A stretch of 64,000 nucleotides of DNA from Thiomargarita sp. (lineage in GTDB: Bacteria > Pseudomonadota > Gammaproteobacteria > Beggiatoales > Beggiatoaceae): assembly GCA_020721005.1 (NCBI GenBank), contig DYNP01000003.1, positions 248,001 to 312,000 of the forward strand, written 5' to 3'. Below the pieces are notes generated by a model. The model was not told the DNA's origin. It ran no database searches and was given only the letters and a program-made list of their open reading frames with translations. This document shows, piece after piece, positions 1 through 64,000 of the stretch. Each line of letters opens with the position of its first letter. Within the stretch, counting starts at the first letter, position 1. The translations under genes were made by a program, and so were the position numbers.

Positions 1-287
1 AAGCCCTCTACCACATTCCCAAAACTCAAGCTTACACTTGGGACAAAGGATGGGTAATAGGAAGCTCCCCTCAACTGGCTGACTGCGTTTTTCCTCAAAT
101 CAACCTATCCAATCGACACGCTCGTTTAATTCTCCTTAAAAATCAATTGCACATCGAAGACTTAAACTCCTTCACTGGTACCTGGGTCAACGGACAACAA
201 TTAAAACCCTTTCAACCACTCCCCTTGACCTCAGGCAATCTGATCAAAATGGGACACCTGGAATTACAACTGGTGATTTCCGCCTAA
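1..287 (+). CDS. FHA-domain protein, C-terminal end (partial)
   Basis: The reading frame is open from the left edge (codons in phase from base 3) to a TAA at 285-287. The visible part is the end of a forkhead-associated domain, a phosphothreonine-binding module. It shows the usual order of motifs: a GSS turn, then SNRHARL, then an EDLNSFTGTWVNG stretch, where FHA domains have S-x-x-H and the NG loop. The protein ends soon after the domain, so FHA is C-terminal here. What lies in front cannot be seen. The lytic transglycosylase gene begins 39 bases downstream on the same strand, so the two may be co-transcribed. The FHA call is firm; the protein's overall role is unknown. Confidence 0.75.
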   Translation, partial: ALYHIPKTQAYTWDKGWVIGSSPQLADCVFPQINLSNRHARLILLKNQLHIEDLNSFTGTWVNGQQLKPFQPLPLTSGNLIKMGHLELQLVISA

Positions 288-326
288 AAAATCAAAACCC
301 ATTGACTCAAAACACACCCTAACACT

Positions 327-2261
327 ATGAAACTTCATCTCTTCACCTACCCACTCATCTTCCTAATCCACTCCAATCTAACCATTGCTGAAGATGACCT
401 GCTTTCCCAACAACGCTGGCAATTTAAAGAAGCTCAACATGCTTTGGCTACCGAAAATTTTACCCTATTTAATCAACGCATTGAACAACTGCACGACTAT
501 CCCATCGTCTATTACCTGCGCTATTTCTACCTAAAAGACCGCTTACATATCGCTCCCATTGCGGAACTATTTGACTTTCTCAACCACTATGCAGACAGTC
601 CCATCACCCAACGACTCCAACAACAATGGCTCCAACAACTCGCCACCCAACAACAATGGGCCACTTTTTTAAGTGCCTACACTCCACAAACCGAAATCAC
701 CTTACAATGCAATTACTTACACGCCCTACTTGCCACCGAAACCCCCTGGCAACCTGCAGACTTTACACAAGCCAAAGCCATTTGGATGGTGGACCATTCC
801 CAACCTCAAGCCTGTGACTCTGCATTTGACTATCTCCATCAACAAACTCAACTGACCCCTCACGACTATTGGCAACGCATTCGTTTAGCCATACAAAAAG
901 GCAATTTTAAACTGGCTCTACATCTTGGAAAACAACTGCCCAAAACCGATGTGCCCCTATTAAACCTATGGCAAAACCTCCATCATTCCCCAGAAAATAC
1001 CCTAAAAAACTTTAAACAAACCGACACTGAATTAACCAGAGAAATGCTAGTTTATGGACTCAAACAACTCGCCAACACCCAACCTGACAAAGCCAAAGAA
1101 TATTGGCAACTCTATCAGAAACAATATACATTTAACCGCGCCCAACGAAAAGAACTCCAACAACTGTTAGCTTCCAAAGAAACCGAAAAAAATCCACCTG
1201 TAACAACCGCTTGGAAAATAACCGATCCAAAATTCAACGAAGAAACTGGGCGAACTCACCTACAAAAAGCCTTGCTGCAACAAAACTGGTCAGAAATTGC
1301 CGAATCCACCCAAAATTTGCCAATTGCTGAAAACAACAAATTACGCTGGTCCTATTGGCGCGCCCGGGCTTTGGAACAATTGGGCAATATCACAGAAGCG
1401 GAACAATATTACCAAACTGTGGCTCAACAACGAGACTATTATGGTTTTCTATCTGCCGAACGTTTGGGAGAACCTTATCAATTACAAGTCCGTTCCCTAC
1501 CTCGTAACCTCCCTTTAGAAACTCAACTCTCGAAACGCCCGGGTATCATTCGAGCCAGAGAATTGTATTTCGTGGGACTGGCAGAATATGCTCAATTAGA
1601 ATGGAATACCGCCCTAGACAACACTTCTCCAGAAGAACTGCCGGCTGCCACCTGGCTTGCTCACCAATGGGGCTGGCATTACCAAGCCATTGTTACCATT
1701 GCCAAAATTCCATTTTGGGACGATCTGAATATCCGCTTCCCCCTTGCATTTCACGACGCCATTTCTCGTCATGCCGAAACCCAACAACTCCCATTGGCTT
1801 GGGTATATGCTATTGTTCGCCAAGAAAGTGCATTGCAAGTAGAAGCCAAATCCCGAGCCGGGGCTTTGGGACTGATGCAATTACTGCCCAGCACGGCCAA
1901 AGAAATGGCGAGAATACAAAAAGTTAACTTAGTGGACGATAACCTGCTCTTTACTCCAGACATGAATATTCAATTGGGCACGACTTACCTAAAAACCCTA
2001 CTCAAACAATTCTCAGACAATTATTTACTGGCCACCGCTGCCTACAATGCTGGACCGGGTCGAGCCAAACGTTGGCAAACTCAATATTCCTGCTTGCCGG
2101 CAGATATTTGGGTGGAATTAATTCCCTTCTCTGAAACTCATCAATATGTGAAAAATGTCATGAGTTATACCCTGGTTTATGAACATCAGCTGGGCAACAA
2201 ACCCCCTTTGGGACCCATGCTATTGAGTGAAATAAAATCAACAGAATGTGCCCCAAAATGA
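327..2261 (+). CDS. slt: Soluble lytic murein transglycosylase (Slt70-like)
   Basis: Periplasmic enzyme that cleaves the MurNAc-GlcNAc bond of peptidoglycan and forms 1,6-anhydromuramyl products. Residues 1-21 look like a signal peptide ending at TIAEDD. Residues about 30-440 are the helical, repeat-rich superhelix typical of Slt70. The catalytic domain lies at about 480-630 and includes VRQESALQ with the expected catalytic Glu at residue 500, then AGALGLMQLLPSTA and ATAAYNAGPGRAKRW, the three signature blocks of family 1 lytic transglycosylases. The length of 644 residues matches the family. There is no obvious Shine-Dalgarno sequence before the ATG. The stop overlaps a possible GTG start of the following ABC transporter gene. 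The assignment is secure at family level. Confidence 0.93.
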   Translation: MKLHLFTYPLIFLIHSNLTIAEDDLLSQQRWQFKEAQHALATENFTLFNQRIEQLHDYPIVYYLRYFYLKDRLHIAPIAELFDFLNHYADSPITQRLQQQWLQQLATQQQWATFLSAYTPQTEITLQCNYLHALLATETPWQPADFTQAKAIWMVDHSQPQACDSAFDYLHQQTQLTPHDYWQRIRLAIQKGNFKLALHLGKQLPKTDVPLLNLWQNLHHSPENTLKNFKQTDTELTREMLVYGLKQLANTQPDKAKEYWQLYQKQYTFNRAQRKELQQLLASKETEKNPPVTTAWKITDPKFNEETGRTHLQKALLQQNWSEIAESTQNLPIAENNKLRWSYWRARALEQLGNITEAEQYYQTVAQQRDYYGFLSAERLGEPYQLQVRSLPRNLPLETQLSKRPGIIRARELYFVGLAEYAQLEWNTALDNTSPEELPAATWLAHQWGWHYQAIVTIAKIPFWDDLNIRFPLAFHDAISRHAETQQLPLAWVYAIVRQESALQVEAKSRAGALGLMQLLPSTAKEMARIQKVNLVDDNLLFTPDMNIQLGTTYLKTLLKQFSDNYLLATAAYNAGPGRAKRWQTQYSCLPADIWVELIPFSETHQYVKNVMSYTLVYEHQLGNKPPLGPMLLSEIKSTECAPK

Positions 2262-4095
2262 AAAATTTTCTATTCTCTACCCTAATTTAAGCAAAATGCC
2301 TCCTCCTCTTCATCAAAGACATACTCAACCAATTCATGACAATCGCCAAGATCGCAACAACTTGCGCGGACTTCTTCCCTACATTTGGGACTATCGTGGC
2401 CGTGTGTTATTTGCCCTGCTGCTATTGATATTTGCCAAAGTGGCCAATGTTGGCATTCCCATTGTCCTAAAACACATTGTCGATGCCTTAAATCATACCT
2501 CTTGGATTTTACCGTTGGGACTGTTAGCCAGCTATGGGGCTCTGCGACTGTTGAGCTCTTTATTCAATGAGTTACGTGACGCTATTTTTGCCAGAGTACG
2601 ATTTCGAGCCATGCGGCGAGTTTCCAATCAAGTGCTCAATCATTTACACCGTCTTTCTTTACGTTACCACTTGGAACGACAAACTGGCGCTTTATCTCGA
2701 GACTTAGAACGTGGCACTCGAAGCATCAGTTCCCTGCTCAATTACTTGATTTTCCAAATCATTCCCACTTTTGCCGAAATCTTGCTCATCACCTTGGTAT
2801 TGTTGATCAACTACGATTTCAAATTTGTACTGGTCACCCTGCTTACGGTGAGTATTTATGTGGCATTTACCCTGGCTGTGACAGAATGGCGCATGGAATT
2901 TCGTCATGAAGCCAATCGCCGGGAATCTGAGGCCAATAATCAAGCTATTGACAGTCTGGTGAACTATGAGACCGTCAAATATTTTGGCAACGAATCCTTG
3001 GAAATGCAACGCTATGACACCACTTTACGCTATTGGGAAGAAGCTTCGGTAAAAGGTCAAACTTCCATGTCGGCTTTAAATTTTGGACAATCGGCCATTA
3101 TTGCTTTGGGAGTCACTTTGATCATGATTTTCGCTGCTCAAGGAGTGGTCAATGGCGATATGAGTTTAGGCGACTTGGTGTTGGTCAATGCTTTTTTGTT
3201 GCAATTGTTTATTCCCTTAAATTTCTTAGGTGTCGTTTATCGATCAGTTAAATATGCTTTGGCAGACATGGATTTAATGTTTAAATTGTTGGCATTACAA
3301 CCGGAAATCCAAGATCATCCCCAAGCCACTTCCTTACAAATTGACCGAGGAGAAATTGTATTTGATAAGGTCAGTTTTCATTATCAAGTGGAACGACCCA
3401 TTTTACAAGAAATCAGTTTTAAAATTTCCGTTGGACAAAAGGTGGCCGTGGTGGGGGCCAGTGGGGCAGGTAAATCGACGCTGGCCCGCCTGTTATTTCG
3501 ATTTTATGAAGTTACCGGGGGACAAATTACCATTGATGGACAACCTATTGAACAAGTGACTCAAGCCAGTTTGCGGGCTGCCATTGGTATTGTGCCACAA
3601 GATACGATTTTATTTAATGAAAGTATTTATTATAACATCAGTTATGCCAATCCTCAGTCCTCCAAAGCTGAAATTGTGGCTGCAGCACAACTGGCTGATA
3701 TTCATGACTTTATTATAACTTTACCTGCCGGCTATGATACTATAGTAGGAGAAAGGGGACTTAAATTGTCTGGGGGAGAAAAGCAACGAGTGGCTATTGC
3801 GCGGGCTATTTTGAAACGTCCTAAAATTTTGATTTTTGATGAGGCCACTTCTTCTTTAGATTCTAAATCGGAGCAATCTATCCAAACTGCCTTGGCTCAA
3901 GTGGCAGCCAATCATACGACTTTGGTTATTGCTCATCGATTGTCAACTATTGTGGATGCTGATCAAATTATGGTTATGGAACAGGGTCGCATTGTTGAAC
4001 AGGGTTGTCATGCGGAATTATTAGCCTTAAAGGGAATTTATGCCCATTTGTGGACCCTGCAACAGGAAGAGCAGTGGTTGGAGAAAAAAATGTAA
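2248..4095 (+). CDS. ABC exporter, Atm1/HMT-type (fused membrane and ATPase domains)
   Basis: Half-transporter with an N-terminal six-helix membrane domain (about residues 45-340) and a C-terminal ATPase. Visible motifs are Walker A GASGAGKST near residue 402, the Q-loop GIVPQDTILFNESI, signature LSGGEKQR near 506, Walker B ILIFDEATSSLD near 530, and the switch His in IAHRLST. The membrane-domain stretch TGALSRDLERGTRSISSL followed by NYETVKYFGNE is characteristic of the Atm1/ABCB7/HMT1 group, which exports glutathione-linked metal or sulfur species. The actual substrate is an inference. The frame allows GTG at 2248, overlapping slt by 14 bases, or ATG at 2296; neither has a clear ribosome site, and the family N-terminus fits either. 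The overlap suggests translation coupled to slt. Confidence 0.88.
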   Translation: MPQNEKFSILYPNLSKMPPPLHQRHTQPIHDNRQDRNNLRGLLPYIWDYRGRVLFALLLLIFAKVANVGIPIVLKHIVDALNHTSWILPLGLLASYGALRLLSSLFNELRDAIFARVRFRAMRRVSNQVLNHLHRLSLRYHLERQTGALSRDLERGTRSISSLLNYLIFQIIPTFAEILLITLVLLINYDFKFVLVTLLTVSIYVAFTLAVTEWRMEFRHEANRRESEANNQAIDSLVNYETVKYFGNESLEMQRYDTTLRYWEEASVKGQTSMSALNFGQSAIIALGVTLIMIFAAQGVVNGDMSLGDLVLVNAFLLQLFIPLNFLGVVYRSVKYALADMDLMFKLLALQPEIQDHPQATSLQIDRGEIVFDKVSFHYQVERPILQEISFKISVGQKVAVVGASGAGKSTLARLLFRFYEVTGGQITIDGQPIEQVTQASLRAAIGIVPQDTILFNESIYYNISYANPQSSKAEIVAAAQLADIHDFIITLPAGYDTIVGERGLKLSGGEKQRVAIARAILKRPKILIFDEATSSLDSKSEQSIQTALAQVAANHTTLVIAHRLSTIVDADQIMVMEQGRIVEQGCHAELLALKGIYAHLWTLQQEEQWLEKKM

Positions 4096-4189
4096 CTGGT
4101 ATTATGGAAAATTGTCCATATAGAGACTGTAAAAATTATTAATATTAACAAACGGTTAGGGATGGATAAAATTGAGAGGGTGAGTAAAA

Positions 4190-5806
4190 ATGAGAGCTGT
4201 ACAAAGCATAGTTTGGTTTTACCATTTATTGATGATGGGCACGGTGCTGGCTAACCAAACCGGTACTTTGGTCCTCAGCACTGAGCCTCAAACAGTCACG
4301 CTTTATGTCAATGGTTTGTTGAGAAGTAATATGACCCCGGTGGATTTGGAGTTGCCAGTGGGCACTCATCAGGTTGAAATTCGGGCCACTGGTAAGAAAA
4401 CTGAGCAGTTTACCGTGAATGTTCAAGCAGATGCGGTATTGTTCAAGGAAATGGTGTTGGAAGATGAGGTGCCTGTGATACAGTCTTCTGAACAGGAATT
4501 GAGCATTTTGAAGTTACTGAATCCTTTACAGGGATATTTTGAGGATACCCGAGAATTTGAGTTGCGTCGAGAACAATTGTTGAATAGTTTTAATCAGAAA
4601 GTTCGAGAACGCAATACAATGTATCAAGCGGGAACTGCTCATTTGTTGAAAGAAAATTATGAGGCCAGCACGGGCAGTTTACCTATACAGATCGCTTGGT
4701 TCAATTGGGCTCAACGTTTTGAATTGCCTAAAAAAAGTAGTATTGCTGTTTTACCCGGGGAGGCTGAAAAATTGTGGAAAACGAGTTTGGAGCAACCGGT
4801 TTATTTGTATTTTGAGAGTGTTAAAAAACGAGCGGTGGTTAAGCAAGCGGTGGTGACCAATAATGAGAAAAAAGAATGGATTATGGCTGAAATTGCTGGT
4901 TTTTTGTCAATCGGGGGAGTTAAAGACACGGTTGATTTGTTGGCCGGTTGGGTAGAGACTTATCGTCAATTGTATCCTCAAGTGCATTTTAAAGTGTCGA
5001 TATTGGATGCTGGGTTAGGGAATACTGGTTGGGATGGAGAGGAGCAGCAGTTGAATTTGATGGTATTGGCGGGTGCCCACCCAACTTTGTTAACAAATCA
5101 GTCTCAGCGTCCCAAAATTAGCTTAAAAGTGGCTATTGAGGCTTTGGGAGTGTATGTGCATGCCAGCAATCCTGTCAGTGAGTTGACTCAGTTGCAGTTG
5201 GATGCTATATTTTCGGTCTCAAGACGTTGCGGTGGGAAGGTTGAAATTGCGCATTGGGGGGATTTAAAGTTGGAGAAAAATATTTGGACATTGCTTGGGG
5301 AGAAGGTGGGTTGGTTGCCAGCGTTGGATTTGGCTTATTGGCAGCAGCAAGAGATTCAGTTGTTGATTGAGAAGGACAGTTTGGCATTGTTTGCTGAGTG
5401 GGGCTTGTGTCAGGGTCAATTCAAAGATGGTTTACAAGTATTTGATAATCAGGAAGATTTATTGGTTGCTTTGCAGGAATTTCCTTATGCTATTGCAGTT
5501 AGTCATTTCAGTTCAGAGGTGACGGGGGCAAAATTGTTGATGCTTGAGAATCCAAGGGCCAGTTTATTGGTGGGAGGGTTGTCGGGTTGGGTGGTGGCTT
5601 CGGAGGAGAACATTATGGCTGGAGAATATCCATTGGCGCGTTTTTTTACAGTTTATTTAAATCACAGTCGTTCTAGTTTGCCAACGGTGGTCAATGAGTT
5701 TGCAAAATTGTTGTTATCTCAAAAGGGTCAAACGGTGGTTAAAAAGTGGGGATTGGTGCCGTTGTCGAGAGAGTTATTGCAAGAAGAGTTTGCTAAGTTA
5801 CCTTAG
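4190..5806 (+). CDS. PEGA-domain protein fused to a PstS-like substrate-binding domain
   Basis: Residues 1-21 form a signal peptide (cleavage near VLANQ). Residues about 25-90 form a PEGA domain: GTLVLSTEPQTVTLYVNG followed by TPVDLELPVGTHQVEI. A charged helical stretch (about 100-220) leads to a periplasmic-binding domain at about 235-535. There the segment VYVHASNPVSELTQLQLDAIF resembles the phosphate-binding PstS family motif, and VVKKWGLVPLSRELL matches the usual PstS C-terminus. PstS proteins bind phosphate for the Pst transporter, but no pst genes are nearby. A sensory or envelope-anchored role is therefore possible. GAGGGTGAG just before the ATG supports the start. Domain calls are fairly secure; the ligand is unknown. 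Confidence 0.7.
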   Translation: MRAVQSIVWFYHLLMMGTVLANQTGTLVLSTEPQTVTLYVNGLLRSNMTPVDLELPVGTHQVEIRATGKKTEQFTVNVQADAVLFKEMVLEDEVPVIQSSEQELSILKLLNPLQGYFEDTREFELRREQLLNSFNQKVRERNTMYQAGTAHLLKENYEASTGSLPIQIAWFNWAQRFELPKKSSIAVLPGEAEKLWKTSLEQPVYLYFESVKKRAVVKQAVVTNNEKKEWIMAEIAGFLSIGGVKDTVDLLAGWVETYRQLYPQVHFKVSILDAGLGNTGWDGEEQQLNLMVLAGAHPTLLTNQSQRPKISLKVAIEALGVYVHASNPVSELTQLQLDAIFSVSRRCGGKVEIAHWGDLKLEKNIWTLLGEKVGWLPALDLAYWQQQEIQLLIEKDSLALFAEWGLCQGQFKDGLQVFDNQEDLLVALQEFPYAIAVSHFSSEVTGAKLLMLENPRASLLVGGLSGWVVASEENIMAGEYPLARFFTVYLNHSRSSLPTVVNEFAKLLLSQKGQTVVKKWGLVPLSRELLQEEFAKLP

Positions 5807-6215
5807 GGCGTGTCATCCTTTTACCACCCTACCATTACTTTAGCCGGAGTGGAGGTTTTAGTCGGAGTGGAGGTTTTGGAGTGGAGGCTTTAGCCGGAGT
5901 GGAGGCTTTAGCCGGCCAGCGGTAGGTATCACCCCACACACACAAATTGCAAGGCGCCTACCACCGGCCGGCTAAAGCCTCCACTCCAAAAGCCTCTACT
6001 CCAACGGGCCAACGGGAATTTCCTTCTTTGAATAGCATGGCTGGAATAGGGTGGGCAACGATAAAGCGGTTGCCCATCTTACCGATTGATGGTCAGCCCA
6101 TTTTACTGGAGCGGATTTGGGAGGAAAGTGGATATTCCCCCGGTTTAGTTTTAACAGGTTAAAGTTGGGGGGTAAATTTGAGAGTTTTTTTATTTTTTGG
6201 AGTAGGTCAGTAGAT
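5807..6215. repeat. Intergenic repeat region: solitary inverted-repeat core plus REP-like hairpin
   Basis: Noncoding. From about 5840 to 5920 the element TTTAGCCGGAGTGGAGG occurs several times. The reverse complement (CCGGCTAAAGCCTCCACTCC) follows at about 5968-5988. The spacer between the arms (GGTAGGTATCACCCCACAC, then AAATTGCAAGG) closely matches the centre of the MITE-like element at 40587-40805. The terminal repeats of that element are not visible here, so this looks like a solitary or decayed core. A second hairpin, TGGGCAAC paired with GTTGCCCA, lies at 6050-6077 and belongs to a family that recurs at 13178, 22186 and 23369. Short open frames here arise from the repeat. Confidence 0.7.
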
Positions 6216-6851
6216 ATGAATTCTCAACATCCTAGAGAACGTTTGATCAAACATTTGTATGGTTATGGTATAAAAAGTAGGTTGGTTTTGGAGGCGATTC
6301 GGGCAGTGCCTCGTCATTTGTTTGTGGATAAATCTTTGGTAAATTATGCTTATGCTGATCATCCTTTGCCAATTGGATATGGGCAGACTATTTCTCAACC
6401 TTATATTGTGGCTCGTATGACTGAAATTTTATTGCAGGAAGGTCATTTGAGTAAGGTGTTGGAGATTGGGACTGGTTGTGGTTATCAGACTGCGGTGTTG
6501 GCAAGGGTGGTGGGTAAGGTGTATACTGTTGAACGGATTAAAAATTTGTCTTTACAGGCTCGGGAGACTTTGGGTTTATTGGGAGTTAAGAATGTGGAAT
6601 TTAATTACAGTGATGGGCAGTGGGGATGGCTTGATCATGCGCCTTATCAAGGCATCATTGTCACTGCAGCTCCTACAAAAATTCCCCAGGCGTTGTTGGC
6701 TCAATTGGCAATTGGGGGACGCTTGGTAATTCCAGTGGGTCCCCAGCATGGACGGCAGGTATTGACGAAGGTGACGAGGACCCGCACAGAATATGAATAT
6801 TCTAGTTTTGATGATGTGACTTTTGTGCCTTTATGTAAGGGTATCAATTGA
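6216..6851 (+). CDS. pcm: Protein-L-isoaspartate O-methyltransferase
   Basis: Methylates abnormal L-isoaspartyl residues with S-adenosylmethionine so that aged proteins can be repaired. The sequence has the family's N-terminal segment (IRAVPRHLFVDKSLVNYAY, then PIGYGQTISQPYIVARM), the SAM-binding motif I VLEIGTGCGYQTAVLA near residues 82-97, and the IIVTAAPTKIPQALLAQL and GGRLVIPVG motifs. The ATG at 6216 gives 211 residues, matching the usual 205-220, and has GGAG about 13 bases upstream. The longer in-frame start at 6117 would add residues with no family counterpart. The usual surE/nlpD/rpoS neighbours are absent. It is followed by a convergent kinase gene. Confidence 0.93.
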   Translation: MNSQHPRERLIKHLYGYGIKSRLVLEAIRAVPRHLFVDKSLVNYAYADHPLPIGYGQTISQPYIVARMTEILLQEGHLSKVLEIGTGCGYQTAVLARVVGKVYTVERIKNLSLQARETLGLLGVKNVEFNYSDGQWGWLDHAPYQGIIVTAAPTKIPQALLAQLAIGGRLVIPVGPQHGRQVLTKVTRTRTEYEYSSFDDVTFVPLCKGIN

Positions 6852-6859
6852 ATTAAGTT

Positions 6860-7933
6860 TTAGGCAGCGGGTAGGCTGAAATAAAATAGGCTGCCTTGCC
6901 CAACTGTACTTTCCACTCCCACTTCCCCGCCTAATTTTTCTGCAATTCTCTGCACAATGGACAGACCCAGACCATGTCCCTTAGCTCGGTGTTCATTGAG
7001 ACGAGTAAAGGGGGTAAAGAGGGTGGCTTGTTGTTCTGGGGTTAGGCCTTCTCCATTGTCCCGGACCCAAAATTGAATTTTTTTATTGCTGCCCTTTCTG
7101 CTGCCCAATTCTACCCGCGGGGGATGTCCCCCGTATTTTAGGGCATTATTGATGTAATTGGCCCAGATTTCTTCGACCCAAGGGGCATAGCCGCGCACCA
7201 CTGGCCATTCTTCTGGCAAAATAATTTCCGCTTCATAATTTTTCAGCATAAATGCCAATCGGTCTCGGACTTGATGGACAATGGCGTCCATTGATAGGGG
7301 TTGCATTTGCACTTCTTGTTTTGAGACTCCCGCCAATAAAAGTAAGGCTTCAATGATATCCAGCATTTTATGGGCCCCTTTTTGAATATTTTTCAGGTAG
7401 CCATCGGCTTCTGGTTCCAATTTAGGAGCGGTTTCTATCAACAGATCGGAAAAACCTAAGACTGCGTTAAGTGGATTTTTGAGGTCATGGGCCACGGTGT
7501 GAGCAAAGGCATCCAATTCCTGGTTTTGAGTTTGTAATTCTTTTTGTAATTTGCGCAGGGTTAAATGGGTATTCACTCGAGCCAACACTTCTTCTTGTTG
7601 GATGGGTTTGGTGACATAGTCGACAGCCCCGAGTCCAAATCCTTTCACTTTATTTTCAGTGTCGGCTAGGGCGGTCATGAAGATAACGGGAATATCTTGA
7701 GTTTTGGGATTACTTTTTAGGCGTTGGCAAGTTTCAAATCCATCTATTCCCGGCATCATGACATCCAATAAAATAAGGTTAGGTAGAGCATATTGAGCTT
7801 TTTGTAAAGCACTTTCTCCATCTTGGGCGACCAGCACTTTAAATCCGCAAGTGGTCAAAAAATCGAAAAGCACACTGACATTCGCGGGAATGTCGTCAAC
7901 AATGAGTAGCGTGTTATGGGATTGGATACGCAA
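6860..7933 (-). CDS. Response-regulator/histidine-kinase hybrid (REC-HisKA-HATPase)
   Basis: Cytoplasmic signalling protein without membrane segments. The N-terminal receiver domain (residues about 8-125) has the acidic pocket IVDD and the phospho-acceptor Asp57 in LILLDVMMPG, plus the conserved Lys in YVTKP. A short coiled coil leads to the dimerisation domain with the H-box AHTVAHDLKNPLN (His149). The ATPase domain carries the N-box NYINNALKYGG, VRDNGEGL and GHGLGLSIVQRI. The start is TTG at 7933, supported by GAAGGAG eight bases before it; no nearby ATG fits better. The order REC before kinase suggests that another kinase phosphorylates it, or that it relays signals. No cognate partner is adjacent, although a LytS/AlgZ-type kinase is divergently encoded 203 bases away. 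Confidence 0.88.
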   Translation of the reverse strand: MRIQSHNTLLIVDDIPANVSVLFDFLTTCGFKVLVAQDGESALQKAQYALPNLILLDVMMPGIDGFETCQRLKSNPKTQDIPVIFMTALADTENKVKGFGLGAVDYVTKPIQQEEVLARVNTHLTLRKLQKELQTQNQELDAFAHTVAHDLKNPLNAVLGFSDLLIETAPKLEPEADGYLKNIQKGAHKMLDIIEALLLLAGVSKQEVQMQPLSMDAIVHQVRDRLAFMLKNYEAEIILPEEWPVVRGYAPWVEEIWANYINNALKYGGHPPRVELGSRKGSNKKIQFWVRDNGEGLTPEQQATLFTPFTRLNEHRAKGHGLGLSIVQRIAEKLGGEVGVESTVGQGSLFYFSLPAA

Positions 7934-8136
7934 AGGTAACGCTCCTTCAAAGTAGGTAAAGTAAATTCCGTATATTTTTTGAGGAATTTGTTTTGGCGAG
8001 GACCATTGTCATTTTTAACACTTATTTGAGGTGTTTGAGAAGTCCTGTAAGGGGCTATTGATTTTATCACCCTACAGTTAAGTTTTTTATGATACTGGAA
8101 TTTTTTTTTTGAGTAAAGTATTGAGGATCTGCGCTT

Positions 8137-9216
8137 ATGAACACTACTTCTGAACAGCAAGAAGATAATTCCCTATTTTTGCCTAATTTTTGTAACGTCT
8201 ATACCGTATTTATATTGATTATTGTGGTTGAATTACTCGCATTTATCTTGACTTTAGCCAGTTTAAATTATACGTCGTACAATTGGAAAATTCTGCAAAC
8301 CCAATTTATGACTCAGTTGGCGATGACTTCGTGGTTTATGCAATGGGTATCGTTATTAAGTCAAGCTCTGTTATGCGTATTAAGACGAGGATTGATGCGA
8401 TTAAAACGAGATTATTGGGTGGGTATTATCAGTTATGGTTTGGTTTTGATGATCACCGTTATTTTAAGTGAATTGGTTTGGGAAATGGGAAAAGAAAGTG
8501 TATTTTTTGACTCCGAATCCTGGCAACATTCTTTATTCCTACTGCGTAACTTGACCATCAGTGCTCTGATCAGCGCCATGATGTTGCGGTATTTTTACGT
8601 TCAATATCAATGGCGAAGAGAAATTCAAGCCCGTGCTGATATGCAAATTCGAGCCTTACAGGCCCGGATTCATCCCCACTTTTTATTTAATACCATGAAC
8701 ACCATTGCCAGTTTGGTTCGAGTAAATCCGTCCATGGCTGAAGAAGTGGTGATTGATTTTGCGGAACTATTCCGTGCCAATTTGTCGGAAGTTAAAACCC
8801 TGACGACTTGGGAACAGGAGGTGACTTTATCCCAACAATATTTGCGCATTGAAGCCCTGCGATTGGGTGAACGGCTGAAGGTCACCTGGAAAATCGAAGA
8901 AATTCCTAAAACTGCCCTATTACCTCCCTTGTGTTTACAACCTCTGTTGGAAAATGCCATTTATCATGGGATACAAGGTTTGATTGAAGGGGGAGAAATT
9001 CATATCCAAGGACGTTTGGAAGCGGGCATGATTCATTTGGAAATTGACAACCCGAAGTCGACTCAGGAGCACCGAGGGATTGGTATTGCACAGGATAATC
9101 TACGTAGACGCTTACAAGGACTTTGGCCGCAGGCTTATTTTGAAATTCAAGATGAAGGAGCTGTTTATCGAGTACGATTGGGATTTCCTGTATCTGAGGC
9201 AGAATCTTCAGAATGA
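8137..9216 (+). CDS. Membrane sensor histidine kinase, LytS/AlgZ (His_kinase) type
   Basis: Four hydrophobic segments lie at about residues 21-45, 62-82, 96-117 and 134-154. They are followed by the His_kinase block RIHPHFLFNTMNTIASLVR, in which His181 is the expected phospho-acceptor, and by FAELFRANLSE. The C-terminal ATPase has PPLCLQPLLENAIYHGIQG and HRGIGIAQDNLRRRL. This arrangement is typical of AlgZ/FimS of gammaproteobacteria, which usually works with a LytTR regulator such as AlgR. No such regulator lies next to it here. TGAGGA nine bases before the ATG supports the start. The gene sits between a divergent REC-kinase gene and the repeat region that precedes the big surface-protein genes. 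A control link to those genes is possible but speculative. Confidence 0.85.
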   Translation: MNTTSEQQEDNSLFLPNFCNVYTVFILIIVVELLAFILTLASLNYTSYNWKILQTQFMTQLAMTSWFMQWVSLLSQALLCVLRRGLMRLKRDYWVGIISYGLVLMITVILSELVWEMGKESVFFDSESWQHSLFLLRNLTISALISAMMLRYFYVQYQWRREIQARADMQIRALQARIHPHFLFNTMNTIASLVRVNPSMAEEVVIDFAELFRANLSEVKTLTTWEQEVTLSQQYLRIEALRLGERLKVTWKIEEIPKTALLPPLCLQPLLENAIYHGIQGLIEGGEIHIQGRLEAGMIHLEIDNPKSTQEHRGIGIAQDNLRRRLQGLWPQAYFEIQDEGAVYRVRLGFPVSEAESSE

Positions 9217-9586
9217 TGGATTTTTCAGGAGAGGGGTAAATTTTGGAATGGGTTGAAAGGTAAAGATTCGAGGGATAACCCCTTTTCAGGGATGCTATCC
9301 CTTATTTAACAAATCCTCTTTTTTCTGGAGAAAGGGCAAAGACTGATCCGTACTTTAAAGTAGGATATTTTGTGACTGAGTCAAAAAAATTGTGCGGGAA
9401 AGTCAAGAAATTGTGCGGCAAAGTCAAGTCGGCTTGGAAATCTTTTACTAGAATACTTGTTATTTGAAACATGGAGTTTCATAGGGTGGGCAAAACGTTT
9501 TTTGGTTTTGGCCCATACATCATACGGCACGTATGGGTGGGCAGCGAAAAGAGGTTACTCACTCTACACGACTGTCTAAGTAACAA
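9217..9586. other. Intergenic region with short palindromes
   Basis: No gene is visible. A palindrome AGGGATAACCCC...GGATGCTATCCCT at about 9273-9302 belongs to a hairpin family seen again near 22220, 23570 and 27867. A 21-base direct repeat (AAATTGTGCGG[G/C]AAAGTCAAG) occurs twice at about 9387-9427. An imperfect GTGGGCAAAAC/GTTTTGGCCCAT hairpin lies at 9485-9516. Short open frames here do not look like genes. Confidence 0.55.
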
Positions 9587-9619
9587 TAGACCTCTTGCAA
9601 AAGTAAATGATGCGATAAA

Positions 9620-10080
9620 AAAGTACCTTGGAGTAGAGGCTTTAGCCGGAGTGGAGGCTCAGAAAGTACCTTGGAATAGAGGCTTTAGCCGGAGTGGAGG
9701 TTCAGAAAGTACCTTGGAATAGAGGCTTTAGCCGGAGTGGAGGTTCAGAAAGTACCTTGGAATAGAGGCTTTAGCCGGAGTGGAGGTTCAGAAAGTACCT
9801 TGGAATAGAGGCTTTAGCCGGAGTGGAGGTTCAGAAAGTACCTTGGAATAGAGGCTTTAGCCGGAGTGGAGGTTCAGAAAGTACCTTGGAATAGAGGCTT
9901 TAGCCGGAGTGGAGGTTCAGAAAGTACCTTGGAATAGAGGCTTTAGCCGGAGTGGAGGTTCAGAAAGTACCTTGGAATAGAGGCTTTAGCCGGAGTGGAG
10001 GTTCAGAAAGTACCTTGGAATAGAGGCTTTAGCCGGAGTGGAGGTTCAGAAAGTACCTTGGAATAGAGGCTTTAGCCGGT
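9620..10080 (+). repeat. Tandem array of a 43-bp unit (about 11 copies)
   Basis: The unit starts AAGTACCTTGG, continues AATAGAGGCTTTAGCCGG, and ends AGTGGAGGTTCAG. Copies begin at 9621, 9664, 9707, 9750, 9793, 9836, 9879, 9922, 9965, 10008 and 10051; the last is partial. Copies are almost identical, the first differing at a few bases, which indicates recent expansion. The 43-base period is not a multiple of three, so the array does not encode a repeat protein. It forms the left arm of the long inverted repeat inside the MITE-like element. Confidence 0.9.
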
Positions 10081-10312
10081 CAGCGGCTGACCGGCTAAAG
10101 CCTCCACTCCAAACTGCCACTGACCGGCTAAAGCCTCCACTCCAGACTGCGGCTGACCGGCTAAAGCCTCCACTCCAGACTGCCACTGACCGGCTAAAGC
10201 CTCCACTCCAGGGACTGCCGCTGACCGGCTAAAGCCTCCACTCCAGACTGCCGCTGACCGGCTAAAGCCTCCACTCCAGGAGCTGCCACTGACCGGCTAA
10301 AGCCTCTACTTC
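10081..10312 (-). repeat. Tandem array of a 33-35-bp unit (7 copies), inverted relative to the left array
   Basis: The unit is CTGACCGGCTAAAGCCTC followed by CACTCCAGACTGC. Copies begin at 10087, 10120, 10153, 10186, 10221, 10254 and 10289, so most steps are 33 bases and two are 35. Its core, CCGGCTAAAGCCTCCACTCC, is the reverse complement of the core of the 43-bp array on the left. The single-copy version of both arms is seen in the element at 40587-40805. Confidence 0.88.
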
Positions 10313-10401
10313 AAGGTATCTTAACTGAGGGATAATTCTCATTTTTTCATGATCGCATACTTTTGCAAGAGGTCTAAATAAATAACCAGAGAACTTAAAT
10401 T

Positions 10402-13167
10402 ATGTCTCATCAATTCAAACCACTTCAACAGTGGATTTTTAAACTAAAATGGGCGGTCTTAGTCACCAGTATGAGCATTGGACTTGTGATATCGGAATCG
10501 GCATGGGCGAGTTGCACTCAACTTCAGGGTTATAGTTGTCAATTTTATTGTGATGTCGATCACTTGATGTATAGTACTGCTACTGACTGCCCGGCGGCTT
10601 GTGGCTCAGTTGTTCCTCTGCCAACATGTACTTCTATTATTACTTATACCCTCACTCTCAACACCAGCGGCAGCGGTACTGGCACTGTCTCAGGCGGTGG
10701 CAGTTATGCAGAAGGCACAGAGGTGAATTTGATAGCGATCGGCGATCCTGAATCTGTGTTTGTCGGTTGGTCTGAAGAAGGATGTGATAATACTTTGATT
10801 TTAAAGGAAAATACTACTTGTACGGCAAAGTTTGAGAAAATTGAGCCGCCCACTCCCGGGTCCACATCCTCGTCAAAACTTCCGGATTATTTGAGCCTTA
10901 CGATTCAAATTGCCGGCAGTGGCAGTGGCAGCGTCAGTACCAATACGGGCTTGTATTGTACTCGTCAAGATTGCCAGACCAATTCCCTGGGTGAGGTGAG
11001 TTGCAACGAAGAGGCATGTAGCGGGAGAGTCACCACTGCCAGCACTGTCACCTTGACCCCTCAAGCTGATCAGGATTCTGTTTTCAGCAGTTGGGGTGGA
11101 CATGAGGATTGTATCGATGAAGAAGTGTTTATGAGTGGCGGCAGATTGTGTATCGCCTACTTTCATATGGTGTATGAGTTAACCGTTGTCACTACTGGTC
11201 AGGGGAAGGTCATGGCCCACAGCGCCTCCCGTCAACCTCAAGGAATTGATTGCGGCGAAGGCAATAACAGTTGTAGCGCATTGTTTAGCAAAGGCATGAC
11301 CACTTACTTACAAGCGATTCCCAGCACGGACATGAAATTTCTTGGTTGGGGAGGCGATTGTCAAGGTTTGCGCAATCCGTTGGCGGTGAATATAAGTAAA
11401 GATATGACATGTGAGGCACACTTTGGCACGCCCACACCGGTAGCACCTCCTCCAGTCACGCCACCTGCAGTGGTCAAACAAGGGCAAGCTATGACTCAAT
11501 TCGCGCCCAAGACGCCAGCCGTGGTCAATAGTAATGCCACGTTGACAGCCACGGGGGGCGCGTCTGGGCAGCCTGTGGTTTTTGCAAGTACGACTCCTGC
11601 TGTTTGTACGGTTTCAGGTTCGGTGGTCACCTTTATTACGGTTGGAATTTGCACCGTGACAGCCAACCAAGCGGGGAATGACCAATATGATGCAGCGCCC
11701 ACCGTTACCGCGAATCTTGATGTCACTTCTCCGGTGGTTGTCACTCCCCCAGACTTAATGAAGAGCAATCAAATTATTACGGCGTTCTCACTGGTGAGTT
11801 TGGCAAGCCCGGTGGCAGTCGGTGACCAGATGCCGTTAGCTGCAACGGGTGGGGCTTCTGGGAAGCCAGTCACTTATAGAAGCATTACCCCGACTGTTTG
11901 CACGGTGTCTGGCGATAAGGTTATTTTTAGGGCGGCTGGAATTTGCACGGTGACTGCCGACCAAGCAGGGAATGATCAATATCATGCCGCGCCCACCGTT
12001 ACCGCCACTCTTGAAGTCAATCTACCGGAGGTCGTCACGCCGCTGGTCCCAGATAAAGCTAACCAAGTTATCACTCAGTTTTCATTGGCAAATTTAGCAA
12101 CTGGCCCGGTCGTCGGTGACCAGATGCCGTTAACTGCCACGGGCGGGGCTTCGGGTCAACCTGTCACTTATTCCAGCACTACTCCGACTATTTGCACAGT
12201 GTCTGGCGATAAGGTTATTTTTAGGGCGGCTGGGATTTGCACGGTGACTGCCGATCAAGCCGGGAATGATCAATATGATGCCGCGCCCACGGTCACAGCC
12301 AGTCTCACGGTTCAGGCTAATTCCGCAACGACTGCGACTTCTTCTAACTCCCAAACAGGATTAGAGACTGTCTATTGCAATTTTACAGAGCGCGATGGGA
12401 TTGAGATTCTTCCTGGTCCTTGTAATGCCCATGGTCAAGTGTTCTCTAAACCCATGCAGATTGAATCAGGTGGCAGTTTGAGTGAAGCCATTCTCGATAG
12501 TAAGGTGAACAACCGTGGCTTAATATCGAGTTCAACTATTGCTTCGGAAGGGACTGTGAATTGTGGACTTTTTACCGGTGTTATTAAAAACGAGGGCACT
12601 TTAACCAATTTTGAATTTATCGGCAATTCTTTTGAAGGAGGAACGGTCGGTGGGAATATTCAGAATTCTGCCAAATTCAATGTTTGCCTGAAGGACATTA
12701 CTTTATTACCAGGGACGATCATTACCGAGGGTTGTGTGGCAGGCGTAATTAAGGGTGACGGGACTTTGAAGAATGTCACTATCAGTGAAGGGACACAGGT
12801 GCAAGGCAACAGTTATGCGGGCAATATTGTCAATTATGGTACTTTAATCGATCCCATCGTTTTACCTGATGGCCAGATTGATAATTATGGTACTTTAGAG
12901 AATCCTATTCTTTTGCCAGGTTCGCATGTCATCGCCGGCCAAATGAGTGGAACTATCATTGCGTTGGGAACTTACGATGAGGTAACAGTTTCGGCGGGTA
13001 GTGTTAAAATCATCACTCAACTGAAAGATATACCGCCAGCACTCTTTAACCGATTCAACGCCCAAACTTTAGCGGCTTTGCCAAAGTGCATGTTGAGTCA
13101 AATTTCCTCAGCACAATTGGCACAAGTTTCTACTCAGTCGGTATCAGCGCCAGAGGCATGTCAGTAG
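10402..13167 (+). CDS. Exported modular protein: InlB-type domains, Cys-paired Ig-like repeats, beta-helix-like end
   Basis: I do not recognise a named protein. Residues 1-36 look like a signal peptide (cleavage near SAWA). Residues about 80-340 hold three divergent InlB B-repeat-like domains, recognisable by GSGTGTVSGGGSYAEGT, the VGW/SSWGG/LGWGG turns, and TTCTAKF-type ends. Residues about 357-640 contain three nearly identical Ig-like repeats; each has TATGGASGQPV, a TPxxCTVSG strand and a GICTVTAxQAGNDQY strand, with the two Cys 15 residues apart and likely disulfide-bonded. Residues about 650-880 are Gly/Asn-rich (VNNRGLISSSTI, IVNYGTLIDPIVLPDG), suggesting a beta-helix. The start, ribosome site and signal peptide are almost the same as in the gene at 16795. 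Probable role: surface or matrix structure. Confidence 0.8.
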   Translation: MSHQFKPLQQWIFKLKWAVLVTSMSIGLVISESAWASCTQLQGYSCQFYCDVDHLMYSTATDCPAACGSVVPLPTCTSIITYTLTLNTSGSGTGTVSGGGSYAEGTEVNLIAIGDPESVFVGWSEEGCDNTLILKENTTCTAKFEKIEPPTPGSTSSSKLPDYLSLTIQIAGSGSGSVSTNTGLYCTRQDCQTNSLGEVSCNEEACSGRVTTASTVTLTPQADQDSVFSSWGGHEDCIDEEVFMSGGRLCIAYFHMVYELTVVTTGQGKVMAHSASRQPQGIDCGEGNNSCSALFSKGMTTYLQAIPSTDMKFLGWGGDCQGLRNPLAVNISKDMTCEAHFGTPTPVAPPPVTPPAVVKQGQAMTQFAPKTPAVVNSNATLTATGGASGQPVVFASTTPAVCTVSGSVVTFITVGICTVTANQAGNDQYDAAPTVTANLDVTSPVVVTPPDLMKSNQIITAFSLVSLASPVAVGDQMPLAATGGASGKPVTYRSITPTVCTVSGDKVIFRAAGICTVTADQAGNDQYHAAPTVTATLEVNLPEVVTPLVPDKANQVITQFSLANLATGPVVGDQMPLTATGGASGQPVTYSSTTPTICTVSGDKVIFRAAGICTVTADQAGNDQYDAAPTVTASLTVQANSATTATSSNSQTGLETVYCNFTERDGIEILPGPCNAHGQVFSKPMQIESGGSLSEAILDSKVNNRGLISSSTIASEGTVNCGLFTGVIKNEGTLTNFEFIGNSFEGGTVGGNIQNSAKFNVCLKDITLLPGTIITEGCVAGVIKGDGTLKNVTISEGTQVQGNSYAGNIVNYGTLIDPIVLPDGQIDNYGTLENPILLPGSHVIAGQMSGTIIALGTYDEVTVSAGSVKIITQLKDIPPALFNRFNAQTLAALPKCMLSQISSAQLAQVSTQSVSAPEACQ

Positions 13168-13177
13168 TAGCCGTGTA

Positions 13178-13207
13178 GGGTGGGCAACCTATTTTCGTTG
13201 CCCACCC
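13178..13207. repeat. REP-like hairpin (GGGTGGGCAAC family)
   Basis: A perfect 11-base stem, GGGTGGGCAAC paired with GTTGCCCACCC, with an 8-base loop. It lies between two surface-protein genes and could act as a terminator or mRNA-stabilising hairpin, but no T-run follows. Related hairpins occur at 6050, 22186 and 23369. Confidence 0.7.
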
Positions 13208-13251
13208 ATTCGTGCCACATGATACGAAACTTTTTATTTCAGGAGACAATT

Positions 13252-16200
13252 ATGTCACACCAACAACTCATCAACCCAGTTACCTATTGGCTTATTGCCA
13301 TAGGACTGTGGGGTATCTCGCTGAGTGCAGTTGCAGAACCGATATTCAATCCAGACTACGGGCATTATTATGAACTGGTGGTCAGCGACAAAGATTTGAC
13401 CTTTGACGAAGCTGCAGAAGCCAGCCGTAAACGCACATTTAAGGGGGTTGCGGGTCATTTGCTCACGGTCATTGATGGCGCTGAAGCCGCTTTTTTGTTA
13501 AAGCATCAACAGATTTTTTCTACGGGCTCTTCTTCCTGGATAGGTCTCAGAAGCGATGAGCAAACGGGGTTTTTTGAATTTGATTACGATTATACCTGGG
13601 TTACTGGTCAATCTCTAAATATTGAGAAACCCCCAAAAGATGTATGGATAAACCGGCGTGGTAGAGATGAGGTAAAATATACTGCTCATTATAAATATGC
13701 GATGAGATACCAGAATCGTGGCTATTTAATGTTGGTGTTGGAGAATTGGAGGAGCGACGACAAATTAGCCAGTTACATCGTTGAATATGATGTAAAACTG
13801 CCCCTGCCTATCACGCTGAAGACCGACACCATCAAGGCCAAGAAGGGAGCAACGATCTTAGTCTCGGCGAACCTAGGTGGGGTGGATTTTAGCAGTAAAA
13901 CACCAGAAATTTGTAAAGTGGACAACGTGTCGAAGAATGATCAGGTGGCCTCTTTTAATCTCATCGGAAGGGGCATCTGCACGGTCACGGCCAAGCACGA
14001 TGGCAATGAATCTTACTCTCCAGCAGAAGCCACGCTTAATATTGAAGTCACCGATCCGATTGACCAAACTGTTACTTTCAATAAGATAGAGAATCAAGTG
14101 TTGATACCAAAATTAACTGTAAAAATGGTGGCAACCGCCAGTTCAGGATTACCCGTGGTTTTTAAGAGTAATACACCTATTTGTAAAAACTTTCCCCCTC
14201 CATCGCCTACTAACAACGTGTTAACTATATACAATGCGGGCATTTGTACTGTCATGGCAATTCAAGAAGGGAATGAAAATTTCAAACCAGTCACAGTTAC
14301 ACAAAGTTTTACGATTGCCAAAGGTGAATCGAGTATTTCTCTATTTCTGCCTAAGACCCTCAAAATATACAACAGTCTCTTTCTAAAGAACCATTTTGGA
14401 CGTGTGGGTTCCACGCAACCATTTACTTTTAGTACCAAGACTCAAACTTGTAAATTGGAAGACATGGAAGACGGCAACTATAATCTCAGGGTCATTGAGA
14501 CCGGGACTTGTACTTTGAGTGCTTCGCTGGCCGGTGATAATGATTACCATGCCGCCCCAGAAATCAGTGTTGATATCCAAGTGTTGCCACTTGACAAACA
14601 AACTGTCACTTTCGATAAAGTGCCCGATAAAACTTTCGGTGATCCAGATTTTACCATTTACGCGAAAGCCAGCTCTGGTAAAGCCGTGGTTTATTCAATT
14701 GTCAATCCACAGGATGAAGTTTGCGAGGTCAGTGATGCTGAAAAGGGAAAAATCAAAATCACGGGTGCCGGCCCTTGTATAATCGAAGCCCTTCAACAGG
14801 GTTACTGGGCGTATTCTGATCGTCCCAAATATCCCATCTTTGAATTTCAGAGAGCTTCAGCCCTCTACACAGTTGGGATTCATAAAGCCATCCCAGTTAT
14901 CAACTTTTCGGCCCCTGATGCGGGTATTGTAGGGGACCGTGCGCAATTAAACGCCACTGCCCCTAGCTCAGTGCATTTTTCCAGTTCGACACTCGGTATT
15001 TGTACAGTTGGCACAGATGCGGAGAATTCGCGCGGTGAATTTTTAAATACGGTCAACTTTGTGGGAAAGGGCACTTGCATGATCACGGCCACTGCTTCGG
15101 GTGACAGCAACTACAAGCCGAACTCGGAAACCCGCAACATCACAGTGAAAGAACCGAAAAAACTTCAAACTGTCACTTTCAATCAGTTAACGGATAAAGT
15201 TTTTGGGGATGCTGATTTCACTATTGCGGCGAAGGCGAGTTCGGGTTTACCGGTGAGTTTCTCCACGGGTAAAGACAGCAGCGGTTGCAGTATCACCGAC
15301 CACACCGTCAAAATAACTAAAGCAGGGACTTGTATTATCCATGCCGATCAGGCAGGAAATGACGAATATCTGCCAGCACGTACCAACATCCGACAGTTTA
15401 AGATTGCCCATGCGAATCAAACTATTCAGTTTAAACCGGCAACCACTGGCACCCTCGGCGCCATCATGAATTTGTCCGCTATAGGTGGCGCTTCCGGTAA
15501 CCCGGTCGTTTTTTCCAGCGATTCTGATATTTGTGATGTAGTTTTGGGAGATGTGAATCTTATTGACAATGAATGGAAAGAAAGCCACGTGGTTCGGTTT
15601 TGGCGTGGTGAAGGCACCTGCACCGTCGTTGCATCTCAAGCGGGTAATGACCAATATAATGACGCGCAAGTCGTCGCCAATATCACCGTGACCAAGCCGA
15701 AAATACCTAAACGGGACCAACATATCGTCTTAGGCGAGAGTTTAAAGTCTCTCGACGTGAAACAGGGTGATCAGGTAAAACTGAGTGCTATGTCCACTCC
15801 CTCTAGCTTACCTGTGATATTTGCAACTGAAGTTGGGAATAAGGTTTGTAGCATCACGGGCGATACCCTGAAAATAACAGGTGTGGGTATTTGTATCCTC
15901 AAAATGGATCAGCCTGGGAATGACGAATTTAATCCAGCCCCCACTGACACCCTTTCTATCCAAGTCAAAAAGAGAGAGCAAACCATGAAATTATCCCAAT
16001 TTTCTTCCACTGCCGAGGTGGGCGCAATGACCCTATTGTATGCAACTGGAGGTGATTCGGGCAATCCGGTGAGATTTCATTCCCAAACACCAAAAGTTTG
16101 TACAGTTAAGGAGAATAACGTCGTGACTTTTGTCGCGCCAGGCAAATGCATCCTTCTTATCAACCAAGCGGGCAATGCTTTTTACAATGAGGCACGGTGG

Positions 16201-16668
16201 GCACGTTATAACGACACCTGGCTGCAAACCCTCAATATTACTGTCACTGCCGCGACTCCCGAAAGTCAACTCATCACTGCACCTGTGTCCAATGCGGGGC
16301 AAACCCTAACCGATAAGACTGTAACAGACACTGGCAGTGTCTCGGGCGGTATCTTATGTGGTCACACTGCCAACAGTGGTTCGATCTTTGGGGTGACTAT
16401 TTGTGAAGGTGGACAGGTGACCAATTGTAGCAACACTGCCGCCGGCATCATACGTAATGTGACACTGAACCCAAATGCGACCGTACGTTGTGGCACAGTG
16501 GCCGGTGAAGTGCTCTGCAAATCCCCCGAAACTTCCGTGTTAGAAAATCTTACCGTCACTGCCAACAGTCGCTTGGTAGATTGCAAGATAGGTGAAAACG
16601 TAGTATTTCAGGAGAATGTAGTCCTAACGGATACACAGGATCAAAACTGCTCCTCAACTGCCCAGTGA
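13252..16668 (+). CDS. Exported protein with C-type-lectin-like domain and about nine Ig-like repeats
   Basis: I chose ATG 13252 over an upstream in-frame start because AGGAGA lies six bases before it and a good signal peptide follows (cleavage near AVAEP); this gives 1138 residues. Residues about 30-175 look like a C-type-lectin-like domain: GHYYELVVSDKDLTFDEAAE, GHLLTVIDGAEAAFL, WIGLRSDE and YTWVTGQSL, ending with SYIVEYD. Residues about 184-1005 are roughly nine diverged Ig-like repeats, each with a Cys pair (for example ICTVTAKHDGNESY, TCTVVASQAGNDQY). The C-terminus (about 1020-1138) is Cys-rich with beta-helix-like short repeats (GSIFGVTICEGG). Lectin-like domains bind sugars or proteins, so adhesion is likely, but the ligand is unknown. 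It belongs to the same family cluster as its neighbours. Confidence 0.8.
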   Translation: MSHQQLINPVTYWLIAIGLWGISLSAVAEPIFNPDYGHYYELVVSDKDLTFDEAAEASRKRTFKGVAGHLLTVIDGAEAAFLLKHQQIFSTGSSSWIGLRSDEQTGFFEFDYDYTWVTGQSLNIEKPPKDVWINRRGRDEVKYTAHYKYAMRYQNRGYLMLVLENWRSDDKLASYIVEYDVKLPLPITLKTDTIKAKKGATILVSANLGGVDFSSKTPEICKVDNVSKNDQVASFNLIGRGICTVTAKHDGNESYSPAEATLNIEVTDPIDQTVTFNKIENQVLIPKLTVKMVATASSGLPVVFKSNTPICKNFPPPSPTNNVLTIYNAGICTVMAIQEGNENFKPVTVTQSFTIAKGESSISLFLPKTLKIYNSLFLKNHFGRVGSTQPFTFSTKTQTCKLEDMEDGNYNLRVIETGTCTLSASLAGDNDYHAAPEISVDIQVLPLDKQTVTFDKVPDKTFGDPDFTIYAKASSGKAVVYSIVNPQDEVCEVSDAEKGKIKITGAGPCIIEALQQGYWAYSDRPKYPIFEFQRASALYTVGIHKAIPVINFSAPDAGIVGDRAQLNATAPSSVHFSSSTLGICTVGTDAENSRGEFLNTVNFVGKGTCMITATASGDSNYKPNSETRNITVKEPKKLQTVTFNQLTDKVFGDADFTIAAKASSGLPVSFSTGKDSSGCSITDHTVKITKAGTCIIHADQAGNDEYLPARTNIRQFKIAHANQTIQFKPATTGTLGAIMNLSAIGGASGNPVVFSSDSDICDVVLGDVNLIDNEWKESHVVRFWRGEGTCTVVASQAGNDQYNDAQVVANITVTKPKIPKRDQHIVLGESLKSLDVKQGDQVKLSAMSTPSSLPVIFATEVGNKVCSITGDTLKITGVGICILKMDQPGNDEFNPAPTDTLSIQVKKREQTMKLSQFSSTAEVGAMTLLYATGGDSGNPVRFHSQTPKVCTVKENNVVTFVAPGKCILLINQAGNAFYNEARWARYNDTWLQTLNITVTAATPESQLITAPVSNAGQTLTDKTVTDTGSVSGGILCGHTANSGSIFGVTICEGGQVTNCSNTAAGIIRNVTLNPNATVRCGTVAGEVLCKSPETSVLENLTVTANSRLVDCKIGENVVFQENVVLTDTQDQNCSSTAQ

Positions 16669-16794
16669 GGCTCAATCAGATGACTCAATGTTCAAATTTG
16701 TAAAGTAAGGTTCCTTTTGTCCCAACTCTGAGGGACAATACTCCTTCAATGTGTATTGTCCCAACTAACAACAAATACCCGGAGAACTTCAATT

Positions 16795-19700
16795 ATGTCT
16801 CATCAACTCAAACCACTTCAACAGTGGATTTTTAAACTAAAATGGGTGGTTTTAGCCACCAGTATGACCGTTGGACTCGCAGTGTCGGAATCAGTGTGGG
16901 CGGGTTGTTCAGAACAACCCGCGGGCTTTTATTGCGATATAAACCATACTAGTTATGGCGTTAATGAAGTTGCTTGTTTAGCGGCTTGCGTCTCCGCGCC
17001 TTCTGTACCCACATATACCCTCACCCTCAACACCAGCGGCACCGGTACTGGCACTGTCTCAGGCGGTGGCAGTTATGCAGAAGGCACAGCGGTGAATTTG
17101 ACAGCGATTGGCGATTCTGGATCTGTGTTTGTCGGCTGGTCTGAAGAATTATGTGATAATACTTTGATTTTAAAGGAAAATACCACTTGTACGGCAAAAT
17201 TTGAGAAAATTGAACCGCCCAATCCCAATTCACCGACAGCTTCAATACTCCCTGAGTATGTGAGCCTTGCGGTTCAAGTTGCCGGCAGTGGCAGCGGCAC
17301 GGTGAGCACTGATATGGGTCTGTCTTGCAAACGAGAGGATTGTGAACCCAATCCCAAATTTCCAGGGGAACTTATTTGCCAAAAGAATTGTGAGCAATCA
17401 ATTAAAGCGACCCGGGATGTCACTTTAACTCAAAAGGCGGATGCCAATTCTGTTTTCAGTGGTTGGGGAGGCCATGACGATTGTGTCGATGGCGAAGTAT
17501 TTATGAATGGCAGCAAGTTATGCATCGCCTATTTCAGTCGTATTTACTTCCTCAAAGTGTCTACAGAAGGCGATGGTACAGTTTCCGGCTATGGCTTTTT
17601 CAACCAAAAACCCCTGATTAACTGCGGATCTATATGTCAAGTGCCTTGGGGGAAAAAGATGACAGTCGTGTTGGAAGCAAGGCCTGCAGCAGGAATGATT
17701 TTTGACGGTTGGACCGGTGATTGTAGCGGTCAGAAACAACAGTTGATTGTACCATTTAATAACGATATGAATTGTCAAGCCAATTTTATCGATCCTAACG
17801 CACTTAAAAAGCCCATCGATCAGACCATTACCAACTTCTCCCCTGCAACTTCAGCGGTGGTGGGTGACCAGATGACTGTGACTGCGACGGGTGGAGATTC
17901 AGGTAACCCCGTCACTTTTGCTAGTATTACGCCTGAAATTTGTACAGTATCAGCCGAGACAGTGCATATAATAACGGTGGGCACTTGCACGCTTGCTGCT
18001 GACCAGGCTGGAAATGAAGACTACAATGCTGCACCTCAGGTTACAAAAAGCATTATCGTCACCGAACCCAACAAACTCGATCAAGTCATCACCGAATTTT
18101 CACCCGCCACTGCAGCCATAGTTAACAGTTCTCTAGTTTTAACAGCGGTGGGGGGTAAATCGGGGAATCCGGTTAAGTTTGCCAGTGCCACTCAGGATAT
18201 TTGTACGGTAGAGGCATCCGATCGAGTGAACTTTAAAACGGTGGGAACATGCACGCTAACGGCTGACCAAGCGGGGAATGAACAATTCAATGCGGCGTCC
18301 ACAGTCACGGTCACTGTTCAAGTCAACTCTCCAGTTAAACAAGGTCAAGTGATTACAGACTTTTTGCCAACAGTGTATGCTTCTGTGACTGATCAAGCCA
18401 AGATCAACGGTCAAGCAACTCTAGCCGCCACCGGTGGCCCGTCTGGGAATCCAGTCATTTATACCAGCAAGACGCCCGAAAAATGTACCGTGTCCGGGAA
18501 TGTGGTGACTTTTCTTGCCGAAGGGACTTGCGAGGTGATCGCGAATCAAGCGGGAAATGATGAATATCATCCGGCTTCGCAAGAAATCATAAAGATTGAA
18601 GTTGCGTCTGATCAGACGACTCCGCCAATCGAACCTGCTAAATTTGCGGGTTGTACTTCTCCCACTATAGAGGAACCACTGTCCGTTTTTAATGTGTCAG
18701 TCTGCGCCAAAGCGCCAGGGCAATCAGAACCCCTCACTTATGTTAGAGAGTTTAAAACGCTGGAAGACATGCAAGAATTTATCAAGGGAATCACTGATAC
18801 GGAGGAGTTTAAGCAGATTAAGCAAGCTGTAAATAACACGTCAACGGATCCAACTTCAGGGGTTAATTCCCTCATTAACGTCATTGACAACACCTTTGAT
18901 GTGAGCTTTAACTCAAAGGACAATGCGGGGGCTATCCATGCTCAGGTAGACGGAGAGAAGTTTAATATCACCTTTCCTAATCCAAAAAATGGCTTCAAAC
19001 TTGAGTATTCTGATTCCAAAGGGAATATCGGAACTTTTCAGGGACTAAATGCTGAGGACAGTATCGCGTTGTTGACAGAGCATTTGACTCAAACAGCCAA
19101 ACAGCCTGAATGGGTAAAAGACTTGATTGGCTCCCTTTTACGCGGAATATCGTCGCTGGTGACTGAACCAAATCAAACGCCCACGGATTCGACCGGTGGT
19201 GCCGATACCCCGCCGGTGACAAACAATGATCCTTCTCAGCCGTCGTCAGATTGTAAAATTGAGGAAACCGAAAAGCTTGTCATCATTTCTGGTTCGTGCG
19301 ATGTCAAGGGTCAGGTTTTCGATAAACCGGTGCGCATTTTACCGGGGACCAGTTTAAGCAATGCAACTTTCAATAATACCGTTGATAACCAAGGCTTTTT
19401 ATCCAATAGCACGATTGGAGAACAGGGTGACGTGAAGGGTGGTAAGCTCTCTGGTTTTATTGAGAATCGAGGCAAAGTGTGCGACGTTGAATTTGTCGGT
19501 AGTTCCTTTGTCGGCGGTACCGTTTGTGGCAAGATTCAGAACAACTCCAAAGTCGGGGCTTGTCTTAAAGAGGTCACGGCGTGGACTGACACGGAAATTA
19601 CGGGATGTGTGGAGAAGAAAGATCAGAGTATTGAATTGACGGTTGATGAGATCGGAACGACTGGAGAAACGACGACTGAAGGGAACGGTACGACTTCTGC

Positions 19701-22167
19701 TACGCCTGTTACTAAAAAGGATCAAACGATTTCGTTTGATGAGGCATTACCTATCACTGCCAAAGTCGGCTCCCAGCAACTCATACAAGTAACGGCAAGT
19801 TCGGGCTTGGTCGTTGATTTGGTGAACGACACGCCACAAGTTTGTGAATTGTTCGGATCGGCGGTTACTTTTCTGACTGCTGGTATATGTACGATCACTG
19901 CCAATCAAACGGGTAATGATAACTATACAGCGGCTAAACCAGTCAGTGTCAACATTACCGTGGTGAAGAAGGAAGATCAAACCATTGAATTCACCCCGCC
20001 CACCAGCGGCAAAGTCGGAGAAACTTTGATATTGAGTGCAAGCGGTGGTCAATCAGGCAATCCAGTCACGTTTGCCAGCACCACGCCAAAAATTTGTATT
20101 CTGTCGTCAGAAAATACGCTGGAATTTGCCGAACCGGGGATCTGCATCGTCACTGCGAATCAGGCAAGTAATGAGAATTACAATGCAGCTAAAGAAGTGA
20201 GTACAACGATTGTTGTTAAGAAAGATCAAATACTTACTTTTAATCCAGGTTTACCAACAGCGGGAGAATCTGCAATTTTAGCCGCAACTGTTGATTCAGG
20301 TTTAACGCCGATTACCTTTAGTAGTTCATCGATTGAAGTGTGTGAAGTCACGGGTGACACCATTGATTACAAAGCGGAAGGAACTTGTACCATTACGGCA
20401 AAACAAGCAGGTAATGAACAGTACAACTCTGTTGAGCAACAAACGAATCTTTCTGTTTTTTCTAAAGGCGTATTTTCTTTAAATATCACGGATAAAAATA
20501 ATGATCCAATTTTTCAAGCAACTGAAGGAGAGGTTTTAAATATCAGTTTAACATTTAAGGCACCTGCTGTGGATATTGGAAAATCTGCATTATTTTATTT
20601 GAATACCGTAGCTGAAAATACATCGTATATGCTGACAGAGCAAGGATTTGTAGAAGCAACTGAACCATTACGACCTGTGAATTCTAATCCAACAGTTTTA
20701 ATGGCAGAAAGCACGACCTCACTCTTGTATTCAGACGTGTTGCCTGCGGGTAAATATAGAGTTTATGCCGCCTATCAAACAACCGATGATGGGAAGAAAC
20801 AAGATGCAACCAGTATTCTCACGGTGAAAAAGCAATCCACTATTTCTTTCACCAATTTACCGACTGATCCAAAAGTAGGAGAACAGGTTGAGTTAACGGT
20901 AAAGAGTGACGGTTCTGAAAATGCGATTATTTTGAGTTCTGATACAACGGATATTTGTACGGTACAAGAAAAAACTGTGAGTTTCATTGCGGAAGGAAAT
21001 TGTAAGATTTCTGCACAACAAAACGGTGATGATTTTTTCGCAAATGTTCAAGCAACAAGCACAGTCATTGTTCAATCGCTGGGTGTCTTCTCATTAAATG
21101 TGACAGATAAAGACAACAAAGAGATTACCCAAGCAACGGATAATGATACTTTGAATATTGTTTTAACCTTCAAAGCACCCTCTACAGATGTTGGAAAATC
21201 TGCAAACCTTTATTTGAAAACAACGTCAGGAAAGAATGCTTGGATGCTCACGCCTAAAGGATTTGTGGCGGCAACTAACCCATTACGACCTGTGCTTTCT
21301 AAACCAGTTTCCTTAACAAAGGACAGCATTACCCTATCTTTATATTCGGGCACATTATCTGCGTATAAATTCACAGTTTATGCATCGTATGAAACAACGG
21401 ATAAGAACAAACAAGAAGCAACCAGTATTCTCGATGTCATTCCAAAAGCTTATGCAGTCGCTTATGCACAAGCTAAAGCGGATGGGAAATCCGAGGCTTA
21501 TGCAGTCGCTTATGCAACCGCTAAGGCTGATAAACGACCAGACACTTATGCAGTACTTTATGCAATCAAAAAAGAGGCTGGAAAAACTGATTTTTATGCA
21601 TGGATTTATGCAGTTAATAAAGCTGCTGGAAAAACAGAGGTTTATGCAACTGCGCTGGCTGATGCTAAAACCAGTGGAAAATCATGGGAGTATTCAGAGT
21701 TTTATGCACAAGCTATAGACTTAAGAAAATCAGAAGTTTATGCAACCCATTATGCAACTTTAAAAGAGGCTAAAAAATCCGAGGCTTATGCAACCCATTA
21801 TGCAACCGCAAAAGGGAATAAAAAATCAGACGGTTATGCAGTCACTTATGCAACCGAAAGAGAGGCTGGAAAAACTGATATTTATGCAGCCACTTATGCA
21901 ACTCTTGTAGAGAAAAAAACAAAAGATGTTTATGCAAGGAGTTATGCATCCGCTTATGATAAAGCTAAGAGTGATGGAAAATCAGACAGCTACGCAAGCA
22001 TATATGCAAGAGAGTATGCAGGGACATCTGGACGCTCAGAGAATTATGCGACTTCTTATGCGACTGCTTATGTAACCTATTATGAACAGGCTATGGCGGA
22101 TGGAACAGGTTGGTGGCATGCAACGACTTATGCAAGCCTTCACGCAATGTCTGTAGCCAAAGATTAA
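16795..22167 (+). CDS. Giant exported protein with InlB-type and Ig-like repeats and a Tyr-Ala repeat tail
   Basis: The start at 16795 is chosen because the signal peptide MSHQLKPLQQWIFKLKW matches the gene at 10402 and GGAGAA precedes it; length is 1790 residues. In order: signal peptide (to about 36); three divergent InlB-type domains (about 75-340); three Cys-paired Ig-like repeats (about 342-610); an unrecognised segment (about 615-810); a beta-helix-like block (about 820-945); more Ig-like repeats (about 970-1220, and one near 1350-1425); two copies of a module beginning GVFSLN[IV]TDK (about 1223-1345 and 1429-1551); and a tail of 16-residue units of the form YAxxYAxxKxxGKSEx (about 1552-1785). 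No sorting motif or membrane anchor is visible. Probable matrix or surface protein; function not known. Confidence 0.8.
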   Translation: MSHQLKPLQQWIFKLKWVVLATSMTVGLAVSESVWAGCSEQPAGFYCDINHTSYGVNEVACLAACVSAPSVPTYTLTLNTSGTGTGTVSGGGSYAEGTAVNLTAIGDSGSVFVGWSEELCDNTLILKENTTCTAKFEKIEPPNPNSPTASILPEYVSLAVQVAGSGSGTVSTDMGLSCKREDCEPNPKFPGELICQKNCEQSIKATRDVTLTQKADANSVFSGWGGHDDCVDGEVFMNGSKLCIAYFSRIYFLKVSTEGDGTVSGYGFFNQKPLINCGSICQVPWGKKMTVVLEARPAAGMIFDGWTGDCSGQKQQLIVPFNNDMNCQANFIDPNALKKPIDQTITNFSPATSAVVGDQMTVTATGGDSGNPVTFASITPEICTVSAETVHIITVGTCTLAADQAGNEDYNAAPQVTKSIIVTEPNKLDQVITEFSPATAAIVNSSLVLTAVGGKSGNPVKFASATQDICTVEASDRVNFKTVGTCTLTADQAGNEQFNAASTVTVTVQVNSPVKQGQVITDFLPTVYASVTDQAKINGQATLAATGGPSGNPVIYTSKTPEKCTVSGNVVTFLAEGTCEVIANQAGNDEYHPASQEIIKIEVASDQTTPPIEPAKFAGCTSPTIEEPLSVFNVSVCAKAPGQSEPLTYVREFKTLEDMQEFIKGITDTEEFKQIKQAVNNTSTDPTSGVNSLINVIDNTFDVSFNSKDNAGAIHAQVDGEKFNITFPNPKNGFKLEYSDSKGNIGTFQGLNAEDSIALLTEHLTQTAKQPEWVKDLIGSLLRGISSLVTEPNQTPTDSTGGADTPPVTNNDPSQPSSDCKIEETEKLVIISGSCDVKGQVFDKPVRILPGTSLSNATFNNTVDNQGFLSNSTIGEQGDVKGGKLSGFIENRGKVCDVEFVGSSFVGGTVCGKIQNNSKVGACLKEVTAWTDTEITGCVEKKDQSIELTVDEIGTTGETTTEGNGTTSATPVTKKDQTISFDEALPITAKVGSQQLIQVTASSGLVVDLVNDTPQVCELFGSAVTFLTAGICTITANQTGNDNYTAAKPVSVNITVVKKEDQTIEFTPPTSGKVGETLILSASGGQSGNPVTFASTTPKICILSSENTLEFAEPGICIVTANQASNENYNAAKEVSTTIVVKKDQILTFNPGLPTAGESAILAATVDSGLTPITFSSSSIEVCEVTGDTIDYKAEGTCTITAKQAGNEQYNSVEQQTNLSVFSKGVFSLNITDKNNDPIFQATEGEVLNISLTFKAPAVDIGKSALFYLNTVAENTSYMLTEQGFVEATEPLRPVNSNPTVLMAESTTSLLYSDVLPAGKYRVYAAYQTTDDGKKQDATSILTVKKQSTISFTNLPTDPKVGEQVELTVKSDGSENAIILSSDTTDICTVQEKTVSFIAEGNCKISAQQNGDDFFANVQATSTVIVQSLGVFSLNVTDKDNKEITQATDNDTLNIVLTFKAPSTDVGKSANLYLKTTSGKNAWMLTPKGFVAATNPLRPVLSKPVSLTKDSITLSLYSGTLSAYKFTVYASYETTDKNKQEATSILDVIPKAYAVAYAQAKADGKSEAYAVAYATAKADKRPDTYAVLYAIKKEAGKTDFYAWIYAVNKAAGKTEVYATALADAKTSGKSWEYSEFYAQAIDLRKSEVYATHYATLKEAKKSEAYATHYATAKGNKKSDGYAVTYATEREAGKTDIYAATYATLVEKKTKDVYARSYASAYDKAKSDGKSDSYASIYAREYAGTSGRSENYATSYATAYVTYYEQAMADGTGWWHATTYASLHAMSVAKD
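21450..22160 (+). repeat. Coding repeat: about 13 units of a 16-residue Tyr-Ala motif
   Basis: The DNA repeats TATGCA at short intervals, and the basic period is 48 bases. The protein units read, for example, YAVAYAQAKADGKSEA, YATHYATLKEAKKSEA and YAVTYATEREAGKTDI. Three units near the end are longer (20 or more residues). The units have diverged in sequence while the Tyr-Ala positions stayed fixed, which suggests selection on those positions. Confidence 0.85.
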
Positions 22168-22185
22168 CCCATTAAGCCAAGTAGA

Positions 22186-22213
22186 GTGGGCAAACGTCTT
22201 TTTGTTTGCCCAC
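22186..22213. repeat. REP-like hairpin (GTGGGCAAAC family)
   Basis: A perfect 10-base stem, GTGGGCAAAC with GTTTGCCCAC, and an 8-base T-rich loop, located 18 bases after the giant gene. About 50 bases around it, starting at TTAAGCCAAGTAGA, are almost identical to 23356-23404. A GGATAACACCCCT-type palindrome remnant (CACCTCTGAGAGGGGTGTTATCCC) follows near 22224. Confidence 0.7.
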
Positions 22214-22304
22214 CGTTTACAAACACCTCTGAGAGGGGTGTTATCCCTCAATTATCCCAAACAAACTAATCCGTAAGTTCAACTTTTTTACACTGGAGAT
22301 TTTT

Positions 22305-23336
22305 ATGATATATCGGTTTACTCAAATGAATTATCCACCTCAATGGCGGTTACGCAAACTCAAACTATTCGTTGTCGGTAGTGTGATTGGAGGGTTTGTC
22401 GTTTTGGGGTCAGGCTGCGCCGAATACTATTGTCCAGCAACTGGGATTCGGTCCGATAAATGCGAAAATACTTGCCAGCCGCCCGTAACCTATACTTTCC
22501 CTTCTTTTGATAGAGAAGCACCCAGCCAATCAACGAAAGTCCACATTTTCATAGATGGTAATGGATATGGCAAAGTGACCGCTAAGGACCAGTCCTCGCT
22601 CTTATGCGAGAGCAAAGATTGCGGAGTAATCGAGGGTAAAATAATTTCCTGCAAACAGAAGACTCAATGCACACAGGTGGTCGAAACAGGTAACACCCTC
22701 ACTTTGCTCGCCACAGAAGGTAATTTCTCTTCTTTTGCTGGTTGGGGAGGTGATGAAGATTGTCAAGATGGTCAATTGACTATGGATAAGGACAAATATT
22801 GCGTTGCTGTTTTCGATATTAGTGAAAAGCTCCTTTGTGAAGTAGGTACTGGAATTGGGGGGCTTCCACCTAACCTTTCACCTTTTGACAAAAAGGTATT
22901 TGATAAAAGTGTACTGGCGATTCGCCAGTTAAAAGCGTTGACACCTGGACAGATAGCGGCGTTGACGACGGGCCAGATAAAGGCGTTGCTGCGGGCACAT
23001 ATAGCGGTGTTGTCGACGGACCAGATATCGGGGTTGACGATTGACCAAATAGCGGTGTTGTCGAAGGACCAGATATGGACGTTGTCGAGGGACCAGATAT
23101 CGGCATTGACGACGGATCAGATAAAGGCGTTGACGACGGACCAGATAAAATCGTTGTCGACGTACATGATATCGTTGTTGACGACGGCCCAGATACAGGC
23201 GTTTACGACGGACCAGATATGGGCGTTGACAGCGGACCAGATAAAGTCGTTGACGTCGGCGGACCAGATACGGCGGTTTACGACGGCCCAGAAAGCCGCG
23301 TTAGACGCTCGAAAAAGGGGGTTAGATATAGAGTAA
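22305..23336 (+). CDS. Exported (possibly lipo-) protein with an InlB-type domain and 8-residue Gln-Ile repeats
   Basis: GGAG seven bases before the ATG supports the start. A long N-terminal region ends in a hydrophobic stretch and VVLGSGCAEY. This could be a lipoprotein box, although Gly at position -3 is poor, so ordinary secretion is also possible. Residues about 65-175 form one divergent InlB-like domain (GNGYGKVTA, FAGWGGDEDC, KYCVAVFD). Residues about 200-335 consist of an 8-residue repeat, LTTDQIKA/LSTDQISG in type, about 16 copies, encoded by a 24-base DNA repeat (GTTGACGACGGACCAGATA and variants). Such short amphipathic repeats often fold as helical solenoids; that is an inference. 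The repeat leaves several other frames open, including the antisense, but these look like artefacts. Confidence 0.72.
   Translation: MIYRFTQMNYPPQWRLRKLKLFVVGSVIGGFVVLGSGCAEYYCPATGIRSDKCENTCQPPVTYTFPSFDREAPSQSTKVHIFIDGNGYGKVTAKDQSSLLCESKDCGVIEGKIISCKQKTQCTQVVETGNTLTLLATEGNFSSFAGWGGDEDCQDGQLTMDKDKYCVAVFDISEKLLCEVGTGIGGLPPNLSPFDKKVFDKSVLAIRQLKALTPGQIAALTTGQIKALLRAHIAVLSTDQISGLTIDQIAVLSKDQIWTLSRDQISALTTDQIKALTTDQIKSLSTYMISLLTTAQIQAFTTDQIWALTADQIKSLTSADQIRRFTTAQKAALDARKRGLDIE
22905..23300 (+). repeat. 24-bp coding tandem repeat (8-residue unit)
   Basis: The unit resembles GTTGACGACGGACCAGATAA with four more bases. It encodes L-[ST]-x-x-Q-I-x-[AS] and spans the C-terminal part of the protein. Copies differ mostly at the first and fourth positions of the peptide unit. 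Confidence 0.8.
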
Positions 23337-23699
23337 TCAACGTATGAGAAGTGGTTAAGCCAAGTAGAGTGGGCAAACGTCTTTTTGTTTGTCCACCGTT
23401 TACAATTAATGTGGGTTTGGTCGGCAGTGATAAACCTGTTGTTCACCCTACGAAACTAAGGAGATAGAACTTGAATCCTCGTGTCCAGAAAATAACTCCG
23501 CGGGATGATTACAGCAAACGTATGGTGCATAAGCGTAGCGTCATGCACCTTTTAGAGTGAAAACAGGAATAACACCCCTTCGAGGGAGGTTATCCCTACT
23601 GCTCTATAAAATGGGAAAGAGGTGTTATTTTTCTCCCTATTTTAACGGTCTAAATCAGAATTGACAGGATTCACAGAATTTTCTAAGGAATTTATTCTC
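23337..23699. other. Intergenic region with three palindrome families
   Basis: No gene seen. It holds a GTGGGCAAAC/GTTTGTCCAC hairpin at 23369-23396 (one mismatch from the copy at 22186), a GGTGCAT...ATGCACC hairpin at about 23524-23551, and an AATAACACCCC...GGGAGGTTATCCC hairpin at about 23567-23598. A TAAGGA ribosome site at about 23684 serves the next gene. Confidence 0.6.
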
Positions 23700-24422
23700 A
23701 TGAGTCATATAACGCACAATGAACCTGCCCCAACTTTAGCAGAAGTTTGGCAACTGTTTAAGGAAACCGACCGCCGTTTTCAAGAAACTGAGCGGTTATT
23801 AAAGGAGCAATCTCAGGAAACTGATCGTCGCTTTCAGGAAACTGACCGTCGCTTTCAGGAAACTGAACGATTTTTAAAGGAACAATCTCAGGAAACCGAG
23901 CGTCTATTAAAAGAACAATCTCAGGAAACTGATCGTCGTTTTCGAGAAACTGACCGATTTTTTAGACAACAAAATAAAGAACTTGACAAAAAATTGGGTA
24001 AACTCGGTAATCGGCTCGGCGAATTTGTCGAAGGCTTCATCAAACCATCGGTTGTCAAACTCTTTCAAGAACGGGGTATTGCCGTCCATGTGGTGACACG
24101 GGACGTAGAAGCCAATCGCCCAGAACTGGGTTTGGCCATGCAAATTGACTTATTCGTAACGAATGACGACAGTTGTGTGCTCGTTGAAGTCAAAAGTCAT
24201 TTGGATTTAGATGATGTCAACGAACATATCGAGAGAATGGGAAAATTTAAGGCAATATTTCCCCTTTATGCCGATAAGAAAGTCTATGGGGCCGTTGCAG
24301 GTATGGTGATTCCCGATAACGTTGCTAAATATGCTTATAGACAGGGTTTTTTCGTCATCGCTCAAAAAGGGGATACCGCAGTAATTTTGAATGATGATAA
24401 ATTTAACCCAACTGCGTGGTAA
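23700..24422 (+). CDS. Coiled-coil protein with PD-(D/E)XK-like domain (DUF3782-type)
   Basis: The start at 23700 is preferred to one 13 codons upstream because TAAGGA lies before it; length is 240 residues. Residues about 15-100 are a heptad-like repeat, ETDRRFQ/ETERLLKEQSQ, predicted to form a long coiled coil. Residues about 105-240 resemble a nuclease-fold domain of the PD-(D/E)XK type: AMQIDLFVTND and CVLVEVKSHL give the D...ExK spacing expected for the metal site. Proteins of this architecture are common in filamentous cyanobacteria and large sulfur bacteria, and their function is not established. There is no signal peptide. It sits, unlike its neighbours, as a cytoplasmic protein inside the surface-protein cluster. 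Confidence 0.7.
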   Translation: MSHITHNEPAPTLAEVWQLFKETDRRFQETERLLKEQSQETDRRFQETDRRFQETERFLKEQSQETERLLKEQSQETDRRFRETDRFFRQQNKELDKKLGKLGNRLGEFVEGFIKPSVVKLFQERGIAVHVVTRDVEANRPELGLAMQIDLFVTNDDSCVLVEVKSHLDLDDVNEHIERMGKFKAIFPLYADKKVYGAVAGMVIPDNVAKYAYRQGFFVIAQKGDTAVILNDDKFNPTAW

Positions 24423-24544
24423 AGTAACTCAACTACTTGGCGTAACGAGTTGAATCACTACTTTTTAACGATGTTCGCTTGAAACCATAGGAAAAATGGC
24501 AATCCTTTGTTGCCAAATGAAATAATACAACAACTTTTTGGAGA

Positions 24545-27500
24545 ATGATGATGTTACATAAACCATTCATCAGCCGATCTCGGCTTGTTACCTTACTTAT
24601 TTTATATCTACTGTTCAATTCGATGACAGCAAACGCGGCGACGATTACGCAAACCGCCGTTAATGAAGTGGCACTCTCAAGCACTATTCAAATTGATTCG
24701 GCCGCCACCGATTTTTATATTTTTGGCGAGAATGTCCAGAAAAGTGGTGAGCCATCCGTATTTAGTGATGTTTCAGGCCCTTTCAGCCCCCAAACAGATT
24801 CGGAGGTCAGAATAGCTTGGACAGGTGGCGATCCCACCGTGTCGGCAACGGGTTCAACCAAGTATGACGTTTGTTTGTCGGGGAAGGGCTTTAAATCGCC
24901 CACCCCGGTTTCTTGTCAATTCACGGTAAAAATGCCTAGCACAGCGGCTACCTTGGAATTTTGGTTAATTCCCAATGGGAATACCAAGTCCATCAGTTAT
25001 GATGTCACGGTTGGCGGTGTAAAAAATTCCTATTCAAATCAGCCTAGTAAGAGACATTATCGCCGCTTTGCCTACACTATTACGGACGCTCAGGTGGATG
25101 AATCCATCACTGTGGCCGTGAATAACATCACGGGTATCAACGATTGGCACAGCCTCGGTTTTCAAGCGGCGCAACTGAAGGTGATCAAAGCGATTCAAAC
25201 ACTTGAGTTCAAACCGGTGACTAAAGGCACCGTGGGACAATCAGCAACTTTAAGTGCCACGGCCAGTTCGGGTCTAACCGACATCAAGTTTGCCAGTACG
25301 ACGGAAAGTATTTGCACCGTGAATGGAACTCAGGTTAGCTTTAAGGACGCGGGGACTTGCGCGGTTACTGCTAAACAAGCGGGTAACAGCAATTATTTGC
25401 CCGTGACCGCCAGCGGCGAGATTTTGGTGGCGGATAAGCCTACAGAGACTGCGTTGCTGGGTAAAACTGTGGGCGATGCGGAATTTTCGTTGCCCGCTAC
25501 CAGCGATCAGGACTTAACCGTTGAGTGGACTCTAATGGCTGATAGCCAGGGTTGCACGCTCAACGGTAATAAAATCACGCCGGTGAGTGCGGGGACTTGT
25601 ATTATTCACGGTTTTCAAGCCGGGAATGCGACGACTAATCCAACGCAAACGGTCGTGCGGATTGAAATTAAAGACGCTCAACCTATTGAACCACAAGAGC
25701 AAAATCTCAGTATCTCTCTCGTTGCTGACCACAATTTGGTTGGCGAAGTTGCCACGGTGAAAGTCAGTCTGGGAGAATCTGGGAACACGGTGGATTTGCA
25801 AGTCAGTACGCCCGAAATTTGTAATTTGCAAGGGACTGGCGTGACTTTGTTAAAGGAAGGCACTTGCACCGTCACGGGGACTCAAGCGGGTAATACGCAA
25901 TATTTAGAGGCGAGTGCGTCGAGTAGCGTCACGGTGAAAACCGATAAAGCGACGTTTGGCCTGAAGGTTTTGAGTAATAAGGACAATAGTGGTCAATTAA
26001 CGCAAGTCAGTCAAGCCGATACCGTGAATATCGAGTTGCAAGTGACGGCCGCGGTTAAAGATGTCGGTAAAACCGCCGAGTTATTTTTGACGGTGAAATT
26101 GGGAAATGACCTATACATTTTGACCCATGAGGGTTGGCAACCGTGGGACGGCGTAACGTGGACTCCGGTGACTCAGCAAACGTTGACGGACGAGGCGATT
26201 ACCATTCCTGCGTTTAGCGGGCAATTTCCAGCGTCGGGAACGTTTGAGTTTACTGCCGCCTATGGTTTGACAGGGAGTAGCGCGATTTCACAGGGACCGC
26301 AAGCGGTGGGCAATTTGACTGTGACTGCGTTTAATCCCGTGGAACAAGCGAAAACCGATTGTCTCGGTAAAAGCGGGATTTATTATGCGCAACAGTGTTT
26401 TACCGATGTCAAAGACTTGGGCAACGGTTTTGCGGGCGGGATTTATGTCGAAGGACAAGCGAGCTTGCAAACGAATGCTAATCTGGCGTGTCGTTTAGGT
26501 AAGAAAGTGGCGGTGTTAGGGCGTTTCAATGTCTCAGATGACGACGTTGGACAACCGGCCGAAGTCGTGTTCGCTTTTCAGGATAATCTGGATAATGCGA
26601 CGGGCAAAACCATTGGGGCGTTACCTAAAATCTACAGTGCGGCGTTGTTTGAGGGTGAATTGCCAACGACGGGGACGTTGCCGGTGAGTTTTGGGTATCG
26701 TTTGCTGAATAGTGAGGGTAGCAAAGGGGTTTTGAAATCTGCGACGGGTTTAACTTTCGTGGTGCCCGTGGACAGTTGCGATAATCCTGACTTGCAACTC
26801 GTTACGTCACCGTTAGGCACGGGTACAGGTGAAGTGCTGACCAAAACCGCTGAAGATGGTTCGGTGCGATTAGTGGCGATTCCCGCGACTGACGGCAGTG
26901 CTTTTGCGGGCTGGACGGGCGATGCGGAAGGTTGTAAAGGAACTGAAACCACGCTCATCATCAAACCCAGCGCGGACAAATTTACTTGTCAGCCAACCTT
27001 TAGCAAACAAGTGTTGGGAACATTGAAGTGCGAGAATGGGTTTGATACGGAACAAAACATTGCGTGTTGCGGCCTCAATGATCCTAAATGTCCAGCGATT
27101 CCAGAACCGTGCAATCCGCCGAAAGACCCTAATACTCAGTGGTTACTAAATATTCCGCCGTCTACTGCTCTGGACGTAGTCAATATACGGGTTACTAATC
27201 TTTCTCAAGAAAACAGAGAAGTTAAAGCGACGCTTTATGACATAGACGGAAAGCTCATTTTTGAAAACAAAACCTTGGTTGAGGCGAAAGACTTACCTCA
27301 ATTTGCAGCAGTTCCCATACAGATGGCGGACTTAACGTCAAACGGAGAGAATTGGAATGGCAGAGGAAAACTGAAAATACCCAATCCCGAGGGTCTTTTG
27401 ATTCAGGCTTTTCTCCGTGCTAGAGAAGCGACTGGATTTCCAGAAACACCTCTGATGAACATGACGTTTGCCTCTGCTAAACACCGAGTGACGGCAATAC

Positions 27501-27847
27501 CGCCGCCAAAAAAAGGGGTGATTGGGGCTGACCAAATAACCATACGGATTACGAATATCGGCGACACAGAGATGAAGGTAAAAATGCGTCTTTTTAGTCA
27601 GGAGGGTGGTGACCCCATATGGGTTGGTGATTTGATGACGGAAGCACTACCCCCAATAGCTACCAGTCGGTTTACTAGCGACGATTTGGCGACGATAACA
27701 GGAACCACTTGGGAGGGCAGAGCTTTTGCGGAAATCTTCCCCGAAGATGTTAAACAACGTTGCAATGGCAAGATGCTCATGCAGAATCTTGTTCGCCAGA
27801 ACGGCATAAGAATGGCTCCACTGAGTAATATCACGCCGCAAGATTAG
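24545..27847 (+). CDS. Exported modular protein with Ig-like repeats and paired C-terminal domains
   Basis: Three consecutive ATG codons (24545, 24548, 24551) follow TTTGGAGA; any could be used. A signal peptide ends near ANAAT (about residue 31). Residues about 215-465 contain three Ig-like repeats with Cys pairs (ICTVNG...TCAVTAKQAGN). Residues about 467-598 match the GVFSLNVTDK-type module of the giant protein at 16795 (here KATFGLKVLSNKD, then VGKTAELFLTV). After a unique region with Cys residues, one InlB-type domain lies at about 755-825 (GTGEVLTKTAEDGSV, FAGWTGD). The C-terminal 240 residues hold two related copies of a domain (VNIRVTNLSQ and ITIRITNIGD begin them). Structural or adhesive surface protein by inference. 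Confidence 0.78.
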   Translation: MMMLHKPFISRSRLVTLLILYLLFNSMTANAATITQTAVNEVALSSTIQIDSAATDFYIFGENVQKSGEPSVFSDVSGPFSPQTDSEVRIAWTGGDPTVSATGSTKYDVCLSGKGFKSPTPVSCQFTVKMPSTAATLEFWLIPNGNTKSISYDVTVGGVKNSYSNQPSKRHYRRFAYTITDAQVDESITVAVNNITGINDWHSLGFQAAQLKVIKAIQTLEFKPVTKGTVGQSATLSATASSGLTDIKFASTTESICTVNGTQVSFKDAGTCAVTAKQAGNSNYLPVTASGEILVADKPTETALLGKTVGDAEFSLPATSDQDLTVEWTLMADSQGCTLNGNKITPVSAGTCIIHGFQAGNATTNPTQTVVRIEIKDAQPIEPQEQNLSISLVADHNLVGEVATVKVSLGESGNTVDLQVSTPEICNLQGTGVTLLKEGTCTVTGTQAGNTQYLEASASSSVTVKTDKATFGLKVLSNKDNSGQLTQVSQADTVNIELQVTAAVKDVGKTAELFLTVKLGNDLYILTHEGWQPWDGVTWTPVTQQTLTDEAITIPAFSGQFPASGTFEFTAAYGLTGSSAISQGPQAVGNLTVTAFNPVEQAKTDCLGKSGIYYAQQCFTDVKDLGNGFAGGIYVEGQASLQTNANLACRLGKKVAVLGRFNVSDDDVGQPAEVVFAFQDNLDNATGKTIGALPKIYSAALFEGELPTTGTLPVSFGYRLLNSEGSKGVLKSATGLTFVVPVDSCDNPDLQLVTSPLGTGTGEVLTKTAEDGSVRLVAIPATDGSAFAGWTGDAEGCKGTETTLIIKPSADKFTCQPTFSKQVLGTLKCENGFDTEQNIACCGLNDPKCPAIPEPCNPPKDPNTQWLLNIPPSTALDVVNIRVTNLSQENREVKATLYDIDGKLIFENKTLVEAKDLPQFAAVPIQMADLTSNGENWNGRGKLKIPNPEGLLIQAFLRAREATGFPETPLMNMTFASAKHRVTAIPPPKKGVIGADQITIRITNIGDTEMKVKMRLFSQEGGDPIWVGDLMTEALPPIATSRFTSDDLATITGTTWEGRAFAEIFPEDVKQRCNGKMLMQNLVRQNGIRMAPLSNITPQD

Positions 27848-28203
27848 GCGGCGGGCGAAAACTCAAAGGGATAACACCCCTGGGAGGGGTGTTATCCCTA
27901 TTTGCTTGGTAGTGTTTTCTTTCTCGCTACCAAGCTCTGCTTGGTAGTGTCTGCATGTGAAGCTCTGCTTCGTGTCAGTTCGCCAAGCAGAACTTGGCGG
28001 GCGGGCATTCCCAAGTAGAACTTGGGAACGAGACAAGGTGCAATACGCTAATGATGTGTGGCAGCATTTATCCAGTAGATGCTCAGTTGTCTGAATCAGA
28101 ATTTACAAAATTATAGCATTTCCAGAATCAACGTGACAGATATGCCTCGCAAATAACGCTCGTACATCCTACACATTATATGTAAACTCTTTTTATTGCA
28201 CTC
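27848..28203. repeat. Intergenic hairpin cluster
   Basis: A perfect 14-base stem, AGGGATAACACCCC with GGGGTGTTATCCCT (27867-27899, loop of 5), may end transcription of the upstream gene. Four further hairpins follow: CTACCAAGC/GCTTGGTAG at 27927-27947, GAAGC/GCTTC at 27959-27971, CGCCAAG/CTTGGCG at 27981-27999 and TTCCCAAG/CTTGGGAA at 28008-28028. Their loops share an AGCTCTGCT or AAGTAGAACTT-like centre. The rest of the interval shows no gene. Confidence 0.7.
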
Positions 28204-29859
28204 CTAAAGCATTGATTTTAAACAAACAACTGATAACATCTGAGCCGGCAGAATTCCCACATAATGGGAACGATAATATTGATTGTCACTGACCCAAGAG
28301 TGCCAAACTGACTCATGACGTGGGAAATAGAAGATCAGATAACTATCCGGATGCTTAAGTAACCACGTGCACATTTGATATTCATCAATCACTGGCAAAG
28401 GCTGTAAACGGCCCAGGAATTGATATTGCCCATGGTAATCCCCCAAATGAGCTATCACCTCTCCCTTTTCTTGTAACTCCTTAATTTTCCAACTGATCTC
28501 ACTCAAATCATAAGCTGGGCCTGCCGCTTTTAAAAGGCCAAGGGGAATTATTAAACTGGTCCCAATGGCCACTGTGCTGACCAATATAATTCGAGTTGAT
28601 AGATGAGCACAATAACGATAGACTACAGATATTCCCAATCCAATCAGGATCAAACTGCTTCCAATCCAAGGGGATAAGGCGGATATCCAAGTGGGCAGGT
28701 GCCATGGCATTGTCCATAAGGAGATTCCTAAAAACAGGCTTCCTAAACTCAGGGTAACTGTTGTAATTCCAGCAATTTCTTGCCATCGAGGTTGAGTCAT
28801 GGGCTGGGAATTACGGACAGTCAAGTAGGTGATTAGCAGGGTAAAAGCGGGGAAAATTGGCAATAGGTAGTGCAGTTGTTTGCCGCTGATCAGGGAGAAT
28901 CCTAACAGGACTGGAAGGAGCCAAGCTAAGATGAAGCGCACGCTGGGTTCGGTGTAATGGTGGGTCAGGTTTTTCCAGTTGTACAAACTGGGTCCCCACA
29001 TTGTCCAAGGATATCCAGCCAGTAGGAGCAGGGGTAAATACCACCAGATAGGATGCTGATGGGCAAAAGAATCGACCATGCGATGGGCAGTTTGTCCCCA
29101 AAAAATGGCTTGTCGATACTCTTCTCCTCCAGCCAAACCCGCTGGAATTGCCCAGCTTAAAGCCAAGATGGCGCCTGTAAGGGAACTGCCAAGAATCGCT
29201 AAATACCAACTTGATTTTATTGGAATATTTTGCCAATTTCTTGCCAGCAGGGCAACCGGTAACAGATGTAAAAAAATAACGGGCCCCTTGGTCAATATGC
29301 CTCCAGCAATGGCAAGGCTGAACAGTCCCCAACTTCCCAAAATCTTCATCCCAGAGGTTTCTGGTCCCCATTGCCAAACCCGTACCAATCCAATCAGTCC
29401 CAACAGCACCCAAAATGTGAGGAGCACGTCAAACATGGTGGCACTGGTGAAAATGCTCCAGATTAGGCAACTGAGTAGAATGAAGGGGGCCAATTGGGCA
29501 ACTTTGGGGAATTGTGGCCACAGTTGTTGAGCCAGGTGTGCAGTGAGTCCCAAACAGGCTAGGGAGAATAGGCCGGAGATTAAACGCGGCCACCATTCAT
29601 TGACCCCAAATAGTAGCCAACCCAGTTTGATCAGCCAGAATAATAGGGGAGGTTTGTGGTGATAAATTTCCCCATTGAGATGGGGAACGAGCCATTCTCC
29701 ACGTTGCCACATTTCCCAAGCCACGGATACATAACGAGTTTCATCGATTTGGATGAAATTACGACTGAATAGGGGAACGAATACCAGCAGGCTCCACAGC
29801 GCAATTAGCCACAGGGTTGTAGATGGAAAATACTCTTTAAAGGTATTGTTATTGGACAT
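28204..29859 (-). CDS. Membrane glycosyltransferase, ArnT/PMT family (GT39/GT83-like)
   Basis: Inner-membrane enzyme that transfers a sugar from a polyprenyl-phosphate donor, probably to lipid A or another envelope acceptor. The N-terminal PMT signature is clear: RNFIQIDETRYVSVAWEMW contains the conserved D-E of the first periplasmic loop, followed by HLNGEIYHHKPPLLFWLIK. About eleven hydrophobic segments follow, and a soluble C-terminal part (about 465-551) contains GDYHGQYQFLGRL. Length (551) is usual for ArnT-like proteins. The start overlaps the 3' end of gltX by 11 bases on the same strand, so the two are probably translated together. The exact sugar is unknown, and no arn operon is nearby. 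Confidence 0.82.
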   Translation of the reverse strand: MSNNNTFKEYFPSTTLWLIALWSLLVFVPLFSRNFIQIDETRYVSVAWEMWQRGEWLVPHLNGEIYHHKPPLLFWLIKLGWLLFGVNEWWPRLISGLFSLACLGLTAHLAQQLWPQFPKVAQLAPFILLSCLIWSIFTSATMFDVLLTFWVLLGLIGLVRVWQWGPETSGMKILGSWGLFSLAIAGGILTKGPVIFLHLLPVALLARNWQNIPIKSSWYLAILGSSLTGAILALSWAIPAGLAGGEEYRQAIFWGQTAHRMVDSFAHQHPIWWYLPLLLLAGYPWTMWGPSLYNWKNLTHHYTEPSVRFILAWLLPVLLGFSLISGKQLHYLLPIFPAFTLLITYLTVRNSQPMTQPRWQEIAGITTVTLSLGSLFLGISLWTMPWHLPTWISALSPWIGSSLILIGLGISVVYRYCAHLSTRIILVSTVAIGTSLIIPLGLLKAAGPAYDLSEISWKIKELQEKGEVIAHLGDYHGQYQFLGRLQPLPVIDEYQMCTWLLKHPDSYLIFYFPRHESVWHSWVSDNQYYRSHYVGILPAQMLSVVCLKSML

Positions 29860-31249
29860 AGATTTGTAGACGATGTTGGGCTCTTTGTACGCCTAACAGG
29901 GGTAACAAATGAGTCATTTCTGGGCCGTGAGTTTCTCCAGTCAAAGCGGCTCGCAAGGGCATAAATAGAGCTTTGCCTTTACGCTTCGAGGTTTGCTTCA
30001 AAGTGGTTACCAATTGGGTATAATCTGCTTGGGCCACTTCCAAGGCTGCCAAGACTTGTTTAAAAAATTCCGGATCGGTGTCAGTTAAGATGAGCTGGGC
30101 TTCTGGTTGGGGAACAAGGTCATCAGTGAACAGGATACGAGCCCAATGAGAGGCTTGATCGGGAGTGGTGACATTGGGTCGAATGGCTGTAATAAATTGG
30201 GTTTGTAAAGCAGTTGGGACCAGTTTTTGTACTTCATTACCCATCCATGCCCACAGTTCAGTCTCGTCAATTTTTGCAATGGCCATTTGTTGCCAGTGTT
30301 GCATTTGCTGGGGGTCAAAACGGGCGGGCGCCTTACCCAAACGTTCAAGTGCAAAACGTTGAGACAATTCTGCAAGATTAAAATAGCTGTCGGCTTGATA
30401 AGAATGTCCCAAACGAGCCAGGTAATTGACTAGGCCTTCAGGTAACCAGCCTTGGGTTTTTAGGTCTTGTAAGTTTTGACTGCCCATGCGCTTGGATAAA
30501 GGATTGCCATCTTCGCTGAGAATGAGGGCAATATGTCCATAGTTGGGAATAGGTAAGTTTAGGGCTTGTAAGATCAGCAGTTGGCGCGGGGTATTGGCAA
30601 GATGATCTTCTCCTCTTAACACGTGGGTGATACCCATTAAGGCATCGTCGATGGCATTGCAGAAGAAGAAAGCGGGGGTATGGTCTGCGCGTCGAATGAT
30701 AAAGTCGCCAATGTCATTGGTGTTGAAAGTTTGAGAGCCTCGCACCACATCAGTGAAGGTTACAAGTTGTTGTTTGGGAACTTTAAAACGTAGACTGGGT
30801 TGGAGTCCTTGAGCCAGTTTGTGGGAGATTTCTTGGGGGCTGAGATGGGCACATGTACCCGAATAACGGGGAGCTTGGCCGGCTGTTCTCTGCAGTTTGC
30901 GGGACAAATCCAGTTCTTCGGGACTGCAAAAGCAAGGGTAAACTTGTCCCAGCTGTTCCAGTTGTTGGTAATATTCGGCATAGATGGAGGTTCTTTGGGA
31001 CTGATAATAGTGAGAATTTATTGCAGAAACTTCAGGCCCTTCCTGCCAATGCAGTCCTAACCAACGCAGGTCGTCTAAAATGTGTTGGGCAAATGTGGGG
31101 CAACTTCTTTCTAAATCGGTGTCTTCAATTCGGAGTAAAAATATGCCTTGGTGCTGATAGGCATACAGGGCATTGAATAAGGCAGTGCGGGCATTGCCAA
31201 GGTGCATAAGTCCAGTGGGACTGGGGGCAAATCGGGTTTTTATGGTCAT
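29849..31249 (-). CDS. gltX: Glutamyl-tRNA synthetase
   Basis: Charges tRNA-Glu with glutamate. The class I signature HLGN is at residues 16-19 (PTGLMHLGNARTALFN), and the KMSKS-type motif appears as LSKRM at 251-255. Cys106, Cys108, Cys133 and His135 have the same spacing as the zinc ligands of the E. coli enzyme (CFC...CAH). The catalytic-core motifs LRIEDTD and HVLRGEDHL are intact. Length (466) fits. The gene is co-linear with the glycosyltransferase gene that overlaps its end. Whether it is the discriminating or a second, non-discriminating enzyme cannot be told from this sequence alone. Confidence 0.95.
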   Translation of the reverse strand: MTIKTRFAPSPTGLMHLGNARTALFNALYAYQHQGIFLLRIEDTDLERSCPTFAQHILDDLRWLGLHWQEGPEVSAINSHYYQSQRTSIYAEYYQQLEQLGQVYPCFCSPEELDLSRKLQRTAGQAPRYSGTCAHLSPQEISHKLAQGLQPSLRFKVPKQQLVTFTDVVRGSQTFNTNDIGDFIIRRADHTPAFFFCNAIDDALMGITHVLRGEDHLANTPRQLLILQALNLPIPNYGHIALILSEDGNPLSKRMGSQNLQDLKTQGWLPEGLVNYLARLGHSYQADSYFNLAELSQRFALERLGKAPARFDPQQMQHWQQMAIAKIDETELWAWMGNEVQKLVPTALQTQFITAIRPNVTTPDQASHWARILFTDDLVPQPEAQLILTDTDPEFFKQVLAALEVAQADYTQLVTTLKQTSKRKGKALFMPLRAALTGETHGPEMTHLLPLLGVQRAQHRLQIYVQ

Positions 31250-31458
31250 GAGAGGATGTTGTGGAAAATGAAATTGGAAAGGGATTACCCCTGGCTTTTT
31301 TTAGCAGGGAAAGGGAGTTTTGCGGTCTGTTTTCAAAAACTTGCTATCTATTTTCAAAAATTTGCGGTCTGTTTTCAAGGGCAGGAAGAGTGGTTTTTCT
31401 TGTTTTTTCAAAAAAGACTGCCTTATTTCCTTCCTTTTTCAAGGAAGGGTAGAGGTAG
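31250..31458. other. Intergenic region with short repeats and a hairpin after xthA
   Basis: Three copies of a roughly 23-base unit of the form TGCGGTCTGTTTTCAA lie at about 31320-31380. A CCTTCCTT/AAGGAAGG hairpin at 31429-31448 lies just after the exonuclease III gene (minus strand) and may be its terminator, although the following T-run is poor. The open frames here are repeat artefacts. Confidence 0.45.
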
Positions 31459-32235
31459 TTAACCGAGGGTAGTATCATAATCAATGATCAAGGGAGCATG
31501 ATCAGAGAATCGTTGTTCTTTGTAGATGTCGACTTGTTTGATTTTGTGTTTGAGATTGGGGGTAACCACTTGGTAATCAATGCGCCAACCAGTGTTTCTG
31601 GTCCAGGCTTGTCCTCGATAGGACCACCAGGTATATTGTTCGGGTTGTTGATTTTTGACGCGGAAAGCGTCAATAAATCCTACGGGACCAAAAAGTTTAT
31701 CTAACCAAGCTCGTTCTTCGGGTAAAAATCCAGATTGGTCTTGGTTGCTGCGCCAATTTTTGAGATCGATTTCTCGGTGAGCAATGTTCCAGTCTCCACA
31801 GATAATGTGGTCTTGAGGTTGTTGTCGCAGTTGTTGTAAATAGGGTAAAAAACGGTCCATGAAGTTGAATTTCAACAGTTGTCTTTCTGGCCCCGATGTT
31901 CCTGAGTGCAGGTATAGAGAAATGACGTTAAGGTTAGGATAACGGGCTTCCAAATAGCGTCCCTCCACGTCAATATCTGACCAGCCAATGCCTTGGATGA
32001 TTTCAGTTGGCTTTTGTCGAGTATAAATAGCCACGCCACTGTATCCTTTTTTTACGGCATCATGATAGTAACAATAGTAACCTTGAGGGTGAAAACAGGG
32101 ATCAGTGAGTTGGTGAATTTGGGCTTTGGTTTCTTGAAGACATACTATATCAGCGTTTTGTTGAGCCAGCCACGTGAAAAAGCCTTTTTTGGCAGCGGCT
32201 CGAATGCCATTCAGGTTGAAGGTGATAATACGCAT
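31459..32235 (-). CDS. xthA: Exodeoxyribonuclease III (ExoIII/ExoA, AP endonuclease)
   Basis: Repairs abasic sites and removes 3' blocking groups. The family motifs are all present: TFNLNGIRAA at the N-terminus, IVCLQETKA with the metal-binding Glu, KKGYSGVAIY, GDWNIAHREIDLKNW with the catalytic Asp-x-Asn, TWWSYRGQAWTRNTGWRIDY, and a C-terminal SDHAPLIID with the catalytic Asp-His. Length (258) is typical. It is transcribed away from the cvpA operon, and the two are divergent with a 222-base gap. No sign of damage. Confidence 0.95.
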   Translation of the reverse strand: MRIITFNLNGIRAAAKKGFFTWLAQQNADIVCLQETKAQIHQLTDPCFHPQGYYCYYHDAVKKGYSGVAIYTRQKPTEIIQGIGWSDIDVEGRYLEARYPNLNVISLYLHSGTSGPERQLLKFNFMDRFLPYLQQLRQQPQDHIICGDWNIAHREIDLKNWRSNQDQSGFLPEERAWLDKLFGPVGFIDAFRVKNQQPEQYTWWSYRGQAWTRNTGWRIDYQVVTPNLKHKIKQVDIYKEQRFSDHAPLIIDYDTTLG

Positions 32236-32366
32236 TTAAATGATTCACATCCGAGAATAAAACTGTTTTGAGGGTCGATAACAGGTAACTGGAGTTATTA
32301 TAACAGATTGATAGGGTTAATCATCAAGGTCTGGTCGGGGTAAAATTTTATTAATAACCACTTTAA

Positions 32367-32397
32367 TTGACGAATAAAATTTGTTAAAATCTATATC
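32367..32397 (+). promoter_or_regulatory. Possible promoter of the cvpA-purF-metZ operon
   Basis: TTGACG at 32367-32372 matches a -35 box in five of six bases. A weak -10-like TATATC lies at 32392-32397, with a spacing of 19 bases, longer than ideal. Short AAAATTTTATTAA and AATAAAATTTGTT blocks around it could form an operator. No match to the PurR box is seen. This is a tentative reading. Confidence 0.25.
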
Positions 32398-32457
32398 AAT
32401 TTCTACTAACTTTGCACTTTACACTTCAAATTCCTTCCTCATGACTACTTTATTTCA

Positions 32458-32958
32458 ATGTATTGGATAGATTTGAGTATCCTCACTTTCGTCTTAGGCT
32501 CCGGCTTAGTGGGTGTCTTGCAAGGCTTAACCCGAGAGGTACTCTCAGTAACAGCTTGGTTAACTGCTGTGGGAATTGCTTTGTCATTTTTGGATGAAAT
32601 GGCTTATTCTTTAACGGCATTGATCCCATTTGCAGATTTAAGGATAGGGGTGGCTTTGATAGGCTTATTTTTGATAACATTTTTAGTTTTATTGTGGATA
32701 AATTATTTGATCCTCAATTCCATAGGACATACCTTGTTGACTGTGCCAGAACGATTACTTGGACTGTGCCTAGGTTCTCTGCGTGGTTTAATCATCCCTC
32801 TGTTCCTTATGATGTTGGCTGGGCTAACTCATATTCCCTCTTCAGAATGGTGGCAAAATTCCCTTTTCATTCAAAACTGTAAACCAGTTGTGCTCATTTT
32901 GCGCAATATGTTACCCAATGAAGTTGCAAAGCAATTTGATTTTGAACTTGCAACTTAG
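32458..32958 (+). CDS. cvpA: CvpA family membrane protein
   Basis: Small inner-membrane protein (166 residues) with four predicted helices, at about 5-25, 30-50, 63-85 and 98-120. The start MYWIDLSIL and the stretch GVLQGLTREVLSVTAWLTA are typical of the CvpA family. The molecular function is unsettled; the family is linked to colicin V export and is co-transcribed with purF. The neighbour purF begins 31 bases downstream, so this is the classic cvpA-purF arrangement. There is no strong ribosome site, and the start is chosen from family similarity. Confidence 0.9.
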   Translation: MYWIDLSILTFVLGSGLVGVLQGLTREVLSVTAWLTAVGIALSFLDEMAYSLTALIPFADLRIGVALIGLFLITFLVLLWINYLILNSIGHTLLTVPERLLGLCLGSLRGLIIPLFLMMLAGLTHIPSSEWWQNSLFIQNCKPVVLILRNMLPNEVAKQFDFELAT

Positions 32959-32989
32959 CCTAATCCACTATAAGCCTTGGAGTTGATCT

Positions 32990-34501
32990 ATGTGTGGAGT
33001 TATTGCAATTTTCAGTCGGAACCCCGTCAACCAACTACTTTATGACGGATTAACAGTACTGCAGCATCGTGGACAAGATGCAGCGGGTATTGTTACCTAC
33101 GATGATGACCGATTATACTTGCAAAAGGATAACGGGTTGGTGCGAGATGTTTTTCACACTCGTCACATGCAAAATTTACAAGGACACATCGGTATTGGTC
33201 ATGTCCGTTACCCAACCGCAGGTTATGAATCCAAGGAAGAAGCTCAACCCTTTTATGTCAATTCCCCTTATGGCATTACCTTGGCCCACAATGGCAATTT
33301 GACCAATGCGGAATCTTTGAAACAAGACTTATTCCGTGAAGATTTACGCCATATCAACACCGATTCTGATTCTGAAGTATTGTTGAATGTATTTGCGCAT
33401 GAATTACAACAACTGCGTAAATATCGCATTAACGAAGAAGATGTATTTGCGGCAGTGAGGGGAGTTCATCAACGCTGTCGAGGAAGTTATGCCGTAGTGG
33501 GAATCATTGCAGGTTATGGCATTGTGGCTTTTCGAGACCCTTATGGCATTCGACCTTTGGCTTATGGACAACGAGACACTTCTACTGGTAAAGAGTATAT
33601 TGTGACCTCAGAAAGTGCCGCTATCGGCGTGCTCGGATTTGAACTTGTCCGAGACGTAGGACCTGGGGAAGCCATTTTCATCAGTTTGGAAGGTCAATTG
33701 CACACCTGCCCCTGTTTTGAGAATCCCCAACATTCTCCCTGCATTTTCGAAATTGTCTATTTGGCTCGCCCGGACTCCATTATAGACGGCATTTCTGTGT
33801 ACAAAGCCCGGATGCGCATGGGTAAAGCCTTAGCCAAAAAAATTCTCAAAACCTACCCCACCCATGACATTGATGTTGTCATTCCCGTGCCTGATACCAG
33901 TCGCACTGCCGCTTTACAACTGGCTACCGTACTCAAAGTTAAATACCGGGAAGGCTTCGTCAAAAACCGTTATATTCCCCGCACTTTTATCATGCCCGGT
34001 CAAGGGTTACGTAAAAAATCTGTACGCCAAAAACTCAACCCCATCGACCTAGAATTCAGAAACAAAAATGTATTACTGGTCGACGACTCCATTGTTCGCG
34101 GCACCACCTCCCAACAAATCATTCAATTGGCCAGAGACTCGGGCGCCAAAAAAGTTTATTTCGCCTCTGCTTCCCCTCCCATTCGTTACCCCAATGTCTA
34201 TGGCATTGACATGCCCTCTGCCCATGAATTGTTAGCCCATAACTTGACCGTGGAAGAAGTCTGTGAAGCCATTGGCGCTGATTGGCTCATTTACCAAGAT
34301 TTAGATGAACTGATTGCTTGTGCTCGCAAAGGCAATAAAAACCTCAAACAATTTGACACCTCATGTTTTACCGGGCAGTATGTCACTGGCGACATTGATC
34401 AAGCCTATTTGGAACGCGTTGCCAACCAACGCAATGACGATTCTAAAACCCAACATCGCAATAAACAGGTGGAAGTCATTGACTTACACACAGTTGCTTA
34501 A
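32990..34501 (+). CDS. purF: Amidophosphoribosyltransferase
   Basis: First committed step of purine synthesis: PRPP plus glutamine gives phosphoribosylamine. Met1 is followed by Cys2, the nucleophile of the N-terminal glutamine amidotransferase domain (MCGVIAIFS), with [11 protein letters not shown] and [11 protein letters not shown] downstream. The C-terminal phosphoribosyltransferase domain carries the PRPP loop [14 protein letters not shown]. The protein has 503 residues and starts at an ATG preceded by GGAG. It overlaps the next gene by one base (TAATG), consistent with coupled translation in an operon. Confidence 0.96.
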
Positions 34502-35700
34502 TGACACAAGGATTTCGCATGATAAATTGGCAAACATTTGAATTTGAAACTCGGGCCATTCGAGCAGGTCAAGTCAGAACTGCTGAAGGGGAACACAGTG
34601 AAGCCATTTTTCCCACCTCCAGTTTTGTATTTAACAATGCTGCCCAAGCAGCAGCCCGTTTTTCCGAAAAGGAAAAAGGCAACATCTATTCCCGATTTAC
34701 CAACCCTACTGTACGCAATTTTGAAGAACGTTTGGCAACTTTAGAAGGAGGAGAACGATGTATTGCCACCTCAGCCGGCATGGGCGCTATTCTCAGCCTC
34801 TGCTTAGGCATTCTCAAAGCGGGAGATCATATTGTCGCCTCCAAAAACATCTTTGGCACCACGGTCACCCTGTTTAACACCATTCTAGGAAAATTCGGCA
34901 TTCGCACCAGTTTTGTCGAATTGACTGACTTTGACCAATGGGAAGCTGCAATCAAGTCCCAACGCACTCGCCTATTATTTTTAGAAACTCCTTCCAATCC
35001 GCTAACTGAACTGGCTGACATTCGAGCCTTAGCCAACCTGGCCCACCAACATCAAGCTTTACTGGCAGTTGACAACTGTTTTTGCACCCCAGCGTTACAA
35101 AAACCCTTGGCTTTGGGTGCCGACATTGTTATCCATTCTGCAACCAAATATTTAGATGGTCAAGGCCGCTGTGTGGGAGGCGCTGTTGTCGGTTCCCAAG
35201 ACTTAATAAAGGAAGTGTACGCTATTCTACGTTCCGGGGGCACTACCATGAGTCCCTTTAACGCTTGGGTATTTTTGAAAGGACTGGAAACCCTCAGTTT
35301 GCGAATGAAAGCCCATTGTGACAATGCCTTACAACTGGCCCTGTGGCTCGAACAACAACCCCTGATTGAAAAAATTTATTATCCTGGTCTTCCCTCTCAT
35401 CCACAACATGAATTGGCAAAACGCCAACAAACGGGCTTTGGAGGTTTAGTTTCCTTTGTGATCAAAGGGGGACGAGAAAAAGCTTGGCAACTCATTGATT
35501 CCACAAAGTTAATGTCAATCACTGCCAATCTGGGAGATGTGAAAACCACCATTACTCACCCTGCTACAACCACACATGGGCGTTTAACCGATGAACAAAG
35601 ACAGGCAGCCAATATCAGTGAGGGACTGATTCGAATTTCTGTGGGTTTGGAAAACATTCAAGATTTACAAGCAGATTTGGTGCAAGGATTGCGAAATTAA
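34501..35700 (+). CDS. metZ: O-succinylhomoserine sulfhydrylase
   Basis: PLP enzyme making homocysteine from O-succinylhomoserine and sulfide, a direct sulfhydrylation step suited to a sulfide-rich habitat. The fold-type I Cys/Met-metabolism motifs are visible: NIYSRFTNPTV, ETPSNPLTELADI, and ATKYLDGQGR with the PLP-binding Lys216. The ATG at 34501 overlaps the purF stop, and a second ATG six codons on is possible. The order cvpA-purF-metZ is known from Pseudomonas, and here the three genes appear to form one operon. A close relative, cystathionine gamma-synthase, cannot be excluded by sequence alone, but gene order and GQGRCVGG favour metZ. Confidence 0.9.
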   Translation: MTQGFRMINWQTFEFETRAIRAGQVRTAEGEHSEAIFPTSSFVFNNAAQAAARFSEKEKGNIYSRFTNPTVRNFEERLATLEGGERCIATSAGMGAILSLCLGILKAGDHIVASKNIFGTTVTLFNTILGKFGIRTSFVELTDFDQWEAAIKSQRTRLLFLETPSNPLTELADIRALANLAHQHQALLAVDNCFCTPALQKPLALGADIVIHSATKYLDGQGRCVGGAVVGSQDLIKEVYAILRSGGTTMSPFNAWVFLKGLETLSLRMKAHCDNALQLALWLEQQPLIEKIYYPGLPSHPQHELAKRQQTGFGGLVSFVIKGGREKAWQLIDSTKLMSITANLGDVKTTITHPATTTHGRLTDEQRQAANISEGLIRISVGLENIQDLQADLVQGLRN

Positions 35701-35737
35701 AATTTAGCCTTGTAAAATAACACCTTTGCCCAATAAA

Positions 35738-35780
35738 ATAAGACCTGATTGATTTCAAAATCGACCAGGTCTTGTTTATT
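35738..35780. terminator. Bidirectional rho-independent-type terminator after metZ
   Basis: AAGACCTG pairs with CAGGTCTT, and the inner ATTGAT/ATCGAC region extends the stem around a short TTCAAA loop. TTGTTTATTT follows on the plus strand, and the opposite side reads TCTTATTTTATTG. It lies between metZ and the convergent gene at 35841, so it may serve both. Confidence 0.7.
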
Positions 35781-35840
35781 TGGGGAAGTTGATGATCTAA
35801 AAATTCAGATCCCTTTTTGATAAGAAGGGGCAATCGGGTA

Positions 35841-36347
35841 TCATTTTCCCAAACTTTGAGCAAATTGGGCAACCACTTCTGGGCAAGAATATTGATAGCC
35901 CTTTTTCAACTGCTTGACTATAAGTGGGGTGGGTTTTTGAGTTTGATAAAATTCAGCCACTTTGGCACATCGACGATCCCTTTCTGCCCTGATCGTGGCA
36001 ACATGTTCGGCCCGCACTTCATTCCAACGATTCTCCTCAATATATTTGGTTAAGGGATCAATGAATTCCTGTTGCAAGAGATGTTGTACTTCCTGTTCCA
36101 ACGCAGAATGAATTTGCAATAATTGGCTGGACCCTAAATCGGGCAATTCAATACTTTTGAACATAGCCTCTTGCTCAATGGGGACCGGCAAGGTAAGGGT
36201 TAATTGTTGATGACCTTGACTGACTGCCAAATAGCCAAACATACCCAGCAACAATATGAAAAATAATGGTATCTGTCGTTTTTTGCGGCGACGATTTAGA
36301 AGGGAATTGGAACTGTCAAGTTGAAAGTTAAAGGAAGATTTAATCAT
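35841..36347 (-). CDS. Hypothetical single-span membrane protein
   Basis: No family recognised. The second Met, at 36347, is preferred because GAGAGAAAT lies in front of it; the longer start at 36362 has no ribosome site. The protein has 168 residues: a basic N-terminus (NRRRKKRQ), one hydrophobic helix (IPLFFILLLGMFGYLAV, about 27-43), then a soluble, probably periplasmic region rich in Gln and Glu with two Cys (DRRCAK and YSCPE) that could pair. The next gene upstream is the channel fusion on the same strand, separated by only about 60 bases, so they may be co-transcribed. A structural role in the envelope is only a guess. Confidence 0.6.
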   Translation of the reverse strand: MIKSSFNFQLDSSNSLLNRRRKKRQIPLFFILLLGMFGYLAVSQGHQQLTLTLPVPIEQEAMFKSIELPDLGSSQLLQIHSALEQEVQHLLQQEFIDPLTKYIEENRWNEVRAEHVATIRAERDRRCAKVAEFYQTQKPTPLIVKQLKKGYQYSCPEVVAQFAQSLGK

Positions 36348-36408
36348 GATAATTTCTCTCATCAGTTGGGATTTTTTGAATATCCCATATTTCCAAATGG
36401 ATAAAAAT

Positions 36409-39400
36409 CTAATTTTCCATGGTCACTGGCAAACCCAAACCAAAAAAGTCTCGAATTCCTCTTAACATACGTTTATAAATCACTTCTCTTTCTATCTGAG
36501 GATCTTGAGGCAAATTTCCCATCTGAGCCTTAGTCATCAATTGACGTTCAGTCAACACTTTACTGATCAATTGAGACACTTCTGGCTGTTGCTGCAACAA
36601 GGGCAAAATATCTGCCTTGATGATTTCAAACAAATAAGTGTCATTCAAAGCAACCACAGTGGCGGTTCGATCTTGACCGGTCAACAAAGCCATTTCTCCA
36701 AAGAAACTGCCGGCGCCCAAGCGAGCCACTTCCAATATATTGTGGTCTTCGGTGCGGATTTGCACACTGACCACCCCTTCCACAATGATGAAGAGAGAAT
36801 CTCCCACATCTCCTTGTTGCACAATGGTTTGTCCTGTAGTGAACTGATGGCTGCGCATTCGATTACTCAGATAAATTTTAGCCTGCTCAGAAAATGGTTG
36901 AAAAATATCGATTTCTTTAAGTAAGGTCAGGCGGTGGGTAGCTTCTTCCCCCCGCTCTTTAATGCCACGAAACATATGAATTTTATGTTGTTGGATAGCA
37001 GGATTAATGCCAGCTCGATTAAGATGAATCCATACTCTTTCCCAAACTTCTTCTAAAATAAAAGGTTTGCGTTCAAAATCGTCCGCACATACCACTACGA
37101 AATAGCTGGCTGACCATTCATTCACGCCTGAAAAAATGACCATGGGTTTGGGGTCTTTGACAATACTTTTAACTGAGAGTAGGGCATCCAAGAGAATTTT
37201 TTCGACTCTTTCTGGGGGATGAACGGCATCAATATGGACGGTGGGCCAGAGCCAGAAATACTGGTCAGAAATGGTGAAATTCCGAATGGTGGATTCGGAA
37301 GCTTTGCTATTGGGAATGGTAAACACGGAATTATCACGCATTCTCAATTGAGTGGCTCGCCAGTTAATATCCAACACTTTACCTTCTTCAAAATCTCCAA
37401 TTTTTACCCAGTCCCCCACTCGCAAAGGCCGTTCCAAATTCAAGGCAATGCCTGAGAAAATATTGGAAATGTTGATTTGAATGGCCAAACCAATGATCAT
37501 GGCAATAACTCCAGAAGTGGCCAATAAGCTGGTGAGGGCACGTTCGTAAACAAAGGCAATTACCGCAAAGAAAGCGAGCAAGTAGACCAAGAAAGAGACA
37601 AAACGTCGCACGATATTGGGAATGGTTTGCCCGGTCCTTTCTTCCAATGGGGTCCAGATAAATTGTTCAGTGGCACGGTTGAGTAAAATGGCTAAAATGG
37701 TCCACCATAGTACATCAAAGGATTTGATCATAAATTCTAGTACTTGAGTACTGGTTTCTTGGGCTAACCAATCTACTAAAACCACTTCTATGGAGAATAG
37801 TAATAGGAAGGCAAATAGGACTCTTAAAATCCATAGGACATTGAAAAATTGTTGTAGTTGTTTGTTTCGGATAAGAAAAGTGGAGAGGAGAATAACAATG
37901 CAGCTGATAAGTAACACTCCCCTCATGATTTTGACTGATACTAAATTGTTAAGTGAAAATTCATTGCGTTTGATGAGAATTCCGGCATTAAATTTTGAGT
38001 ATTGAACATTCCCATCTGAGGAGGCGAGGAATTTGGGATTGCCCAAGGTGTCTTCCTTTTCTACTCCTTGGAATACCCAGGCTTGTCGAATGCTCCAGTC
38101 ATAGGTGGGATTGAGCACTTTGGCAGTTTGTAATTTTTCTACAAAAGATTGCCCTTTGGTTAATCCCATGCCCAGAAAGTCTGTTACATAAACCAGGTTG
38201 TTTAAGTTCAGTTCCCGATGCCGAAAACTAATTCCCAAAATATGTTGTTTAAAGGTGTGATGTTGAGATAAGAAATCGGCTTTAAAGCGCCCTTTTACTC
38301 GATAAAAAAGATAGGTAATTTTATCCACAGTTTCTTGGTTGATCAATTTGGGATAGATGGGCTCTGCTGCATTTAGAAATTCAATATTGGCTGCATCAAT
38401 TTGTCCTTGAAAACGAAACCATATGTCAAAATCCAGTTCGCAGATAAAATTGATCAGATCCAATTCCTTAATTCCATTCAGTTTTATTCCAGTGTACACT
38501 ACATTGGTTTTGTACATGTATTTCCCATCTAATATGAGAATACGATCTTCTTCCAAACCACTCTTCAGGTCAATTCTGGTTTTGTCCAAGTTGTTGACCA
38601 GTTGAAGTTGGGTGAGGGCGGAAATAATATTTTTATGTTTATAGACCCCAATCACAATGGGTTTTTGAGCGTCCCGATTCTCGTCAAAGTAATTGAATCC
38701 AGTTAATCCGGGAATTGCATGGTCCAAATTGTTAAGATCGGCTAAGAAGTCTCGAATTTTTCGTCGATCTTGGATAAGGGTGTGGGCTTCTCCTTCAATT
38801 TGAGTGGCTTCAATGGCTTTTACCAAAACCATGGCGGTATCATAGGCATAAGCTGCTGACCAATCTGGATTTTGTTGATAGCGGTTTTTAAATTCTTCAT
38901 AGAATTGTTGAGCTTGTTCATTGGCAGTGTCAAAAATCAGAGGGGTAGCTACGTAAATATCATCTGTGTAATAACCGGGATAAGCCTGCTCTCTTGGGAA
39001 TTGATCGAAACCACGGATAAAGGTTTGTTCCGAGAAACTGGTTTCACTGATAAGAGGATTGAGAATCCCTTGTTCCCTAATGTGTTTGACCAAGCGAATA
39101 CCTTCACTGGCTTGAACTGCTAGGAAAAGGACGCCTGCCTTGTCTTTGGTTTTCAGGTCGCTGACAATAGACTGTAGGGTATTTTCCAAATTAGGGTCAT
39201 TGGAGTTGAAATGCCATTGGTATTGGATTTGAATATTTTGACGAATAGCTTCTTTTTCAAAGACTTGAGCCAGGTAAGCACCATAGGCATCGCTTTCATG
39301 AATGATGCTGACTCGGGTTCGTTTAAGCACATTTTTGACATAGTTGGCTAAGAATTGTCCAGAGGCATTGGCGTTAAAAATATTTCTGAAATACCAAGGA

Positions 39401-39828
39401 TTGCCTTGGGTAACGTGAATATTGGTGGAACCTGGGGTGATGGCAGGTATTCCATATTGTCGATAAATGCGACCTGCCGCAATGGAGGTGGAACTGTACC
39501 AATGCCCAATCACAGCCACTGCCTTATGATTGCGGGTGATGGCTAAGGCTTGTTTTTCGGCCTGTTTAATTTGGTTATAATCATCATAAATATCCAATTG
39601 CAGTGTTCTGCCTCCCACTCCTCCACTCTGATTAATTTTGTCAAAATAGAGTTGAATGGCTTGAGTCATTAATTGTCCCGCAGTAGCTCCATCCCCTGTC
39701 ATAGGACCTGCAAAGGCAATGTGAATAGGTGACTTTTCAGTTGATAAGGGACTGTACTCAATTATCCACCAAATTGCAATGGTTACAACGCTACTGAGCA
39801 ACAAAATGATAAACCAGCTAAAACGCAT
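36409..39828 (-). CDS. Three-part fusion: periplasmic ligand-binding, MscS-type channel, cNMP-binding
   Basis: Residues 1-25 anchor the protein. Residues about 35-365 look like a branched-chain-amino-acid-type periplasmic binding protein (Peripla_BP_6): IHIAFAGPMTGDGATAG, VGGRTLQLDIYDDYN and AVIGHWYSSTSIAAG, ending YAYDTAMVLVKAIEA. A second extracytoplasmic region (about 370-630) follows. Hydrophobic helices at about 635-760 lead to the MscS core with LLATSGVIAMIIGLAIQ (about 766) and LNLERPLRVGDWVKIGDFEEGKV. Residues about 971-1095 are a cyclic-nucleotide-binding domain with GDSLFIIVEG and the pocket FGEMALLTGQDRTATV, keeping the key Glu and Arg. MscS-cNMP channels (bCNG type) are known; the added binding protein is unusual. 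It may gate ions in response to both an outside ligand and cAMP or cGMP. Confidence 0.82.
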   Translation of the reverse strand: MRFSWFIILLLSSVVTIAIWWIIEYSPLSTEKSPIHIAFAGPMTGDGATAGQLMTQAIQLYFDKINQSGGVGGRTLQLDIYDDYNQIKQAEKQALAITRNHKAVAVIGHWYSSTSIAAGRIYRQYGIPAITPGSTNIHVTQGNPWYFRNIFNANASGQFLANYVKNVLKRTRVSIIHESDAYGAYLAQVFEKEAIRQNIQIQYQWHFNSNDPNLENTLQSIVSDLKTKDKAGVLFLAVQASEGIRLVKHIREQGILNPLISETSFSEQTFIRGFDQFPREQAYPGYYTDDIYVATPLIFDTANEQAQQFYEEFKNRYQQNPDWSAAYAYDTAMVLVKAIEATQIEGEAHTLIQDRRKIRDFLADLNNLDHAIPGLTGFNYFDENRDAQKPIVIGVYKHKNIISALTQLQLVNNLDKTRIDLKSGLEEDRILILDGKYMYKTNVVYTGIKLNGIKELDLINFICELDFDIWFRFQGQIDAANIEFLNAAEPIYPKLINQETVDKITYLFYRVKGRFKADFLSQHHTFKQHILGISFRHRELNLNNLVYVTDFLGMGLTKGQSFVEKLQTAKVLNPTYDWSIRQAWVFQGVEKEDTLGNPKFLASSDGNVQYSKFNAGILIKRNEFSLNNLVSVKIMRGVLLISCIVILLSTFLIRNKQLQQFFNVLWILRVLFAFLLLFSIEVVLVDWLAQETSTQVLEFMIKSFDVLWWTILAILLNRATEQFIWTPLEERTGQTIPNIVRRFVSFLVYLLAFFAVIAFVYERALTSLLATSGVIAMIIGLAIQINISNIFSGIALNLERPLRVGDWVKIGDFEEGKVLDINWRATQLRMRDNSVFTIPNSKASESTIRNFTISDQYFWLWPTVHIDAVHPPERVEKILLDALLSVKSIVKDPKPMVIFSGVNEWSASYFVVVCADDFERKPFILEEVWERVWIHLNRAGINPAIQQHKIHMFRGIKERGEEATHRLTLLKEIDIFQPFSEQAKIYLSNRMRSHQFTTGQTIVQQGDVGDSLFIIVEGVVSVQIRTEDHNILEVARLGAGSFFGEMALLTGQDRTATVVALNDTYLFEIIKADILPLLQQQPEVSQLISKVLTERQLMTKAQMGNLPQDPQIEREVIYKRMLRGIRDFFGLGLPVTMEN

Positions 39829-39954
39829 GCCAAGTTCCTAAAATAAGTTGATTCGGTAAAAAATGATTGAATTGGTTAAAGGAGAAGGCAATCTTAATGC
39901 CATGTTTGGTAGAAATTAGGAAGCGTAGGGAGAAGCTGGTTACTTATTTGGAGT

Positions 39955-40479
39955 TTATTTAAGCCAGTCCTCTGGAGAGTTAAAAGGGGAATAGATTGAA
40001 TAACCGTGTTGTTGGAGCAAAGTTTCCCATTGATTTTTGTAGCCTATACGCCTAATATCATGAAAAAGTCCGGCAGTTTCCAGCTCCTGAGTATATTGTC
40101 TAAATTGAGGTACACATGGATGAGAGGGAGCTAGAAAGGTTTCTTTTCTATGTAGAATAGGCGGATTACTGGAACGAGTATAATCAAAGGTGCGATATTT
40201 GCATGTTATCAGATTAATAGAATGACTTTTTTGCAGGATTGGGTAGGGATGTTCAAAGAAATCAAGGTAGTTAAGCAAGGACAGTTGAAATTGAAGGGTA
40301 TAAAATTTCACCAAAGTAAAGTCGAAATCTTCCAATTGGGTGTGTTGAATCACTTGTTGTACAAAATTATGTAAACTGGTTACTTCAATCAAGGCACTGC
40401 TGTGCAGGTATATTGCCGTCGGCAGACGTTTACCAATGGACAAATTTTTAACAAGAAGTGTATACTCAGTAAATTCCAT
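39955..40479 (-). CDS. Small protein related to the DNA-phosphorothioation-associated family
   Basis: No signal peptide or membrane helix; 174 residues. The stretches IGKRLPTAIYLHSSAL, LVKFYTLQFQLSLLNY and SNPPILHRKETFLAPSHP resemble a conserved segment that I recall from proteins annotated as DNA-phosphorothioation-associated putative methyltransferases; that comparison is from memory and unchecked. There is no SAM-binding motif in this protein, and no dnd genes in the window, so it might be a free-standing relative of that domain or a remnant. The start is uncertain, as no good ribosome site precedes the ATG. A MITE-like element lies 107 bases beyond its start. Confidence 0.4.
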   Translation of the reverse strand: MEFTEYTLLVKNLSIGKRLPTAIYLHSSALIEVTSLHNFVQQVIQHTQLEDFDFTLVKFYTLQFQLSLLNYLDFFEHPYPILQKSHSINLITCKYRTFDYTRSSNPPILHRKETFLAPSHPCVPQFRQYTQELETAGLFHDIRRIGYKNQWETLLQQHGYSIYSPFNSPEDWLK

Positions 40480-40586
40480 AGGGGTTCTGTATTTAAAGCG
40501 ATCAATTTGTTAGAATGTAAAAGAATCATTAAAATAACCAAAAGAAAACATCAGTCTAAAGTATTTTGCTTGGAATTCATTCATTA
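40480..40586. other. Intergenic region
   Basis: Short A/T-rich spacer between the upstream gene and the MITE-like element. No features seen apart from the flanking TA of the element. Confidence 0.5.
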
Positions 40587-40805
40587 GACCTCTTGCAAAA
40601 GTAAATGATGCGATAAAAATGGGATACAAAAAAATAAAAGGAAAATCCCCGTTGGAGTGGAGGCTTTAGCCGGTCAGCCGTAGGCATCACCCTACATACA
40701 TAAATTGCAAGGGCCGACTGCTGACCGGCTAAAGCCTCTACTCCAACTATCTTAACTGAGGGGCAACTCTCATTTTTTCATGATCACATACTTTTGCAAG
40801 GGGTC
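40587..40805. mobile_element. MITE-like element, compact copy
   Basis: A 219-base element with the same termini as the one at 9589-10374: GACCTCTTGCAAAAGTA at the left, and a copy with one change on the right (ending GCAAGGGGTC). TA flanks both sides (40585-40586, 40806-40807). Inside, single copies of TGGAGTGGAGGCTTTAGCCGG-type and CCGGCTAAAGCCTCTACTCC-type arms frame a centre with GTAGGCATCACCCTACAT and AAATTGCAAGG. No coding capacity. It lies 21 bases before the next gene's start and could influence its expression. Confidence 0.75.
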
Positions 40806-40826
40806 TATTACTAAAGGGTAACCATA

Positions 40827-41081
40827 ATGAGAAAACCATTATTTTTCATCGTCAGTTTGTCCATAGTGTTAAGCACAGTCAATTCCGTATCTGCCGCACT
40901 GCCACAACCAGAAAGTAGTATTCCCTCTTTAGAACACTATCGTTCCAATGACCCTTGTTTTGACCAAGTAAAAGGTTACCTCTGCGAAATTAAAGGATTT
41001 GTTCTGGAGAACAGTTATTTGAAAGAAGAGCCTCCGGTTAAACAAACCAACGGAAAGCAGATGGAAGTGTATCTTTGGTAA
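40827..41081 (+). CDS. Small secreted hypothetical protein
   Basis: Only 84 residues. The first 24 look like a clear signal peptide (MRKPLFFIVSLSIVLSTVNSV, cleavage near VSA). The mature part (about 60 residues) has two Cys, in DPCFDQVKGYLCEI, which may form a disulfide. The ATG follows AAAGGG at a usable distance. The gene follows a MITE-like element directly, so the promoter may lie in or before that element. No family recognised. It could be real or a decayed piece of something longer; the signal peptide makes a real gene more likely. Confidence 0.5.
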   Translation: MRKPLFFIVSLSIVLSTVNSVSAALPQPESSIPSLEHYRSNDPCFDQVKGYLCEIKGFVLENSYLKEEPPVKQTNGKQMEVYLW

Positions 41082-41437
41082 GCGCTTGAAAAAGCCTATT
41101 CTGTCATAAGGAACTTGAGTAGTCCCAGTCAGATGGGCTGACGATAAGAAGCCCATCCTACTATACCGTCCTTACCCCCCCAACCCCCCCTTGAAAAAAA
41201 GGGGGGGGAAATTGTTTACGTTCTCCTTGGGAAAAAAGGGGGGAAATTGTTTACGTTCTCCTTGGAGAAAAGGGGGAAACTGTTTACGTTTTCCTTGGGA
41301 AAAAAGGGGGAAACTGTTTATTTCCCCCTCCTTAAAAAGGAGGGGTTAAGGGGTGGTTATTCAATCCGAATCAACGCGACTGATAAGTTTCCCGTTGGGC
41401 AGTCCTCCCCCCTACATGTGTTTTCACTCCTTAAACG
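41082..41437. repeat. Intergenic tandem repeat, about 34-bp unit
   Basis: Four copies of a unit reading GGGGAAA[TC]TGTTTACGTT followed by CTCCTTGGGAAAAAAG, with anchors at 41211, 41246, 41279 and 41313 (steps of 35, 33 and 34). It starts in G/C-rich runs (CCCCCCAACCCCCC at about 41176). It lies downstream of the convergent RND permease gene. An open frame in the array is not a plausible gene. Confidence 0.7.
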
Positions 41438-44400
41438 TCATTCCCATTCTTTGGTACCTTCGATGATTCGCTCATAAATGCCCATTAGTGCAGGAATTGC
41501 CAATAACACCAATACTGTCGAGAACATGAGACCAAAGGAAATGGAAATTGCCATGGGAATTAAAAATTGAGCCTGTAATGAAGTCTCAAATAAAATAGGT
41601 AACAAACCAAAAATTGTAGTTAAAGAAGTCAGTAGTACCGCCCTCAAACGTTGGCGTGACGCTTCGGTTAAGGCCACTTTGATTGGCACTCCTTCTCTTC
41701 GTAAGTCGCGATAAAAAGTGACCAGCACAATGGAATCATTAACCACCACTCCGGACAATCCAAAAAATCCAAATAGAGAAAGAATCGTCAGATCAACTCC
41801 CATCACCCAATGTCCAAATAGCGCGCCCACTAGACCAAAGGGAATAATGCTCATGACAATTAAGGGCCAACCGTAAGAAGCAAATTGCCAAGCCAAAACT
41901 AAATACATCAGCGCCACAGCAAATACCAGTCCCAACTTCATATCACCAATAGTTTCTGCTTGATCAGCCGCTCGGCCTTCAAAAGAATAATCTACCCCAT
42001 AACGTTGTTTCAATTCAGGAAAAAAGTTTTCCACCAAGTTGGCAATGATTTTATTGCTGTTGGCAACCGTGCTGTCCACGTTGGCAGAAACTTGGGCTGC
42101 TAATAGACCTTCTGAGTGACGAACTGTTTCAAATCCGCGCCGAGTTTTGATATGCACTGCCGTTGAAAAAGGCACACTGCCCCCTTTTGGCAATTGTAGA
42201 GTGAATTTATCTAAGCTACTCAACTGATAGCGTTCCTCATCGGGCAAAGAGACCCGCACTTCTATTTCATCTTCTCCCTCTTGGAAAATTTGCACCAAAT
42301 GACCATCAAAGGCAGCTCGCAACTGTTCTCCCACAGAATCTATTGTCAGTCCCAAAGCCATGCCTTCTGGAGTTAATGAATAAATCCACTGTTCCCTACC
42401 ATAGGGCAAATCATCTTCAATGCCACTCACGCCTTCAAAAGTTTCCAAAACTTTTTTCAATTCCAAAGCAGCATTTTTGACCTGATCAATCTGATTTCCA
42501 ATCAATCGAATGTCAATATCACTGCCAGGCGGTCCCCCTTTACGTTCCGAAAGGACCAGATTCTCTAAACCTGGGGGAGTGATAATTTTAGCCCGCCAAG
42601 CCTTGAGAAAATCTTTATTTCTCACCTGTAAACGATGATCAGGAGAAGTCAACTCTATCATCAGAGACCCAAACTGATCACCATTACGACTGCCTGAGGG
42701 TTCAGTAATACTGCTGCCATGTCGAACCACTGCCATTTTGATGAGATCACCTCCCAAATCCTGCTCAGTTTCCATCAATGTGCTTTCCAAATGACTCAAA
42801 AATCGATCGACTCTTTCGGGAGGAGTGCCCGCCACGAAATTGGCATTGGCCATCACAATCGTACCATCTGGAGAAGGAAAAAAGGTAAAGTTAACCCGCC
42901 CACTGATCAGTAATGAGATGGCTAAAGCCAACAGGGATAACATGAAAGTGAAAACTGCCCAACGATATTCAACCAACACGGTTACCATGGGATGAAAAAA
43001 TCGATCTCGAACCTGGTCAAAACCTTGTTCCAATTTCTGACGAAGCGCACTGTTTTGAACATGATGCAGTTTGTGAAAAGTGTGTCGCAAATGCCCGGGC
43101 AAAACAAAAAAACATTCGATGAGAGAGGCAATGAGCACACAGATCATCACCAAGGGAATGTCAAATAAAATATTGCCCATGAGACCACCGATAAGCATGA
43201 GGGGCAAAAAGGCAGCCATTGTGGTTAAAGAAGCAGAGATAACTGGGGCCAGCATGCGTTGAGCTCCCCCCTCAGCAGCCAATAGGGAACGTTCACCCAT
43301 TTGAAAATGAGTAAAAGCATCTTCTCCCACCACAATGGCATCATCAACCACCACTCCAAGCGCCATGATCATGGCAAATAAACTGATCATGTTAATGCTT
43401 CCACCCACTAAATACAATACTCCCAACATGGTCATGATTGAAGTAGGAATGCCCATGGCTACCCAAAAAGCCACCCGACCATTGAGAAAAATGAACAAGG
43501 TAACCACGACTAGAATCAGTCCACCTAACCCATTGTTGATCAAGAGATTAATGCGATCTGCAATCAATTCCCACGACTCATCATAAACTTTTAAAGTCAC
43601 AGTACCAGGCAATTTAGGTTGAGTTTCTGCCAACCAAGTTTGCAAAACTTTAGCCGATTCTAAGGCATCATTCTCTTCAGCTCGCATCAACTGCAATTCC
43701 ACTGCCGGTTTGCCTTGATAAGTCAGTCTCACTTCTCCATTTTGGGGACGTCTCTCAATGGTGGCCACATCTCCCAATTTCAAATAACGGCCTTGATTGT
43801 CCACCGTAAGGGGTAAGTCGGTAAATGCCAGTTCACTCCGTCTTTGTTCCAAAGATCGCAATTGTCGAGCCACATCGGAACGGCCAACGGCCCCGGCTGG
43901 TAGATCTCGACTGAATTTAGCGATTTGATTGCCAACTTCAGTGAGACTGAGCCCCAATTCTTCCAATTGAGAACTGTTAATTTGAATGGCAATTTCTTCT
44001 TCAGGCAACCCTTCTATATTAATTTTACTGATGCCACGTTTAAGTAATTCTCGCTCAATTTGTTGAGCAAGATGGCGCAATTCATTGGGATCACTGGGAC
44101 CTGTGATGAGAAGACGTGCAATGGGATCGTAACGTACCAATCGACCAATTTCTGGTTTTTCAGCCGTTTTTGGCAAATTGCGCAGTAGAGAAACCCGGTC
44201 TTTGACTTGATCGAGAGCCCAACCCATGTCAGTATGTTCTTCAAATTCCAACATAATTGCTGATAAGCCGTTGGCTGAAGTGGAATTCATTTTACGAACT
44301 CGATCCAAGGTTCGCAATTCTCTTTCAATTGGTGAAGTGATTGAGGTTTCAACATCTTCCGCAGGTGCTCCACTCCAGATCACAGTGACTTGCACCACAT

Positions 44401-44551
44401 CTAGGGCGAAATTGGGTAAAAATTGAATATTCAAGCGGGTCAGTCCCCAGATACCAGCCATGAGCATCATCAGCATGAGTAAATTGGCAGCGACTTTATG
44501 TTGGGCAAAAATACCCACAAGGTTAGTTTGATGTTGAAATGTGGATTGCAT
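41438..44551 (-). CDS. RND-family efflux permease (AcrB/HAE1-like)
   Basis: Inner-membrane proton-driven pump subunit of 1037 residues, the normal size. Hydrophobic helix clusters lie at about 15-35, 340-550 and 870-1030, with two large periplasmic loops in between. The proton-relay Asp pair is seen in ALGVVVDDAIVVGEDAF (TM4), and TM10 holds GLSGVVVNDSIVL. The permease family (HAE1 class, drugs or related compounds) is clear; the substrate is not. The usual membrane-fusion partner is not adjacent; upstream is 221 bases of noncoding DNA, then a TpsA gene. It must therefore pair with a periplasmic adaptor coded elsewhere or outside the window. Confidence 0.9.
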   Translation of the reverse strand: MQSTFQHQTNLVGIFAQHKVAANLLMLMMLMAGIWGLTRLNIQFLPNFALDVVQVTVIWSGAPAEDVETSITSPIERELRTLDRVRKMNSTSANGLSAIMLEFEEHTDMGWALDQVKDRVSLLRNLPKTAEKPEIGRLVRYDPIARLLITGPSDPNELRHLAQQIERELLKRGISKINIEGLPEEEIAIQINSSQLEELGLSLTEVGNQIAKFSRDLPAGAVGRSDVARQLRSLEQRRSELAFTDLPLTVDNQGRYLKLGDVATIERRPQNGEVRLTYQGKPAVELQLMRAEENDALESAKVLQTWLAETQPKLPGTVTLKVYDESWELIADRINLLINNGLGGLILVVVTLFIFLNGRVAFWVAMGIPTSIMTMLGVLYLVGGSINMISLFAMIMALGVVVDDAIVVGEDAFTHFQMGERSLLAAEGGAQRMLAPVISASLTTMAAFLPLMLIGGLMGNILFDIPLVMICVLIASLIECFFVLPGHLRHTFHKLHHVQNSALRQKLEQGFDQVRDRFFHPMVTVLVEYRWAVFTFMLSLLALAISLLISGRVNFTFFPSPDGTIVMANANFVAGTPPERVDRFLSHLESTLMETEQDLGGDLIKMAVVRHGSSITEPSGSRNGDQFGSLMIELTSPDHRLQVRNKDFLKAWRAKIITPPGLENLVLSERKGGPPGSDIDIRLIGNQIDQVKNAALELKKVLETFEGVSGIEDDLPYGREQWIYSLTPEGMALGLTIDSVGEQLRAAFDGHLVQIFQEGEDEIEVRVSLPDEERYQLSSLDKFTLQLPKGGSVPFSTAVHIKTRRGFETVRHSEGLLAAQVSANVDSTVANSNKIIANLVENFFPELKQRYGVDYSFEGRAADQAETIGDMKLGLVFAVALMYLVLAWQFASYGWPLIVMSIIPFGLVGALFGHWVMGVDLTILSLFGFFGLSGVVVNDSIVLVTFYRDLRREGVPIKVALTEASRQRLRAVLLTSLTTIFGLLPILFETSLQAQFLIPMAISISFGLMFSTVLVLLAIPALMGIYERIIEGTKEWE

Positions 44552-44772
44552 AGTGGTTTTATAAACCGTAGGGTAATAATCAGTGAAAGTTTAGAGCCAT
44601 AGGGGATTGCTAGCAGTTCAAGGTAAAATGACTTTATTATAGAAGTTGTCAACCCATTTGACAATTAGAATTTTTCTCTACTTCCTTAATTTATCGATTA
44701 ATCCACTGCAATTTTTCAATCCAGAATTAATCTGATGATTGAGCAAATTAACTAATTGAATAATTTAAAAAA
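44552..44772. other. Intergenic region
   Basis: A/T-rich gap between the RND permease gene and a TpsA gene, both on the minus strand. I see no gene, repeat or hairpin of note. Confidence 0.4.
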
Positions 44773-47256
44773 TCAATCACAGCTCTTTAACCAAGAGGAA
44801 TGAGAGGTTACTCTTGTTCCCGGTTGAGAAATGAGGGGGAGGAAATGAGGAGGGTTTGATAACTTTTGAGCCAGTTGAAAAGTGGGACTGGCCATCCAAC
44901 CATAAGGGGATAAACCATTGCCCGTCAAGTGGTAAACATGAAAATGACTGCGATTTTCCCAATCTTCCCAATTCCCAGTTTTACAGGTGGAAGACAGTTG
45001 CATTTTCGCTTGTTCCAATTGGATGTTCAATCCCAGTATTCCAGTACTCACATCCCTGTCTGGAAATTCAATTTCAATTTGTCCATCGATACCCAATTTG
45101 GAAGAAGCACTGATCAAACTGTCCACGGTCGGGAAAAAATTTTCCGCTGTGATACGAATATTCCCACCCTGCCCACCGTTAGATTGAGCCTTGATTTGGC
45201 CTTGATTCAAAATGACAAATCTTGGATAATGCACGGTAATATTTCCACCATTACCATCTCCCCCATCGACACTGGTGGTCACATTGCTTTCTTGTAAATG
45301 TAACAACTGGGGAATATTAAGGACGATGTGGCCACCACTTGCCTTTTGGGTAGCGGTATTAATGGCGCCGCCCCCGGTGAGAATCAGTTGTGGCGTGGTT
45401 ATATAAATGGTACCTGCTTCCCCGGCTAAATCATGTTGACTAAAAGAATTGCCATAAATACCACTGATTTCAATTCTATTCGATGGATGATTTGGAAATT
45501 CTCTTCGAAATTGTAATTGACTGTCTTTGGGCTCTTTAAATAGTCTATGGGCAGAATTACCGGAGATAAACACGTGATTTCTAATGTCCAAACGAATGTA
45601 TCCACCTTGCCCACGCCCTGAAGTACCGCCACTGATTTGTGCTCCTTCAGTAATGGATAAAGTGTTTGCGCTGATAGAAATGGTGCCAGCATTTCCCGCA
45701 TCATTACCTGTAGAACGTACATAAATACCGGAACCCAAACCATTCTCATTTTCACCATAGGGATTGACTCCAGAAAGTTCAATTGCACCAGTGGCTTGAA
45801 TGAGAATATTGCCCGCTGCCTGACTGCGTTTTTCATTTCCGGCAATACTGCTACTGCTGATTTGAGCACCGTTTTTAAGAGTCAAATTATTGGTCTCCAA
45901 TTTAATATCTCCTCCTAAACCGCTGAGAATGCCCTTGTTAGTCGGAGTAGTGAGGGATAAAATGCCACTGGACCAGCCGGCTACGCTGTCAGCTCCAGTT
46001 ACCGTAATATCTTGAGTGGCTTTGATGTGAATATGACCCGCTTGCCCGGTGTCTCGAGCAATTACCCCAATTCCTCCATCTTCTATGAGAATGCGATCGG
46101 TTTTAATTGAGACTTCACCAGTACGACCGCTGGTATAAGATTGGCTGTTGATCCAACTGCCATTTTTCAAATTGATGTCATCGGCTTGAATGAGAATATC
46201 ACTTAAATTTGCAGGGGCAAATGCATAGCCCGCGATTCGACTGCTATTCCCCATAGATAGTTTTTGTAAATTGAGATCAATACGAGGATTGAGTTCATTT
46301 GAAGTTTTTGATTCAATTACTTGATAATTAAGGGTATTACCAAAGATTTGACTGGTATTTTGCAAGCTCAACTCAGCGGCTCGTATCAAAATTGTGCCCG
46401 CAGTGGGACCACTGATTTCTATCAAAGATTTGTCAAGCAGGGTGATGTTGCCTAATTTTTCAAATGTGGAAACATCCAAATCAGTGGCGGTGGGTATCAC
46501 TTTTCCCATTGAGGCAACGCTGGCCAGATTGATTCGGCCACTGGGTGCAGTTAGATTTCCCAATGGTCTGATGTAATTTCTATATTCTTGAATATATTGA
46601 TCATTTTGGTAATAGCTGCCAGTCATATTAATGTCTCCAGCAATGATAGATAAGATTTGTCCCTGAGGCACTGCTAAACCAGTAAGTTTGCCTTCTCCCT
46701 CAGTTTTGGAAAGTTCTCCTCGGCCTTGAATTGAGACAGTAGAAATGGGACTGTTTAAAAAACCAAAGGCATGGACTGGAGCTAGGGTGAGCAAATGGTC
46801 ATTGGGGTGGCGAGTCCCAAAATAGCCTCCGTCTTCCAATTGCAAATAATTAGCCGTGGTAACATGGAATCCACCTTGCACGTCCAATTGAACATTGGGA
46901 CCAAATATAATTCCATAGGGATTAAGAAAGTACAGTTGAGCTTGGGGTATTGTTGAGCGCATTAAGCCATCAAGGTGAGAGGGGTGGCCGCCGGTGACTC
47001 GGGTAATGATGTTTTGTACGGTGTCAGGACCAGAAAAGTGAGCACTTTCATGTTGTTGTAGATTAAATTCTTGAAAACTGTGGAATAAATTCCCACCAAG
47101 TTGTTGACCCAAGTTAGCGTCAATCGAATAGTTTGGACCGGATAAAACTTCCAATCGTCCCACAGAGCCATCGGTGGTAATTTGAGCCCAACTGTTAAGG
47201 TCTGAATAGAGAATGAGGATAAATAAGGAGATAAATAAAATGAGCTGGTATTTCAT
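44773..47256 (-). CDS. Two-partner-secretion exoprotein (TpsA), filamentous-haemagglutinin N-terminal domain
   Basis: Signal peptide to about residue 24 (DLNSWAQ). The TPS domain follows (about 26-260): VGRLEVLSGPNYSIDANLGQ, GNLFHSFQEFNLQQHESAHF, NIITRVTGGHPSHLDGL and a NPYGIIFGPN motif, the equivalent of the NPNGI motif of this domain. The rest is an irregular beta-helix with Gly/Asn-rich turns, and the C-terminus carries a Cys near CKTGNWEDWENRSHF, as in cyanobacterial members. Export would need a TpsB pore; none is in the window. A paralogue lies 126 bases upstream on the same strand. Adhesin or other surface function is likely. Confidence 0.85.
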   Translation of the reverse strand: MKYQLILFISLFILILYSDLNSWAQITTDGSVGRLEVLSGPNYSIDANLGQQLGGNLFHSFQEFNLQQHESAHFSGPDTVQNIITRVTGGHPSHLDGLMRSTIPQAQLYFLNPYGIIFGPNVQLDVQGGFHVTTANYLQLEDGGYFGTRHPNDHLLTLAPVHAFGFLNSPISTVSIQGRGELSKTEGEGKLTGLAVPQGQILSIIAGDINMTGSYYQNDQYIQEYRNYIRPLGNLTAPSGRINLASVASMGKVIPTATDLDVSTFEKLGNITLLDKSLIEISGPTAGTILIRAAELSLQNTSQIFGNTLNYQVIESKTSNELNPRIDLNLQKLSMGNSSRIAGYAFAPANLSDILIQADDINLKNGSWINSQSYTSGRTGEVSIKTDRILIEDGGIGVIARDTGQAGHIHIKATQDITVTGADSVAGWSSGILSLTTPTNKGILSGLGGDIKLETNNLTLKNGAQISSSSIAGNEKRSQAAGNILIQATGAIELSGVNPYGENENGLGSGIYVRSTGNDAGNAGTISISANTLSITEGAQISGGTSGRGQGGYIRLDIRNHVFISGNSAHRLFKEPKDSQLQFRREFPNHPSNRIEISGIYGNSFSQHDLAGEAGTIYITTPQLILTGGGAINTATQKASGGHIVLNIPQLLHLQESNVTTSVDGGDGNGGNITVHYPRFVILNQGQIKAQSNGGQGGNIRITAENFFPTVDSLISASSKLGIDGQIEIEFPDRDVSTGILGLNIQLEQAKMQLSSTCKTGNWEDWENRSHFHVYHLTGNGLSPYGWMASPTFQLAQKLSNPPHFLPLISQPGTRVTSHSSWLKSCD

Positions 47257-47381
47257 AGTTGTTGAGTTTTGAACTTAAAATGGTTTAAGGGAAATGGTCT
47301 TAAGTATCATTATAAGGGTTGAGAGAGCAGCAATTTATTTGCCAAGCGTTGGTAACATGATGTTATTTTAAAAGTTTGGCT

Positions 47382-49676
47382 TTAATAACAAGAAGTTAAC
47401 CAAGACCGTTGATTATTAAGATCGAAGTTTGCTGTTTCAGAAATGTTATATGAAGTATGCAGAATTTTAGATAGAGAGTGAGCGAGTTGAAAGGTGGGAC
47501 TGGGTAACCAGCTTAATAAAGGGAGTGAAGTGCCAGCCAAATGATGCACATAAAATGAACTTGGGTTGTCTGATCCGTGCCAATATTGGGTTTGACAGGC
47601 TCCAGTGAGTTTTAGTTCCGTTTTTTTCAGTTGAGTGCTTAATCCCAGTAATTCTCGGTTCATTTCTTTGTCTGGAGAATCAATGTAAATTCGTCCATCG
47701 ATACCCAATTTGGAGGATGCCGTGATTAAACTGTCCGGGGTTTTTAAGAAGGTTCCGGCAACAATCCAGATATTACCACCGCGGCCTTGATGGGCTTGGG
47801 CTTTGATTTGTGCTTGATCTATAATGATAAATTTTGGATTGGCTATGAGAATGTCTCCTCCATCTTCTTCACCTTCAAGCACACTGGTGATAATTTTTCC
47901 CCCTCGCAGATATAGAAGATGGTGAGCGGTGAGATGGATTTCCCCGCTGTCTGCATTATTTGATGAGGTGCTGACAGTTCCTCCTTCAGTTAATTGGAGA
48001 GTATTGGCTTCAATCCGAATATCTCCCGCATCTCCTGAGTTTCCTTGATTTCTGGCGCTGATGATTGCTCCTTGACTTAGGGTGATGTTATCGGCTTGAA
48101 TGTCAATCATGCCTGCTCTGCCTCCAGCTTCTAAAGTCCCACTGTCTATGGTGGCAGGCACAATTCCCCAATTTCTTCCAACAGAGGTTGAGGCTACTGG
48201 ACTCCAGCCTGCCAAATACAGTTGTTCAGTTTTTATTTTGATATTACCAGAGGGACCTGTTAAGGCACTGAAACTGTTGATCAATGAGCCATTGAGGGAA
48301 CGAATGGATTGGGCATTGATGGTGATATCGCCTCCTCCACCTGTGCCAAAGCCAATGGTCAGGATATTGCCAGTGTTTAAAGACAGTTCCTTGGTTGTGA
48401 GTTGCAAGTGGCCAGATCGACCCGGTCCCAAAGAAATGCTGTAAATGCGACTTGAGACATTTTCAAGGGGGAGACTGCGAAAGTAAATGAGACCCGGGTA
48501 GAAGCCGGAAATGGATGTTTTGTCATTTATGTGGAGACTGACTTGTCCACTGTTGCCGGAACCTAAGGCGCCACTGCCAATAGAGGCGCCTTTTGTAAGT
48601 CGCAGTTGATCGGCTTGAATGTCAATAGTGCCAGCTTCTCCTTCGGCGATTCCGATGCCCAGAATGGTGGAAGCGTTCATCTCCAAGAGTGGGGTGGTGA
48701 TGACGATTTTTCCGGCTGTGCTTGTACTGGCGGTGGTGATTGAGATTTCGCTATTGATACCTGTAAGTAGGATAGATTTAGTGAGTTGCAGGTCAATGTT
48801 TCTGCCATCCTGAGGCCCAAAAGTGTTGGAACGAATGACGCTTTGATTTAGTAACAGATGACCGGCACGGACAAAAGCGGCGCCCCCAGTGTATCCGCTC
48901 AGTTCAATAAAAGTGTTTTCAAGGGTGAGGTGACCGCCGGGACCTTGTAGAATGGGTGTGTCTTCGTTTATAATGAATTCTCCTGGTCCTGCCAAACTGG
49001 CTAGATTGATTTGGCCATGCTCAGCGATTAAAGTGGAGTTTGCAGTCACTGTGGGAATGGGTAAAGTGTTGTCAATGGTCAGTGGAACTTCGCTGTGGAT
49101 GTGAAGATTGCCTCCTATCAATGATAGAGTTTGGTGAGGGGAGATCGTAAGTTGACTGTTGTGCAAGGCAATTGGGGCTGGGGTTTCTGTGAGGAATCCA
49201 AAGGCTGCAATAGGCGCTAGGTTGAGTAAGTTGTTGTTAGGATCACGGGTATTGAATTGTGCTCCGGTTTGAAAGCGTAAATAGTCGGCGGTGCTGGCAT
49301 GGAAACTGCCTTGGAGGTCCAATTTGGCATGGGGACCCAATAGGATCCCAAAGGGATTGATCAGGTAGATTTCCGCATTGGGAATGGTTGATTGAATTAA
49401 TCCGTTGATGTTAGAGGGATTTCCACCGGTGACTCGAGTAATAATATTGTTGATGTGGATGGGACCGGAAAAGGTTGCAGTTTCATGAGGGTGAAGATTG
49501 AATTCCTGAAAACTGTGAAATAGGTTGTTGCCCAAAGTTTGTCCCAATTCAGCTTGAATTAGATAGTGTGGGCTGGTGAGGGTTTCGGCATGGCCTAGAG
49601 AGCCGTCCAAAATGACTTGGGCCCAGGTATTGGGAATGATTAGGCAAAGGGTAAGCAGAATCGGGAAGGTCTTCAT
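47382..49676 (-). CDS. Two-partner-secretion exoprotein (TpsA), paralogue
   Basis: 764 residues. Signal peptide to about 19 (NTWAQ). The TPS domain (about 21-250) contains LGHAETLTSPHYLIQAELGQ, NNLFHSFQEFNLHPHETA, NIITRVTGGNPSNINGL and NPFGILLGPHAKL. The remainder is beta-helix-like with repeats of the kind IDIQADQLRLTKGA. It ends with a Cys-containing segment, SSFYVHHLAG, that matches the neighbour's C-terminus. The two genes look like an old tandem duplication: same order of blocks, but diverged sequence. It has no TpsB partner in the window. It is preceded by the CbiO gene with a 103-base gap. Confidence 0.85.
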   Translation of the reverse strand: MKTFPILLTLCLIIPNTWAQVILDGSLGHAETLTSPHYLIQAELGQTLGNNLFHSFQEFNLHPHETATFSGPIHINNIITRVTGGNPSNINGLIQSTIPNAEIYLINPFGILLGPHAKLDLQGSFHASTADYLRFQTGAQFNTRDPNNNLLNLAPIAAFGFLTETPAPIALHNSQLTISPHQTLSLIGGNLHIHSEVPLTIDNTLPIPTVTANSTLIAEHGQINLASLAGPGEFIINEDTPILQGPGGHLTLENTFIELSGYTGGAAFVRAGHLLLNQSVIRSNTFGPQDGRNIDLQLTKSILLTGINSEISITTASTSTAGKIVITTPLLEMNASTILGIGIAEGEAGTIDIQADQLRLTKGASIGSGALGSGNSGQVSLHINDKTSISGFYPGLIYFRSLPLENVSSRIYSISLGPGRSGHLQLTTKELSLNTGNILTIGFGTGGGGDITINAQSIRSLNGSLINSFSALTGPSGNIKIKTEQLYLAGWSPVASTSVGRNWGIVPATIDSGTLEAGGRAGMIDIQADNITLSQGAIISARNQGNSGDAGDIRIEANTLQLTEGGTVSTSSNNADSGEIHLTAHHLLYLRGGKIITSVLEGEEDGGDILIANPKFIIIDQAQIKAQAHQGRGGNIWIVAGTFLKTPDSLITASSKLGIDGRIYIDSPDKEMNRELLGLSTQLKKTELKLTGACQTQYWHGSDNPSSFYVHHLAGTSLPLLSWLPSPTFQLAHSLSKILHTSYNISETANFDLNNQRSWLTSCY

Positions 49677-49779
49677 GATATTGAAATATTTATTCAGACG
49701 GTTTGATTGCGGAAAGGAAAAAGTGGGTGGAGAAAGTGAAGTGGCTGTTTGAGTGAAAGGGAAAACTTTTTTTGTATTT

Positions 49780-50469
49780 TCATGGGTGATTGGGATGTAG
49801 ATGACCTGCTTTTAAAATTTTAGTGTAATCAACCAGTTGAGTTAAAAATTTTTGGTCATGAGAAACAATTAACATGCTTTGAGGGAGTTTTTGAAATAGG
49901 TTGGTGATGTATTGATAGTGAAAGTTGTCTAAACCTGTGGTGGGTTCATCGAGCAGAAGCAGAGTGGGTTGCATGGCTAGGATTGTGGCAAGGGCAATCA
50001 GTCGTTTTTCTCCCCCAGATAGAGAGTAAGTGAGGCGTTGGGCATAGTTTTCAAGTCCCAGCAGTTGTAAGGTATCATGTACTTGTTTACGGGCTTGTTG
50101 GGGGGTAAGTCCTTGATTCAATGGACCAAAGGCAATGTCTTCTTCTACAGTGGGGGAAAAGAGTTGGTCTTCGGCATCTTGGAATAGGAAACCAATGGGA
50201 CCTCTGATTTCGGCAAATTCTTGTTCATTACGACGAGTTTTGCCGAGTAAGATGAGTTCTCCTTGTTGAGGTTTTATGAGTCCCATGATAATTTTAAGGA
50301 GTGTGGATTTGCCACATCCATTGTCGCCAATGATGCCTATCCGTTCTCCTTGCCTTAGGGTGAGGTTGAGATGGTGTAATATCGAGGAAGTTTGGTTGGG
50401 GTAATGGAAGCCAATATTGCGCAGTTCAAGGAGTACTATTGTGGAATGAGAGGGGGTTAGATGAGCCAT
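49780..50469 (-). CDS. cbiO: ABC ATPase of a cobalt/nickel-type (ECF) transporter
   Basis: Soluble ATPase of 229 residues. Walker A GDNGCGKST, Q-loop FLFQDAEDQLFS, signature SLSGGEKRLIA, Walker B LLLLDEPTTGLD and the switch His in LIVSHDQKFL are intact. FQDAEDQLFSPTVEEDIAFGP is typical of the CbiO/EcfA group of energy-coupling factor transporters. The start overlaps the end of the CbiQ-like gene by 13 bases, so the two are translated together. The substrate-binding subunit is not nearby, so cobalt, nickel or a vitamin remains open. Confidence 0.87.
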   Translation of the reverse strand: MAHLTPSHSTIVLLELRNIGFHYPNQTSSILHHLNLTLRQGERIGIIGDNGCGKSTLLKIIMGLIKPQQGELILLGKTRRNEQEFAEIRGPIGFLFQDAEDQLFSPTVEEDIAFGPLNQGLTPQQARKQVHDTLQLLGLENYAQRLTYSLSGGEKRLIALATILAMQPTLLLLDEPTTGLDNFHYQYITNLFQKLPQSMLIVSHDQKFLTQLVDYTKILKAGHLHPNHP

Positions 50470-51206
50470 TCAATTCCCAAGATGATTGTTAAAAAAAGGC
50501 TGGAAAAATAGGTAAATATTTGATCGGAAGGGGTAAAGTGTGGAGGGTCTTGGGTGGGATAAAATCGGCCGCGGAATCCACGACATCGCATGGCAGCAAG
50601 AATGCGTTGAGCCCGGTAAAAACTTTTGGTTAAGAGGAGTCCAATCAGGTAGGCGAAGGTACGGTAAGTGTGCCAGTTGGCTTGGGGTTGGAAGCCGCGG
50701 ATTTTCATGGCTTGGTATAGGCGGTGATATTCTTGATGGATGAGTTCAATGTATCGTAGGGTGAACAGTAGTAAGTAAATGAGTTTGGGGGAAATTTTCA
50801 GTTGGTAAAGGGTTCGTGCCAAGGTGAGGTTGTCTAGGGTGCTGATCAGGGTGGTTAAGATGAGTAATAGGGTGTTGCTTTTTAGAGTGATCAGGAGTGC
50901 TTGGTGTAATCCAGGTGAGAAAATATTGTTCTCAAGGGGAGAGGTTAGGGTTGAGGTGTTAAATGGTAGGGTTAAGAATAGGAGGAGCATAAAGGTGTTG
51001 AGTAAGATCAGTCGGTTAAACAAGGGTTTGTAGGGAAGATGGGCCAAAGGAATGAGGGTTAGGGTATAAGTGAGACTGATGAGTAGGCTGCTCGGGTGTT
51101 GACAGGTGATTGTAAGGATTGTGAACAGTAGGGCTAGAATGATGCGAAGTCGGGGGTTAAGTTGATGTATGGGGGAATTGGTTAAGGCAAAGGGATTGAT
51201 CAGCAT
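50457..51206 (-). CDS. cbiQ: ECF transporter membrane subunit (CbiQ/EcfT-like)
   Basis: Integral membrane coupling protein of 249 residues with about five helices. Two Ala-Arg-Gly-type motifs occur in its C-terminal cytoplasmic region, MKIRGF and MRCRGF, which in EcfT proteins dock onto the ATPases. The opening INPFALTNSPIHQLNPRLRII also fits. It is followed with overlap by the ATPase gene. CbiM/NikM or another S-component gene is absent from both sides; 823 noncoding bases separate it from the next, plus-strand gene. Cobalt/nickel use is suggested by the similarity to CbiQ, not proved. Confidence 0.8.
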   Translation of the reverse strand: MLINPFALTNSPIHQLNPRLRIILALLFTILTITCQHPSSLLISLTYTLTLIPLAHLPYKPLFNRLILLNTFMLLLFLTLPFNTSTLTSPLENNIFSPGLHQALLITLKSNTLLLILTTLISTLDNLTLARTLYQLKISPKLIYLLLFTLRYIELIHQEYHRLYQAMKIRGFQPQANWHTYRTFAYLIGLLLTKSFYRAQRILAAMRCRGFRGRFYPTQDPPHFTPSDQIFTYFSSLFLTIILGIEWLI

Positions 51207-52029
51207 GGGATAAGTTTGGGAATTTGTTTTAAAGGGACTGTTTGTTTGATTTTTGAGTAATCATTCCCTTCTTTGGAAAGAGCGGCGGGGAATTATTTTT
51301 AACTCTTCCTTTTTTACAGGGAGGAATCGGTTTTTTTTCGGTCCCAGTTTCCTGATGTTAATTTTCTTGTTTGCCAAATAAAAATAGTCCCAGGGATTTT
51401 TTGAAAAGAAAGGGGAGAAGGAGTTGGCTTTGTTTAAGCATTCCCCAATTCTTTTTGGACAGGGAGGAGAGGAAAGTATTGGGCTGGTGTAACGATGCCT
51501 TGGCTTCGGCTCAAATGAGGAAGATGTTGGCCTGTTCCTGAAAAAGGAGAAGGAGGGAGTGTGAAGTACTTAATAAAAGGGGTGTTCAGTCTTTGTTCCT
51601 CCTAATGAGCAGTTAGAGGCAAGATGCGTTGTTGAGAGGGGAATATTTTACTTGGTTGAGGGTTTTTGGATCGCAGATGATTTCATTAGGGGATGTTTTA
51701 GTATAAACTATTTTTGAAATAGGTTGTCAAAATTATGGATATATTCTCCCTAAATTCAAGTGATGGTTTCGATTCCTTGATAAATTACAGTATGGTATTT
51801 TTTAAGTGATTGTGATAAAAATAAGGAAGTCTTCAATTTTATCCCGATCTCCTGGAAACAAGGGTAAGTGGTCCTTGGTTTTTGTGTCTCTTTGTTTGAG
51901 AAATTCCGTCCTTCTTGACAAATGAAGGAGGGAAAATGGATGGATTGATTGATTTATTCCTTACCCCTCCTTGAAAGTAAAGGAGGTAGAGAAGGGTTGT
52001 CCTTCCTTAATGAGATGAGTAGTCTGCAC
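51207..52029. other. Long intergenic region (about 0.8 kb)
   Basis: No convincing gene on either strand and no strong repeat structure. It serves the divergent CbiQ gene and the LysM-less gene and so should hold their promoters, but I could not identify these. The in-frame TTG at 51949 extends the next gene's frame but is not a likely start. Confidence 0.5.
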
Positions 52030-53049
52030 ATGTTGATGAACAAAATAACCTTTCTTAGGTTACTGAAGCATTTCTTTGGATTGATACTTCTAAGTGGCAT
52101 GTTAGGTGTTAACTTTTTTGCTTATGCACAGGATTCTGAAGGTGAGGAAGTTAATTCTTCTGCACAGGATTCTGAAAATGAGGTGGTTGATTCCTCAGCT
52201 GTGGGTGAAAATAATGGGGAAGAGGAACAACCTCCTCAACCTGAGGAACAGCGCCGGACTGTCAAATTATCTCCACAGATACGTATTTTAAAGCAGGAAC
52301 ATAAGTTACCAGTCATTGCGATAGAAGCCATCCAACAGTTTTTGACTCGGCCTAAAATTTTGACAGTGGATGAAATCAACGAAGCAGGGTATGTTGTGGA
52401 CAATGCAGAGCAGTCTATTTTTTCTACATCAGGTGATGAAGTGTATGTAGATCAATTAGATACCTTTGCTGGACTGAGTTATGAAGGCACTCTTTTTGTG
52501 TTTTTAACGGTGGGTAATCCACTTCGAGACCCGGTGACTCAAAACATTTTGGCTTATGAGGCAACTTATTTAGCGGATGGAGAATTCCAAAGATGGCAAA
52601 GGGAGGATGAAGGAGAATTGGCGATCTTGAAAATTACAAATGCAGTACGTGAAATTGAGAAGGGAGCTAAGGTGTTGCCCACCGAATCCCGTAGTTTCGG
52701 CGAAGATTTCTATCCCCATGTCCCCAGTTATTTGGAGGATTGTTACATTATTGGGGTCGTTGATCAAATCAGTTTAATTGGGCAATACCAAGTGGTTACT
52801 TTAAACCGGGGCAGTGAGGATGGTTTGGAACGTGGACATGTTTTAATCACTCAAAAAAGTGGAAATTCTGCTCAAACTCAGAAAGACTCGACTTCAATCA
52901 ACTTGCAAGAAGAGCAAGCCCCTCTGCTGTTACCTTCTCGAGAAACTGGCACCCTACTGGTATTCAAAGTATTTGAGGAAGTCAGTTACGCCTTGGTCAC
53001 CAAAGCTACTCTACCCATTAACTTACTTGATAAAGTATCCATTCCTTGA
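52030..53049 (+). CDS. DprA-adjacent exported protein, lacking the usual LysM domain
   Basis: The start is placed at ATG 52030 (possibly 52036), after GAGATGAG and at the head of a good signal peptide (cleavage near FAYAQD); the frame opens earlier at a TTG. A low-complexity acidic linker (SEGEEVNSSAQDSENEVVD) follows. The main part (residues about 60-340) matches, from memory, the long C-terminal region of the LysM-containing protein that normally precedes dprA: PVIAIEAIQQFL, GYVVDNAEQSI, GDEVYVDQL, ILAYEATYLA, VVTLNRGSEDGLERGHVL and EVSYALVTKA. The LysM cell-wall-binding module normally found at its N-terminus is absent. dprA begins inside its stop codon. Probable envelope protein, function unknown. 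Confidence 0.7.
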   Translation: MLMNKITFLRLLKHFFGLILLSGMLGVNFFAYAQDSEGEEVNSSAQDSENEVVDSSAVGENNGEEEQPPQPEEQRRTVKLSPQIRILKQEHKLPVIAIEAIQQFLTRPKILTVDEINEAGYVVDNAEQSIFSTSGDEVYVDQLDTFAGLSYEGTLFVFLTVGNPLRDPVTQNILAYEATYLADGEFQRWQREDEGELAILKITNAVREIEKGAKVLPTESRSFGEDFYPHVPSYLEDCYIIGVVDQISLIGQYQVVTLNRGSEDGLERGHVLITQKSGNSAQTQKDSTSINLQEEQAPLLLPSRETGTLLVFKVFEEVSYALVTKATLPINLLDKVSIP

Positions 53050-54236
53050 AAGATCAAGCCTTAGCCTATTGGTTAGCCTTACTTCGGGTACCCGGCATTG
53101 GCCCGATCAATTTTATGCGCCTTATCCAACACTTTGGAGATCCACCACAAATACTTGCTGCAGGCAATGCCGAATGGCAGAGAATAGGTCTGACTGAAAA
53201 ATTACGGCGCCACTTACAACAACCTGATTGGGCGGGCGTGGATAAAGATTTACAATGGATAGAAAACTCCCACTGTCAAGTCATTACTTTAAATGAGGAG
53301 ATTTATCCCCCCTTACTGCGCAAAATTCATGATCCTCCGCCTCTACTCTTTGTCCTTGGCAATCCTCAACTGCTTTCCAGTTTACAACTGGCCATTGTCG
53401 GTACGCGCAGTCCCAGTGCATATGGTCAAAAAATTGCCCATGAATTTTCAAAATACCTATCCTCAGCGGGCTTTACCATCACCAGTGGTCTGGCTTTGGG
53501 CATTGACGCTGCAAGTCATTGGGGTACCTTTGCAGGCAATGGCAAAACTATTGCTGTGGCTGGGACTGGTCTGGATCGTGTCTATCCTGCCCAACATCGG
53601 GAATTGGCTCATAAAATTGCCAAAGAAGGCGCCTTGATCTCCGAATTCTTACCCGGCACCCCAGCTAATAAGGAAAATTTTCCACGTCGTAATCGCATCA
53701 TCAGCGGATTAAGTTTAGGGACTTTAATTGTGGAAGCCAGTCTACACAGCGGCGCCTTATACACTGCCCAACAAGCCTTAGAGCAGGGCAGAGAAATTTT
53801 TGCCATCCCTGGCTCCATCCACAACCCACTTGTCAAAGGCTGTCATAAACTCATCAAAGAAGGGGCCAAACTGGTCGAAAGTGCCTCGGACATAGCCGAA
53901 GAACTATTTACCCATTTACCAAAACTAGGGGCCAACAGCCACTTATGGACATCCCTACAAAGCCCCCTTAAACAACCCACGTTACTGGCCAAACCGGCGC
54001 CGGCCACAAATAGCAATGATTCCGAACCCCTTTTATTAACTATCGCCCCGGACAACAATTTGGAACCCGAGTATACTCAACTGCTCAACTTATTATGTAA
54101 CGGTCCCATTTCGATTGACCATTTGGTCGAACAAAGCGGATTTAGAGTAGAAGTCATTTCTTCAATGTTACTTGTGCTTGAATTACAAGGCAAAGTTACC
54201 AGCCAAACTGGTGGATTATATTTACTCACTGACTAA
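53046..54236 (+). CDS. dprA: DNA-processing protein DprA
   Basis: Binds incoming single-stranded DNA and loads RecA during natural transformation. The start is TTG at 53046, overlapping the preceding stop (TTGA). An N-terminal helical part with a helix-hairpin-helix-like RVPGIGPINF precedes the Rossmann-like core: AIVGTRSPSAYGQK, ITSGLALGIDAASH, ISEFLPGTPANKENFPRRNRIISGLS and VVEASLHSGAL-type (here VEASLHSGALYTAQQALEQGR) motifs. A winged-helix-like C-terminus follows (LLNLLCNGPISIDHLVEQ). Length (396) is usual. In an operon-like series with smg and topA downstream. Presence suggests that the organism can, or once could, take up DNA. Confidence 0.94.
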   Translation: MKDQALAYWLALLRVPGIGPINFMRLIQHFGDPPQILAAGNAEWQRIGLTEKLRRHLQQPDWAGVDKDLQWIENSHCQVITLNEEIYPPLLRKIHDPPPLLFVLGNPQLLSSLQLAIVGTRSPSAYGQKIAHEFSKYLSSAGFTITSGLALGIDAASHWGTFAGNGKTIAVAGTGLDRVYPAQHRELAHKIAKEGALISEFLPGTPANKENFPRRNRIISGLSLGTLIVEASLHSGALYTAQQALEQGREIFAIPGSIHNPLVKGCHKLIKEGAKLVESASDIAEELFTHLPKLGANSHLWTSLQSPLKQPTLLAKPAPATNSNDSEPLLLTIAPDNNLEPEYTQLLNLLCNGPISIDHLVEQSGFRVEVISSMLLVLELQGKVTSQTGGLYLLTD

Positions 54237-54245
54237 GGAAACCTC

Positions 54246-54737
54246 GTGAAAAAAGCAAATAAGTTAACCACATTCCTGTATTTGGTCGAAGAAGAAAGCG
54301 ACGAAGAACTTTCCTTAGAACCAGAAGAAGACTCCTCGAAACTTGCCAAAACTCCAATCAAGCATAAATTTATATCTGCCAACGAACCTTGGCTCACTGC
54401 CATGCCTCTTCCCCTATTAGAAGCCACAGATCAACACCAATCTGAACAGCCGGATCCTCCTAAAACGGTCAGAATTTATTCCCCCCAAGAAGCCATCAAA
54501 ATTGGCATTGAATGCCAAGGTTTCCTACTGCTTTTAGAACGTATTGGCATCCTGGACATGCCAATTAGAGAATTGATCATTGAGCGTATTATGGACCTAG
54601 AAATTCAAGAATTAGAATTGGAACAACTAAAATTGGTCATATTAGTAGAACTTTTCAACCAACCAGGTTATGAGACTGCCTTTGCTCAAATGGAAAATTT
54701 ACTACAAAGAGAACATAATCAGCATTTTTTACACTAA
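54246..54737 (+). CDS. smg: Smg family protein (DUF494)
   Basis: 163 residues, starting at GTG with AGGAA about 8 bases before it. An acidic N-terminal part is followed by a conserved C-terminus, RIYSPQEAIKIGIECQGFLLLLERIGILD and RELIIERIMDL, typical of Smg, which lies between dprA and topA in many gammaproteobacteria. The function is not established. The first 75 residues are longer and more acidic than in E. coli Smg (157 residues) although the total is similar, so the N-terminus has diverged. Confidence 0.87.
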   Translation: MKKANKLTTFLYLVEEESDEELSLEPEEDSSKLAKTPIKHKFISANEPWLTAMPLPLLEATDQHQSEQPDPPKTVRIYSPQEAIKIGIECQGFLLLLERIGILDMPIRELIIERIMDLEIQELELEQLKLVILVELFNQPGYETAFAQMENLLQREHNQHFLH

Positions 54738-54774
54738 CCACTGATAACCACTACCTAACCAAAAAGTAAGTATT

Positions 54775-57147
54775 GTGAGCAAAAACCTAGTCATTGTCGA
54801 ATCCCCAGCCAAAGCCAAAACGATTGCCAAGTATTTGGGAAAAGACTTTGAAGTCATCGCCTCCTATGGACACATTCGAGACCTTTTACCCAAAGATGGT
54901 GCCGTTGATCCCAACCACAACTTTGCCATGCACTATCAACTGATAGAAAAAAATACTAAGCATGTCAATGTGATACGAAAAGCATTGCAAAAAGCAAAAT
55001 CCCTTTACCTGGCCACTGACCCGGACCGAGAAGGAGAAGCCATTTCTTGGCACCTCCACGAAGTTCTCAATGAACAAGGAGAACTGATCGACAAAACCGT
55101 ACATCGAGTAGTATTCCACGAAATTACCCAACGTGCCATCAAAGAAGCAGTGGCTCATCCTCGTCAACTCTCCATGGACCTGATCAACGCCCAACAAGCA
55201 CGTCGGGCCTTAGACTATCTTGTAGGCTTCAACCTTTCTCCCCTGTTATGGAGAAAAATCCTGCCTGGACTGTCAGCAGGCCGCGTGCAAAGTCCAGCCC
55301 TGCGACTTATTGTGGAACGGGAATTGGAAATTGAAAGTTTTCAATCCCAAGAATATTGGAGCATCGAAGCTGATTGCAAAAAGGAACGCACCGCTTTCAT
55401 TGCCAGACTCAGCCTTTTCGAAGGCAAAAAACTCAAACAATTTGCCTCAGAAATCAGTCCCGAAGAACAAAACACTTATCTTAGCATCAATGACGAACCC
55501 ACGGCTACTCGTATAAGGGACATGTTAACCACCCTGGCTCAAGGTCAACTGCAAGTATTAAAAGTTGAGAAAAAACAAAGACTTCGCAAACCAGCTGCCC
55601 CCTTTATCACCTCCACCCTACAACAAGAAGCGGCTCGCAAACTTGGATTTACCACCAAACGGACCATGCAAATCGCCCAACAACTGTATGAGGGCATAGA
55701 AATTGGCAATGGGGCAGTGGGACTGATCACTTATATGCGCACAGATTCAGTCAATTTGGCCGAAGAAGCACTGACTGAAATCCGCGCAGTGGTTGAAGAA
55801 CGTTATGGTCCCCATAACTTGCCTGACCAAGCGCGCCACTACAAAACCAAATCCAAAAATGCTCAAGAAGCCCATGAAGCCATTCGGCCCACCGCAGCTC
55901 ATCGCTATCCAGAAACTTTGAAGGAAGCTTTAACAACTGAACAACTGAAATTATACACTCTCATTTGGCAACGCACTATTGCCTGCCAAATGATTGACGC
56001 CACTTTGGACACAGTTGCAGTTGATCTGGCTTGTGGCCCAAACAACCAATTTCGAGCCACGGGCTCAACTCTGGCTGACCCGGGATTTATGGCAGTTTAT
56101 CAAGAAGGCAGTGATGATAAAAAAACCGGGGAAGAAGAAAAAATGCTCCCTGCTTTAAAGAAGGGAGAATGGATAAAACTTAAAGAAATACGTGCCGAAC
56201 AACACTTTACCGAACCTCCCCCTCGTTTTTCAGAAGCCACCTTGGTGAAAGCTTTGGAAGAATTTGGTATCGGTCGCCCCTCCACCTACTCCACCATCAT
56301 TTCCACTTTGCAACAGCGTGACTATGTCAAATTAGAAAAAAAGAAATTCATTCCCACGGATGTTGGGCGGATTGTCAACAAATTTCTCACCGAACATTTT
56401 ACCCAGTATGTTGACTACGATTTCACTGCCAAACTTGAAGATGGATTGGATGAAATTGCCCGTGGAGAACAACTGTGGATAAAATTACTTGAAAATTTTT
56501 GGCAGAAATTCAAGACCTTAGTTGACGAAAAAGCAAAATCAGTCACTCGCAAAGAAATCACCAACGAAACTTTGGAAGAAAACTGCCCACTCTGCGGTCA
56601 ACAATTGACCATTCGTTTGGGAAGACGAGGACGCTTTGTCGGGTGCTCAGCTTACCCCAAATGTGACTACACCCGAGACATTGTAGACAACACTGCCACA
56701 GATTCCTCCTCATCTGATCAACCGCCCTCTCAACCTGCTGCCACAGAAATTGTTGAAGATCGAACTTGTCCCGAATGTCAATCTCCACTTCACATCAAAC
56801 AAGGTCGTTACAGCAAATTTATTGGATGCAGCAACTATCCCAAGTGCAAATTTACCGAGCCTCTAGAAAAACCATTGGATACCGGAGTCACTTGCCCAGA
56901 ATGTCACAAAGGCACTTTGATCAAACGGAAAACTCGTTTTGGCAGTTTTTTTTACTCCTGCTCAACCTATCCAACCTGCAAGTATGCCATTAACAACGAA
57001 CCTATCGCGGAACCTTGCCCAACCTGTGGCTGGCCAATTCTCATGATCAAAATAACTAAGCGTTGGGGTACAGAAAAAGTCTGTCCTCAAAAACAATGCG
57101 ATTATCGACAAGCTATTGATTCTCATCCCGCGGAAAATCCAAAATAG
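54775..57147 (+). CDS. topA: DNA topoisomerase I
   Basis: Type IA enzyme relaxing negative supercoils. GTG start. The TOPRIM domain has VIVESPAKAKTIAKYLG and LATDPDREGEAISWHL. The active-site Tyr320 lies in ITYMRTDSVN, equivalent to Tyr319 of E. coli. The C-terminus has four zinc-ribbon-like Cys clusters (CPLCGQ, CPECQS, CPECHK, CPTCGW), each followed by a second Cys pair. Length (790) is a little under the E. coli enzyme, which is 865. Follows smg in the known dprA-smg-topA order. Confidence 0.96.
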   Translation: MSKNLVIVESPAKAKTIAKYLGKDFEVIASYGHIRDLLPKDGAVDPNHNFAMHYQLIEKNTKHVNVIRKALQKAKSLYLATDPDREGEAISWHLHEVLNEQGELIDKTVHRVVFHEITQRAIKEAVAHPRQLSMDLINAQQARRALDYLVGFNLSPLLWRKILPGLSAGRVQSPALRLIVERELEIESFQSQEYWSIEADCKKERTAFIARLSLFEGKKLKQFASEISPEEQNTYLSINDEPTATRIRDMLTTLAQGQLQVLKVEKKQRLRKPAAPFITSTLQQEAARKLGFTTKRTMQIAQQLYEGIEIGNGAVGLITYMRTDSVNLAEEALTEIRAVVEERYGPHNLPDQARHYKTKSKNAQEAHEAIRPTAAHRYPETLKEALTTEQLKLYTLIWQRTIACQMIDATLDTVAVDLACGPNNQFRATGSTLADPGFMAVYQEGSDDKKTGEEEKMLPALKKGEWIKLKEIRAEQHFTEPPPRFSEATLVKALEEFGIGRPSTYSTIISTLQQRDYVKLEKKKFIPTDVGRIVNKFLTEHFTQYVDYDFTAKLEDGLDEIARGEQLWIKLLENFWQKFKTLVDEKAKSVTRKEITNETLEENCPLCGQQLTIRLGRRGRFVGCSAYPKCDYTRDIVDNTATDSSSSDQPPSQPAATEIVEDRTCPECQSPLHIKQGRYSKFIGCSNYPKCKFTEPLEKPLDTGVTCPECHKGTLIKRKTRFGSFFYSCSTYPTCKYAINNEPIAEPCPTCGWPILMIKITKRWGTEKVCPQKQCDYRQAIDSHPAENPK

Positions 57148-57342
57148 CCCAATAACCTCAAGAGCCTGACACTTGAGAACAAATCTTCCTCACTTTAAAC
57201 CACTCGTTAACTGTTCCTCTTTACAAGAAAGAAGTTGGGAGTGGTTAAAAAATTTCAAATAGGGAAAATAAACGCACTTTTACCCCTCCTTATCCAAAAA
57301 AGGGACCAGCTTCTTTTCTTAACTCATCACCCTACAATTATT

Positions 57343-59367
57343 ATGACCAATACACCCCACAGAAAAATCTTAGTTACCAGTGCCTTACCTTATGCCAATG
57401 GTGCCATCCATTTGGGTCATCTGGTGGAATACATTCAAACCGATATATGGGTGCGTTTCCAAAAACGTCAAGGACATGAGTGCTACTATGTCTGTGCCGA
57501 TGATGCCCATGGCACCCCTATCATGCTTCGAGCTCAAAAAGAAGGCATCACTCCAGAAACTTTAATTGCCCGCGTCCACACGGAACACCAAGCCGATTTT
57601 GCTGATTTTGCCATCGGTTTTGACAACTATTATTCCACCCACAGTCCAGAAAATCAACACTTTGCTAGCCTGATTTACCAAGGTTTAAAAAGCAAAGGAC
57701 ATATTATCCGTAAAACCATTCGACAAGCTTATGACCCAGTCAAACAAATGTTCCTACCCGATCGATTTATCCGTGGAGAATGTCCAAAATGTGGAGCCGC
57801 TGATCAATATGGGGACAACTGTGAAAAATGTGGTGCCACCTATTCTCCAACTGATTTAAAAAATGCAGTTTCAGTTATTTCTGGGGCGCCCCCCATTGAA
57901 AAAGATTCTGAACACCTATTTGTCAACTTAGCTGACTTTGAAGTCATGTTGAAGGAATGGATTCACAGTGGCAGTCTCCAACCAGAAGTACAACGGAAGC
58001 TAAATGAATGGTTTGAATCTGGATTACAAGCTTGGGACATTTCTCGAGATGCTCCCTATTTTGGTTTTGAAATTCCTGGAGAATCTGACAAATATTTCTA
58101 TGTCTGGTTAGACGCTCCTATTGGCTACATTGCCAGTTTCAGAAATCTCTGTGACAAACAAGGTCTTGATTTTGATGAATTTTGGTATGATGCCAAGCGC
58201 ACCGAACTCTATCATTTCATTGGCAAAGATATCGTCTACTTTCACACCCTGTTTTGGCCTGCCATGTTAAATGGGGGTGGATTTAGAAGTCCTAATGCAG
58301 TATTTGTACACGGCTTTCTCACCGTAGAAGGACATAAAATGTCCAAATCCCGCGGCACCTTTATCAATGCTCGCACCTATTTGAACCACCTAAATCCTGA
58401 ATATCTACGCTATTATTTTGCCGCCAAATTAGGGGGCAGTGTAGACGATGTGGATTTGAATTTAGAAGACTTTTTACATCGAGTCAATGCTGATTTGGTG
58501 GGTAAAGTGGTCAATATTGCCAGCCGCTGTGCTGGTTTTATCACCAAACGCTTTGATGGCAACTTGGCTGCCCAATTGCCCAATGCGGCCTTGTACCAAG
58601 ACTTTTTACAACAAGGGACCAGCATCGCTCAAGCCTATGAGACCAGAGAATATCATCGGGCAGTTCGGGAAATTATGTCCTTGGCTGATCGAGCTAACCA
58701 ATATATTGACGAACATAAACCCTGGGTTATCGCCAAACAACCCAATCAGGATGCCCAATTACAAGCGGTTTGCACCCAAGGACTCAATTTGTTTTACGTT
58801 TTAATAGGTTATTTATCTCCCATTCTCCCCATCATGGCCAAAAAAGTGGAACAATTTCTCAACATCTCACTGACCTGGCAACCCGTTCCCCTGCTTAACC
58901 ATTCCATTCAACCTTTTCAACCCTTGATGCAACGCATCGAACAAGCTCAAATTGATGCTATGTTGGCAGATTCCAAGGAAAATTTAACCAAAATTGAATC
59001 TTCCTCACCTGCACTCGCACCGATCGTTCCCATTGCGGATACGATCAGCTATGAAGATTTTGCCAAAGTGGACCTGCGCATTGCCAAAATTCTCAATGCG
59101 GAACATGTTGAAGGGGCCGAGAAATTACTGCGATTGACCTTGGATATTGGTGAGGATAAACCTCGCACTGTGTTTGCCGGGATCAAGGAAGCCTATGCCC
59201 CGGAACAACTGATCAATCGCCTCACAGTCATGGTGGCCAATCTTGCCCCTCGTAAAATGCGATTTGGTCTTTCAGAAGGCATGGTATTGGCGGCTGGTCC
59301 TGGAAAAAATGAGTTATTTTTGCTCAGTCCTGATACCGGAGCAATGCCAGGCATGAAAGTGAAGTAG
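57343..59367 (+). CDS. metG: Methionyl-tRNA synthetase
   Basis: Charges tRNA-Met. ATG 57343 gives 674 residues, close to E. coli MetG at 677; a longer TTG start upstream has no family support. Motifs: [13 protein letters not shown] (HIGH), KMSKS at residues 332-336, and two Cys pairs (CPKC and CEKC) forming the zinc knuckle of the connective peptide. The C-terminal 110 residues form an EMAP/Arc1p-like tRNA-binding domain ([13 protein letters not shown] to [12 protein letters not shown]). A 195-base gap separates it from topA. Confidence 0.96.
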
Positions 59368-59554
59368 ATCGGGAAATAATTGAAATTTGCCCCACAATTG
59401 GGCAATTGGGTGGAAGACAGGAATCAGGAACAGTAATTGCCTGAAGAGAGTCAATTTCACCCACGATTGAACTGGATAATTTATAATACTAAATTATTGA
59501 ATACACTGGCTTTTATATACCATCAAGTCTATTATCAAAACAGGAACTAGCAAT

Positions 59555-60571
59555 ATGTTTGGATTCGGGAAAAAAGCAGATAAGCCAGAAAAGACTACGG
59601 TGAGTCCTTCTCTTGCCGAAACTCATTCTCCTACCGTGGAAAAAAAGCCGGGATTATTTTCACGCCTGAAGGCGGGATTGAGTCGGACTCGACAGAATTT
59701 AACTGCCGGTTTGGCCAATTTGTTATTGGGCAAAAAGGTGATTGATGACGAATTGTTAGAGGAAATCGAGACTTTGCTGATCACAGCCGATATTGGTATG
59801 GAATCAACTCAGATTCTCATCAAAAGTTTAACCGATCGGGTGGCTCGCAAGCAATTAAATGACTCAGATGCCCTATTTCAAGCTTTGCAGGAGGATATGA
59901 TTCAACTGTTACAACCAGTGGAACACCCTTTGATTCTTCCTGAAAACAAGGATAAACCGTTTGTGATTTTGATGGTGGGTATCAATGGTGCCGGGAAAAC
60001 TACAACCATCGGCAAGTTAGCCAAACGTTTTCAGGGCGATGGGTACTCGGTTATGTTGGCTGCGGGAGATACTTTTCGAGCTGCGGCAATTGAGCAATTA
60101 AAAGTGTGGGGGGAACGTAATCAAGTCCCTGTGATTGCTCAACATAATCGGGCAGACTCTGCTTCAGTGATTTATGATGCTTTGCAAGCTGCCACGGCAC
60201 GGAAATTTGAGGTGCTTATTGCTGACACGGCTGGACGTTTGCATACACAAACCAATTTAATGGAAGAATTGAAAAAAGTGCGGCGGGTGATCAATAAATT
60301 GGATGAGACCGCTCCTCATGAGACCTTGTTAATTGTGGATGCAGGCACCGGACAAAATGCTTTGTCTCAAGCCAAACAATTTCATGAGTCCATTGGTTTA
60401 ACAGGTTTGGTGTTGACCAAATTAGATGGGACTGCTAAGGGAGGAATTGTGTTTGCTATGGCCCAACAGATGAAATTGCCTATTCGTTTCATCGGAGTTG
60501 GAGAACAATTGGAAGATTTGCGTTCCTTTCAAGCCAAGGATTTTGTCGAAGCTTTACTCAGCCGAGACTAA
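59555..60571 (+). CDS. ftsY: Signal recognition particle receptor FtsY
   Basis: GTPase receptor that docks SRP-ribosome complexes at the membrane. The G domain shows P-loop GINGAGKTTTIGKL, DTFRAAAIEQLKVW, ADTAGRLHTQTNLMEEL, LTKLDGTAKGG and GVGEQLEDL. The N-terminal acidic A-domain is very short, about 50 residues (E. coli has nearly 200); short forms are common outside enterobacteria. ATG preceded by AGGAA. No ftsE/ftsX follow, unlike in E. coli. Confidence 0.96.
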   Translation: MFGFGKKADKPEKTTVSPSLAETHSPTVEKKPGLFSRLKAGLSRTRQNLTAGLANLLLGKKVIDDELLEEIETLLITADIGMESTQILIKSLTDRVARKQLNDSDALFQALQEDMIQLLQPVEHPLILPENKDKPFVILMVGINGAGKTTTIGKLAKRFQGDGYSVMLAAGDTFRAAAIEQLKVWGERNQVPVIAQHNRADSASVIYDALQAATARKFEVLIADTAGRLHTQTNLMEELKKVRRVINKLDETAPHETLLIVDAGTGQNALSQAKQFHESIGLTGLVLTKLDGTAKGGIVFAMAQQMKLPIRFIGVGEQLEDLRSFQAKDFVEALLSRD

Positions 60572-60708
60572 TGCTTTGATAAGACAATTGTTTTATCAAG
60601 GCAGATGTGCTAGAATGAATCTAAGAAGTAAGTTGATTGTGTCTTAATTGGTCCAACATTGTAGGCCTCCAATTTCGTAATGTTTTAACACTCAAGAGGA
60701 CTTAATTT

Positions 60709-61113
60709 ATGCGTAAAATTGCCTATTTGTCAGTGGTCACCTTGTTATTTGTCAGTCAAGCATTGATGGCTAACACAATATCTATGGGGAAAATCAAATT
60801 CAAAAAAGGTGAATCTTCCACCACTGTCAGCAAGGGGTTGGCTCGTGGAGAACAACATCAATACAGTTTGGGGGCTAAAGCTGGCCAAAACATGGTGGTT
60901 TCTATCTCTTCTTCCGAGGAGAATGCTGTATTTGACATCTATAGAAACACTCCCAATGGCAAAGAAATGTTGTTTGACAATGCAGGAGATGCCGCTGAAG
61001 AAGCTCAATATTGGCAAGGTATATTACCCGGAAAAGGGGCTCAGACCTATTTTATTGTCGTGGGTTCCACTCGTGGTGGGGCAGATTATTCGTTGACTGT
61101 TGAGATTGAATAA
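60709..61113 (+). CDS. Small secreted protein with PPC-like beta-sandwich
   Basis: 134 residues with a signal peptide (cleavage near LMAN). The mature part has GESSTTVSKGLARGEQHQYSL, AKAGQNMVVSISSSEENAVFDIY and YFIVVGSTRGGADYSLTVEI, which matches the beta-sandwich pattern of bacterial pre-peptidase C-terminal-like domains. These serve in export or substrate binding. The function here is unknown. GAGGACT precedes the ATG. It is 195 bases upstream of soxY and may not be part of that operon. Confidence 0.6.
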   Translation: MRKIAYLSVVTLLFVSQALMANTISMGKIKFKKGESSTTVSKGLARGEQHQYSLGAKAGQNMVVSISSSEENAVFDIYRNTPNGKEMLFDNAGDAAEEAQYWQGILPGKGAQTYFIVVGSTRGGADYSLTVEIE

Positions 61114-61150
61114 CTGAATCGCTATTCTCTAACTGAAAACCTAACGATTG

Positions 61151-61183
61151 AGAAATAATATCCCTTCAAGGAAGGTTATTTCT
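61151..61183. terminator. Possible hairpin between the small secreted protein gene and soxY
   Basis: AGAAATAA pairs with TTATTTCT around TATCCCTTCAAGGAAGG, with a smaller stem inside. No clear T-run follows, so it may be a terminator or a decayed copy of the GGGATAACACCCC hairpin family. Confidence 0.4.
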
Positions 61184-61307
61184 TGACAACCTGCAATCTT
61201 TCAACCGACTGGAAAACTAAAACATTGCAATATATTTTAGGTCGATGTTGCTATGACTTTCTATTTGGATTTTATAAGGTTAAAAACCTAGTGAGTAAAA
61301 ATATACC

Positions 61308-61766
61308 ATGAATTATATACCTCGAAGACTGTTTTTAAAAGATGTGTTGGGAACAAGTGCTGCCTTGATGGCAGGCGCCATTTTCCCAATCAATGGGTGG
61401 GCGGAATGGCCAACTTCGGCATTTGAGGCCAAAACGTTGGAAGAAGTGTTTAGTTCGCTATTTGTGATGGAAAGTACCAAAATTGCCATTAAAGTTCCAG
61501 ATCCCGTGGAGAATGGCGCCATTGTACCTTTAGATATTGAAGCAAATCTGCCCAATGTTGAATCCATCACCATTTTAGCAGAGCAAAACCCCATTCCTTT
61601 GATTGCTCAGTTTCAATTCCCCAATCCAGATCAGTCTATTGGATGGGTGAGAACTCGCATCAAGATGAGCACCAGTTCAGAAGTGGCAGTGCTGGTTAAA
61701 TCCAAAGGGCAATTGTATTTGGCTCGTCAAAAAGTGAATGTTATTAACAGTGGATGTGGCGCTTAA
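61308..61766 (+). CDS. soxY: Sulfur carrier protein SoxY
   Basis: Carries sulfur intermediates, bound to a C-terminal Cys, for thiosulfate oxidation by the periplasmic Sox system. Twin-Arg signal RRLFLKD (residues 6-12) leads to cleavage near NGWAEW, consistent with Tat export. The mature protein shows the SoxY pattern, including PLDIEANLPNVESITIL and the Cys of the C-terminal motif, here NSGCGA (Cys150) rather than the textbook GGCGG. The protein has 152 residues, as expected. soxZ follows 16 bases downstream. Other sox genes (soxA, B, X) are not in the window. Confidence 0.88.
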   Translation: MNYIPRRLFLKDVLGTSAALMAGAIFPINGWAEWPTSAFEAKTLEEVFSSLFVMESTKIAIKVPDPVENGAIVPLDIEANLPNVESITILAEQNPIPLIAQFQFPNPDQSIGWVRTRIKMSTSSEVAVLVKSKGQLYLARQKVNVINSGCGA

Positions 61767-61782
61767 ACAGGAGGTATTGAAT

Positions 61783-62106
61783 ATGATATCTGACAGTATA
61801 CGAATGAAAGTTAAAGTAATTCAAGAAATTACCGAAGTGAAAGTGTTGATCAATCATCCTATGGAAACAGGGTCCCGTGTCAATAAAGAGACCGGGCAGC
61901 CCATCCCTGCGCATTTCATTCAAGAGATCAGTTGTGAACACAAGGGTAAGGTGGTAATGACTGCGATTTGGGGCAGTGGCATTTCCACCGATCCCTTTTG
62001 TGCCTTTCAGTTTAAAGGGGGGAAAGTGGGAGATAAGATCAGTTTTTCTTGGAAGGATAATCTGGGCGAGAACAGTTTTACAGAAATTGAAATTGTGGCC
62101 GGGTGA
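61783..62106 (+). CDS. soxZ: SoxZ, partner of SoxY
   Basis: Forms the SoxYZ heterodimer. ATG 61783 is preferred because AGGAGG lies eight bases before it; a longer in-frame start inside soxY lacks this. 107 residues with SIRMKVKV, VLINHPMETG, PAHFIQEI and VGDKISFSWKDNLGENSF, the family's conserved blocks. Translation appears coupled to soxY. No signal peptide, which is normal because SoxZ is exported together with SoxY. Confidence 0.9.
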   Translation: MISDSIRMKVKVIQEITEVKVLINHPMETGSRVNKETGQPIPAHFIQEISCEHKGKVVMTAIWGSGISTDPFCAFQFKGGKVGDKISFSWKDNLGENSFTEIEIVAG

Positions 62107-62295
62107 ACGAGTAAGCCACTGACTGTCAATAAACTGTATTTTAACTGCTTGACTTGCAAGTGATTTGTTTGTTAACTTTCAACAAATTGATTTGTCAATG
62201 GATTGATTTTTGAAGGGAGGTGTAAGTGGGTGGTTAACAGTTGGGAACTACTCAGTTAAGTAAAAATTGGCAAAGACATCAACCACCCACACATC

Positions 62296-62778
62296 TTAGT
62301 GAGAATGATGTGGCATGGCTTCTTTTTCTTTGCGCTTCACTGGCAGTTCTAAAGTATACTGACCTTGGTTGAATTGCAGTTGTAAGGAAACCAACTTTCC
62401 TTCTTCCAAAGTTTGTTTTTTGCCAATTAACATCAGGTGTATTCCCCCTGGTTCTAATTGGACATTTTGATGAGCAGGAATGGATAAAGTATCGATGGGA
62501 ATCATTCGGGCCAGATCGTTTTCGATGACGCTCTTGTGAATTTCGACTTTTTCAAATGCAGGTGAGTGCCCACCCTGTAAGATAAGTTCTTGATCAGACA
62601 GGTTTTTGATGTGCATGTAAGCAGCAGTGAGATCCATGGTCGGGGGAACGGCTCTTATCCAAGCTTGTTCAATCTGCAGTTGGTCCTCAGTCATGAGGAT
62701 GGGATTGGGATCTGTTGCCCAGCTGTTGGAAATGAACCCTAAGCTGCTGCTGAGAATCAGGTAAAACAGTGATTTCAT
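62296..62778 (-). CDS. Periplasmic copper chaperone, PCuAC family
   Basis: 160 residues with a signal peptide (cleavage near SWATD). The copper motif is present: His in VEIHKSV, Met in LARMIPID, and the HxM pair in GGIHLMLIG. These ligate Cu(I) in proteins that deliver copper to cytochrome c oxidase. The C-terminus is His-rich (MPHHSH), an additional possible metal site. GGAG nine bases before the ATG supports the start. It is convergent with soxZ. Confidence 0.87.
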   Translation of the reverse strand: MKSLFYLILSSSLGFISNSWATDPNPILMTEDQLQIEQAWIRAVPPTMDLTAAYMHIKNLSDQELILQGGHSPAFEKVEIHKSVIENDLARMIPIDTLSIPAHQNVQLEPGGIHLMLIGKKQTLEEGKLVSLQLQFNQGQYTLELPVKRKEKEAMPHHSH

Positions 62779-62896
62779 AAGAAATGGCTCCGTGTTGAAT
62801 TGGGTTAAAAATGTTCTTTATTTCCCCTTTTTCCGCAAGTTTTACCCGGAAACAGGTATCGATAATCAATCGACATTGCTGCCAACCCGAGCATTC

Positions 62897-62941
62897 AAAA
62901 ACACACCCCGGTGCCCAGAATTTAACATGGGCACCGGGGTG
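62897..62941 (-). terminator. Rho-independent terminator of groEL
   Basis: Perfect 14-base stem (CACCCCGGTGCCCA with TGGGCACCGGGGTG) and a 10-base loop. On the minus strand it is followed by TGTTTTTG. It lies 33 bases beyond the groEL stop and is the strongest terminator in the window. Confidence 0.9.
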
Positions 62942-62973
62942 AATTTAGGGGAATGTAGGTCGTTAAGACAACT

Positions 62974-64000
62974 TTACATCATGTCATCTATGCCCGGAGC
63001 GGCTGGAGTTGCTTTTTCCTTCTTAGGTGATTCGGCAACCATGGCTTCGGTGGTAATCATCAAGCTGGCAATGGAGGCTGCATTTTGTAAGGCAGTTCTA
63101 GTGACTTTGGTGGGATCTAAGATTCCCATTTCTATCATGTCGCCAAAGGTGTCTGTGGCGGCGTTGTAGCCAAAATTGCCTTGTTGTTCAGCCACTTTGT
63201 TAAGAATGACTGAGGGTTCTCCTCCGGCATTGGCAACAATTTGACGCAGGGGCTCTTCCATGGCACGCAAGGCAATTTTAATGCCCATGTCTTGATCATG
63301 GTTGTCTCCTTTGAGATCTTTAATGGCCTGTAAGGTACGTACTAAAGCCACTCCACCTCCGGGGACCACTCCTTCTTCTACTGCAGCACGCGTGGCATGT
63401 AAGGCATCTTCTACTCGAGCTTTCTTTTCTTTCATTTCCACTTCTGTGACCGCACCTACTTTGATCACTGCCACTCCACCGGCCAATTTGGCAACTCGCT
63501 CTTGCAATTTTTCGCGGTCGTAATCGGAAGAGGTTTCTTCAATTTGTTGACGAATTTGTTCAACGCGGGCTTTGATGTCTTCGTGTTTGCCATTACCATC
63601 GATGATAGTGGTGTTCTCTTTGGTAACGACAATTCTTTTGGCACTGCCCAGGTCATTCAAACTGGCTTTTTCCAAACTGAGTCCAATTTCTTCGGAAATA
63701 ACATTGCCTCCAGTTAGAATGGCGACGTCTTGTAACATGGCTTTGCGGCGGTCTCCAAAACCAGGGGCTTTGACAGCTGCCACTTTAACGATACCACGAA
63801 TGGTATTGACCACTAGGGTGGCTAAGGCTTCTCCTTCTACATCTTCTGCAATGATGAGTAAGGAACGACCTTGTTTGGCCACTCCTTCTAGAACTGGTAA
63901 CAATTCCCGAATGTTGGAGATTTTTTTATCGTGCAACAATACCAATGGGTTTTCTAATTCAGCAGTCATGGATTGTTGATTGTTGACAAAGTAGGGGGAA
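62974..64000 (-). CDS. groL: Chaperonin GroEL, C-terminal part (truncated by window edge)
   Basis: The 60-kDa chaperonin. The visible part covers roughly residues 199 to the C-terminus: the frame is open through the right edge and reads [11 protein letters not shown] before the first inner Met, so the ATG at 63969 is an internal Met and not the start. Motifs include [49 protein letters not shown] and [16 protein letters not shown]. The tail is short ([16 protein letters not shown]), without the repeated GGM of E. coli, though it still ends in MM. A strong terminator follows. groES would lie upstream, outside the window. Confidence 0.96.

Follow-up and report, generated by a model that had tools for sequence, protein, structure and literature searches.

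The 64,000-nucleotide stretch of Thiomargarita sp. DNA analysed here (the window) carries on its minus strand, at 36409..39828, a single, uninterrupted ATG-to-stop frame of 1139 aa that probably encodes a natural chimeric channel subunit. From the N-terminus, the protein combines a type-I periplasmic binding protein (PBP), a ligand-binding domain (LBD) of the kind found in pentameric ligand-gated (Cys-loop/Pro-loop) channels (pLGICs), the pore and cytoplasmic cage of an MscS-type channel, and finally a cNMP domain; the intact frame, Pfam matches and end-to-end relatives define this layout. Judging from sequence comparison, it most likely descends from a PBP-pLGIC ancestor whose pore was swapped for that of MscS. 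The domains and their order, the homology of the LBD, the recurrence of the arrangement and the fact that MscS-type copies have all but lost the coupling motif can all be read from the sequences; gating and ligands are proposed below in conditional terms. PBP-pLGICs and MscS-cNMP channels are already known, each on its own. In the part of the literature that was covered, no description was found of an MscS pore that carries a Cys-loop LBD, which is not proof of absence.

The fusion of Peripla_BP_6 with an MscS channel and a cNMP domain had been proposed in a preliminary description, in the order Peripla_BP_6, extracytoplasmic region, MscS pore, cNMP domain. Both fusion and order are borne out by the uninterrupted frame and by four Pfam matches (Peripla_BP_6, MS_channel_2nd, MS_channel_3rd and cNMP_binding), all exceeding the curated cut-offs. 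All features lie on the minus strand. The N-terminal hydrophobic segment (residues 3–25; 39754..39822) is a putative signal anchor or signal peptide, with a hydropathy peak at residues 8–19 and a helix at 3–25 in a low-confidence full-length AF2 model (5 alignment rows; pLDDT 46) that was used only for this helix and as a hint of helix number. The two-lobed PBP domain (residues 34–393; 38650..39729; 132 bits) belongs with the type-I PBPs of Peripla_BP_6 by its score and its solved relatives, the nearest of which are named extracellular ligand-binding receptor and amino-acid or branched-chain amino-acid binding proteins.

The middle domain, assigned as a pLGIC-type LBD from hhalign, GLIC-matching relatives, Foldseek and VIA-align, spans residues 400–630 (37939..38631). 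It is followed by a transmembrane part, delimited by hydropathy and phmmer, that runs up to and includes the MscS pore helix (residues 632–790; 37459..37935). This part shows four hydropathy peaks and perhaps contains five helices as in YnaI, the best MscS-family match among solved structures (phmmer, residues 638–850, E 2.6e-15). The beta domain (PF00924, MS_channel_2nd; residues 787–852; 37273..37470; 68 bits) and the cytoplasmic alpha/beta domain (PF21082, MS_channel_3rd; residues 865–942; 37003..37236; 28 bits) place the protein in the MscS superfamily. At the C-terminal end, the cNMP_binding domain (residues 995–1080; 36589..36846; 78 bits) has its nearest solved relatives in PKG and PKA regulatory domains. 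Its pocket keeps the Glu and Arg noted in the preliminary description, as Glu1045 and Arg1054 within FFGEMALLTGQDRTA, and the strict pocket motif was matched in 21 of 25 relatives classed as carrying the domain. With its MscS pore, cage and C-terminal cNMP domain with the canonical Glu/Arg pocket, this half of the protein is that of a bCNG channel; such channels are reportedly defined by MscS pore and cNMP domain, with neither PBP nor pLGIC LBD in the definition. Cyclic-nucleotide gating is plausible because the genome holds 16 class III cyclase domains over cut-off.

The view of the protein as a bCNG channel with an added binding protein holds for the fusion, but probably not for the starting point. 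In some relatives the PBP and LBD sit together on a genuine pLGIC pore, and one of these (L041) is encoded in the window's own genome; the protein is therefore better described as a pore-replaced PBP-pLGIC. In a second tree, which was quick, without bootstrap, subject to long-branch warnings, cleared of the Pro-loop columns and rooted on a plain pLGIC, the MscS-type LBDs formed one clade (SH-aLRT 99) nested among pLGIC-type LBDs. A first, larger tree was poorly resolved; it required two changes of pore type, and of the 200 bootstrap trees 32% kept the MscS type together. An earlier report (PMC549065, Genome Biol 2004) describes alphaproteobacterial PBP-I fused pLGICs with the same order of N-terminal type-I PBP and Cys-loop-family LBD; as described there, these retain the four-helix pore, whereas the window protein has MscS, cage and cNMP domain, and no Pro-loop motif.

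That loss concerns the elements by which a pLGIC head is joined to its pore: in pLGICs, according to PMC4795631, the Pro-loop/beta10-M1 salt bridge involves the Pro-loop and the pre-M1 Arg. At the aligned Pro-loop position of the window protein (residues 519–531; 38236..38274; HTFKQH at 524–529) the canonical P-x-D-x-Q is missing, and HHTFKQH stands where pLGICs have xYPxDxQ. Lys527 sits where the acidic partner of the pre-M1 Arg would be; Arg621 occupies the pre-M1 position, the sole Arg there among 41 MscS-type rows, and the pLGIC combination of P-x-D-x-Q with pre-M1 Arg is absent. In the aligned sequences this motif is kept in pLGIC-type copies (P, D and Q each 20/20; pre-M1 Arg 19/20, with one gap) and, with few exceptions, lost from those of the MscS type (P 4/41, D 5/41, Q 0/41, pre-M1 Arg 1/41), although one of the latter, L010, still has Y-P-x-D. 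Along the rest of the domain, MscS-type copies show the pLGIC-type residue at a mean frequency of 0.81 in beta2/loop D, 0.80 in beta3-5, 0.82 in beta7/loop B/beta8, 0.60 in F/loop C, and 0.63 in beta1-2 and beta10/pre-M1 (36 MscS-type and 16 pLGIC-type rows); in the Pro-loop stretch it is only 0.37. These more similar segments are likely to hold the ligand-facing loops.

Loss of the coupling motif could mean that the LBD gates nothing any more. The PBP-LBD would then be a mere structural or assembly cap, or a decoy that captures ligand, on a bCNG-type channel gated by tension and cyclic nucleotide alone. Besides the near-constant absence of motif and pre-M1 Arg in MscS-type copies, frames of ~480–530 aa in the same family, matching only window residues ~640–1130 and devoid of both PBP and LBD, speak for such a cap, which we nevertheless regard as unlikely: the probable ligand-facing segments stay similar (0.60–0.82, against 0.37 in the Pro-loop stretch), two relatives (L005, L088) keep the LBD without the PBP, and PBP and LBD are both under evolutionary constraint. 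Compared with its closest relative, L008, the gene has a dN of 0.22 at a pS of 0.76 (synonymous sites saturated), with a dN of 0.16–0.25 in every domain.

In the preferred reading, that of a chimeric channel, the four-helix pore of a PBP-pLGIC would have been replaced by an MscS-family pore, while a paralogue survives in the same genome; pore and cytoplasmic cage would carry the receptor head, with the cNMP domain hanging below. The predicted membrane topology fits a candidate channel that ligands would address from either side of the membrane, as had been suggested. A small molecule, possibly an amino acid, may be sensed by the PBP and/or the LBD, and this response might shift the tension threshold or open the MscS pore via a rebuilt contact between LBD and membrane; cAMP or cGMP could tune the channel from inside. 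Tandem pairs of copies without and with the cNMP domain occur in 13 genomes, the cNMP-less copy always upstream, and in such Beggiatoa-type bacteria the two kinds of subunit may form a hetero-oligomer. A pLGIC has five subunits and an MscS channel, in the structures solved, seven, so that the LBD may no longer assemble into a receptor ring or form a binding site between subunits. A more tentative extension, which we hold to be possible but rather doubtful, is that PBP and Cys-loop LBD form a portable sensor which bacteria have transferred from the pLGIC pore to an unrelated output, and which gates MscS via a newly evolved coupling surface, the symmetry mismatch having been solved; the solution may be a 7-fold LBD ring, a 5-fold MscS or hetero-oligomers of tandem subunits. 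If true, this would be a new class of receptor channel.

These readings depend on the identity of the middle domain, which the preliminary description had rightly detected as a second extracytoplasmic region and left unnamed. By sequence comparison it is homologous to the LBD of pLGICs, a Cys-loop-receptor-type domain recognised via hhalign and pLGIC-pored relatives. Even with E values up to 1 admitted, Pfam lists no match for the window protein from residue ~394 to residue 640, and NCBIfam also misses the domain there. Residues 400–652 alone match a pLGIC-borne copy, L042 (phmmer, E 5e-54). A profile of 21 MscS-borne LBD rows (A2) aligns with one of 16 rows nearly all on pLGIC pores (A3, including L059, which has neither pore) with an hhalign probability of 100, E 1.5e-80 and 41% identity; a wider MscS-only set (A7, 28 rows) aligns with 14 LBD+pLGIC-pore sequences (A6) at E 3.4e-69. 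In turn, A3 matches GLIC (E 3.4e-5), as does A6 (E 1.6e-17), which also matches GABA-A receptors. Neur_chan_memb is over cut-off in L042, L045 and L031; the own-genome paralogue L041 reaches the LGIC models TIGR00860 and NF033918 at E ~3e-7, far under their curated cut-offs.

Structural comparison of a low-confidence domain model (pLDDT 61) points to the same extracellular beta-sandwich. The best 50 of 1426 Foldseek matches for residues 400–652 are all pLGICs or AChBPs, at query-length TM 0.25–0.31 and none at E 0.001 or better, and the 50 matches listed by VIA-align comprise GLIC, chimeras of GLIC and a bacterial pLGIC ECD, at Z 6.8–7.4, values below 8 being not decisive alone. An unrelated beta-sandwich that merely resembles a pLGIC LBD, so that the protein would be a bCNG channel joined to a PBP by an unnamed spacer, would agree with this modest model confidence and with the searches made from MscS-borne copies alone: the single sequence found at best a viral large T antigen in the PDB (phmmer, E 0.55), A2 found no pLGIC there and one unrelated match (E 0.45), A7 found nothing, and Pfam gave the 28 A7 members no pLGIC family and no family common to two of them. 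The link to pLGICs thus passes via the pLGIC-borne relatives. As these are recognised from the pore they carry and from their match to GLIC, and are tied to the window domain by the phmmer and hhalign values above, coincidental resemblance is very improbable. The four-helix M1-M4 pore is absent from the window protein, where Pfam finds MscS instead, and a pLGIC pore profile had no match at E 0.001 downstream of the LBD (row L011).

Full-length relatives occur in the Beggiatoa-type family and beyond. The LBD is present in 30 of 42 family genomes, and MscS follows 406–730 bp downstream at no fewer than 75 of 135 merged LBD places, in 25 genomes; in a phylum sample, 17 of 19 loci are LBD+MscS. 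L008, an independent record, is 70% identical over residues 1–1132, and a second full-length copy (55%) lies on another contig of the window's own genome, so that neither an erroneous join of two genes nor a general split of the domains over two genes, the two outcomes against which the fusion had been staked, applies; L111, where an in-frame stop separates LBD from MscS part, is one case of such a split. That the frame is a decaying pseudogene or an assembly artefact, the latter rejected on the full-length match to L008, is scarcely credible: in-frame stops do occur in a few relatives (G018:C11, G001:C522, G035:C359, L111 and others), but most LBD-MscS joints lie in stop-free frames at nearly constant spacing, and the paralogue and the strong constraint against L008 also argue otherwise. 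Pfam had no match in the 276 N-terminal residues of L083, nor PADLOC in L059; if the portable-sensor reading holds, L059 suggests a further output, a P-loop NTPase.

Set beside known systems, the protein shares pore helix and beta and alpha/beta cage with YnaI and the MscS superfamily, but differs from them in its periplasmic receptor head of ~600 residues. With GLIC, ELIC and the acetylcholine-binding protein it shares LBD fold and homology; unlike GLIC and ELIC, it has no pLGIC pore and has lost the Pro-loop motif. AChBP is a natural LBD without a pore, and no channel whatever. DeCLIC (PMC9897478) is a bacterial pLGIC that likewise has extra N-terminal periplasmic domains, but its additions are a pair of beta-rich NTDs, and it has a pLGIC pore. 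Laboratory chimeras (PMC4795631) show pLGIC heads to be exchangeable between pLGIC pores. Here, nature appears to have combined such a head with a pore that differs in fold and, so far as is known, in symmetry; with the LBD of the acetylcholine-receptor family and a nutrient-binding domain on a pressure-sensing pore, a receptor head appears to have passed from one channel family to another. A comparison of paralogues in one genome, where two different pores bear heads of one kind, isolates what the head-pore interface needs, and opens the modularity of Cys-loop heads and their stoichiometry to testing. The family may also supply bacterial channels in which a nutrient outside, the tension of the membrane and a second messenger inside might be read together.

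As to genomic context, gene lists compared by eye revealed no resemblance between the neighbours of L008 and those of the window gene. Near the gene, 4 terminator-like motifs were found where 4.8 were expected, and 16 promoter-like motifs where 10.3 were expected (sd 3.3).

The window gene (36409–39828, minus strand) is a single, uninterrupted open reading frame of 1139 residues. Pfam places four domains in the protein, all above cut-off: Peripla_BP_6 (a periplasmic binding protein, PBP; residues 34–393), two MscS domains (787–852 and 865–942), and a cNMP domain (995–1080). The fusion of PBP, MscS and cNMP domains in one gene, as proposed in the preliminary description, is thus confirmed. Between residues about 394 and 640, Pfam lists no match. 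Hydropathy has one N-terminal peak (8–19) and four peaks within 636–787, and a phmmer match to YnaI covers residues 638–850; from these spans, the PBP and the middle domain (residues ~400–630) are predicted to lie in the periplasm, with the MscS cage and the cNMP domain on the cytoplasmic side. Upstream on the same strand, 41438–44551 (−) encodes, judging by its sequence, an RND-type efflux protein; two small frames, one per strand, lie in between, and the locus bears no sign of an operon shared by the two genes.

The middle domain is, on sequence comparison, a homologue of the ligand-binding domains (LBDs) borne on pLGICs. The window's own genome encodes a pLGIC-type paralogue on contig C108 (L041, 788 residues) that has only window-protein residues 27–632 in common with it. 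In L041 and its relatives, the ~100–120 residues after the LBD are a pLGIC pore. Neur_chan_memb scores 32.4, 28.7 and 28.5 bits in relatives L042, L045 and L031 (cut-off 28.1) and less in others; at E 0.01, 8 of 14 pLGIC-type members match this model and 5 match Neur_chan_LBD. Both NCBIfam LGIC models match L041 and L042, with scores far below their curated cut-offs. A profile of 14 sequences with LBD and pLGIC pore reaches GLIC over both domains (E 1.6e-17) and also GABA-A receptors, and a 16-row LBD-only profile reaches GLIC at E 3.4e-5. Window residues 400–652 alone match L042 (E 5e-54) and L041 (6e-32) in phmmer. Profile–profile comparison of window-type LBDs with 16 LBDs, one of which (L059) was later found to have no pLGIC pore, gave E 1.5e-80 over 233 columns; when repeated with 14 rows with a pLGIC pore against 28 with MscS (L010 together with members of the Beggiatoa-type family and of other classes in the phylum), it gave E 3.4e-69. 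Profiles of MscS-borne LBDs alone found no pLGIC in the PDB, and Pfam found a pLGIC domain in 0/28 of them; this probably explains the missing annotation of the domain.

An AF2 model of residues 400–652, based on five alignment rows, has a mean pLDDT of 61. The best 50 of 1426 Foldseek matches (E up to 10) all belong to GLIC, acetylcholine-binding proteins or the ECD of a bacterial pLGIC, with a best E of 2.0e-3, a probability of 1.00 and a query-length TM of 0.25–0.31; four rows (three entries) titled as conotoxin complexes we take to be acetylcholine-binding proteins too. Re-examination of the same matches with VIA-align gave Z 6.8–7.4 to GLIC and 3igq, which by itself would not be decisive but agrees with the sequence chain.

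In pLGICs, head and pore are coupled by a salt bridge from the Pro-loop to a residue of the β10–M1 linker, according to PMC4795631. Across 20 pLGIC-type LBDs, the P-x-D-x-Q motif has invariant P, D and Q, and the pre-M1 Arg is found in 19, with one gap. Among 41 MscS-type LBDs, P is kept in 4, D in 5, Q in none and Arg in one, the window protein; these losses are not independent events, because the rows are related. In the tree set, the motif occurs in 20/20 pLGIC-type and 0/28 MscS-type rows, of which L010 alone keeps P-x-D. MscS-type copies frequently carry other motifs here, KQH in numerous family rows and GSH or GT elsewhere. Positions conserved in 16 pLGIC-type copies were scored in 36 MscS-type copies, over stretches assigned by hand from the GLIC alignment. 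Away from the Pro-loop, mean retention is 0.81 in β2/loop D, 0.80 in β3–5, 0.82 in β7/loop B/β8, 0.60 in F/loop C, and 0.63 in both β1–2 and β10/pre-M1; in the Pro-loop stretch it is 0.37. A tree without the Pro-loop columns, rooted on a plain pLGIC (L075) and built by a quick method without bootstrap, with long branches flagged, places the 28 MscS-type LBDs in one clade (SH-aLRT 99) nested among pLGIC-type LBDs. The best reading is a single pore replacement in a PBP-pLGIC ancestor, followed by spread and duplication. A second replacement may have occurred; a larger, poorly resolved tree with more long-branched rows needs two changes, and one MscS group appears in 32% of its 200 bootstrap trees.

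Of 42 genomes in the Beggiatoa-type family, 30 have the LBD, as do 14 of 369 in the class sample (four of the family among them) and 41 of 398 in the phylum sample (own genome included). In the family, 145 matches merge into 135 places; at at least 75 of these, in 25 genomes, an MscS domain lies 406–730 bp beyond the LBD, and at 70 the spacing is 406–445 bp, which marks one joint. The remaining 60 places include pLGIC-type copies and some MscS-type ones, such as G007:C33:95381, which carries MscS. The phylum sample supplied 19 loci from other genomes: 17 combine LBD and MscS, and one (L116) LBD and pLGIC pore; the last (L111) ends after the LBD, but past the stop the same frame still reads MscS and cNMP-like sequence. 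No cNMP domain was seen in these 19 frames, four of which are cut by the locus end. G511, a genome of another class, has two more frames with all four parts (L130, L131), and L083 and L088, which belong to other families in the class, have all or some; L083 (733–4953, plus strand) encodes a 1407-residue PBP-LBD-MscS-cNMP protein whose ~280 N-terminal residues have no Pfam match. Over these samples, PBP-LBD-MscS is therefore widespread, with the cNMP domain added mostly in the Beggiatoa-type family.

The nearest relative of the window protein, from a Thiotrichaceae MAG (L008), is 70% identical end to end; copies from Candidatus Halobeggiatoa sp. HSG11 (L009) and a record titled Desulfonema limicola (L010, cut by a contig end) are 51% and 48% identical. 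Judged by these nearest named relatives, the window's genome probably belongs to a Beggiatoa-type family. The L009 frame (454–3561, plus strand) opens, ahead of the PBP, with residues that resemble the start of MetK. L098 (G033), which seems to be the same contig, has this frame as well; the odd joint is therefore either genuine or an error in the assembly of a single genome. The window's own genome encodes five LBD proteins, the window gene included. Contig C44 carries a 530-residue LBD-MscS protein without PBP and cNMP domain (L005:1225–2814, minus strand), with a shortened Pro-loop region, and C104 a full copy adjoining a cNMP-less one. Such pairs, this last one (L007) included, were found in 13 of the 42 family genomes, those chosen because they looked paired; the cNMP-less copy is always next upstream of the cNMP copy, about 25 to 1350 bp separate the open frames, and in G026 the upstream frame is short. 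This order suggests co-expression and perhaps a hetero-oligomer of subunits without and with the cNMP domain. The window gene is a solo copy, outside any such pair.

We infer every functional step of the following mechanism. An outside ligand would be captured by the PBP, whose structurally solved relatives are mostly binding proteins for amino acids, and possibly by the LBD too; this would change the force acting on the membrane helices of MscS, opening the pore or shifting its tension threshold, and cAMP or cGMP would act from the cytoplasmic side. In the cNMP pocket the motif is R-T-A, and the best PDB matches are cGMP-dependent kinases; from PKG/PKA differences, we take the motif as a hint at cGMP. 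The own genome encodes 16 class III cyclase domains that score above cut-off. Channels with MscS and cNMP domains are known as bCNG. PBP-I domains on pLGICs have been known since 2004 (PMC549065), and PMC4560390 describes MscS subfamilies with extra ligand-binding domains and large extracellular loops. In the literature searched, no description was found of an MscS pore that bears a Cys-loop LBD.

L059:1023–4397 (−), from the same family (G032), has a PBP and an MscS-like LBD without P-x-D-x-Q; after a membrane segment, a P-loop NTPase-like region (GESGLGKT; AAA_22 21.6 bits, below the cut-off of 27; NACHT 13.9) takes the place of a pore; by its sequence, it is possibly a third output for the PBP-LBD head. 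In L034:691–3711 (+), a DUF697 domain lies in frame ahead of PBP-pLGIC; it may be an N-terminal extension on the cytoplasmic side or reflect an unset start codon. Three PBP-pLGIC channels (L042:409–4044, L043:477–4070 and L046:7362–11015) carry an extra C-terminal SBP_bac_1 solute-binding domain, on the side that is extracytoplasmic in pLGICs, which would give each channel subunit two different binding proteins.
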